Shown piece after piece: positions 1 to 39,157 of a DNA stretch of 39,157 bases. Under the pieces are notes generated by a model. The model ran no database searches. It was not told the DNA's origin and saw nothing but the letters and a program-made list of their open reading frames with translations. Position numbers and translations under genes: made by a program. Origin of the DNA: Deltaproteobacteria bacterium (GTDB lineage: Bacteria; Desulfobacterota; GWC2-55-46); assembly GCA_016213015.1 (NCBI GenBank), contig JACRCE010000039.1, positions 1-39,157 on the forward strand, read 5' to 3'. Every line of letters starts with the position of its first letter. Within the stretch, counting starts at the first letter, position 1.

Positions 1-138
1 AGGTCTGATTTATTCGCCGACCCGTCATTGCGAGCAAAGCGAAGCAATCTCGTCTTCAAGGAAATCAACAACTTAGAGATTGCCGCGCCGCGAAAGCGCG
101 GCTCGCAATGACAAAATAAGAATTAATCAGAGCTTCCC
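1..138. repeat. Copy of GTCATTGCGAG...CTCGCAATGAC inverted-repeat element (MITE-like), inverted relative to the copy at the right end
   Basis: 24-112 is the reverse complement of 39043-39131 with about 2 mismatches in 89 nt. The outer AATTAATCAGAGCTTC end lies at about 122-137; the left end is degenerate (aggtctgatttattc). Confidence 0.85.
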
Positions 139-179
139 TAACACAGAAATCGGAAAAAATGGCAATTTTTAGAGGCAAC

Positions 180-803
180 CTACAGCCTGCCCTTTGTCGA
201 AAGCACGCCCTTTATCCTTGGATTCTTGGCAACGGCCCCGCTCAATGCCCTGCCGAGAGCCTTGAATATCGCCTCGATGGCGTGATGGATGTCCTCGCCG
301 TAATGGAGGGTAACGTGCAGGTCAAGCCCGGCGCTGTTGGAGAGCGCCTTCAAAAACTCCTTTGCAAGGTCAAGGTCAAAGGCATGTTCCAGCCGGTCAT
401 CTTTTATCGAGCGCACCTTCTTTGGTGCGGCCTTTGCGCCTTCCATGTTGAACCTAAAGTACGGCCTGTTGCTTATGTCAACCACTACCGTTGCAACTGA
501 GTCCATCATGGGCACCATTGCCGAGGAGCAACGCTTTATGCCGGACGAGTCCCCAAGCGCTTTTTTAAGCGCCTCGCCGAGACGAAGCCCGGTGTCCTCA
601 ACCGTGTGGTGCAGGTCAACCTCGATATCGCCCGTTGCCTTGAGTTTCAGGTCGAAAAGCCCGTGTCTGGCGAAGTTTGTCAGCATGTGGCTGAGAAACG
701 GTATCGGCGTGTTTATATCGCTTGAGCCGCTCCCGTCAAGGTTTAAGTCAACCGAGATCGCCGTTTCCTTTGTCCTGCATTTTATCGCGCCCTTGCGTTT
801 CAT
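180..803 (-). CDS. hisB: Imidazoleglycerol-phosphate dehydratase
   Basis: 207 aa ORF with HisB signatures (PFLSHML..FARHGLFDL, DLHHTVEDTGLRLGEAL, HYGEDIHHAIEAIFKALGRAL). Confidence 0.97.
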   Translation of the reverse strand: MKRKGAIKCRTKETAISVDLNLDGSGSSDINTPIPFLSHMLTNFARHGLFDLKLKATGDIEVDLHHTVEDTGLRLGEALKKALGDSSGIKRCSSAMVPMMDSVATVVVDISNRPYFRFNMEGAKAAPKKVRSIKDDRLEHAFDLDLAKEFLKALSNSAGLDLHVTLHYGEDIHHAIEAIFKALGRALSGAVAKNPRIKGVLSTKGRL

Positions 804-819
804 GTCTTTTTTGCCACCC

Positions 820-845
820 CCTACCTTTCTTGAAAGAAAGGTAGG
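820..845. repeat. Perfect 11-bp stem hairpin CCTACCTTTCT-tgaa-AGAAAGGTAGG in the aspS-hisB gap
   Basis: 820-830 pairs with 835-845. A half copy, CCTACCTTTCTTGAAAG, recurs at 27447-27463. Confidence 0.8.
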
Positions 846-907
846 CCAAAGAACTTTAATTAGGAATAAACAGCCTTACCTGATAAAAGCTTATGTTACC
901 CCGCCAA

Positions 908-2695
908 TCATGTCTTTTTTACCACCCGTATCGAGACCTCTTCAAGCTGTTTTGCGCTTACGGTGGATGGCGCATCGCTCATCGCGTCTGCGGCCTTTTG
1001 CGTCTTGGGGAAGGCGATAACGTCGCGTATGGAGTCCGAGCCTGTAAGTATGGCCAGTATCCTGTCAAGGCCGAACGCTATGCCGCCGTGCGGCGGCGTG
1101 CCGAATTGAAGCGCCTCCAGAAGGAATCCGAACCTGTCCTGCGCGTCAATTGCGCTTATGCCGAGCTTTTCAAAGATACGCGACTGCATCCCGCTCGTGT
1201 GTATCCTTATGGAGCCTCCGCCTATCTCCGTTCCGTTCAACACAAGGTCATACGCCTTGGCGCGCACCGAGAGCGGGTCAATGTCGAGCCTGTCCGCGTC
1301 CTCATACATGGGCGCGGTGAACGGATGATGAACCGCGACGTATCTTTTTTCGGCCTCGTCGTAGTCGAGGAGCGGAAAGTCCGTTACCCAGACGAAGTTA
1401 AAACCCTGTTTCGGGATGAGATTGAGCCTTCCGCCGACGTTGAGCCTGAGTCTTCCGAGCGCCGTGTTTGCAATTGACGGCTTGCCCGCGGCAAAGAGAA
1501 GGAGGTCGCCGACGGACGCCTCAAGGCCGGACTCTATCGCCTTTTTTACGTCGTCGTCGATGAATTTTGCTATGGGGGATTGCCAGCCCTCGGCAGTTAT
1601 CTTTACCCACGCAAGTCCCTTTGCGCCGAACGACACGGCGATGGCCGTAAGGTCGTCAAGGTCTTTTCTGGAAAAGGCTGCCCCGCCTTTTACGCATATC
1701 GCCTTTACCACGCCGTTGCTTGCGGCCGCGTCGGTAAAGACCTTGAAGCCGCATTGAGCGACTATTGCCGTAACGTCCTTCAACTCAAGGCCGAAACGCG
1801 CATCCGGGCTGTCAAGGCCGAATCTGCCGATAGCCTCGGCGTAGGTCAGGCGCTGAATGGGAAGGCTCATCGCGTGTCCGGCGGTCTTGAATATCCGCTC
1901 CACCAGACCTTCCATGACGGCCATGACGTCGTCCCTGTCAACGAAGCTCATCTCCGCGTCTATCTGCGTGAACTCAGGCTGGCGGTCGGCCCTCAGATCC
2001 TCGTCCCTGAAGCATTTGACGATCTGATAGTACCTGTCAAAGCCGCTAATCATCAATATCTGCTTAAAGAGCTGTGGCGACTGCGGCAGGGCGAAGAACA
2101 GCCCGGGACTCAACCTGCACGGCACGAGAAAGTCCCTTGCGCCCTCAGGCGTGCTCTTCGTGAGCACCGGGGTTTCTATCTCTATGAATCCGTTTTGAGA
2201 AAGGTAGGAGCGCGCCTCCTGAGTTACCTGATGGCGGAGGATTAATTTTTTCTGGAGCGAAGGCCGTCTGAGATCGAGGTAACGGTACTTGAGCCTCGTC
2301 ATCTCGGCGACGCCGGTATCGTCTTCGAGCACGAACGGAAGCGGGGCCGAATCGTTCAACCTTTTAAGCGATGAAACCTCCACCTCTATCGCGCCGGTCG
2401 CAATGTCCGGGTTTTCGGTGTCCTTGGGCCTTGGGCGGACAACGCCCGTAACCGCGATGACGAACTCGCTCCTCAACTCGTGCGCCTTTTCGTGCGCCTG
2501 CCCCGCGTGAGGGCTGAACACGAGTTGCACGAGGCCCGCCCGGTCACGAAGGTCAATAAAGATAAGGCCGCCGTGGTCGCGCCTCCTGTGCACCCAGCCC
2601 ATGAGCGTAACAATAGAGCCTATATTTTTTTCGTTGACCTCGCCGCAGTAGGAACTGCGCCTTGAGTCGCCGAGAGCGTCCAAGTCGAAAGCCAT
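908..2695 (-). CDS. aspS: Aspartyl-tRNA synthetase
   Basis: 595 aa; class II aaRS motifs ([52 protein letters not shown]). Confidence 0.98.
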
Positions 2696-2742
2696 TATCG
2701 AGAGACCTCCAAATCCGTTAATCCGGCAACGCCGAATAAGAA

Positions 2743-2771
2743 TTTATAGCATATCGGAAGATGGTTTGCAA
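2743..2771 (-). promoter_or_regulatory. Candidate sigma70 promoter for aspS
   Basis: Minus strand TTGCAA (2766-2771), 17-nt spacer, TATAAA (2743-2748). Confidence 0.55.
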
Positions 2772-2821
2772 TTTTTCATCGCCGCAAGAAAGACGGGCAA
2801 CCGGTCTTCAAGAAAGGTGAG

Positions 2822-2850
2822 TTGACAAAATGCCGTCAATTCACTATACT
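2822..2850 (+). promoter_or_regulatory. Candidate sigma70 promoter for the yjbQ-rsmD-coaD run
   Basis: TTGACA (2822-2827), 17-nt spacer, TATACT (2845-2850). Confidence 0.7.
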
Positions 2851-2896
2851 TTTAAGACTGCGGCGTGAGCGGCACTAAAAACCATTGGAGGTAATC

Positions 2897-3328
2897 TTGA
2901 AGGTCTTTACCGGAACCGTCAGGATAAAATCGAACGCAAAGGCCGAGGAGATAAACATCACCAATCAGGCAGAGGCAATGCTTGCCGAAAGCGGCGTTCA
3001 GGACGGCATTGCCATTGTTTTCACTGGGCATACCACGGCAAGCGTGCATCTGGGCAACGCGGACAAGGAACTCGAAAAGGACTTCCACGACTTTCTTAGC
3101 GATGTCGTGGTCAACAAGCCCACCTACCGGCATAACAACAAGGGTGACTACGGCAAGAACGCGGACGCGCACTTCAAGGCGATAATGGTCGGAAACAGCG
3201 TAACCGTGCCGGTTACAAGGGGCAGGCTTTCCTTGGGCCAATGGCAGGCCATATATTTTTCCGAGTTCGACGGGCCGAGAGCCCGCCTCATATCGATCAG
3301 GATAATGGGCGGTCAGGCAGGGCAATGA
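2897..3328 (+). CDS. yjbQ: YjbQ/UPF0047 family protein (secondary thiamine-phosphate synthase-like)
   Basis: VFTGHTTASV.. and NKPTYRHNN..AHFKAIMVGNSVTVPVTRGRLSLGQWQAIYFSEFDGPR. The ORF-track start at 2885 falls inside the Shine-Dalgarno (ttGGAGGTaatcTTG), so TTG at 2897 is the likely start. Confidence 0.9.
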   Translation: MKVFTGTVRIKSNAKAEEINITNQAEAMLAESGVQDGIAIVFTGHTTASVHLGNADKELEKDFHDFLSDVVVNKPTYRHNNKGDYGKNADAHFKAIMVGNSVTVPVTRGRLSLGQWQAIYFSEFDGPRARLISIRIMGGQAGQ

Positions 3329-3355
3329 GCGGCCTGAACAAATTCCGTTGAGGCC

Positions 3356-3937
3356 ATGAGAGTAATAGCGGGCGCTTGCAAAGGCAGAAGGCTTTGCGTC
3401 CCCAGGGCCGCCTCCATAAGACCGACGACCGACAAGGTCAGGGAGGCGGTCTTTAACGTTTTGACGCACAGCGGATTAAATGAGACCGCCTTTCCATTCA
3501 AACGCTGCCTTGATCTCTTTGCCGGCGGCGGCGCGATGGGCATAGAGGCCATGAGCAGGGGCGCTCAGGCGCTGACCTTCGTTGACGACAGCCCAACGGC
3601 GATAAAGCTCATACGGCAAAATCTTGAGATATGCGGCCTCAAGGCCGATGTCATCAAGGCCGACGTCCTTACGGCGATACGCCGTCTTGCGGCGCAAAAA
3701 CGATTTTTCGACCTTATATTCGTTGATCCGCCTTATGAGTCGTCGCTGGCGCTCGATACCCTGCGCGCAATTGATGAAGCCGCGCTCGTCAACGAGGCCG
3801 GGATTGTCGTGGCCGAGACCTCAAAGAGGGTGTCCCTGAATGAAGGCGCTCAGTGTCTCAAAAATCTTCTCCTCTCGGACGAGAGAAGATACGGCGATAC
3901 GGCCGTTTACTTCTATCGCCCGCGCTCTGAGAGTTGA
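3356..3937 (+). CDS. rsmD: 16S rRNA (guanine(966)-N(2))-methyltransferase RsmD
   Basis: MRVIAGACKGRRL, RPTTDKVREAVFN, DLFAGGGAMGIEAMSRGA, FVDPPY. Confidence 0.95.
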   Translation: MRVIAGACKGRRLCVPRAASIRPTTDKVREAVFNVLTHSGLNETAFPFKRCLDLFAGGGAMGIEAMSRGAQALTFVDDSPTAIKLIRQNLEICGLKADVIKADVLTAIRRLAAQKRFFDLIFVDPPYESSLALDTLRAIDEAALVNEAGIVVAETSKRVSLNEGAQCLKNLLLSDERRYGDTAVYFYRPRSES

Positions 3938-3949
3938 GGATATATCCCA

Positions 3950-4438
3950 ATGGCAAGACATATAGGCGTATACCCGGGCACGTTCGACCCCATTACGAGA
4001 GGACATCTCGACATCATCGAGAGAGGTCTTACCCTGTTCGACGAACTGATAGTCGCGGTTGCCGAGGGCCAGTCGAAGGCGCCTTTTTTCAGCGCGCCTG
4101 AGCGGGTTGAACTGATAAGGCAGGAGACAAGGCGCTATAAAAACGTCAGGGTCGAGAGCTTCGACGGCCTTCTTATCGCGTACATGAAAAAGAAGAAGGC
4201 AAAGACCGTGCTCAGGGGGCTTCGCGTCATATCGGACTTCGAGTACGAATTCCAGATGGCGCTCATAAACAGGAGGCTTGCCCCTGAGATTGAAACCGTG
4301 TTTATGATGACGGCTGAAAACTACGCCGCGGTAAGCTCAAGGTTCATAAAGGAGATCGCAAGACTCGGCGGCGGCGTAGGGGCCTTCGTAACTCCGGCCG
4401 TAGCAAAAAAGTTGAAAGAGAAGGTCAGGGGAATATAG
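3950..4438 (+). CDS. coaD: Phosphopantetheine adenylyltransferase
   Basis: VYPGTFDPITRGHLDIIERG, VLRGLRVISDFEYEFQMALINR, SSRFIKEIARLGG. Confidence 0.97.
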   Translation: MARHIGVYPGTFDPITRGHLDIIERGLTLFDELIVAVAEGQSKAPFFSAPERVELIRQETRRYKNVRVESFDGLLIAYMKKKKAKTVLRGLRVISDFEYEFQMALINRRLAPEIETVFMMTAENYAAVSSRFIKEIARLGGGVGAFVTPAVAKKLKEKVRGI

Positions 4439-4462
4439 CAGTTTCTGCAAAATTAAAAATTT

Positions 4463-4634
4463 GTTCAGGCCGTTCAAAAACGTCCAGATGCAAGGCGTCA
4501 AGGAGCGACGAATGAGACGCACGGAGCCTGCCCAAGCCTGCCCTCGAATGTCTCTATCGAGGGAATGTTTCTATCGGGGGTTGTGCGTCGCTAGTTGAGG
4601 AGCGAGGCGGACAACGCAGCAGATGGGCGTTTTG
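4463..4634. repeat. Intergenic repeat, copy A of the CGTCCAGATGCAAGGCG...CAGATGGGCGTTTTG family, with internal CCCTCGA/TCGAGGG hairpin
   Basis: Matches the reverse complement of 28953-29121 in segmented fashion. Hairpin arms 4541-4547 and 4557-4563. Confidence 0.75.
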
Positions 4635-4743
4635 TAATGCCAATCGTCATAAAGACGATTGGCATTACCGGCATGGAACAAAGATATCTTTTTTAGAGTT
4701 CGCCTTGTCGCTTCGCGAGTCGGCGAACAACCGGTCAGCGGCC
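4635..4743. repeat. Two-hairpin repeat module (H1-H2), copy A
   Basis: H1 TAATGCCAATCGTC-ATAAA-GACGATTGGCATTA (4635-4667); H2 GTTCGCC...GGCGAAC (4698-4728). A covarying copy lies at 29129-29297. Confidence 0.85.
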
Positions 4744-4759
4744 TGATAGGGGTTTGAAC

Positions 4760-5956
4760 ATGATAAAGCTATCCTCAAGATTAAACGGTCTGGAGGAGTC
4801 GATAACGCTTGCGATAACCGCGAAGGCCAACGCATTGAGGGCCTCGGGTAAAAACGTCATCGGCCTTGGCGCGGGCGAGCCGGACTTCGACACGCCTGAG
4901 AACATAAAAGAGGCCGCGATCAAGGCCATAAGGGACGGCAAGACCAAGTACACCCCGGTCAGCGGCATCGCCGAACTCAAGGACGCGATAATCGCCAAGT
5001 TCAAAAGGGATAATAATCTCGCGTATACGAGAGAGCAGGTTCTCGTTTCCAGCGGCGGCAAGCACTCCATATTCAACCTGTTTCAGGCCATAATCAATCC
5101 CGGGGACGAGGTTGTCATACCCGCGCCCTACTGGGTCTCGTATCCTGCGATGGTCATGCTCGCCGGAGGAAGGCCGGTTATCGTAAAGACCGATGAAGGC
5201 GCGGGCTTTAAGATGAAGCCAGAGGAGTTCGCCGCCGCCATTACGCCGCAGACGAAGGCGGTTGTCATAAACAGCCCCTCAAACCCCACTGGAGCGGCCT
5301 ATACCGCCTCTGAGCTTAAAGATATTGCCTCTGTAGCGCTCGACAAGGGCGTCCTCATCATAAGCGACGAGATATACGAGATGCTCGCATACGACGGCTT
5401 CAAGCCGGTCTCTATCGCCTCTACGTCGGACAAGGCCGCTAGGAATACCGTTGTCCTGAACGGGGTGTCAAAGGCGTATGCCATGACCGGCTGGAGGATC
5501 GGCTACGCGGCCGGCCCCCCCGCGATAATACAAGCCATGACCAACATCCAGAGCCAGTCAACCTCCAACCCCGCGTCGATATCCCAGTGGGCCGCTGTTG
5601 AAGCCCTTAACGGGACGCAGGGGTTCATCCCCATGATGGTCAAGGAGTTCGCGTCAAGGCGCGACGCGATGGTCACGGGACTCAACGCCATAAACGGCAT
5701 AAGCGCCAAGACCCCGCTCGGCGCGTTTTACGTGTTCGCCAACGTATCGGGGGTATACGGAAGAGGGCTTCCCGGGATGCGCCTTACCGATTCGTCGGAC
5801 CTTGCGGTCTGGCTCTTGGACGAGGCCGGGGTGGCTCTGGTGCCCGGAGCGCCTTTCGGCGACGACAACTACATACGGCTTTCCTACGCCACCTCCATGG
5901 ATAACATCAACGAGGGGATAAGGCGCATGGGCGAGGCCTTGGCAAGGCTCAAGTAA
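4760..5956 (+). CDS. Class I pyridoxal-phosphate aminotransferase (aspartate aminotransferase-like)
   Basis: GLGAGEPDFDTPENI, NSPSNPTGAAY, ISDEIYEMLAYDG, NGVSKAYAMTGWRIGYAAGP. The ORF track starts two codons upstream at TTG 4754. Confidence 0.95.
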   Translation: MIKLSSRLNGLEESITLAITAKANALRASGKNVIGLGAGEPDFDTPENIKEAAIKAIRDGKTKYTPVSGIAELKDAIIAKFKRDNNLAYTREQVLVSSGGKHSIFNLFQAIINPGDEVVIPAPYWVSYPAMVMLAGGRPVIVKTDEGAGFKMKPEEFAAAITPQTKAVVINSPSNPTGAAYTASELKDIASVALDKGVLIISDEIYEMLAYDGFKPVSIASTSDKAARNTVVLNGVSKAYAMTGWRIGYAAGPPAIIQAMTNIQSQSTSNPASISQWAAVEALNGTQGFIPMMVKEFASRRDAMVTGLNAINGISAKTPLGAFYVFANVSGVYGRGLPGMRLTDSSDLAVWLLDEAGVALVPGAPFGDDNYIRLSYATSMDNINEGIRRMGEALARLK

Positions 5957-5972
5957 CCCCGTCGGGGCGTAA

Positions 5973-7313
5973 ATGCAAAGGATAAAGGAAGAGGCGATAA
6001 TCCTTGTAAGCGTCGTCAAGTGGCTGGCGCTTGCGGCAACAACTGGCCTTATCGTCGGCGCATCAACCGCCGCATTCGTGAAGACGCTGAACCTCTGTTC
6101 TTCGGCAATACTGCTTTTACCCCATTATTTTCTCCTTCTGCCGCTTGGTCTCGCTTTTTCCGCCGCGCTTATCTATGTTTTTCCAGACGCCGTCGGACAC
6201 GGCGCAAATAAGGTCATCGGTATTATCCACCACGGCAATAGCAGGATACCGCCGATAAACACGATGGTTGAATTTTTGAGAACGACCATTACGCTTGCCG
6301 TGGGCGGGTCAGCGGGCAAGGAAGGGCCTGCCGCTCAGATTGGCGCGGGATGCGCCTCTTTATTCGCGGATTTACTGAGGTTTGAAGGGCAGGACAGAAG
6401 AAAGCTCGTTATATGCGGCATAAGCGGCGCCTTTGCATCGGTCTTCGGCACGCCTATAGCCGGCGCGATATTCGGCATCGAGGTATTGAGCGCCGGGACA
6501 ATCAAATATGACGTTCTCTTGCCGTCCTTTGTGGCGGGCATAGTGAGCTATCAGTTCTCATCATGGCTTGGGCTTGCGTACTTTCATCATCCGGTCATGT
6601 TCGTGCCGGTATTCACGGAGATGTTCTTTTTGAAGGTCGTCGTTGCCGGCATACTGTTCGGCGGGGTATCCTTCCTGCTCGTCGAGACGCTCAGCCTCGG
6701 CAAAAAAATATCGGCCTCGCTCAAACTGTCCCTGCCGCTCAAGGGGCTTATCATCGGCGCATCCCTTGCCGCGTCGGGTTTCGTGCTCGGAGACGCATAC
6801 TTCGGCCTTGGACTTGACACCCTGCGCTCCTCTCTTGAAGGCGCTCCGCTCCCTTGGTATGCCTTTCTGGTCAAAACCGTGTTTACAAGCGCAACGCTCA
6901 ACTTCGGCGGGAGCGGCGGCATAGGCACGCCGCTTTTCTTCGTAGGCGCAACCTCGGGCAACGCCTTTTCAGGGCTCCTTGGCGTTGACCCTGCAATGCT
7001 TGCCGCGATAGGCTTTGTGAGCCTTCTCGCCGGGGCCGCCAACACGCCGATTGCCGCGTCCATCATGGCCGTTGAGCTGTTCGGCGCTCTGGTCGCGCCT
7101 TATGCGGCAGTCTCATGCGTAATCAGCTACGTCGTTGCCGGGCATAGGAGCGTTTATCCGGCGCAGACGCTTGCCGTCAAAAAATCATCTTCCATCAAAG
7201 TTGAGGAGGGTCTGCCGCTTGAGGCGGTAAAGGCGAGGTATGAGGAAAGGGAAAATAGCGTAATCATTCGTCTGTCCCGCTTATGGCGGTTACTCAGACG
7301 AGATAGAGGCTGA
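5973..7313 (+). CDS. ClC-family chloride channel / H+/Cl- antiporter
   Basis: Multi-TM protein with GSAGKEGPAAQIGAG (gating glutamate in GKEGP), FGTPIAGAIFGIEV and GSGGIGTPLFFVGATSG. Confidence 0.93.
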   Translation: MQRIKEEAIILVSVVKWLALAATTGLIVGASTAAFVKTLNLCSSAILLLPHYFLLLPLGLAFSAALIYVFPDAVGHGANKVIGIIHHGNSRIPPINTMVEFLRTTITLAVGGSAGKEGPAAQIGAGCASLFADLLRFEGQDRRKLVICGISGAFASVFGTPIAGAIFGIEVLSAGTIKYDVLLPSFVAGIVSYQFSSWLGLAYFHHPVMFVPVFTEMFFLKVVVAGILFGGVSFLLVETLSLGKKISASLKLSLPLKGLIIGASLAASGFVLGDAYFGLGLDTLRSSLEGAPLPWYAFLVKTVFTSATLNFGGSGGIGTPLFFVGATSGNAFSGLLGVDPAMLAAIGFVSLLAGAANTPIAASIMAVELFGALVAPYAAVSCVISYVVAGHRSVYPAQTLAVKKSSSIKVEEGLPLEAVKARYEERENSVIIRLSRLWRLLRRDRG

Positions 7314-10300
7314 TGCCGCCAGAGCTTCAGGCAACGGTTTTCCTATGAGATACCCTTGAGCGTAATCAACGCCGTATTCCTTGAGGAGTTTCAAGACCCG
7401 CTCATCCCCTACGAACTCGGCAACCGTCTTTATGCCAAGCCCCTTTGCCAAGCCGGTCATGGCCTTGACGAACACCTGATCCGAGGCGTCTTTATGCAGG
7501 TTCATAATGAACGAGCCGTCGATCTTTATGTAATCCATTGACAGGGCTTTGAGATATGAAAAAGAGGTAAAGCCCACGCCGAAGTCGTCCAGCGAGAATT
7601 TGCATCCCATGCCCTTGAGGGCGTGGACGAATTTTTTTGCGGCAACGATGTCGCGGATGGCCGCAGTCTCGGTTATCTCGAAGATAAGGTTACGAGGGTC
7701 TGCGCCGGTCGTCTCGATTTTAGCTTGTATGAATCGCAAGAGATCCGCGTCGCCCAAGTCCTTTCCGGAAAGGTTCATGCTGAAGGCAAACGCCCCTGCC
7801 CCTCCCTTCGCCTGCATACGCATCGTCTTTTCGATGATCATCCTGTCGATATTGCCGACAAGCTCGAATCGTTCCGCGACGTCGATGAACGCTCCGGGAA
7901 GCAAGACCTCGCCATCGGCCGTGGTCATTCGCGCAAGCGCCTCGAAGTGATGCACGTGGTTGTCGCTAAGGTCGAGTATCGGCTGGAACCACGGTACAAA
8001 GCCGTCCTCCTCCAGCGCCTTGAGGATGCGCTCCTTCCATTTGAATCTGGAGTTGATCTTTTCAATATCCTTGTCATCCGGGCTGTACACGTGAATACGG
8101 TTTCTGCCGAGTTCCTTTGCCCGGTACATGGCGACGTCGGCCCTTGTGAAAAACGTCTTTGCATCCTGCGCGTGTTCAGGGTACATGACCATGCCGGCGC
8201 TGACGTTTACGGAAAAGGCATGGGAACCTTGCAATGTGCGCGACGCCTCGACGTCCTTTCTGAGGCGCTCCGCTATCTTGAGCGCTTCGGCCTCGGACAG
8301 ATGCGGGAGGAATATTGCGAACTCGTCCCCGCTCATGCGCCCAAGCATGGGGTTGGATCCGGTTTGGGCGACGACGGCCTTGTACTCGGCCTCCAGAGCC
8401 GATTGGAACAGTGAGGCCATGCTTGAGAGGATTTCGTCTCCCGTGGCGTGTCCATAGGTGTCGTTGACGTACTTGAAGTGGTCAACGTCGATGAGAAGCA
8501 GTGCGCCGTGTCCTTCAGGCCCTTCGGCAACAATCCATTCGGCGATAAGCTCCATGAAGCGCGCCCGGTTTACGAGAGACGTAAGCTCGTCGTGCCGGGC
8601 AAGATGCTGGAGCCGCTCTTCAGAGGCCATCTTCTCGGTCAGGTCCTCTTGGACTGCCAGAAAGTGAGTTATTGCGCCGCTTGCGTCCCTGACAGGGGAT
8701 ATGACGGTGCTGCACCAGTAGAACGCGCCGTTCTTTTTTCTGTTCTTGTACGTGTCGCGCCAAGTCTTGCCGGACGTTATGGTCTGCCACAACTGATCGT
8801 ACTTTTCCTGCGGCACGTCGCCGGAGGAGAGTATGCGCGGGGTCTGGCCGATCGCCTCGTCCCGCGAATATCCGGTTACGCTTTCGAACATCGGGTTGAC
8901 GTACTCGATATGGCCTTTGATGTCCGTGATGAAGACGATGTTTACGCTCTGCTCCATTGCCAAGTGCAGTTTTTTAAGCTCTATATCGGCCTTTTTATTC
9001 TCGGTTACGTCCCGTCCGTAGACGTTGACGTATTGCTCTCCATGCACCGGAGTCAGGATATAAGAGAAGAAGCGCTCACCGTGGTTTACCTCAAACTCCA
9101 TCTGTTTGTCAGCCGTTGCCGCCTCGGTAACAAGCCGTCGCCAGTAGTTCGAAAGCGGGGCGCCCGGTATCAAACCCTCCCCGGCAAAAAGATTCTGCGC
9201 GGCCGGATTAGCGTAGATCAAGATGCCGTCATGCGTCGTCCTGAGCACCGGGTATGGGTTTTCCAAGGGGAACTTGGCAAGGTTGGCGAGTTTTCTTTCG
9301 GCCTCCACCTGATCCGTGACGTCTTGCACCGTGCCGAACATGCGGACAGGCTCTCCGTTCGAGGCGTATTGCACGTTCGCAACTTCATGCACATATCTTG
9401 TCTTGCCGCCGGGCAGGAGTATCCTGTGATTTATTGAATATGGTTTTTTGCCGTGGAGCGCCGCGTCAACCGCGTCCTTTACCATCTGAGCGTCATCAGG
9501 ATGGACTGAGGAGATAAACGCCTCATAAGTCGCGCCGAATGACCGAGGGTTAAGCCCGAAGATGCGAAAGACCTCATCGGACCAGCGGAGCGTGTTTTGG
9601 GCGACGTTCCAGTCCCAGCTGCCGAGATGCGCGATGCGCTGGGCGCCGTTTAGCCGCGCTTCGCTGTCGAGAAGGGCAAGTTCCGCGGCCTTCCTGCTCG
9701 TAATGTCGGAAAATATGCCTTCAGCGTACTTGTGCCCGGCTTTCGCATAAGTCATGAACGCCTTGTTATGGAGCCAGACCCAGTCGCCGCTCTTTTTTTT
9801 GAACCTGTATTCCAGGCTGAACATGCCGTTATCGCTGATAAGGGCCTGATATGCCTGCTTGACCGTCTTTATATCGTCGGGATGGATGTTGTCGAACATG
9901 ATGCCCGGGCTGTTTAAGAATTCATGAACGGTATAGCCGCTTATGTTTAAGGCCATCGGGCTTATCGCCGTAACCCTCCCCGTTTCATCAATCGTCCACA
10001 GGCAGTCCGGCATGTTGTTTACAAGCGAGCGTAGCCTTGCCTCGCTCGCGACAATGGCCGTATTTTTTTCCTTTACGTTGGCCGTTATCGCGTTGAAGGC
10101 TGTGGCAAGGGAGGCTATCTCGTCGTTGCCGTTTACGGGAACCGGAGCGTTCAAGCCGCCTGAGGCTATCTTACCGGCCGCTTCGGCAAGGGCGCGAACC
10201 CGTGAAGTGGCGCGCCCGCATGAGAAGACGTTAATGAGAATGATGATGACGGCCGCGCTTATAAACGTCGGTAACATGTAAAAGTGCGGTTCAACGATTG

Positions 10301-10433
10301 CCCAAAGGCCGTGTTGTCTTGCCTGTGCGTCCAGCGAGGCATAAGCAAGGGCAAAAAATAAGGCAAAAAGCAGGAATACCGATATAATCGTATATATGGC
10401 GTTTTTGATGAAAACGTGGCGCATTGGCGGCAT
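7290..10433 (-). CDS. Membrane sensor with HAMP, multiple PAS/PAC, GGDEF (SGDEF) and EAL domains
   Basis: N-terminal TM segments, HAMP-like LAEAAGKIASGGLNAPVPVNGNDEIASLATAFN, repeated PAS/PAC segments, GRMSGDEFAIFLP, FEALARM, DDFGVGFTSFSYLK. Confidence 0.95.
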   Translation of the reverse strand: MPPMRHVFIKNAIYTIISVFLLFALFFALAYASLDAQARQHGLWAIVEPHFYMLPTFISAAVIIILINVFSCGRATSRVRALAEAAGKIASGGLNAPVPVNGNDEIASLATAFNAITANVKEKNTAIVASEARLRSLVNNMPDCLWTIDETGRVTAISPMALNISGYTVHEFLNSPGIMFDNIHPDDIKTVKQAYQALISDNGMFSLEYRFKKKSGDWVWLHNKAFMTYAKAGHKYAEGIFSDITSRKAAELALLDSEARLNGAQRIAHLGSWDWNVAQNTLRWSDEVFRIFGLNPRSFGATYEAFISSVHPDDAQMVKDAVDAALHGKKPYSINHRILLPGGKTRYVHEVANVQYASNGEPVRMFGTVQDVTDQVEAERKLANLAKFPLENPYPVLRTTHDGILIYANPAAQNLFAGEGLIPGAPLSNYWRRLVTEAATADKQMEFEVNHGERFFSYILTPVHGEQYVNVYGRDVTENKKADIELKKLHLAMEQSVNIVFITDIKGHIEYVNPMFESVTGYSRDEAIGQTPRILSSGDVPQEKYDQLWQTITSGKTWRDTYKNRKKNGAFYWCSTVISPVRDASGAITHFLAVQEDLTEKMASEERLQHLARHDELTSLVNRARFMELIAEWIVAEGPEGHGALLLIDVDHFKYVNDTYGHATGDEILSSMASLFQSALEAEYKAVVAQTGSNPMLGRMSGDEFAIFLPHLSEAEALKIAERLRKDVEASRTLQGSHAFSVNVSAGMVMYPEHAQDAKTFFTRADVAMYRAKELGRNRIHVYSPDDKDIEKINSRFKWKERILKALEEDGFVPWFQPILDLSDNHVHHFEALARMTTADGEVLLPGAFIDVAERFELVGNIDRMIIEKTMRMQAKGGAGAFAFSMNLSGKDLGDADLLRFIQAKIETTGADPRNLIFEITETAAIRDIVAAKKFVHALKGMGCKFSLDDFGVGFTSFSYLKALSMDYIKIDGSFIMNLHKDASDQVFVKAMTGLAKGLGIKTVAEFVGDERVLKLLKEYGVDYAQGYLIGKPLPEALAASASISSE

Positions 10434-10704
10434 CCGGTTGACGGTCTTTTAAGGACGCGATGGTATAGCTCACTCAACCGTTTATTATGCCTCAAGATTG
10501 GATTATTTCAAGGGGGCTATGCTTTTTCAGGGAGGAGGCACAGAATTTTAATTGGGGATGAACGCTAAGACTGATGAACATAGCCGATCGACCAGCAGTC
10601 TTTTTTCGGAGAGTGCCGCGAGATGGCAGGAAAGAGGTTATCGGTTAAGGCAAAAATAATCGTCCCCTTAACCTATAATCGCTTTAAGCGCTCAGAGCGC
10701 CTTG

Positions 10705-10756
10705 AGTCCCTTTAGATACAGCGCTCGTACCACGCCCTTTTCCGTTATTATGGCCG
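10705..10756 (-). pseudogene. Detached copy of the mtnA 3' end (direct repeat of 11640-11691)
   Basis: 51/52 nt identical to 11640-11691. The minus strand reads [20 protein letters not shown] (stop at 10692-10694) versus [24 protein letters not shown]... in mtnA. Confidence 0.85.
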
Positions 10757-10873
10757 CATGGTTTGATTGCGACCGGTTGTGAGGCTGATGCCATCAGGAG
10801 GAAATTCCAGACGACACGCCAACATCTATGAAATAGTTATAAAAAAGCCCGCAAGACTTGATTCCAATTGCGC

Positions 10874-11275
10874 TTATACCTCTTCCCTTAATTTCGAGAT
10901 AAATTCCTTTGCCTTTTTTATCCTCAACAGCACCTCGTCTTCGGTTAATTCAGACGACATCAGAAACGGGTATCTTTCCTCAATATAATATTCCGTTGCT
11001 TCCTGACACAAAACCCTAAACTCCTCAAACCCTACATTGTAGTCAACGGCATAATCGAGCAAGCCCTCCAGATCATGGATTCTTTCCAATTTCCAGCCCT
11101 TGCCGATTAGATACCCTTTGAGAGATTTTTCAATCGCCTGTTGGAGATGGAATGCCGCGCCTCCAGCATCGTTGTTTTCAAGCAATATTTCCGCCCGTCT
11201 TATATCAATATCTCCTTTATGAAACCAATCCTTCGGTAAAAGAGAGGCTCTATTTTTCATAGATAACTTTTCCAT
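10874..11275 (-). CDS. HEPN domain protein (partner of the upstream nucleotidyltransferase)
   Basis: KDWFHKGDIDIRRAEILLENNDAGGAAFHLQQAIEKSLKGYLIGKGWKLERIHDLEGLL is typical of PF05168-like HEPN. Its start overlaps the nucleotidyltransferase stop. Confidence 0.88.
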   Translation of the reverse strand: MEKLSMKNRASLLPKDWFHKGDIDIRRAEILLENNDAGGAAFHLQQAIEKSLKGYLIGKGWKLERIHDLEGLLDYAVDYNVGFEEFRVLCQEATEYYIEERYPFLMSSELTEDEVLLRIKKAKEFISKLREEV

Positions 11276-11576
11276 TTTTCGTAATCTCTATGAAAAAATC
11301 ATCTCCCATCTCCAAACGGCCGGACAATTCCACGGGTGTAAGCACCAATGATGAAAACGGCACTTTTTTCCTTATGTCCGATACTATCCGTCGCACGGTT
11401 ATACGCCTGTCAATGGGTCTATCCGTTGTATCTTTGATTATCAAGAGGTCAACGTCGCTTGCTTCATCGGGTGTGCCATATGCGTATGAGCCGTAAAGAA
11501 TAATCTTCTCCGGTTGATAGCGCTCACCGAGCCTTTTTGCCAGTTTTGATATTAGATCGGATAAATTTCTTTTCAT
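11250..11576 (-). CDS. MNT-type minimal nucleotidyltransferase
   Basis: ILYGSYAYGTPDEASDVDLLII (GSx10DxD). Likely start ATG at 11576 (gaggtgtgccATG) rather than the ORF-track start at 11609. Confidence 0.88.
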   Translation of the reverse strand: MKRNLSDLISKLAKRLGERYQPEKIILYGSYAYGTPDEASDVDLLIIKDTTDRPIDRRITVRRIVSDIRKKVPFSSLVLTPVELSGRLEMGDDFFIEITKNGKVIYEK

Positions 11577-11593
11577 GGCACACCTCAAGAAGT

Positions 11594-12655
11594 TTACAGA
11601 CAAGAGCATGAAGACGGCTGCGCCGCAAAAAGCCCCTTCAGTCCCTTTAGATACGGCGCTCGTACCACGCCCTTTTCCGTTATTATGGCCGTAACGAACT
11701 TGGCCGGGGTTACGTCAAACGCGGGATTTCTTACCTTTATTCCCTCCGGCGCGATCCGTTTGCCTTTGATGTGCGTAACCTCGCTTGATGCGCGTTCCTC
11801 TATGGGGATGAGGTCCCCGTGCTTCATCTTCAAGTCTATGGTTGACAGCGGCGCCGCGACGTAGAACGGGATGTTGTTCTCCCGCGCAAGCACGGCTACC
11901 GAGTAGGTGCCGATCTTGTTGGCCGTGTCGCCGTTGGCCGCGATCCTGTCCGCGCCGACCACCACGGAGTGGATAAGCCCCTTCTTCATCATCCAGCCGG
12001 CCATGTTGTCGGTTATGAGCGTTACGTCTATCCCGTCCTTATTCAATTCCCACGCCGTAAGGCGCGCGCCCTGCAAAAACGGCCTTGTCTCGTCGGCGAA
12101 CACCTGTATCTTCTTCCCCGCTTCAATGGCCCCGCGTATCACGCCGAGGGCCGTGCCGTACCCGGCGGTTGCAAGCGCCCCTGCGTTGCAGTGGGTAAGC
12201 GCCGTGCTATTGTCCTTCAAAAGACCGGCGCCGTTTGAGCCGATCTTCCGGCATATCGCGATGTCCTCTTGATGAATCAGTATAGCCTCGTCCACGAGCA
12301 GTTTTTGCAGTTGGGCAACGGTTGAGCCGGGGTTTGAGTCAACGACCCGCCTCATCCTCTCTATGCCCCAGAAGAGGTTTACGGCCGTGGGCCGCGTGGA
12401 AGCCAGAAGAGAGCTTATAATCCCAAGTTCCTTGCGGAATGCCTTTGCATCTTTGGTCTTTATCTTCAACGCGCCGATGGCCACGCCGAAAGCCGCGGCA
12501 ACGCCTATGGCCGGGGCGCCCCTTACCACCATGTCCTTTATCGCGCCGGCCACGGCCTTATAGTCTTTGTAAGTGCGGTAGACTTCCTTGTCCGGCAAAA
12601 CTCTCTGGTCTATCATCACTACTCCGGCCTTTGTCCATTCCACTGTTTTGAACAT
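11594..12655 (-). CDS. mtnA: S-methyl-5-thioribose-1-phosphate isomerase
   Basis: [79 protein letters not shown]. Confidence 0.97.
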
Positions 12656-12675
12656 TTAGCGCGTCTCCCTGATAG

Positions 12676-13902
12676 TTATTTATAAAATGCCGTCATGTCG
12701 AACGGCTGCACCTTAACCATATCGCCTTTTTTTAAACCCTCGGACTCTTTCGGGACGATTATATAAGCGTTGGCTGAAACCATCGTGGTCAGAAGCGCGG
12801 AACCCTGTCCGGCAAGAGGGGTTACGCACAGGCCGGTTGCGTCAATAGTCATCTTCGCCCTTATGAAGTTGACCCTGCCGGACTTTATCTTGAGGTCTTT
12901 TTCAAGACGGGCCGGAAGCGTCGTCCGCTCTATCTCAAGGCGCCCGGACATCTTTAAGAGGGCCGGTCTTACGAACTGCTCAAACGCGACCATTGACGAT
13001 ACCGGGTTTCCCGGAAGGCCGAACGCGGGCTTGCCGCCTATTACGCCGAAGGCAAGCGGCTTTCCCGGCTTCATGGCCACCTTCCAAAATATCATCCTTG
13101 ATCCAAGCTCCTTTAATACGTCCTTGACAAAGTCGAAGTCGCCCACGGACACCCCGCCGGATGAGACGATGCAGTCAGCCTCTGCAGCCTGTTTGAGCTT
13201 TTCAAGAAGGCTCGCCCTGTTGTCCCTTGCTATGCCGAGTTGGATCGGCTCGGCCCCGGCCTCGCGTACGAGCGCGGCAAGCGTGTATCCGTTGCTGTTG
13301 GTTATCTTTCCCGGAGGCGGGGTTTGGTTTATGTCGACAAGCTCGTCCCCGGTTGAAACCACGGCAACCCGCGGTCTTTTATAAACGAAGACAAAGGGAG
13401 AGCCGATAGCGGCAAGCATGGCCGTTTCGGCGGGACGGATAACAGCGCCCTTTTTTACTGCCACGTCGCCTTTTTGGAAGTCCTCGCCGCGTAACCTTAC
13501 GTGCTCCCCGTGCTTGACGATTGAGCGAATGAACACGCCATTGTCAGGCGCAGGCCCGGTCTTTTCAACCATTACTACGGCGTCAGCGCCCTCCGGCATG
13601 GGCGCGCCGGTCATTATCCTTACCGCCTCGCCTTGGCCGACCGGCCTATCCGGCTTATGCCCGGCTGGAAGGTCATAGATTACGGTCAATCGTACGGGAG
13701 CTTCTTCGCTTGCGCCAAGGGTATCGTTGCTCCTTACGGCGTATCCGTCCATCGCGGAGTTGTTCCACATCGGATTCGGCCAACGGCTGATGGCGTCCTC
13801 TCCGAGCGTACGTCCAAGGGCGTTTTGGAGCTGTACGCTTTCGAGTCCGAGCGGGGCAACCTCTTTGAGTATCGTGTCAAGCGCAGTCTGAACGGGTATC
13901 AT
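12676..13902 (-). CDS. moeA: Molybdopterin molybdenumtransferase
   Basis: NSAMDGYAVR, RIMTGAPMPEGADAVVMVE, VSTGDELV, SSGGVSVGDFDFVK, GLPGNPVSSMVAFEQFVRPAL. Confidence 0.97.
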   Translation of the reverse strand: MIPVQTALDTILKEVAPLGLESVQLQNALGRTLGEDAISRWPNPMWNNSAMDGYAVRSNDTLGASEEAPVRLTVIYDLPAGHKPDRPVGQGEAVRIMTGAPMPEGADAVVMVEKTGPAPDNGVFIRSIVKHGEHVRLRGEDFQKGDVAVKKGAVIRPAETAMLAAIGSPFVFVYKRPRVAVVSTGDELVDINQTPPPGKITNSNGYTLAALVREAGAEPIQLGIARDNRASLLEKLKQAAEADCIVSSGGVSVGDFDFVKDVLKELGSRMIFWKVAMKPGKPLAFGVIGGKPAFGLPGNPVSSMVAFEQFVRPALLKMSGRLEIERTTLPARLEKDLKIKSGRVNFIRAKMTIDATGLCVTPLAGQGSALLTTMVSANAYIIVPKESEGLKKGDMVKVQPFDMTAFYK

Positions 13903-13959
13903 AGCGTGTTATCTTCCTATCACAGGTTCTTTGGAGTACTGTTCAAGATACCATTTTTG

Positions 13960-14002
13960 AAAAAAACCGCAAGGGTTATACAGCCCTGCCCTACAACCCT
14001 TG
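13960..14002 (-). terminator. Intrinsic terminator overlapping the transglycosylase stop codon
   Basis: Minus strand CAAGGGTT...AACCCTTG hairpin (13970-14002), CGG, then a 7-T run (13966-13960). Confidence 0.65.
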
Positions 14003-16123
14003 TCCCGCCTCAGGCCGTTTCCCTTCATTGCCCGCCAGATGCGCGCCTGAAACGGAGGCAGGCTGCAGGTATGCGTCGTAGCTGCCGAGCACGCGCTTGA
14101 CGTAGTTGCGCGTCTCCGCATAAGGGATTGATTCGACGAACTCATCAGGCTCTTCGGGCAGTTTTTTCATCCATTTTTCAACTGCGGTCGGCCCCGCGTT
14201 ATAGGCCGCTATTGCAAGGTGGAGCTTGTTGTCGAATCTTTCGAGCAGGCGCGCAAGGTACCATGAGCCGAAGCGGACGCTCGTCATGGGGTCGAATAAC
14301 CATGCCTCGTCAAATCCTTTTATCCCTTTGCCTTTAGCGATAAGTCTGCCGGTCGCGGGCATTATCTGCATCATGCCGAGCGCGCCGGCTCCGGAGATTG
14401 CCACGCGGTTGAATTCGCTCTCCTCTCGCGCCACCGCCGCGACGAGATAGGCGTCAACGCCAAGCTCTGCCGGGGCGTCCTTTATCATCTCGACCACTTG
14501 AGGCGGATAGGCAAGATGCGCGTCCATGACGCGGACGTCTCTTTTAGCGGCCGTTGCGTATCTTTTATACGAGGCAAGGGCGCGGTAATAGTCCTCGGCC
14601 TCATAGAAGAGAGCGGAAACCTCCCTGAGCGCGTCCGGCGAAGCGGCTGAGCGTTTGGCCAGCAGGGCGATCTCGGCGGACGCATCCTCTTTTAGGCCGA
14701 GGACGAGGAGTTCTTTGATCGTCTCGTAACGAACGTCGTTTGAAAGTGAAATGACGCTTGGCGAAGCCTGTATCGCGGGGGCCTCAAACGCCTGCTCCGA
14801 TAAGGCAACGGGCAAGGCGGCGGACAACGGAGCCGCGCCGGCGGGAAGGGCCGCAAGGCGCATCTTGGCCAATCGGCAATAATACGGACTGTCCGAACGG
14901 CATAAGCCGTTGTATAGTTTCAACGCCTCGTCGAACCGGGCGGCCGCCTCAAGCGCCCTTGCCAGCCAGTATGCGCTTCGCGCCTCGCGGCCCGCCTCGG
15001 AAAACATCTTTTCAGCCGTTGTCAACTCGCCGGCGCGCAATGAGGCCCAGCCCAGCGCCCAGAGCGCCTCAGCGCGATGAGCACCCGAGGCAAACCCGTC
15101 AACGACCTTTTTGTATTTTTGAGCGGCCTTGGCCGGATTATTGTCTTCCTCATAAGCGCGTCCCATGAGTAAAAGCGCCTTTGCATGTTCCTCTGATTTC
15201 GGAGATTTGCCGCTCAATTGCTCAAGGAGGCTTTCAGCCTCAACGGTCTTATCCTGACGCACAAGCGCGACCATCAGCTTATACCGCGCCTGTGCCTCGA
15301 ACTCAACGACGTGCCTTGCGGTAAGGAACGTCTTTAGTTCGCGTTCAGCCTCGACGTAGCGTTTAAGCCGCATGAGGCAATCGACGAGCTTGAGAGTCGC
15401 CTGTTCGCGGCGTTTCCCGTCCTTTAAGCCGCGTATCTCGTCGTATCTTTTTGCCGCGTCCGCATAGCGGGATGCGGCAAAAAGCGCGTCCGTTGCCGTG
15501 ATGCTTTCGTCCTCCGTAAGGACAATGGCCTCAGCCCAGCCTTTTTGAGCCGCCAGCTTGGTTGTCCTCTGTGCCGCGACGTCATCGGGATAGGCCGTAA
15601 GCGCCCTTTTTGCGATCTCTTGAGCAGCCCGCGGCTCGCTTAATTCAACCGACAGATACATGGCCTTATAGAGCGCCTCCGGGGTAAATGCGTCATGGGG
15701 GTTGTCAGAGGCATAAGCAAGAAACACGCCTCTTGCCTCAGAGAGCCGTCCCAAGCGCATAAGCAACCCGGCGCGCCTCTTTCGAGAGAGCGGGACAAGG
15801 GCTGAGCCGCCGTAGTCTTTTAATATTATTTCATGGAGAATAAGGGCCGATTCAAGGGAGCCTTTTTTTTCATGAACAACGGCAAGGTTGAAAAGCGCAT
15901 AGTCCCTGACAAGCTGCCCGGTTGACGCCTCGTTGAGGAATATCTCGGCCTCGTCAAGACGGTCTTGGGAGGCCGCGTTCATGCCAAGTAGAAACGCCTC
16001 GCGTGTTGATATGCCCATTTGCGCGTCCTGCAAGGGAGGCTGGGGCACACGGGCAACGCAAGAGGATAAGGCGAGGGCCGTCAGCGCGGCGGATAATAGG
16101 TTCAACGCTTTTTTACCGTTCAT
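13991..16123 (-). CDS. Lipoprotein with TPR-like repeats and C-terminal lytic transglycosylase (SLT) domain
   Basis: Lipobox ALSSC near the N-terminus; AREESEFNRVAISGAGALGMMQIMPATG...FGSWYLARLLERFDNKLHLAIAAYNAGPTAVEKW. Confidence 0.93.
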   Translation of the reverse strand: MNGKKALNLLSAALTALALSSCVARVPQPPLQDAQMGISTREAFLLGMNAASQDRLDEAEIFLNEASTGQLVRDYALFNLAVVHEKKGSLESALILHEIILKDYGGSALVPLSRKRRAGLLMRLGRLSEARGVFLAYASDNPHDAFTPEALYKAMYLSVELSEPRAAQEIAKRALTAYPDDVAAQRTTKLAAQKGWAEAIVLTEDESITATDALFAASRYADAAKRYDEIRGLKDGKRREQATLKLVDCLMRLKRYVEAERELKTFLTARHVVEFEAQARYKLMVALVRQDKTVEAESLLEQLSGKSPKSEEHAKALLLMGRAYEEDNNPAKAAQKYKKVVDGFASGAHRAEALWALGWASLRAGELTTAEKMFSEAGREARSAYWLARALEAAARFDEALKLYNGLCRSDSPYYCRLAKMRLAALPAGAAPLSAALPVALSEQAFEAPAIQASPSVISLSNDVRYETIKELLVLGLKEDASAEIALLAKRSAASPDALREVSALFYEAEDYYRALASYKRYATAAKRDVRVMDAHLAYPPQVVEMIKDAPAELGVDAYLVAAVAREESEFNRVAISGAGALGMMQIMPATGRLIAKGKGIKGFDEAWLFDPMTSVRFGSWYLARLLERFDNKLHLAIAAYNAGPTAVEKWMKKLPEEPDEFVESIPYAETRNYVKRVLGSYDAYLQPASVSGAHLAGNEGKRPEAGQGL

Positions 16124-16130
16124 GCGGGAT

Positions 16131-16164
16131 ATTATATAATACGCGGCGGCAGATATTCAATAAA
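16131..16164 (-). promoter_or_regulatory. Candidate promoter for the transglycosylase gene, possibly leaderless
   Basis: Minus strand TTGAAT, 18-nt spacer, TATAAT (16136-16131); the A of the ATG (16123) is 8 nt past the -10. Confidence 0.45.
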
Positions 16165-16223
16165 TACCGTGAACCGTGATCGTGTCCGTGAAAAAGAGAA
16201 ATCTTTTACGATTCACGGCATTA
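16165..16223. repeat. Intergenic repeat, TACCGTGAACCGTGA...CACGGCATTA family
   Basis: Related copies at 17476-17550, 20275-20302 (partial) and 26993-27051. Confidence 0.75.
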
Positions 16224-16311
16224 CCACGGTACAGCAGCCAAAAAGCCTTGACTTTACGGGCTATCAAGTGTAAGTTTGTCAGCATGGACGACTGTATAAA
16301 GGGGAGGGCTG

Positions 16312-17472
16312 ATGGCAAAAAAGATACTTCTGGCCGACGACAGCATGACCATCCAGAAGGTCGTGTCAATAACCTTTGCCGCCGAGGACTTTGATCTTGT
16401 CATCGTCGGCGACGGCAACGCCGCCATTGAAAAGGTAAAGGACGAGCGGCCTGATCTTGTAATGGCCGATATCGCCATGCCCGGGAAGACCGGCTATGAG
16501 GTCTGCGAGTATATCAAAAACGACCCGGCGTTGAAGCGTATACCGGTTCTGCTTCTTGCCGGGACGTTTGAGCCGCTTAATCCCGACGAGGCGGCAAGGG
16601 TCAAGTCCGACGACAACATCATAAAACCCTTCGAGTCACAGGCGCTTGTCGATAAGGTGAAGCTCCTTATCGCAAGGGGCGAGGCGGCCGGGCGCGTCGA
16701 GCGCACCATGAAGCCTGTCCAAGAGCCGAGGCCCGCGGTTTCCGCCAATGTCTGGGAGGCAGGGGATTTCCTTGGCGCGCCTGAAGAGCCGGTAGAGGCA
16801 GGGGTCGAGGCCGAGCCTGATCTGGGGTTTTTAGAGGGAGGGCTTGTTGACGACTCCGTAAAGGAAGGGGCCCCGGCAGAGGCGGGTTTCATGGACCTTG
16901 ATTTTACGGAGGAGGCCAAACCGATACCGACGCCTCAGGCGCCGCCAAAAACAGTTGCGTCGCCAAAGCCGGAGGCTAAGCCGGCTTCCACCGTTCCTGC
17001 CGCCCCTCTTCCAGAGATAGATTTTTCGTCGTTTTCAGCCGAGCCTCTTTCCGCGCCGGTAGAGGAGGAGTCATCTTTTTGGATGTCGCCGGAGGCGCCC
17101 CAAGCTCCTCAGACGCCTGTAAAGACGCCGGCCCCGCCTCCATACAGGCCGGTTCCGGCGCCCCCGATCGCGCCTGCGCCAAGGCCCGCCGCGCCTGTTG
17201 CCTCGGTTCAGCCGACGATTGAACGGGTAGTTGAAAAGGTTATTGCCAAGGCCGAGGTTCCGGTTCAGGAGGCGTTTGGCAATGAGGCATTGAAGGCGCA
17301 AATATCGGCAATTGCCTCAAAGGAAGAACTCCATGAGATGGTGAAGAAGTCTGTGCGCGAGATAGTCGAGGAGATAGCATGGGAGGTCGTGCCAGAGCTT
17401 GCCGAGGAGTTGGTCCTAAGCGAGATAAACAGGTTCAAGGAAGCGCTGTTCAAGACAAAGCAAAAAGCTTGA
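16312..17472 (+). CDS. Response-regulator receiver domain protein with long Pro/Ala/Glu-rich linker and conserved-looking C-terminal helices
   Basis: MAKKILLADDSMTIQKVVSITF...MADIAMPGKTGYEV...IIKPFE receiver; low-complexity middle; ASKEELHEMVKKSVREIVEEIAWEVVPELAEELVLSEINRFKEAL at the C-terminus. Confidence 0.9.
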   Translation: MAKKILLADDSMTIQKVVSITFAAEDFDLVIVGDGNAAIEKVKDERPDLVMADIAMPGKTGYEVCEYIKNDPALKRIPVLLLAGTFEPLNPDEAARVKSDDNIIKPFESQALVDKVKLLIARGEAAGRVERTMKPVQEPRPAVSANVWEAGDFLGAPEEPVEAGVEAEPDLGFLEGGLVDDSVKEGAPAEAGFMDLDFTEEAKPIPTPQAPPKTVASPKPEAKPASTVPAAPLPEIDFSSFSAEPLSAPVEEESSFWMSPEAPQAPQTPVKTPAPPPYRPVPAPPIAPAPRPAAPVASVQPTIERVVEKVIAKAEVPVQEAFGNEALKAQISAIASKEELHEMVKKSVREIVEEIAWEVVPELAEELVLSEINRFKEALFKTKQKA

Positions 17473-17475
17473 CGG

Positions 17476-17550
17476 CCGTGAGCCGTGACCGTGAGCCGTG
17501 ACCGCAGCGGATTTGTTTTTACACGGTCAACGGCCACGGTTCACGGTATT
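17476..17550. repeat. Intergenic repeat, CCGTGACCGTGAGCCGTG...ACGGTTCACGGTATT family
   Basis: Same family as 16165-16223 and 26993-27051. Confidence 0.7.
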
Positions 17551-17575
17551 TTTTTTCCATAGGAAGGCGCAGAGG

Positions 17576-20260
17576 ATGACGCAAAAGGTTTTAGAAAAGG
17601 CGTATGAGCCGAAAGAGATCGAAGAGAAGTGGCTTGCCGTCTGGCAGGCTCAGTCGGCCAATTGCCCTAAGGCTGCCTCAACCAAGCCCTCTTTTTCCAT
17701 GGTCATCCCGCCGCCGAACATAACCGGCGCCTTGCACCTCGGACATGCCTTGAACTCCACGCTTCAGGACGCGCTTGCGCGCTACAAGCGCATGAAGGGC
17801 TTTAACGTCCTGTGGCTTCCCGGCATAGACCACGCCGGGATAGCAACGCAAAACGTGGTGGAGCGCCGGTTGGCTCAAGAGGGAAAAAACCGTGGAGACC
17901 TCGGCAGGGACTCTTTTCTTGAGGCCGTGTGGAAGTGGAAGGAAGAGTCGGGCAACACCATCATAAATCAATTGAAGAGGCTCGGCGCCTCGTGCGACTG
18001 GTCGCGCCAACGCTTTACCATGGACGAGGGACTCTCCAAGGCCGTGCGCGAGGTCTTTACGAGGCTCTATGCCCAAGGTCTGATATACCGGGGCGACTAC
18101 ATCATCAACTGGTGTCCGCGATGTTCCACCGCCCTTTCAGACCTTGAGGTGAACTTCAACGAAACCGATGGATCCCTGTGGCATATCGAATACCCGCTCA
18201 CGATAAGGCCCAAGAAGGGCGGACGAAAGGGATTGGTAGTCGCCACGACAAGGCCCGAGACTATGCTTGGGGATACCGCCGTGGCCGTGAATCCGAATGA
18301 CGAACGCTACGCCGCCCTTATAGGAAAGAGCGTCGTCCTTCCGATAGTCAACAGGGAGATACCCATCATAGCCGACGATTCCGTTGACATGGAGTTCGGC
18401 ACAGGCGTCGTGAAGATAACCCCTGCACATGATTTTAACGACTTTGAGACAGGCAAAAGGCATAACCTGCCGGTTTTGCGCGTCATGGATGCCGACGCTA
18501 AGATGAACGAGAACGCCGGACGCTTTGCCGGGCTTGACAGGAGCGAGGCGAGGGCGCGCATCGTGGCCGGCCTTGAGGACGCCGGACTCTTACGGGCAAC
18601 CGAGAAGTATAAGGTAATGCTCGGCGCGTGCTACAGGTGTTCCACCGTGGTCGAGCCGACGCTCTCCAAGCAGTGGTTCGTAAAGACCGGCCCGCTTGCG
18701 GGTCCGGCCATAAAGGCCGTTGAGGACGGAAGCATACGCTTCGTGCCCAAGGGATGGGAGAACACGTACTTCGACTGGATGAGGAACATACGCGACTGGT
18801 GCATCTCAAGGCAGATATGGTGGGGACATAGGATTCCGGCGTGGCACTGCGTCTGCGGCCATATAACCGTGGCAACTGCAGACCCCACGGCTTGTGATAA
18901 GTGCGGCTCAAAGGAGATAACGCAGGACCAGGACGTGCTCGACACGTGGTTTTCATCGGCCCTGTGGCCGTTTTCCACGCTCGGATGGCCTGATGAGACC
19001 GATGACCTTAAAAGGTTTTACCCGACGAGCGTGCTGTCAACGAGCTTCGACATCATCTTTTTCTGGGTGGCGAGGATGATAATGATGGGCATGAAGTTCA
19101 TGGACGCCCCGCCCTTCAAGGACGTGTACATCCACGCCCTCATACGCGACGCACAGGGGCAGAAGATGAGCAAGTCAAAAGGCAACGTCATCGACCCGCT
19201 CGTCATGATGGAAAGGTACGGCACCGACGCCTTCAGGTTCTCGCTTGCGGCCTATGCGGCGCAGGGCAGGGACATAAAGCTCTCTGAGGAGAAGATTTCG
19301 GGCTACAGGAACTTTTGCAACAAGCTCTGGAACCTTACGCGCTTTGCGCTGATGAACGCGGCGCCGGAAGAGGGAGGAGCGGCCATTGTCATTGACAAGG
19401 CAAGCCTCAACATGGCCGACAAATGGATACTCACGCAAAGAAACCGGTGCATCGCCGAGGTTAACGGGGCGATCGAGTCGTACAGGTTCGACGAGGCCGC
19501 AAGGTCTCTTTACCGCTTTGTCTGGGCAGAGGTCTGCGATTGGTACGTGGAGCTTATAAAGTTAGACCTCAAGGGCGACGCCGGCGAGGAGAGGAAGAGG
19601 GCTGCCTTTGCCGTGCTTGCCTTGCTGCTCAAGGACGTATTCAAACTCCTCCATCCGTTCATGCCTTTTATCACCGAGGAGTTATACGGCTTTTTAGACA
19701 ACGCCAAGCGCGGCCTGATGATGGAGCCGTTTCCGGTCGAGACCGAATCATACCCCGGCGAGGCCGAGGCAATGGAAGGGGTCATGGACGTCATCCGCGC
19801 CGTGCGGAACATCCGCACGGACACGAACGTCGCGCTCGGCGCAAAGGTGGAGGTCGTATGCCGAACGTCGGATAAGGCGTCCCTTGCCGCGCTTACCGCG
19901 GGCGCGGAGTATGTCAAACAGCTTGCAAAGGTCTCAGAGCTTACGCTTTCCGGGTCAACGACCGATGCTCCGCCAAAGGGTGCGGCATCGGCAATGGCAA
20001 CCGTGCTCGGCGCTACCGTAGAGGTGCTCGTGCCGCTTGCCGGACACATAGACCTTGCCGCGGAGCTTGCCCGGTTTGCAAAGGAGATGGAAAAACTGAC
20101 CAAAGAGCTTGAAGGCGTCGAGAAAAGATTGGCGAGTAAGGAGTTCGTCGAAAAGGCGCCGCCAGAGGTCGTTGAAAAGGAAAGGGCGCGGCTTGCGTCG
20201 TTGATGGATAAATTGGCTAAGCTCCGGGGCGGACTGGGGAGAATCTCAGGGCTTGAATGA
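17576..20260 (+). CDS. valS: Valyl-tRNA synthetase
   Basis: PPPNITGALHLGHALN, WLPGIDHAGIATQ, KMSKSKGNVIDPL. The ORF-track start at 17498 is inside the repeat; ATG at 17576 follows gcagagg. Confidence 0.97.
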   Translation: MTQKVLEKAYEPKEIEEKWLAVWQAQSANCPKAASTKPSFSMVIPPPNITGALHLGHALNSTLQDALARYKRMKGFNVLWLPGIDHAGIATQNVVERRLAQEGKNRGDLGRDSFLEAVWKWKEESGNTIINQLKRLGASCDWSRQRFTMDEGLSKAVREVFTRLYAQGLIYRGDYIINWCPRCSTALSDLEVNFNETDGSLWHIEYPLTIRPKKGGRKGLVVATTRPETMLGDTAVAVNPNDERYAALIGKSVVLPIVNREIPIIADDSVDMEFGTGVVKITPAHDFNDFETGKRHNLPVLRVMDADAKMNENAGRFAGLDRSEARARIVAGLEDAGLLRATEKYKVMLGACYRCSTVVEPTLSKQWFVKTGPLAGPAIKAVEDGSIRFVPKGWENTYFDWMRNIRDWCISRQIWWGHRIPAWHCVCGHITVATADPTACDKCGSKEITQDQDVLDTWFSSALWPFSTLGWPDETDDLKRFYPTSVLSTSFDIIFFWVARMIMMGMKFMDAPPFKDVYIHALIRDAQGQKMSKSKGNVIDPLVMMERYGTDAFRFSLAAYAAQGRDIKLSEEKISGYRNFCNKLWNLTRFALMNAAPEEGGAAIVIDKASLNMADKWILTQRNRCIAEVNGAIESYRFDEAARSLYRFVWAEVCDWYVELIKLDLKGDAGEERKRAAFAVLALLLKDVFKLLHPFMPFITEELYGFLDNAKRGLMMEPFPVETESYPGEAEAMEGVMDVIRAVRNIRTDTNVALGAKVEVVCRTSDKASLAALTAGAEYVKQLAKVSELTLSGSTTDAPPKGAASAMATVLGATVEVLVPLAGHIDLAAELARFAKEMEKLTKELEGVEKRLASKEFVEKAPPEVVEKERARLASLMDKLAKLRGGLGRISGLE

Positions 20261-20274
20261 AAAGGCCGTGTAAC

Positions 20275-20302
20275 TACCGTGACCGTAAAGGAAAAATCTT
20301 TG
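20275..20302. repeat. Truncated TACCGTGACCGT..AAAGGAAAAATCTTTG repeat over the nadC translation start
   Basis: Aligns with 26993-27032 (accgtgaccg ttgaccgtgtaaaggaaaatcttt). Confidence 0.65.
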
Positions 20303-21202
20303 AAAAAACGGACGGATAAAACCAACGGCATTGGACTCAAGGAGTACGTTGATCTCCTGATCCAGACCGCCTTTACCGAGGACGCCTCGGACAGGGATGT
20401 AACCACTCAGGCCATTGTCCACCCGCAAGACGAGTGCGAGGCGCATCTTTTGGCAAAGGAGCCGCTTACGCTCGCGGGTCTTTTCGTCGCAGAGGCGGCC
20501 TTCAAGCGTCTTGACAAGCGCCTCAGGTTCAAGGCTTATTTCAAGGACGGGGACAGCGTAAAGAAGGGCGCTGTAATCGCCCGCGTCAGCGGCAGATGCT
20601 CTTGCGTACTAACTGCCGAGCGGGTGGCATTGAACTTTTTGCAGCGGCTCTCCGGCGTGGCAACGGCCACGAGGCGTCTTGCCGTCGAACTCAAGGGCAC
20701 GAAGACAAGGCTTCTCGACACAAGAAAGACGACGCCGTGCCTGAGGCTCCTTGAGAGATACGCGGTGCGCTCAGGCGGCGGTTTTAACCATCGTTTCGGG
20801 CTATCGGATGAGGTGCTCATAAAGGACAATCACATCATGGCCGCAGGGGGCGTGGGAGAGGCTCTGGCGCGGGTGAGCGGGCGTTACAGAGAGGGTGTGC
20901 TCGTCGAGGTGGAGGTAACAAATCTCAAGGAGGTACGGGAGGCGCTGGCCGGGCACGCGGACATCATACTCCTTGACAACATGACCATAGCGATGATGAG
21001 AAAGGCCGTTAAGATAATAAACAACGCCGCGCTCGTCGAGGCGTCGGGCGGCATTACCGTGAAAAACGCGGCGGCCATAGCGGCCACGGGCGTAAACTTT
21101 ATTTCCTCCGGCGCAATCACTCATTCGGCAAGGGCGGTTGACATAAGCCTTGAGGTGGCATCAATCTCATGCGGGAAGCGTACAAGACCCAAGCTGAGAT
21201 AG
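20279..21202 (+). CDS. nadC: Nicotinate-nucleotide pyrophosphorylase (carboxylating)
   Basis: TEDASDRDVTTQAIV, LDTRKTTPCLRLLERYAVRSGGGFNHRFGLSDEVLIKDNHI, EVEVTNLKE, EASGGITVKN. Start is GTG 20279 or TTG 20300. Confidence 0.95.
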   Translation: MTVKEKSLKKRTDKTNGIGLKEYVDLLIQTAFTEDASDRDVTTQAIVHPQDECEAHLLAKEPLTLAGLFVAEAAFKRLDKRLRFKAYFKDGDSVKKGAVIARVSGRCSCVLTAERVALNFLQRLSGVATATRRLAVELKGTKTRLLDTRKTTPCLRLLERYAVRSGGGFNHRFGLSDEVLIKDNHIMAAGGVGEALARVSGRYREGVLVEVEVTNLKEVREALAGHADIILLDNMTIAMMRKAVKIINNAALVEASGGITVKNAAAIAATGVNFISSGAITHSARAVDISLEVASISCGKRTRPKLR

Positions 21203-22170
21203 TAAAGGTCCTCAGGAACAGCGGGTTCGTCAGCGGTGAGCGAGTGAGCGCATCGCTCGGCGTATCGAGAACCGCGGTGTGGAAGCACATCGAGTCATTG
21301 CGCCTCATGGGCTATTCGATTGACGCAACGCCGTCAAAGGGCTATCGTCTTAACCCGCCCGCCTCGCCTCTCTTCAACGCCGTGGAAGTCGCCTCGCTCC
21401 TGTCAACCGAGTTCGTAGGCAGGGACATAACGTGGCACGACTCGGTCGCCTCGACGAACATCATGGCCAAGGAGGCCGCAAGGGACGGTGCATTGGAGGG
21501 CGCGGCAATAGTCGCGGATTCACAGACCCTCGGCAAGGGACGCATGGGCAGGAGATGGGTCTCCCCGGCCGGGGTCAATCTCTATACCTCGATAGTCCTG
21601 CGTCCGACTTTTCCCCCGACCGATGCACATCACCTTACCTTTGTTTCAGCCGTTGCCCTTGCAACAACGGCCGATGAGTTCCTCGGCAAGGGCCAAGGCT
21701 CACTCAAATGGCCGAACGACCTGCTACTTGACTCGAAAAAGGCCGGAGGCATACTCCTTGAGATGGACTCGGATATCGACCGCGTCAACTTCGTCATCGT
21801 CGGCCTTGGCGTTAACCTCAACATGAAGGGCCGCATGTTTCCGGCCGAGCTTAGGAACATTGCGACCTCGTTCCTTGAAAGAGGGGTAAAACCGATAGAC
21901 AGGGCAATGTTTACCGCAAGACTTTATCGGAATATGGAGATATGGTACAAGAGATACATGGGCGAGGGCTTCTTGCCCGTTATCGCCGCATGGAGAGGGT
22001 TTTTCCGGTCAGAGGGCAAGCCCGTGAAGGTAGCGTGCCATGACCGCGTTGTCGAGGGCATCTGCCTCGGGCTTGACGACAACGGGGCGCTACTTGTAAG
22101 GACGGCTTCCGGCGACACCCAAAGGGTGGTGTCCGGGGATATGAGTGAGGCGAGTCAGCGGCATCAGTGA
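21169..22170 (+). CDS. birA: Bifunctional biotin-[acetyl-CoA-carboxylase] ligase / biotin operon repressor
   Basis: N-terminal HTH (VSASLGVSRTAVWKHIESLRLMGY) and ligase motifs GKGRMGRRWVSPAGVNLYTSIVLRP, LKWPNDLLLDSKKAGGILLE. Confidence 0.95.
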   Translation: MREAYKTQAEIVKVLRNSGFVSGERVSASLGVSRTAVWKHIESLRLMGYSIDATPSKGYRLNPPASPLFNAVEVASLLSTEFVGRDITWHDSVASTNIMAKEAARDGALEGAAIVADSQTLGKGRMGRRWVSPAGVNLYTSIVLRPTFPPTDAHHLTFVSAVALATTADEFLGKGQGSLKWPNDLLLDSKKAGGILLEMDSDIDRVNFVIVGLGVNLNMKGRMFPAELRNIATSFLERGVKPIDRAMFTARLYRNMEIWYKRYMGEGFLPVIAAWRGFFRSEGKPVKVACHDRVVEGICLGLDDNGALLVRTASGDTQRVVSGDMSEASQRHQ

Positions 22171-22214
22171 ACGGTTATCGGTTGAATGAGTTGACGAACT
22201 TTTGAAAAACAGTT

Positions 22215-23024
22215 ATGCAAACATATTTCGACAACCCGAAATTCAAACTATACCACGGAAACTGCTTGGATTTGTTGGCAGAGCTTCCGGAAAACTCGGT
22301 TGATATGGTTTTTGCCGATCCGCCGTATCTTCTTTCAAACGGCGGGTTCACTGTCCACGCCGGGCGGCGTGTAAGCGTGAACAAAGGCGAATGGGACAAA
22401 AGCAACGGGTTGAAAAAAGATTTTGAATTTCATCTTGAATGGATAGAGGCCGTCAAGCGCGTCTTGAAGCCGCACGGAACGATTTGGATTAGCGGCACTT
22501 ATCATTCCATCTATCAATGCGGTTTCGCGCTCCAAGCCGCAGAATTTCATATCCTCAACGATATTGCGTGGTTCAAACCTAACGCATCGCCGAATCTAAG
22601 TTGTCGTTATTTCACGGCAAGCCACGAAACCGTGCTTTGGGCGCGTAAGGATAAAAAGTCAAAGCATATCTTCAACTACGACCTTATGAAAAATGGTAGC
22701 TGGCCGGAGGATCAATTGAAAAAGACCGGCCTGCAAATGCGTTCGGTTTGGTCTATGGGAACGCCGAAAAGCGTTGAAAAAAAATTCGGCAAGCATCCAA
22801 CGCAGAAGCCGGAGAATTTATTGAAACGAATCGTCCTTGCCTCAACAAATAAAGGGGATCTCGTCATCGACCCGTTCACTGGAAGTTCAACGACAGGAAT
22901 TGCCGCCTATCTTCTCGGGAGACGCTTCATCGGCGTTGACACCGATGCAAAGTATCTTGATTTATCAATCAAACGGTTTAAGGAACTGGATCACAACTTG
23001 AAAAACAGGTACGCGAAAGTATGA
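22215..23024 (+). CDS. Site-specific DNA adenine methyltransferase, DpnA-like (beta-type motif order)
   Basis: VFADPPYLLSNGGF..SVNKGEWDK, GTIWISGTYHSIYQ, ASPNLSCRYFTASHETVLWARK, KHPTQKPENLLKRIVLAST, DPFTGSSTTGIAA; strongly resembles DpnA from memory. Confidence 0.9.
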   Translation: MQTYFDNPKFKLYHGNCLDLLAELPENSVDMVFADPPYLLSNGGFTVHAGRRVSVNKGEWDKSNGLKKDFEFHLEWIEAVKRVLKPHGTIWISGTYHSIYQCGFALQAAEFHILNDIAWFKPNASPNLSCRYFTASHETVLWARKDKKSKHIFNYDLMKNGSWPEDQLKKTGLQMRSVWSMGTPKSVEKKFGKHPTQKPENLLKRIVLASTNKGDLVIDPFTGSSTTGIAAYLLGRRFIGVDTDAKYLDLSIKRFKELDHNLKNRYAKV

Positions 23025-23665
23025 AGATAGTCACCCGCGCAACCGCGATGAAAAATTTGAAGGGGTATATCGGTCAAGATTTGCGCAAACTTGCTTTAGT
23101 GCACGGTATTACGACCTATGAAACCGGAAAGCAAAACAAGGGCTGGAAAGGTCTTGTTTTGGAGCGGTTGGCTGGACTTCAAACAAATGTCTCAAAAGCA
23201 CCGAACGGGCTTACCTACGAACTGAAATCAGTCGCTTTTCGTTGTGTGTGCGACGAACTTACACCGAAAGAGACGATGGCGATAACGATGATCAATCCTG
23301 AAGAATTGAAAGCCCATTCTTTTTTTGAAAGTCATTGTTGGTCAAAGCTCAAAACCATCGTTTTTTGCGCCGTAAAGTGGAACGGTAAAAACTCCGAGGC
23401 GGCAGAGCTGTTGAAAGTGGCGAGCTTGGACTTTGCCGAGGATGACGGATTGATAAAAGAAATCAAAGCCGACTACGATTTTATACGCGACAAACTTGTC
23501 TCGGAAGGTTTTGACGCCTTGACCGGAAAAGACGGCAAGTGGATACAAGCGCGGACAAAAGGGATTGGCGGCATAAATCCACACACAGGACAACGCCGGC
23601 CGGTTACACGGGCGTTTTATGCCCGAACAAGTTTGGTAAAGAAAATTTTTGAAATAGCAAGCTAA
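23021..23665 (+). CDS. MutH/Sau3AI-family endonuclease (restriction partner of the methyltransferase)
   Basis: TYELKS (ExK-type) and a MutH-like C-terminal segment DYDFIRDKLVSEGFDALTGKDGKWIQARTKG...TRAFYARTSLVKKIF. ATGA overlap with the methyltransferase. Confidence 0.78.
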   Translation: MKIVTRATAMKNLKGYIGQDLRKLALVHGITTYETGKQNKGWKGLVLERLAGLQTNVSKAPNGLTYELKSVAFRCVCDELTPKETMAITMINPEELKAHSFFESHCWSKLKTIVFCAVKWNGKNSEAAELLKVASLDFAEDDGLIKEIKADYDFIRDKLVSEGFDALTGKDGKWIQARTKGIGGINPHTGQRRPVTRAFYARTSLVKKIFEIAS

Positions 23666-23745
23666 GGGTATGTGCTCGCCCCTGACGCATTAAGCTGGAA
23701 AGGTGAAAAGATTATCCCTAACTCTCGAGACCTCCTTGATTTGAC

Positions 23746-24117
23746 ATGAAGATACTCTATCTATCCATTCTCGGAGCCGCGGGAACCCTTGCGCGGTACT
23801 GGCTCGGCGGGTACGTGCAACGGCTCTCAGGCAACGTATTCCCGTGGGGCACGTTCGCGGTCAACATGGCCGGATGTTTGCTCTTCGGCGTTGTCTGGGC
23901 AATTGCCGGCGAACGCATACCCATGAACGACGAGACGAGGAGGATACTGCTCATCGGCTTCATGGGCGCGTTCACGACCTTTTCATCGTTCATGTTCGAT
24001 ACCGTAAGCCTGATGCAAGGCGGCCAGTGGGGCTGGGTCGTCGCAAATCTCGTGGTGCAAAACACGGCGGGTATTATTCTGATACTGCTCGGCATTGCGA
24101 TAGGACGGGTGTTGTAG
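23746..24117 (+). CDS. crcB: Fluoride ion exporter CrcB/Fluc
   Basis: GAAGTLARYWLGG, FPWGTFAVNMAGCLLFG, GFMGAFTTFSSFMFDT. Confidence 0.95.
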   Translation: MKILYLSILGAAGTLARYWLGGYVQRLSGNVFPWGTFAVNMAGCLLFGVVWAIAGERIPMNDETRRILLIGFMGAFTTFSSFMFDTVSLMQGGQWGWVVANLVVQNTAGIILILLGIAIGRVL

Positions 24118-24125
24118 GGGGTTAA

Positions 24126-24263
24126 ATGGAAATGGAGTTGACCTATAAATGCCTTGTATGCGGTTACATCCATGCCTGCCACGGCCAATGCGGGGACCCG
24201 CCTGAAAAATGCCCGGACTGTGGAGCGTCGAAAGAGGACTTTGTCGAGGTTGAAGAGGACTGA
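24126..24263 (+). CDS. Small rubredoxin-like protein (45 aa)
   Basis: Hand translation [45 protein letters not shown]. Below the ORF-track cutoff. Confidence 0.8.
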
Positions 24264-24436
24264 GTTAGAAAACAGCCCATCCAATAAGTCATCCGTGAGC
24301 ATCAACTTATAAACCTCAACAACAACAAGGGCCATTATAATTGTGATGTTTTTTGACCGTATTCTACCTGCCCAAGACCGGTACGCCCGTCAAAATATCC
24401 TGATTTTGCGCCTGTTTCGCGCAGTCCTCATTGTGC

Positions 24437-24465
24437 TTGACAGGCACAACATGTTGTGGTCTAAT
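24437..24465 (+). promoter_or_regulatory. Candidate nrdJ promoter with palindromic operator in the spacer
   Basis: TTGACA (24437-24442), 17-nt spacer, TCTAAT (24460-24465); perfect palindrome CACAACATGTTGTG at 24445-24458. Confidence 0.6.
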
Positions 24466-24574
24466 TGGTGTCTGTATACATGATATAGGGTTTTCTTCAT
24501 ATAAATCAAATAGATAATCAAACGGGCGAGTCTTCGTCATTTAAGATGGGCGGCCTTAAAAGGAGAGTAAGGAT

Positions 24575-26992
24575 ATGGACGATAGCGTATATGCGCGTTT
24601 GTTGAGTGTGGCCCCGGTGGACAATATATCCGGCAGCGGTATCGCCACCGGAGGCCGGCGAGGCCCGGTTCAGATAAACGAGAACGGCAGGAGGGTTTTA
24701 GAGAAGCGGTATCTTAGAAAGGACGAGGACGGCAACCCGACAGAGACCGTTGAGCAGATGTTCGACCGGGTGGCCTCCAACATCGCCGAGGCGGACAGGA
24801 GATACGACTCAGACGCGGACATAGAGGCGCTTGCCGACGAGTTCTACGCGATGATGACATCCCTTGAGTTCATGCCCAACTCCCCGACCCTTATGAACGC
24901 GGGCAGGGACTTGCAGCAGTTGTCGGCCTGTTTCGTCCTGCCCGTCGAGGATTCGATGGAGAGCATATTCGAGGCGGTCAAGCACACGGCGCTGATCCAC
25001 AAGTCCGGCGGCGGAACCGGTTTTTCATTCTCAAGGCTTCGCCCGTCGGGCGACATCGTCGGCTCGACCTCCGGCATATCATCAGGCCCGATATCGTTCA
25101 TGACCGTGTTCGACAGCGCAACCGAGGCCATAAAGCAGGGCGGCACGAGAAGGGGCGCGAACATGGGCATACTGCGCGTAGACCACCCGGACGTCATGAA
25201 CTTCATAGTCTGCAAGGAGCAAAACGACAAGCTCAACAACTTCAACATATCGGTCAGCATCACCTCCGAGTTCATGAAGGCCGTGGAGATCGATGGCGAC
25301 TATGAGATAAAGAATCCAAGAAACGGCAGAGCCGTCGGAAAAAAGCGCGCAAGAGACGTATTCGACAAGGTCGTTGAGATGGCATGGAAGAACGGGGACC
25401 CGGGCATCATATTCATAGACAGGATGAACGCGGACAACCCGACGCCGCTTGTGGGCGAGATAGAGTCAACCAACCCGTGCGGGGAACAGCCTCTTTTGCC
25501 GTATGAGTCCTGTAACCTCGGGTCAGTCAACCTTGCGGCAATGCTTAGCCCGCTTATATCCAAGGCCAATGGAAACGGGACAGGCGCTCAGCTTGAGATA
25601 GACTGGCAAAGGCTTGACGCGACCGTCAGGAAGGCCGTGCACTTCCTTGACAACGTGATCGACATGAACCGGTATCCGATACCGCAGATCGAGAAGGTAA
25701 CGAAGTCCAACAGGAAGATCGGGCTCGGCGTCATGGGGTTCGCGGACATGCTCATCCGTCTCGGCATCCCTTACAACTCCGAGCAGGCGATAGACACGGC
25801 GGAAAAGGTCATGCGCTTCATACAGGGCAAGGGATATGAAGCCTCTCAGGAACTGGCGAAAAAACGCGGGTCTTTCCCCAACTTCAAGGGCAGCATACAC
25901 GACGGCAAAGCAATGCCCATGAGAAACGCGACGATAACGACCATTGCCCCTACGGGAACCATATCCATCATCGCCGGATGCTCTTCCGGCATAGAGCCGC
26001 TCTTTGCCCTCGCCTTCGTGAGAAACGTCATGGAGGGCACCGAGCTTCTTGAGGTCAATCCGCTCTTTGAAGAAATTGCCGCGGAGCGCGGCTTTGACAG
26101 CCCTGAGCTTATGAGGCAGGTCGCGGCCTCAGGCACGCTTCATGACATACCGGGGCTTCCCGACGACGTAAAAAGGTCGTTCGTTACGGCGCACGACATA
26201 ACCCCCCAGTGGCATATAAAGATGCAGGCCGCGTTCCAAAAGTACACGGACAACGCGGTAAGCAAGACCGTGAACTTCCCGAACGAGGCGACCGTGGAGG
26301 ACGTGGCAAAGGTCTACCTCCTTGCGTACAAGCTCGGTTGCAAGGGCGTTACCGTGTACAGGGACGGCTCAAGGGACGTGCAGGTCCTTACCAAGGGGAG
26401 CGAAAAACCGTCATGCGCCAAGGCCGACGCGGCGTCGTCGGGCGTACAGGCCGAGGTCGTTTCCGCGCCGCCCAAGCCCAAGGTAAGGGGCGATGTGACG
26501 TTCGGCATAACGCGCAAGATGAAGACCGGTTGCGGCAACCTCTACGTTACCATCAACGAGGACGAGGAGGGCAGGCCTATAGAGATATTCACTCAGATAG
26601 GCAAGGCCGGAGGGTGCGTGGCCTCCCAATGCGAGGCAATGGGCAGGATGACCTCCCTTGCCTTGAGAAGCGGCATAGATGCTCAGGAGATTGCAAAGCA
26701 GATGCGCGGCATAAGCTGTCATCTGCCGGTCGGGTACGGCGGCAGTAAGATTCTATCATGCGCCGACGCCATGGCGCAGGCAATGGACTGGTACCTTGGC
26801 TTCAAACGCAACTCAACAGGGTCTCTATCGTTCATGAAGGGCGACGTGGCCGTGCTCTCCCAGTCAAAGCTCGACTTCACGCTCGCCCCTGAGATATTCA
26901 AAAGAGGCGCATGCCCGGACTGCGGCGGCACGGTTGAACACGCCGACGGTTGCGTGGTGTGCAGAGGCTGCGGCTATACCGAGTGCGGTTAA
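24575..26992 (+). CDS. nrdJ: Adenosylcobalamin-dependent (class II) ribonucleoside-diphosphate reductase
   Basis: FMPNSPTLMNAGRDLQQLSACFVLPVEDSM, KSGGGTGFSFSRLRP, NPCGEQPLLPYESCNLGSVNL, APTGTISIIAGCSSGIEPLFAL; C-terminal CPDCGG..CRGCGYTECG. Confidence 0.95.
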   Translation: MDDSVYARLLSVAPVDNISGSGIATGGRRGPVQINENGRRVLEKRYLRKDEDGNPTETVEQMFDRVASNIAEADRRYDSDADIEALADEFYAMMTSLEFMPNSPTLMNAGRDLQQLSACFVLPVEDSMESIFEAVKHTALIHKSGGGTGFSFSRLRPSGDIVGSTSGISSGPISFMTVFDSATEAIKQGGTRRGANMGILRVDHPDVMNFIVCKEQNDKLNNFNISVSITSEFMKAVEIDGDYEIKNPRNGRAVGKKRARDVFDKVVEMAWKNGDPGIIFIDRMNADNPTPLVGEIESTNPCGEQPLLPYESCNLGSVNLAAMLSPLISKANGNGTGAQLEIDWQRLDATVRKAVHFLDNVIDMNRYPIPQIEKVTKSNRKIGLGVMGFADMLIRLGIPYNSEQAIDTAEKVMRFIQGKGYEASQELAKKRGSFPNFKGSIHDGKAMPMRNATITTIAPTGTISIIAGCSSGIEPLFALAFVRNVMEGTELLEVNPLFEEIAAERGFDSPELMRQVAASGTLHDIPGLPDDVKRSFVTAHDITPQWHIKMQAAFQKYTDNAVSKTVNFPNEATVEDVAKVYLLAYKLGCKGVTVYRDGSRDVQVLTKGSEKPSCAKADAASSGVQAEVVSAPPKPKVRGDVTFGITRKMKTGCGNLYVTINEDEEGRPIEIFTQIGKAGGCVASQCEAMGRMTSLALRSGIDAQEIAKQMRGISCHLPVGYGGSKILSCADAMAQAMDWYLGFKRNSTGSLSFMKGDVAVLSQSKLDFTLAPEIFKRGACPDCGGTVEHADGCVVCRGCGYTECG

Positions 26993-27051
26993 TACCGTGA
27001 ACCGTGACCGTTGACCGTGTAAAGGAAAATCTTTACACGATCACGGCATTA
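26993..27051. repeat. Intergenic repeat TACCGTGAACCGTGACCG...CACGGCATTA directly after the nrdJ stop
   Basis: Contains hairpin CGTGTAAAG-gaaaat-CTTTACACG; same family as 16165-16223. Confidence 0.75.
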
Positions 27052-27080
27052 CACAATATACGACCGAACCACGGGTGACA

Positions 27081-27296
27081 ATGGACATAGAGATAGAGTT
27101 GGAATGTGGGCACTGCGGAGTGAGCTTCAACGAGAGTTTTGAAGGGCTGTCCCACGGCAGGTTTTTGAAATGCCCGGTATGTTTTTCGGCCTCGCTCCTG
27201 ATCAAGGGCGAGTGCCTTGTCGAGCGAAAGATTTTGCATGACAAAGCCGGATCTTTGGTGTATAGTCAAAACATAGAATCCAAGTTTAAGCCCTGA
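27081..27296 (+). CDS. Small zinc-ribbon-like protein
   Basis: MDIEIELECGHCGVSFNESFEGLSHGRFLKCPVCFSASLL, two CxxC pairs. The ORF track starts at GTG 27075. Confidence 0.6.
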   Translation: MDIEIELECGHCGVSFNESFEGLSHGRFLKCPVCFSASLLIKGECLVERKILHDKAGSLVYSQNIESKFKP

Positions 27297-27308
27297 TAGA
27301 GAGGGTCC

Positions 27309-27446
27309 TTGCGGCAAATCGAAGCGCCGGCAGGATCTTTAAAGACGACCAAGGGTATTAAGTCCCACCGTAACAATAGTTCTTCTATATTTTTTTCTCC
27401 TGCCTTAAAGCCGCTTTAAGACGCCCGGCGCTTCGATTTGCCGCAA
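27309..27446. repeat. 138-bp intergenic element bounded by 22-bp perfect inverted repeats
   Basis: TTGCGGCAAATCGAAGCGCCGG (27309-27330) and CCGGCGCTTCGATTTGCCGCAA (27425-27446). Confidence 0.85.
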
Positions 27447-27508
27447 CCTACCTTTCTTGAAAGACCGGTTATTGGCTTCTTGATGACCGCTTCCATATCG
27501 TATAACCC

Positions 27509-28906
27509 ATGAAAAACTTTGCCGCCATAGTCCTTGCCGCGGGCAAGGGCACTCGCATGAAATCCGCGTTGCCTAAGGTGCTCCACCCTGTGGCCGGCGC
27601 GCCCATGATAGATTACCCGATTTCCGCGCTTTCCTCTCTTGCGCCTGAGCGGGTCGTAGTGGTGGTTGGTTATTGCCGGGACGAGGTGCAAGGCGCGCTT
27701 GCCTCAAGGAGGGTAAGTTTCGCGGTGCAGGCATCTCAACGCGGCACGGGCCACGCCGTGCTTTGCGGCCTCAACCCGCTCGCGGGCTTCAAAGGAGACG
27801 TGCTCATCCTTTCCGGCGACGTGCCGCTTATAACCGGAGCAACGCTCAAGGCGTTTTTGAAGTTTCACAGGAGACGCGGCGCGAAGCGGCCGGTGGTCTC
27901 TCTCATCACAATGATGCTTGCAAACCCGTCCGGTTACGGCAGGGTTGTAAGGAACGAAGACGGCGCAGTGGTTGCCGTTGTCGAGGACAAGGACTGCGAC
28001 GTTGAACAGAAGAAAATAAACGAAGTCAACAGCGGCATTTATCTCGTTGACGCCGATTTTCTCTCCGCCGGCATAAAAAAGCTCGGCACGAAGAACGCCC
28101 AAGGCGAATACTATCTGCCTGATCTCATTTCAATTGCCGCGCGCTCCGGGCATGGTGTTTCCGCGCTCACGCACCTTGACCCTCAGGAGGTAATGGGCAT
28201 CAACAACCGCGTCGAGCTTGCGACCGCCAACCGCGTGATGCGGATGAGGACGCTTAATAGGCTCATGCTCTCAGGCGTCAGCGTCGTTGACCCGGAGGCA
28301 ACCTATATAGACTCGACGGTAAAGATAGGCATGGATACCGTAATACATCCCGGTGTGCATATTACCGGCAAGACCTTCATAGGCTCAAGGTGTTCAATAG
28401 AGGCGGGCGCCATGATACACGACTCTATAATCGGTGAGGCGTCAACGATAAAGGCCTACAGCGTCATCGAGTCAACAAAGGCTGGCAAGGCCGTCGTCAT
28501 TGGGCCGTTTGCGCGCCTGCGTCCCGGGGCCCGTCTTTCGGAAGGGGTACGCATAGGCAACTTCGTTGAGGTCAAAAAGAGCGTCATGGGCAAAGGCTCC
28601 AAGGCCAACCACCTGAGCTACATAGGCGACGCGGTGATAGGCTCCGGCGTGAACATCGGGGCCGGCACCATCACCTGCAACTACGACGGCGTAAGCAAGC
28701 ACCTGACGCGGATAGGAGACCGCGCCTTCATAGGGAGCGACACCCAGCTCGTTGCGCCGGTCAAGGTCGGCAAGGGCGCGTACGTCGGCTCAGGGACCAC
28801 GGTAACAAGGAACGTGCCCCCGGGCGCGCTCGTCATCACCCGCGCCGATGAGCGGGTGATCGAGGGATGGGCGGATAAGAAGATGATGAAAAAAAGCAAG
28901 GGGTAG
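27509..28906 (+). CDS. glmU: Bifunctional UDP-GlcNAc pyrophosphorylase / glucosamine-1-phosphate N-acetyltransferase
   Basis: VLAAGKGTRMKSALPKVLHPVAG, GTGHAVLCG, left-handed beta-helix repeats and NFVEVKKSVMGKGSKANHLSYIGDAVIG. Confidence 0.97.
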   Translation: MKNFAAIVLAAGKGTRMKSALPKVLHPVAGAPMIDYPISALSSLAPERVVVVVGYCRDEVQGALASRRVSFAVQASQRGTGHAVLCGLNPLAGFKGDVLILSGDVPLITGATLKAFLKFHRRRGAKRPVVSLITMMLANPSGYGRVVRNEDGAVVAVVEDKDCDVEQKKINEVNSGIYLVDADFLSAGIKKLGTKNAQGEYYLPDLISIAARSGHGVSALTHLDPQEVMGINNRVELATANRVMRMRTLNRLMLSGVSVVDPEATYIDSTVKIGMDTVIHPGVHITGKTFIGSRCSIEAGAMIHDSIIGEASTIKAYSVIESTKAGKAVVIGPFARLRPGARLSEGVRIGNFVEVKKSVMGKGSKANHLSYIGDAVIGSGVNIGAGTITCNYDGVSKHLTRIGDRAFIGSDTQLVAPVKVGKGAYVGSGTTVTRNVPPGALVITRADERVIEGWADKKMMKKSKG

Positions 28907-28952
28907 GCGGCGAGAGAGAGATACTGAGAAGGAAACTAAAAGAAGACACTAT

Positions 28953-29297
28953 CAGGCCGCCTCAAGCCGCGCATCTGCTTTGTTGTCTCCCCCGATAAAA
29001 ACATTCGGGGGGCAGGCTGTGCTCAGAACTCGACGTACATACAGAGTACGCCTCGTTCTTCGCAACTTCCCATTGCATTGTGCTTCGCACGCAATGGGAA
29101 CCCTGCCGCCTCGCATCCGCACCTTTTGTAAAATCATGCCGTCGTTACGCCGGCATGATTTTATCGGCAAGGATTAGAAGATGTCTCTTTTAAGCTCGCC
29201 TTGTTGCGAGGAAGTCGGCGAGCAACCGATGAGCGGCCTTTGTCATTTTTGGGTTTTGTAATACCAATCGTCATAAAGACGATTGGTATTACCGGCA
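28953..29297. repeat. Composite repeat block with at least five hairpins upstream of the GHKL gene (copy B)
   Basis: CCCCCGA/TCGGGGG (28989-29011), TTCCCATTGC/GCAATGGGAA (29067-29100), TAAAATCATGCCG/CGGCATGATTTTA (29129-29163), GCTCGCC/GGCGAGC (29194-29223), TAATACCAATCGTC/GACGATTGGTATTA (29259-29291). Confidence 0.85.
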
Positions 29298-29330
29298 GGG
29301 GATCTACACGAGAATGTCATTAAAAGAATA

Positions 29331-31142
29331 ATGACCATGAAGAAGCCTGAAATCAACAAGATACCCACGGTAATAGACGCCAAAAGCGCGTTGGATATGT
29401 TTGGCAAGAGTTATCGCGTTGATCATGTCAAAGGTCTTGCCGAGTGGCTAAAAAACTCAGTGGACGCTTATCGGCGAGATGGCTTTGCACAGGGAAAACA
29501 TACTCCTGATTCGGAGCAAGTCATTCTTATACGATTTCGAGACAGGACAAAAACAGAGCCTATCAGATTTGAATGTATAGATTTTTCCGGCACTACACGC
29601 GACGCTATCATAAATAATTTTATGAGGTGGTTCGACATGATGGCCGCCAAGCGGGGTTTAAAGGAGTTAAAAGTTTACGGCGGCCACGGCAATGGCGGCA
29701 AGTTTTATATGCGGCAAATGTTTGAAACAAGCCGTCTCCTTACTTACCGCGATGGCAGGTTAAGCATCTTCGGTTTTGACAAGGATAAAGACTACGGATT
29801 TCTTGAAGGGTTTGATGATATAAAGGTCGCGCCGAAAGAGGCGCTGAAATTAGCGGCAATTGATGATTTGACGCCAAGACTTCCTCCTGTCATTCAGGAG
29901 AGGATTGAGCGCGGCGATATTCGTTTTACCGTCGTAAGCGGCGCTAAACCTCAGGCGGTGGGCGCAAAAAAATACAACAATATGCTTGACAGATTGCGGG
30001 TTCACCCGCAATCACGAAATATCATTCAGACTGCGCTCGTATACGGTGTATCGGATGATGGCGCATTAAATCGGCTCGAACCAGAGGTTATAAAACCAAA
30101 AGCGGATTTTGAAGGGCCGTTCATATCAGAGATTCCTGACCGGTTGCCCTGCGGCAATGAATATGTTTTTCTTGCCAATGACAAATTTGCGAAAGGGAAA
30201 CTGACGCTCCATACCTCGGAAGAGCCGTTCGACCGCAATGGCGACAACGCCGCCCTGAACTGCATCAGTTTCAAGAGCAAGGGCATCGGAACTATCGCCG
30301 CGTATAACATATCCGACCTTGGAGGCACTCTAAGGAATCATGAAGTGATAGAGTTTATTTACGGCGAGTGCGAATGCCCTATACTCGAAGACCCTGCTTT
30401 TGACTTGGTTCAAAATGATCGGGAACATCTGGTAAAGTCCGACATCTCCGATGCCTTGCTCCGGTGGATCTGCGATAAAGTCAACGATGTGACCGATAAG
30501 ATGGTGGAGCGCTCTGAGCGTGAGCAGCAGCAGGAAGACCTTAGAAAATCATCCGAGTTTAATGATTTTCTCAATAAGTGGATGAACAAGTTTATGGATG
30601 AGGTTATGAGCGACATCTTAACCGGAACGAATCCAGGCGACGTTGGCGGTCTTGGCGAAGGAGACGGAATCGGCAAGGGCAGCGCAAACAAGACTGCGGA
30701 AAAGGGCGGTATTAGCGCCAAGGGAAGCGGGTCCGGGGATAAAAAAACGAAAGGCTTCACGCATACGCGCATATTACTTTCTAATGTAGACGACGACCCC
30801 CTGCATCCCGGAAAAACGGTTATCGGCGAACCGGAACATCCGCTTGTTTTCCAACGCGACGAGGATGAGCCAAAGAACATTTATTGGATCAATACCCGTT
30901 CTCCGGTTGCGTCCAAGATTCGCGTATTGGATAAATTAGACGATGGACACGAGAGTCCGCGTTGGAAAGAATATCTGCTTCATCGGCAAGTCGAAATATG
31001 TCTTAAACAAAGAATCAAAGAATTGATAAGACACAACGCGCAGGTGTCCGCCAAAGAAATTAATAATAAAATTGACGAAATTTACAGGAAGGTGTACAAA
31101 ACAGCGTCTGACGAACTCGACAAATATCTCTTTCAAGGATAA
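29331..31142 (+). CDS. GHKL-type (Hsp90/MutL/MORC-like) ATPase with C-terminal uncharacterised region
   Basis: N-box-like LAEWLKNSVDAYRR (ExxxNxxDA), degenerate G1 IDFSGTT, G2-like YGGHGNGGKFYM. The ORF-track start at 29283 lies in the hairpin; ATG 29331 or 29337 is more likely. Confidence 0.75.
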   Translation: MTMKKPEINKIPTVIDAKSALDMFGKSYRVDHVKGLAEWLKNSVDAYRRDGFAQGKHTPDSEQVILIRFRDRTKTEPIRFECIDFSGTTRDAIINNFMRWFDMMAAKRGLKELKVYGGHGNGGKFYMRQMFETSRLLTYRDGRLSIFGFDKDKDYGFLEGFDDIKVAPKEALKLAAIDDLTPRLPPVIQERIERGDIRFTVVSGAKPQAVGAKKYNNMLDRLRVHPQSRNIIQTALVYGVSDDGALNRLEPEVIKPKADFEGPFISEIPDRLPCGNEYVFLANDKFAKGKLTLHTSEEPFDRNGDNAALNCISFKSKGIGTIAAYNISDLGGTLRNHEVIEFIYGECECPILEDPAFDLVQNDREHLVKSDISDALLRWICDKVNDVTDKMVERSEREQQQEDLRKSSEFNDFLNKWMNKFMDEVMSDILTGTNPGDVGGLGEGDGIGKGSANKTAEKGGISAKGSGSGDKKTKGFTHTRILLSNVDDDPLHPGKTVIGEPEHPLVFQRDEDEPKNIYWINTRSPVASKIRVLDKLDDGHESPRWKEYLLHRQVEICLKQRIKELIRHNAQVSAKEINNKIDEIYRKVYKTASDELDKYLFQG

Positions 31143-31188
31143 CTTCACTCGCTTGCGCGGGTATTTATAAAAACGAGGTCAGATAACC

Positions 31189-33009
31189 ATGTGCGGCATA
31201 GTCGGATACGCGGGAAGCAGGAACGCGGCTGAGGTGCTTTTTGACGGCCTCAAAAAACTCGAGTACCGGGGGTACGATTCGTCCGGCGTGGCCGTGCTTA
31301 ATGAAGGCGGCATGGAACTGAGGAGGAGCGTCGGCAAGCTAAAGGCGCTTGAAGCGGAGCTTTCCAAAAGGCCGGTTGCAGGGCACGTCGGCATAGGGCA
31401 CACACGCTGGGCCACCCACGGCAGGCCGACCGAGGAGAACGCGCACCCGCACGTCGAGGCAGGGGTTGCCGTTGTGCATAACGGCATCATCGAAAACTAT
31501 CTGTCTTTGCGGGAGGAGCTTAAAAAAGAAGGCGCGGTCTTCAAGTCCGAGACGGACACCGAGTGCCTTACGCACCTCATATCGAGGGAGATGAAAAAGG
31601 GGCTTTGCCTTGAGGACGCGGTGCGCGAGGCGATAAGGCGCGTCAAGGGCACGTATGCCCTTGCGGTCATAAGCGTGACAGAGCCGGAGAGGATCGTCGC
31701 GGCGAGGATGGAGTGCCCATTGATGATCGGCCTCGGTGAGGGCGAGAATATAATCTCATCCGACATAACGGCTGTGCTCAACATTACCCGCAAGGCCATA
31801 TTCCTCAAGGACCACGAGATGGCCGTCATCACGAGCGACAAGGCCGAGATAACCACCTTTGACGGGGACAGCGTAACAAGGCAGGCCACGGTAGTTGACT
31901 GGAGCCCCATAATGGCGGAGAAGGGCGGGTACCGCCACTTCATGCTCAAGGAGATTTACGAGCAACCGAGGGCAATAACCGACACCTTCAGGGGCTTGAT
32001 CGCCGAGGAGGCCGGAGACGTGTTTCTGAACGGCTTCGACGTGCCGCTCATGGACATCGAGCGGGTATACATCACGGCCTGCGGCACTTCGTGGCACGCC
32101 GCTCTTGTAGGCAAATATATATTCGAGGAGTTTTTCAGGATACCGACCGAGGTTGACCTTGCCTCCGAGTTCCGTTATAGGAATCCGCTGGTCAACAAAA
32201 AATCGCTCGTGCTCGCCATATCTCAGTCCGGCGAGACCGCGGACACGCTTGCCGCGATAAAAGAGGTTAAAAGACGCGGCGCGTCAACCATCGCGGTCTG
32301 CAACGTGATGGAATCGTCCCTAACGAGGGAGTGCGACTGGTCTTTTATGACGCACGCCGGGCCTGAGATAGGCGTGGCCTCCACAAAGGCGTTTACGACC
32401 CAGCTCGTCGCGTTATTTCTCCTTGGGCTGTGCTTCGGCAGGCGCACGGGCAAGGTCAGCGCCGAGACCGGGGTCGAACTTATACAGGAGCTTGTCCGGC
32501 TTGCCAAGAAGATGGACAGATGCCTTGAGCAGAACTTCATGGTCGAGGCGATAGCGAAAAGATATTTTCACTGCTCGGACTTCATCTACCTTGGCAGGGG
32601 ACATAACTTTCCCATAGCCCTCGAGGGCGCGTTGAAGCTCAAGGAGATATCGTACATCCACGCGGAAGGCTACGCCGCCGGAGAGATGAAGCACGGCCCC
32701 ATAGCCCTTATTGACGAGGACATGCCGGTCGTGGCCATTGCGCCGCTCGACCAGAGTTATTCAAAGATGCTCGGCAACATGGAGGAGGTCAAGGCAAGGG
32801 GCGGCAGGATCATCGCCCTTGTAAACGACGGGGACACGGAGGCGTCAGGCCGGGCCGACGACGTGATCCGCGTGCCATCGGCGCCGGCGCACCTTACGCC
32901 GATACTCATGTCAATACCGCTCCAACTCCTTGCGTATCACATTGCCGTGCTGAAGGGCACTGACATCGACCAGCCGCGAAACCTTGCAAAGAGCGTTACC
33001 GTAGAATGA
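31189..33009 (+). CDS. glmS: Glutamine--fructose-6-phosphate aminotransferase (isomerizing)
   Basis: MCGIVGYAGSRNAAEVLFDGLKKLEYRGYDSSG, TRWATHGRPTEENAHPH, two SIS domains, C-terminal AKSVTVE. Confidence 0.98.
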   Translation: MCGIVGYAGSRNAAEVLFDGLKKLEYRGYDSSGVAVLNEGGMELRRSVGKLKALEAELSKRPVAGHVGIGHTRWATHGRPTEENAHPHVEAGVAVVHNGIIENYLSLREELKKEGAVFKSETDTECLTHLISREMKKGLCLEDAVREAIRRVKGTYALAVISVTEPERIVAARMECPLMIGLGEGENIISSDITAVLNITRKAIFLKDHEMAVITSDKAEITTFDGDSVTRQATVVDWSPIMAEKGGYRHFMLKEIYEQPRAITDTFRGLIAEEAGDVFLNGFDVPLMDIERVYITACGTSWHAALVGKYIFEEFFRIPTEVDLASEFRYRNPLVNKKSLVLAISQSGETADTLAAIKEVKRRGASTIAVCNVMESSLTRECDWSFMTHAGPEIGVASTKAFTTQLVALFLLGLCFGRRTGKVSAETGVELIQELVRLAKKMDRCLEQNFMVEAIAKRYFHCSDFIYLGRGHNFPIALEGALKLKEISYIHAEGYAAGEMKHGPIALIDEDMPVVAIAPLDQSYSKMLGNMEEVKARGGRIIALVNDGDTEASGRADDVIRVPSAPAHLTPILMSIPLQLLAYHIAVLKGTDIDQPRNLAKSVTVE

Positions 33010-33025
33010 CCCATACCGCGCAAAC

Positions 33026-33631
33026 ATGCCGCCATTAACCCCGTATTATCCGCTCATACTCGCCGCGTATCTGCTCGGCTCAATCCCGACCGGAGTCGTG
33101 GTTGCGCGACTATTCGGCGGGGTAGACCCAAGGAAGACCGGCAGCGGCAACATCGGCGCAACCAACGTAGGAAGGAGCGCGGGCAAGGCCGCCGGGATTG
33201 TAACGCTCATCGGCGACGCGCTGAAGGGCGCGGCCCCGGCGCTTGCGGCCTTGTATCTGCAACCTGACCCCGCGTTCGTGTCCATCGTCGGCTTTGCCGC
33301 GTTTGCCGGGCATCTGTTTCCGGTGTTCCTTGGCTTCAAAGGCGGCAAAGGGGTTGCAACGGCCTGCGGCGTGATGCTCGTGGTCTCTCCAATTGCAACC
33401 CTTATCGCCATCGGGGTCTTTGTCCTGCTCGCGGCCATTGGGCGCTACGTGTCCGTCGCCTCAATAACCGCGGCAATCGCCCTGCCGATCATTCTGGCCC
33501 TGCTTCCGGGCAAGGCCGCGTTTGTGCCGCTCGGCGCGGCAATATGCGTCTTTATAATCATCAAGCACCACGAGAACATCAAAAGGCTTATGCAGGGGAG
33601 GGAAAACAAGATAGGTGGGAAGAAGGGCTGA
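33026..33631 (+). CDS. plsY: Acyl-phosphate glycerol-3-phosphate acyltransferase
   Basis: YLLGSIPTGVVVARLFGGVDPRKTGSGNIGATNVGR, GHLFPVFLGFKGGKGVAT, IIIKHHENIKRLMQGRENKIG. Confidence 0.97.
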   Translation: MPPLTPYYPLILAAYLLGSIPTGVVVARLFGGVDPRKTGSGNIGATNVGRSAGKAAGIVTLIGDALKGAAPALAALYLQPDPAFVSIVGFAAFAGHLFPVFLGFKGGKGVATACGVMLVVSPIATLIAIGVFVLLAAIGRYVSVASITAAIALPIILALLPGKAAFVPLGAAICVFIIIKHHENIKRLMQGRENKIGGKKG

Positions 33632-33671
33632 TGGCGGGCGAGGGTCCTTTAAGTCGGGTCCTTCAGCCCTT
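33623..33671. other. Convergent gene-end hairpin containing both stop codons
   Basis: AAGGGCTGA (33623-33631, plsY end) pairs with TCAGCCCTT (33663-33671, PilZ gene end). Confidence 0.7.
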
Positions 33672-34037
33672 ATCCACCCATTCCCTTATCTTTCGTCTTG
33701 TCTCGTCGTCGAGGTTGACGAATTCAAGCCCCATGCCCGGTTCGGTTTTGAGCGTGGGGTCGAACTCCCTTCGCCAGACCACGCGGCACAGGCTCTTTAT
33801 GGTAATGCCGGCCTCCTTTACGTCGCAGGTTATCTCGAACTCGTCGCCTAAGCAGCGCGGGCTGACCGAGGCGATGAACATGCCGTTCGGGCCGATTATC
33901 TTTGCATAGCCGAAGAAGACGTTTTTCCCGGCCTCGCCTATTACCTTGGTAACGAGCAGTTGGCGTCTTAAGCCGCGCCTCCTGTCTTTCCTCAGAAGCA
34001 CGTATTCGTTGTCCTTACCGTCTTTACCACTTGCCAT
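33663..34037 (-). CDS. PilZ-like domain protein
   Basis: KDRRRGLRRQL (RxxxR-like) followed by AKIIGPNGMFIAS and VVWRREFDPTLKTEPGMGLEFVNLDDETRRKIREW. Confidence 0.75.
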   Translation of the reverse strand: MASGKDGKDNEYVLLRKDRRRGLRRQLLVTKVIGEAGKNVFFGYAKIIGPNGMFIASVSPRCLGDEFEITCDVKEAGITIKSLCRVVWRREFDPTLKTEPGMGLEFVNLDDETRRKIREWVDKG

Positions 34038-34554
34038 AATGGATGATCTCCCCTAATGGCTTCCTTGTCTTGTTCTCCTTGACGAGTTGGGCCAACGGAT
34101 ACCCGATAGCTATGAGCGCCACGACCTCTATAGGCTCCGGGATGCCGAGTATCCCCTTTACGGCATCGGCGTCAATGGCCGCGATCCAGCAGGCGCCGAG
34201 ACCCTCGGCGGTCGCAACGGCTATCATCTCCGTAACGGCTATCGTTGTGTCAACCCATGCGTAGTTTACGTTGTCCGTCTTTCTGACCCATGCCTTTTGA
34301 GGTTCGGCGCAGGCAACGAGCATGATTGGCGCGGACTTATGCCCATCCTTCATAAGCGCCGTGTCCAGTTGGGCGCGGTCTTTCTTTTCGACCACTACGA
34401 ACTGCCACGGCTGGCGGTTTGCCGCGCTCTGCGCCCTGTTGAGCGCCATGATGAGACGCGCAAGCTTATCAGGCTCGATCGGCTTGTCCGCGAACTCGCG
34501 TACGCTCTTTCTGCGCTCGAACAACTCGTAAAAGTTTTTCAGTTTTTCGTCCAT
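34024..34554 (-). CDS. Nitroreductase family protein
   Basis: ERRKSVREFADKPIEPDKLARLIMALNRAQSAANRQPWQFVVV; GLGACWIAAID; IPEPIEVVALIAIGYP. Confidence 0.93.
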   Translation of the reverse strand: MDEKLKNFYELFERRKSVREFADKPIEPDKLARLIMALNRAQSAANRQPWQFVVVEKKDRAQLDTALMKDGHKSAPIMLVACAEPQKAWVRKTDNVNYAWVDTTIAVTEMIAVATAEGLGACWIAAIDADAVKGILGIPEPIEVVALIAIGYPLAQLVKENKTRKPLGEIIHYGKW

Positions 34555-34573
34555 AAGACCAGCCTCCTGATGG

Positions 34574-35479
34574 TCATATCAGCGCGTCAACAAACTCCCG
34601 CGCATCGAAGTCCTTTAGGTCCGAGGCGCTCTCGCCGACGCCGATGAGGCGAATCGGTATCTTCAACTCTCCGGCTATGGGCACGATTATGCCGCCCTTG
34701 GCCGTGCCGTCGAGCTTCGTTAGCGCAATGCCGGTAACGCCTATGGCCTCGTTGAAGAGCCGCGCCTGATTAAGCGCGTTTTGTCCGGTGGATGCGTCGA
34801 GCACAAGCAGGTTTTCATGCGGCGCGCCGGGCAGTTCCCTCCCGACGATGCGTTTGACCTTTTTAAGCTCCTCCACCAGATTCGTCTTCGTGTGCAGCCT
34901 GCCTGCGGTGTCGAGGATGAGGACGTCGCTCTTCCGGGATATTGCGGCGCGCACCGCGTCAAAGGCAATCGCACCGGGGTCTCCTCCATGCGCCTGTCTT
35001 ATGACCTGACAACCGACGCGCTCCCCCCACAGCTCAAGCTGTTCTATGGCCGCGGCGCGGAAGGTGTCGCCAGCGGCAAGGAGCACCGAGCGTCCCTCGG
35101 ACGTGTAGCGCGAGGCGAGTTTGCCGATGGTAGTGGTCTTGCCCACGCCGTTTACACCGAGCGCCATTATTACGAACGGAGAGGCGGTCGGCACAAGCGG
35201 CGCTTCTGCCTCCTTGAGTATCCTATAGATGGACGACCTTAGAAGCTCTTTAAGCCTTTCCGGGTCTTTCCCGGCGAATTGGCCCCTGAGTTCATCCACG
35301 ATTCTGCTTGAGGCGGCGACGCCTATGTCCGAGAGGATGAGCGACTCTTCGAGGTTTTCAAGTATCTCCTCCCTTGAAGCGCCTGAAAAGGCGGCCTCCA
35401 CGTTGCCCATTATGGCGTTATGGGTCCTTGCGAGTCCGGCCTTGAGGCTTGCAAGCCCGGCCTTTATGCCTTTGAACAT
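34574..35479 (-). CDS. ftsY: Signal recognition particle receptor FtsY
   Basis: GVNGVGKTTTIGKLA, LLAAGDTFRAAAIEQLELWGERV, ILDTAGRLHTKTNLVEELKK, TKLDGTAKGG. ORF-track extension to 35587 is probably not translated; MFKGIKAG at 35479 fits. Confidence 0.95.
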   Translation of the reverse strand: MFKGIKAGLASLKAGLARTHNAIMGNVEAAFSGASREEILENLEESLILSDIGVAASSRIVDELRGQFAGKDPERLKELLRSSIYRILKEAEAPLVPTASPFVIMALGVNGVGKTTTIGKLASRYTSEGRSVLLAAGDTFRAAAIEQLELWGERVGCQVIRQAHGGDPGAIAFDAVRAAISRKSDVLILDTAGRLHTKTNLVEELKKVKRIVGRELPGAPHENLLVLDASTGQNALNQARLFNEAIGVTGIALTKLDGTAKGGIIVPIAGELKIPIRLIGVGESASDLKDFDAREFVDALI

Positions 35480-35623
35480 CTTGACTTCTCCAGTCCTGTC
35501 GCAACCTATTTGTCGCTTGTTCGCGCTTTTGTTAAAGTAGCACATAAAGACCGCGCATGGAAAGCCTTTTGCCATTAGCCTCGGCAAACCTATTTCGGGT
35601 TATTAGATGACTGGTTCGATAAT

Positions 35624-35872
35624 ATGCCGGAGATGACCAAATCCATATTTTCAGGCAGATATGACCTGTTCCGCGCGCGGCTGATCGAGGCCCGCGAAAA
35701 AGCGGACTTGACGCAGGCCGACGTCGCTGCAAGGCTCGGCAAATTCCAGTCCTTTGTCTCCAAATATGAGCTTGGCGAACGAAGACTCGACGTCGTGGAA
35801 TTTCTGGACGTCGCAACGGCATTGGGCGTGGAGCCATGCAAGATTCTCATGGAACTTCAGAAAGTCAAATGA
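35624..35872 (+). CDS. XRE-family HTH transcriptional regulator
   Basis: RLIEAREKADLTQADVAARLGKFQSFVSKYELGERRLDVVEFLDVATALGV. Confidence 0.88.
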   Translation: MPEMTKSIFSGRYDLFRARLIEAREKADLTQADVAARLGKFQSFVSKYELGERRLDVVEFLDVATALGVEPCKILMELQKVK

Positions 35873-36011
35873 TATGCTTCATCAAGCAGTGTCCAGCCTT
35901 GTCCTTACGCATCGGGTCTTTTCGCGTCGAACCCATCAAGTGATACTCAATTGAGAGACGTCTGAGGTTTCTATCAAACCGCGGCAAACCGCGGCAAACC
36001 GTGGGTGTCCC

Positions 36012-36854
36012 ATGTCGGTTCGCTCTATCGCCATAATAGTCGTTTGCGCTCTCTCCTTGAGCGTGTCAACGCTCTTTGCAGCGGCTCTCCTTAACGCGGC
36101 CACGTTCGCTCAAGCGGCCTTGGCAATCGTCCTCTATGCCGTATCAATGGCAATCCTCGCCGCCTCGGCTATTATTCTTTCAAAAAAGGCGCTCGCCCCG
36201 TTGGAAGACAATCTCAAGGCAATTGACCGGCTTCTCGCCGGAGACTATGGGGCAGAGGGCTGCGGAGCAGACCCTCTTTCAGCGGCGCTCGGCGCCCTGT
36301 CCGCCTCGCTCAGGGATGAATCATGCGCCTGCCGTGGTTTTCTGCAAATACTGCCCAACGCCGCAATGGAACTCGACAAGAACGGATATATGGTATGGCT
36401 CAACGACGCGGCCAACGTTTGGTTTGCCGGGGACAGATGCCTTGGAAGGCCGCTTGCCGATCTTCTTGCCGCGGATGAGCGTCCCGGCTTCATGGCCTTG
36501 CTTGGCGAGGCCGCTCTCTCAGGAAGCGTCTTGAGGCGCGAGGTTCACCTGCATATCTCCGGGGCAGGGGCAACTCGCTATCAGGTCATATGCGTGCCTA
36601 TTCTCAGAGACGGGGATATTATTGGCTGGCGCTGTATCGCGCGCGACGTGGAGGCCATGGTCAAGTTGCAAGAGGAGCTTGTCCGCGCAAGGAACGAGTC
36701 TCAGGTTATGACCGAAAAACTCAACAGGACGATAAGCGACCTTGAGGAGTTCGCGCTTCTTGCCATACGACGGGAGTTCAAGATGCAGGAGCTCCGCGAG
36801 AGGTTCGCCAACATCAAACATGAACATAATCTCAAAAAGAACATCATTGTCTGA
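36012..36854 (+). CDS. Membrane protein with two TM segments, PAS domain and C-terminal coiled coil (no kinase domain)
   Basis: N-terminal hydrophobic segments; PAS-like QILPNAAMELDKNGYMVWLNDAANVWFAGDRCLGRPLADLL...GWRCIARDVEAM; coiled coil. Confidence 0.75.
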   Translation: MSVRSIAIIVVCALSLSVSTLFAAALLNAATFAQAALAIVLYAVSMAILAASAIILSKKALAPLEDNLKAIDRLLAGDYGAEGCGADPLSAALGALSASLRDESCACRGFLQILPNAAMELDKNGYMVWLNDAANVWFAGDRCLGRPLADLLAADERPGFMALLGEAALSGSVLRREVHLHISGAGATRYQVICVPILRDGDIIGWRCIARDVEAMVKLQEELVRARNESQVMTEKLNRTISDLEEFALLAIRREFKMQELRERFANIKHEHNLKKNIIV

Positions 36855-38091
36855 ACGCCGCAGTGGAACGACGGGCGGCAAGGACAAGCATGGAATAGCG
36901 GCTCCGATATGCTCGATAAACGCGCCTATCGCGATACTGAGCCGGGACGGCATAATAACGGCGGTCAATCAACCGTTTCTTGATCTGTTGAGCGCGCAAG
37001 CCCACGACGTTATGGCCCGACCGCTTGAAGGGTTTGTAGGGACAGAGCCTTTCAGCGCGTCATTCTTATCAAGACTCCTTAAAGAGCGCTGTTCAACGGA
37101 TATACGAATCTCCCTGACCGGAACGACCGGCGAGGACGTGCCTGTAACCCTGTCCGTTGCGCCGACTGATGGCGGCGCAGGCCGGACTGCCTTCATCTGT
37201 ACGGCGACAGACTTGAGGGCACGGATCGGGCTTGAACGTTCGCTGGACGCATCCGATAAGGAGCTTTCCCGCCGCGTAGCATATATTGACGACTTCCGTT
37301 CCGGGGTTTTGCACATGTTAAGGGATATTGACAGCGGGGAGGCCGCACTTGAGGCCGCCTATCGTCAGCTTCAGGAGGCGCAGGCGGAGTTGATGCAGAC
37401 CGGCAAGCTCACCGCGCTTGGCGAGCTTGCCGCCTCTCTCGCGCATGAGCTGAACCAGCCGCTTACCGTCATAAAGGGTTTGAGCCAATCCATCATGCAG
37501 TCCATGCGGGTCGAGGCGAGAGACTATGAGAGGGTCAAGCTCATAACCGATGCGTCGAGGAAGATGGAACTGATAATCAAGCACCTGAGCGTGTTTACCC
37601 GAATAGAGCCGCCGGAGACGAAGTTGGTTGACTTGAACGGCGTCATAGAGGAGGCGCGTATCATCGTAGGCCAGCTTCTCGCGGGCGGGTCGGTAAAGCT
37701 TGATCTGGATCTCGGCGCGCCTCCGCCCGTTTCCGGCTCGGCCAACAGGCTTGAGCAGGTGATTATCAACCTCGTTACGAACGCAAAGGACGCGATGCCT
37801 GACGGAGGCACGCTCAGGATAAGCACGGCAACGGAGGAAAAGGACGGACGGACTTATGCGAGGATGAGCTTTCAGGACACCGGCCACGGCATACCTGCAG
37901 ACGTGCTCCCAAGGATATTCAATCCGTTTTTCACGACCAAGGAGGTCGGCAAGGGCACGGGCCTCGGGCTGTCCATCAGCCACAGGATAATCAAGGAGCA
38001 CTCGGGAGAGATAGCCGTGGAAACCGAACCGGGCAAGGGATGCGTCTTTCACATTACGCTGCCGGCGGCGTCAAGAGGCGCCGGCGCATGA
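36820..38091 (+). CDS. PAS-containing soluble sensor histidine kinase
   Basis: LGELAASLAHELNQPLTVIKGLSQ (HisKA), NLVTNAKDAMPDGG (N box), DTGHGIP, GKGTGLGLSIS. ATG 36820 preferred over 36742. Confidence 0.92.
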   Translation: MNIISKRTSLSERRSGTTGGKDKHGIAAPICSINAPIAILSRDGIITAVNQPFLDLLSAQAHDVMARPLEGFVGTEPFSASFLSRLLKERCSTDIRISLTGTTGEDVPVTLSVAPTDGGAGRTAFICTATDLRARIGLERSLDASDKELSRRVAYIDDFRSGVLHMLRDIDSGEAALEAAYRQLQEAQAELMQTGKLTALGELAASLAHELNQPLTVIKGLSQSIMQSMRVEARDYERVKLITDASRKMELIIKHLSVFTRIEPPETKLVDLNGVIEEARIIVGQLLAGGSVKLDLDLGAPPPVSGSANRLEQVIINLVTNAKDAMPDGGTLRISTATEEKDGRTYARMSFQDTGHGIPADVLPRIFNPFFTTKEVGKGTGLGLSISHRIIKEHSGEIAVETEPGKGCVFHITLPAASRGAGA

Positions 38092-38813
38092 GAGCGGCGG
38101 CGGTCATCAAAACGATAGTCGACGTCATCTTGCCGCCGGTATGCGCCTTGTGCGGCAATGACGTGCGAAGGGACCGTCTTTGCCGGGGTTGCGAGGCTTT
38201 GCTTGAATCGATGGCGATTCAGCCGCCGTTTTGCCGCGTCTGCGGCATCCCCTTTGTCTCCGGCTCGTCTACCCCGCATACATGCGCTTTATGCTGCATC
38301 GGTACACCGCCGTTCATCGCGGCGCGAAGCGCCTTTGTATACGACGCCTGCGCGCTCGACGCGATACACGCCTTCAAATATAACGGCCGCGTTGCGCTTG
38401 CAAGGGCGCTCGGCGCCTTTGCGGCTCAAGCCTCCCCTTGTCTTTGCGATGGAAGACCGAACGTCGTTATGCCGGTGCCGCTCCATAAGGCGAGGCTCAA
38501 GGAGCGCGGCTTCAATCAGTCGCTCCTTATCGCAAGGGAAATATCCCGTCTTCAAAAGACGCCGCTTGATTACGCGAATCTGAGGCGCATACGCCCCACC
38601 GACCAGCAGGTGCGCCTGTCCGCTAAAGAGAGGCCGAAAAATGTAAAAGGCGCGTTTGCGCTTGAAAGGCCGGATATGGTGCGTGGCAAGGCAGTTCTAC
38701 TCGTTGACGACGTTTACACGACCGGCGCGACCATACGGGAGTGCGCCGCTGCGTTGAACAGGGCCGGCGCCAAGGTGTTTGCCGTTACCCTTGCAAGGGC
38801 TGTGAAACTTTGA
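38088..38813 (+). CDS. comF: ComF family protein (zinc finger plus phosphoribosyltransferase)
   Basis: CALCGNDVRRDRLCRGC, CRVCGIPF, KYNGRVALARALG, VMPVPLHKARLKERGFNQ, VLLVDDVYTTGATI. Confidence 0.93.
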   Translation: MRAAAVIKTIVDVILPPVCALCGNDVRRDRLCRGCEALLESMAIQPPFCRVCGIPFVSGSSTPHTCALCCIGTPPFIAARSAFVYDACALDAIHAFKYNGRVALARALGAFAAQASPCLCDGRPNVVMPVPLHKARLKERGFNQSLLIAREISRLQKTPLDYANLRRIRPTDQQVRLSAKERPKNVKGAFALERPDMVRGKAVLLVDDVYTTGATIRECAAALNRAGAKVFAVTLARAVKL

Positions 38814-38829
38814 TAGGTTGACATCACAA

Positions 38830-38861
38830 GGGTGGAGCAAAGAAAACTCCTCCCCTTTTTT
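38830..38861 (+). terminator. Intrinsic terminator after comF
   Basis: GGGTGGAG (38830-38837) / CTCCTCCC (38847-38854) with one mismatch, then a T run (38856-38861). Confidence 0.7.
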
Positions 38862-38898
38862 CAGAGACCTTTGCATAACCGCAATAAAGAACGTGCTT

Positions 38899-38990
38899 GT
38901 CATTGCGAGGAGCGGTTTCTTGCGACGTGGCAATCTCGTAACTCGCTGATTTACAAAGAGACGAGATTGCTTCGCGGAGCGAGAATGACA
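38899..38990. repeat. Divergent copy of the GTCATTGCGAGGAGCG...GAGCGAGAATGAC element
   Basis: Same outer ends and GACGAGATTGCTTCGC core as the window-end copies. Confidence 0.75.
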
Positions 38991-39017
38991 CGTGCAACCT
39001 TTACTTTTTGACTTATG

Positions 39018-39157
39018 GAAGCTCTGATTAATTTTCTTTTCTGTCATTGCGAGCCGCGCTTTTGCGGCGCGGCAATCTCTAAGTTGTTGATTTCCTTGAA
39101 GACGAGATTGCTTCGCTTCGCTCGCAATGACGGCTTAGACGAATTAATCAGAGCTTC
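39018..39157. repeat. MITE-like element with 16-bp perfect terminal inverted repeats
   Basis: GAAGCTCTGATTAATT (39018-39033) and AATTAATCAGAGCTTC (39142-39157), enclosing GTCATTGCGAGCC...CTCGCAATGAC. Confidence 0.85.

Follow-up and report, generated by a model that had tools for sequence, protein, structure and literature searches.

Some integrative elements insert into the 3' ends of genes or tRNA genes and rebuild the end. Insertion with long target duplication has been reported for restriction-modification genes (Nobusato et al. 2000, Gene 259:99; Furuta et al. 2010; cited via excerpts of PMC3874152, PMC1643837, PMC3031569 and PMC4978471). The type VII MNT-HEPN toxin-antitoxin systems, as described in excerpts of PMC2701414, PMC3710099 and PMC11586414, are made up of small overlapping genes, MNT first and HEPN second, with a patchy distribution that is called mobile, and the locus analysed here is like them in these respects; the same excerpts report no insertion mechanism and no flanking repeats. 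The scar described here makes visible the move of a small toxin-antitoxin pair that no transposon, integron or phage carries.

The window, by which we mean the whole stretch of 39,157 nucleotides that was analysed, holds an MNT-HEPN operon between two copies of the 3' end of mtnA. Both the feature and its interpretation as the scar of an insertion hold up; a preliminary description of this DNA had proposed that an MNT-HEPN unit of ~0.9 kb entered at the mtnA 3' end, a proposal that is supported, with the two mtnA ends as the scar. The features of the locus, by position in the window, are:

7290-10433, next gene past the flank, PAS-GGDEF-EAL; not syntenic with relatives
10434-10688, flank beyond the distal copy, taken to be the DNA that originally followed mtnA
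10705-10756, minus strand, distal copy of the mtnA 3' end, a decaying remnant with weak homology to 10689 (repeat match; Pro to Leu, Phe lost)
10757-10873, rest of the insert, 3' of HEPN; holds a REP/BIME-like repeat
10874-11275, minus strand, HEPN protein, toxin-like, 133 aa (PF05168 1.6e-22, above cut-off)
11250-11576, minus strand, MNT nucleotidyltransferase, antitoxin-like (PF01909 2.9e-10, PF18765 3e-10)
11594-11639, minus strand, new mtnA 3' tail, LKGLF plus 10 further residues (from relatives' C-termini)
11640-11691, minus strand, proximal (live) repeat copy within mtnA, with weak homology out to 11624 (51/52 identity with 10705-10756; invariant Pro and Phe kept)
11594-12655, minus strand, mtnA (S-methyl-5-thioribose-1-phosphate isomerase), the target gene, intact, 353 aa (TIGR00512 2.5e-134)

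Direct pairwise comparison of 10705-10756 with 11640-11691 gave 51 of 52 identical nucleotides, in agreement with the preliminary description in both extent and coordinates. The ungapped match reaches 68 nt at 91% (10689-10756 against 11624-11691) and the two copies lie 935 nt apart from start to start. Mismatches are unevenly distributed, with 1 in 52 nt and then 5 in 16, a split that was picked after inspection of the data. In a self-comparison of the whole window no other direct repeat comes close to this pair in strength (E 7.6e-22), and no other is convincing at kilobase-scale spacing; across the 2.27-Mb genome, the mtnA-end sequence matches just these two sites, with no third copy. A palindromic repeat lies at 10646-10676, in the flank beyond the distal copy.

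Elsewhere in the window, positions 22215-23665 hold a restriction-modification-like pair, in which the genes for a DNA methylase (PF01555) and a MutH-like endonuclease (PF02976) overlap, and for which the window self-comparison revealed no flanking direct repeat. A 45-nt direct repeat, 96% identical, is found at 4629-4673 and 29253-29297, 24.6 kb apart. The two contig ends (22-141 and 39013-39133) carry inverted copies, 94% identical, of a sequence of about 120 nt, probably a dispersed element where the assembly broke.

The segment bracketed by the repeat copies, ~0.87 kb long, contains an MNT-HEPN (type VII-like) toxin-antitoxin operon. The MNT gene has its own ribosome-binding site, begins 17 nt past the stop codon of mtnA, encodes a GS...DxD motif (GSYAYGTPDEASDVD), and is upstream of and overlapping the HEPN gene (by 26 nt), with Pfam matches above cut-off. 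It scores 30.5 bits against the MntA_antitoxin NCBIfam equivalog, under the cut-off of 60, and is a relative, not a member of that subfamily. The HEPN protein matches TT1696 (PDB 1ufb) at E 2.6e-4. Inspection of its 133-aa sequence found the RX4-6H RNase motif missing, which sets it apart from the type VII systems as described in the excerpts cited above (PMC2701414, PMC3710099, PMC11586414); members of PF05168 often depart from this motif according to an excerpt of PMC3710099, as HEPN-T often does. The insert (10757-11639) holds just MNT and HEPN, with no recombinase, transposase or integrase, as the preliminary description had observed for recombinases. A REP/BIME-like element at 10781-10822 (GAGGCTGATGCCRTCAGGAGGAAAYTCC...) belongs to a type scattered between genes throughout this genome and its family. 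A candidate integron attC site in the window was dropped, by inspection only, as the repeats beside HEPN are family-wide dispersed REP-like elements.

The two mtnA ends have fared differently. Across 24 distinct mtnA ends of relatives two residues never vary, the Pro in RAPY and the Phe in ALF. Both are kept in the live copy, whereas the distal copy, which as had been noted stays open in frame until a TGA of its own (10694-10696), has Leu for Pro and a TGA in place of Phe. Because the invariant residues are kept in one and lost in the other, we consider the live end functional and the distal end a decaying remnant. Beyond the 52-nt identity both copies run on as diverged but recognisable mtnA ends (KGLF against KAL), and the MtnA proteins of most relatives usually end in LFxK directly before the stop, while the tail of the window's mtnA is longer. 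Residue conservation alone does not tell which copy was original. The preliminary description had taken the distal copy for the displaced original C-terminus of mtnA; analogy with three other loci that have informative relatives, discussed below, supports a displaced original end, but not a pristine one, since both invariant residues are gone from the present copy.

Relatives were informative about the surroundings of mtnA. The order moeA-mtnA is kept in 19 of 20 relatives' regions, and the gene after mtnA in the window differs from that in relatives. These relatives carry one mtnA end, but they are other genera with different downstream genes and thus do not provide a direct empty site. The closest MtnA in the genome contigs searched is 79% identical. 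A second mtnA end is absent from all other genomes searched.

The closest MNT-HEPN module that we found belongs to another family (G057) and shares 87% DNA identity over 475 nt with the module in the window. It sits behind a different small gene, not mtnA, and its homology starts at the MNT ribosome-binding site; this sister in another context supports the earlier suggestion that the pair travels as a minimal passenger. A second module (G058), with 76% identity and a truncated HEPN gene, lies between two other genes. No match to the module was found among the phages, plasmids and viral contigs searched, and carriage by a phage or plasmid was dropped for this reason. The window's genome (G000) has 13 HEPN-domain matches, compared with one each in the eight same-family or same-order genomes listed with a match, and this expansion is lineage-specific. 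The 87% identity with the G057 module, the differing contexts of the two related modules, the excess of HEPN matches and the lack of phage, plasmid and viral matches together lead us to conclude that the module is a recent, independently travelling unit.

The same scar recurs at other HEPN loci. In three discovery loci (L093, L097 and L102) the gene that precedes the module has its 3' end repeated on the downstream side, and a survey of 80 new HEPN loci, followed by 40 more (120 in all), added five with the same anatomy (L221, L230, L256, L257 and L334). L264 is the mirror image, in which the module is preceded by a repeat of the 5' end of the gene that follows it, and the repeat at L263 is the 5' end of radC. 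At these ten further loci, ten different target genes have an end that recurs on the far side of the module, and the unrelated target genes share no target sequence or core. Module and target gene are codirectional in 11/11 loci, the window included, the clear scar repeats are 45-274 nt long, and the most tightly bracketed loci have a spacing (874-1046 nt) as long as the operon itself.

The by-eye classification of scars was unblinded. An automated count found gene-end brackets around 8 of 120 HEPN genes and 2 of 261 control genes drawn from these regions (p = 0.002), with a crude classifier that includes doubted cases, misses accepted ones and disagrees with the by-eye calls at several loci. 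Raw bracketing by any two-copy direct repeat was modestly enriched (10/80 against 12/341 controls, then 7/40 against 7/88), part of it due to dispersed intergenic repeats. A flank-versus-flank test gave 6 of 34 modules against 1 of 35 gene pairs, a sample too small to stand alone. The enrichment may mark recent insertion generally and not toxin-antitoxin genes specifically. By eye, the repeats at L225, L323, L326, L332, L337 and probably L341 are dispersed intergenic repeats and not gene ends, and these loci were rejected; L193, L212, L262 and L329 are doubtful. At L337 (contig C66 of G000), another HEPN gene (8482-9300) lies between copies of a MITE-like repeat, and the contig ends in that repeat.

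Relatives lacking the module indicate the direction of the event at three loci. G305, of the same genus as G263, has one gene end and no module; when it is aligned to the distal copy of G263 the match runs past the stop into the distal flank, whereas with the proximal copy it stops short. In G167, of the same genus as G221, the gene end runs directly into the sequence found behind the distal copy in G221, and in relatives of G141 the two flanking genes lie 35-90 nt apart, compared with about 2.5 kb in G141. As these relatives match the distal flank or show an uninterrupted gene order, the distal copy is the original end at the G263, G221 and G141 loci. In G167 (L269, 1-923), an attC-like inverted repeat (GCTAACCAGCAAATCCAGCGGACGCG...CGCGTCGCTGATTTGCAGGTT) past the CoA-transferase gene precedes a second MNT-HEPN pair, which is DUF86-like and occupies the position of a different MNT-HEPN in G221; contact with an integron cassette is possible there.

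We propose that the MNT-HEPN unit probably entered at the mtnA 3' end by insertion with long target duplication. The course of events that we infer, including the duplication, its direction at mtnA, co-transcription and the toxin and antitoxin activities, would begin with the arrival of a two-gene operon at the mtnA 3' end as a minimal unit of ~0.87 kb, without a recombinase, and its insertion would duplicate about 52-68 bp of the target. The proximal copy would then complete mtnA with a slightly altered C-terminus, while the displaced original end would be the distal copy, now decaying. The operon would bring its own ribosome-binding site and, as the gap is just 17 nt, is probably also read through from mtnA; the survivors would be cells that retain mtnA together with an addictive pair. 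It is possible, and we suggest it tentatively, that MNT-HEPN operons are a mobility unit in their own right, inserting codirectionally at gene ends phylum-wide by a process that needs no recombinase and has yet to be described, duplicating a target of 45-270 bp and spreading like restriction-modification genes without a transposon or integron.

The uneven mismatches at mtnA are not what the duplication of an identical sequence predicts and keep alive a different route, one-sided homologous integration, in which a circle or a linear fragment (by homology-facilitated illegitimate recombination) would bring in MNT-HEPN together with a foreign mtnA end, so that the repeat came from the donor, and would leave a topology identical to that of target duplication. 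The copies diverge past 52 nt as two alleles would, and at L230 and L334 the informative sites lean towards the resident sequence on the 5' side of the proximal copy and on the 3' side of the distal one, a trend short of significance (p = 0.06 and 0.12). Of the 11 host genomes tested, 10 gave no match to the classical end-joining protein Ku, which favours this route and led us to drop Ku-dependent end joining as a mechanism; one-sided integration happens at a low rate in E. coli (PMC3240628), and for Arabidopsis genes with genic flanking repeats re-insertion from circles has been suggested (PMC2869330). However, the closest sister module, in G057, travels without an mtnA end, and for each of the eleven targets a donor would be needed in which the module already lay beside the matching gene, so that the first insertion is left unexplained. 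We therefore regard one-sided integration as a somewhat unlikely source of the scar, and insertion with long target duplication as the preferred account.

Three further explanations have much less in their favour. The preliminary description had compared the locus to site-specific integration, and a rebuilt gene 3' end with a long flanking repeat is indeed found in many integrative elements; if the mtnA 3' end were such an attachment site, a recombinase would have to act in trans, as the insert has no gene for one. That ten scars surround ten different genes argues against an mtnA-specific recombinase, and with at least ten unrelated targets, no common core among the eleven, two scars at gene 5' ends (L263 and L264) and no second mtnA end in the other genomes searched, we consider site-specific integration very unlikely. 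Equally improbable in our view is a local tandem duplication of the mtnA 3' end, with MNT-HEPN inserted separately or captured by a later rearrangement: REP-like and palindromic repeats do flank the distal copy on both sides and the gene order past mtnA is unlike that of relatives, but two coincident events would be needed, and the same coincidence at ten loci with matching spacing. The genome is a draft of 117 contigs, in which two strain variants could have been joined via a common mtnA end; such an assembly artefact is scarcely credible given that the copies differ, that decay has reached invariant sites in the distal one and that the same anatomy occurs on single-contig chromosomes (L093 in G092 and the more complex L262 in G269). 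With eleven scar loci, three of them comparable with relatives, the choice between target duplication and one-sided homologous integration is directly testable.

For annotation, the locus is a trap: the C-terminus of a core gene is altered here, and downstream lies a copy of the gene's true end that has decayed. Like the integrative elements that use gene 3' ends, it has the gene end repeated at both borders and the reading frame restored; unlike them, its cassette is smaller than 1 kb and has neither an integrase nor a common attachment site. Transposed genes of Arabidopsis with genic flanking repeats (PMC2869330) likewise have direct repeats homologous to a genic target site, but that case is eukaryotic and circles arising by recombination between tandem repeats were proposed for it. 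A literature search of partial coverage found no paper that ties toxin-antitoxin pairs to such scars, and what is new here is the type of cargo and the recurrence of the scar. As far as the excerpts cited above describe them, the restriction-modification cases differ from ours in that our cargo is an MNT-HEPN operon, the repeats are 45-274 nt long in clear cases and consist mostly of gene 3' ends, and the insertions are codirectional. They share with our loci recombinase-less, addiction-type genes between long target repeats of variable length, on the order of 100 bp, and the spread of toxin-antitoxin pairs is thereby linked to a phenomenon previously reported for restriction-modification genes.
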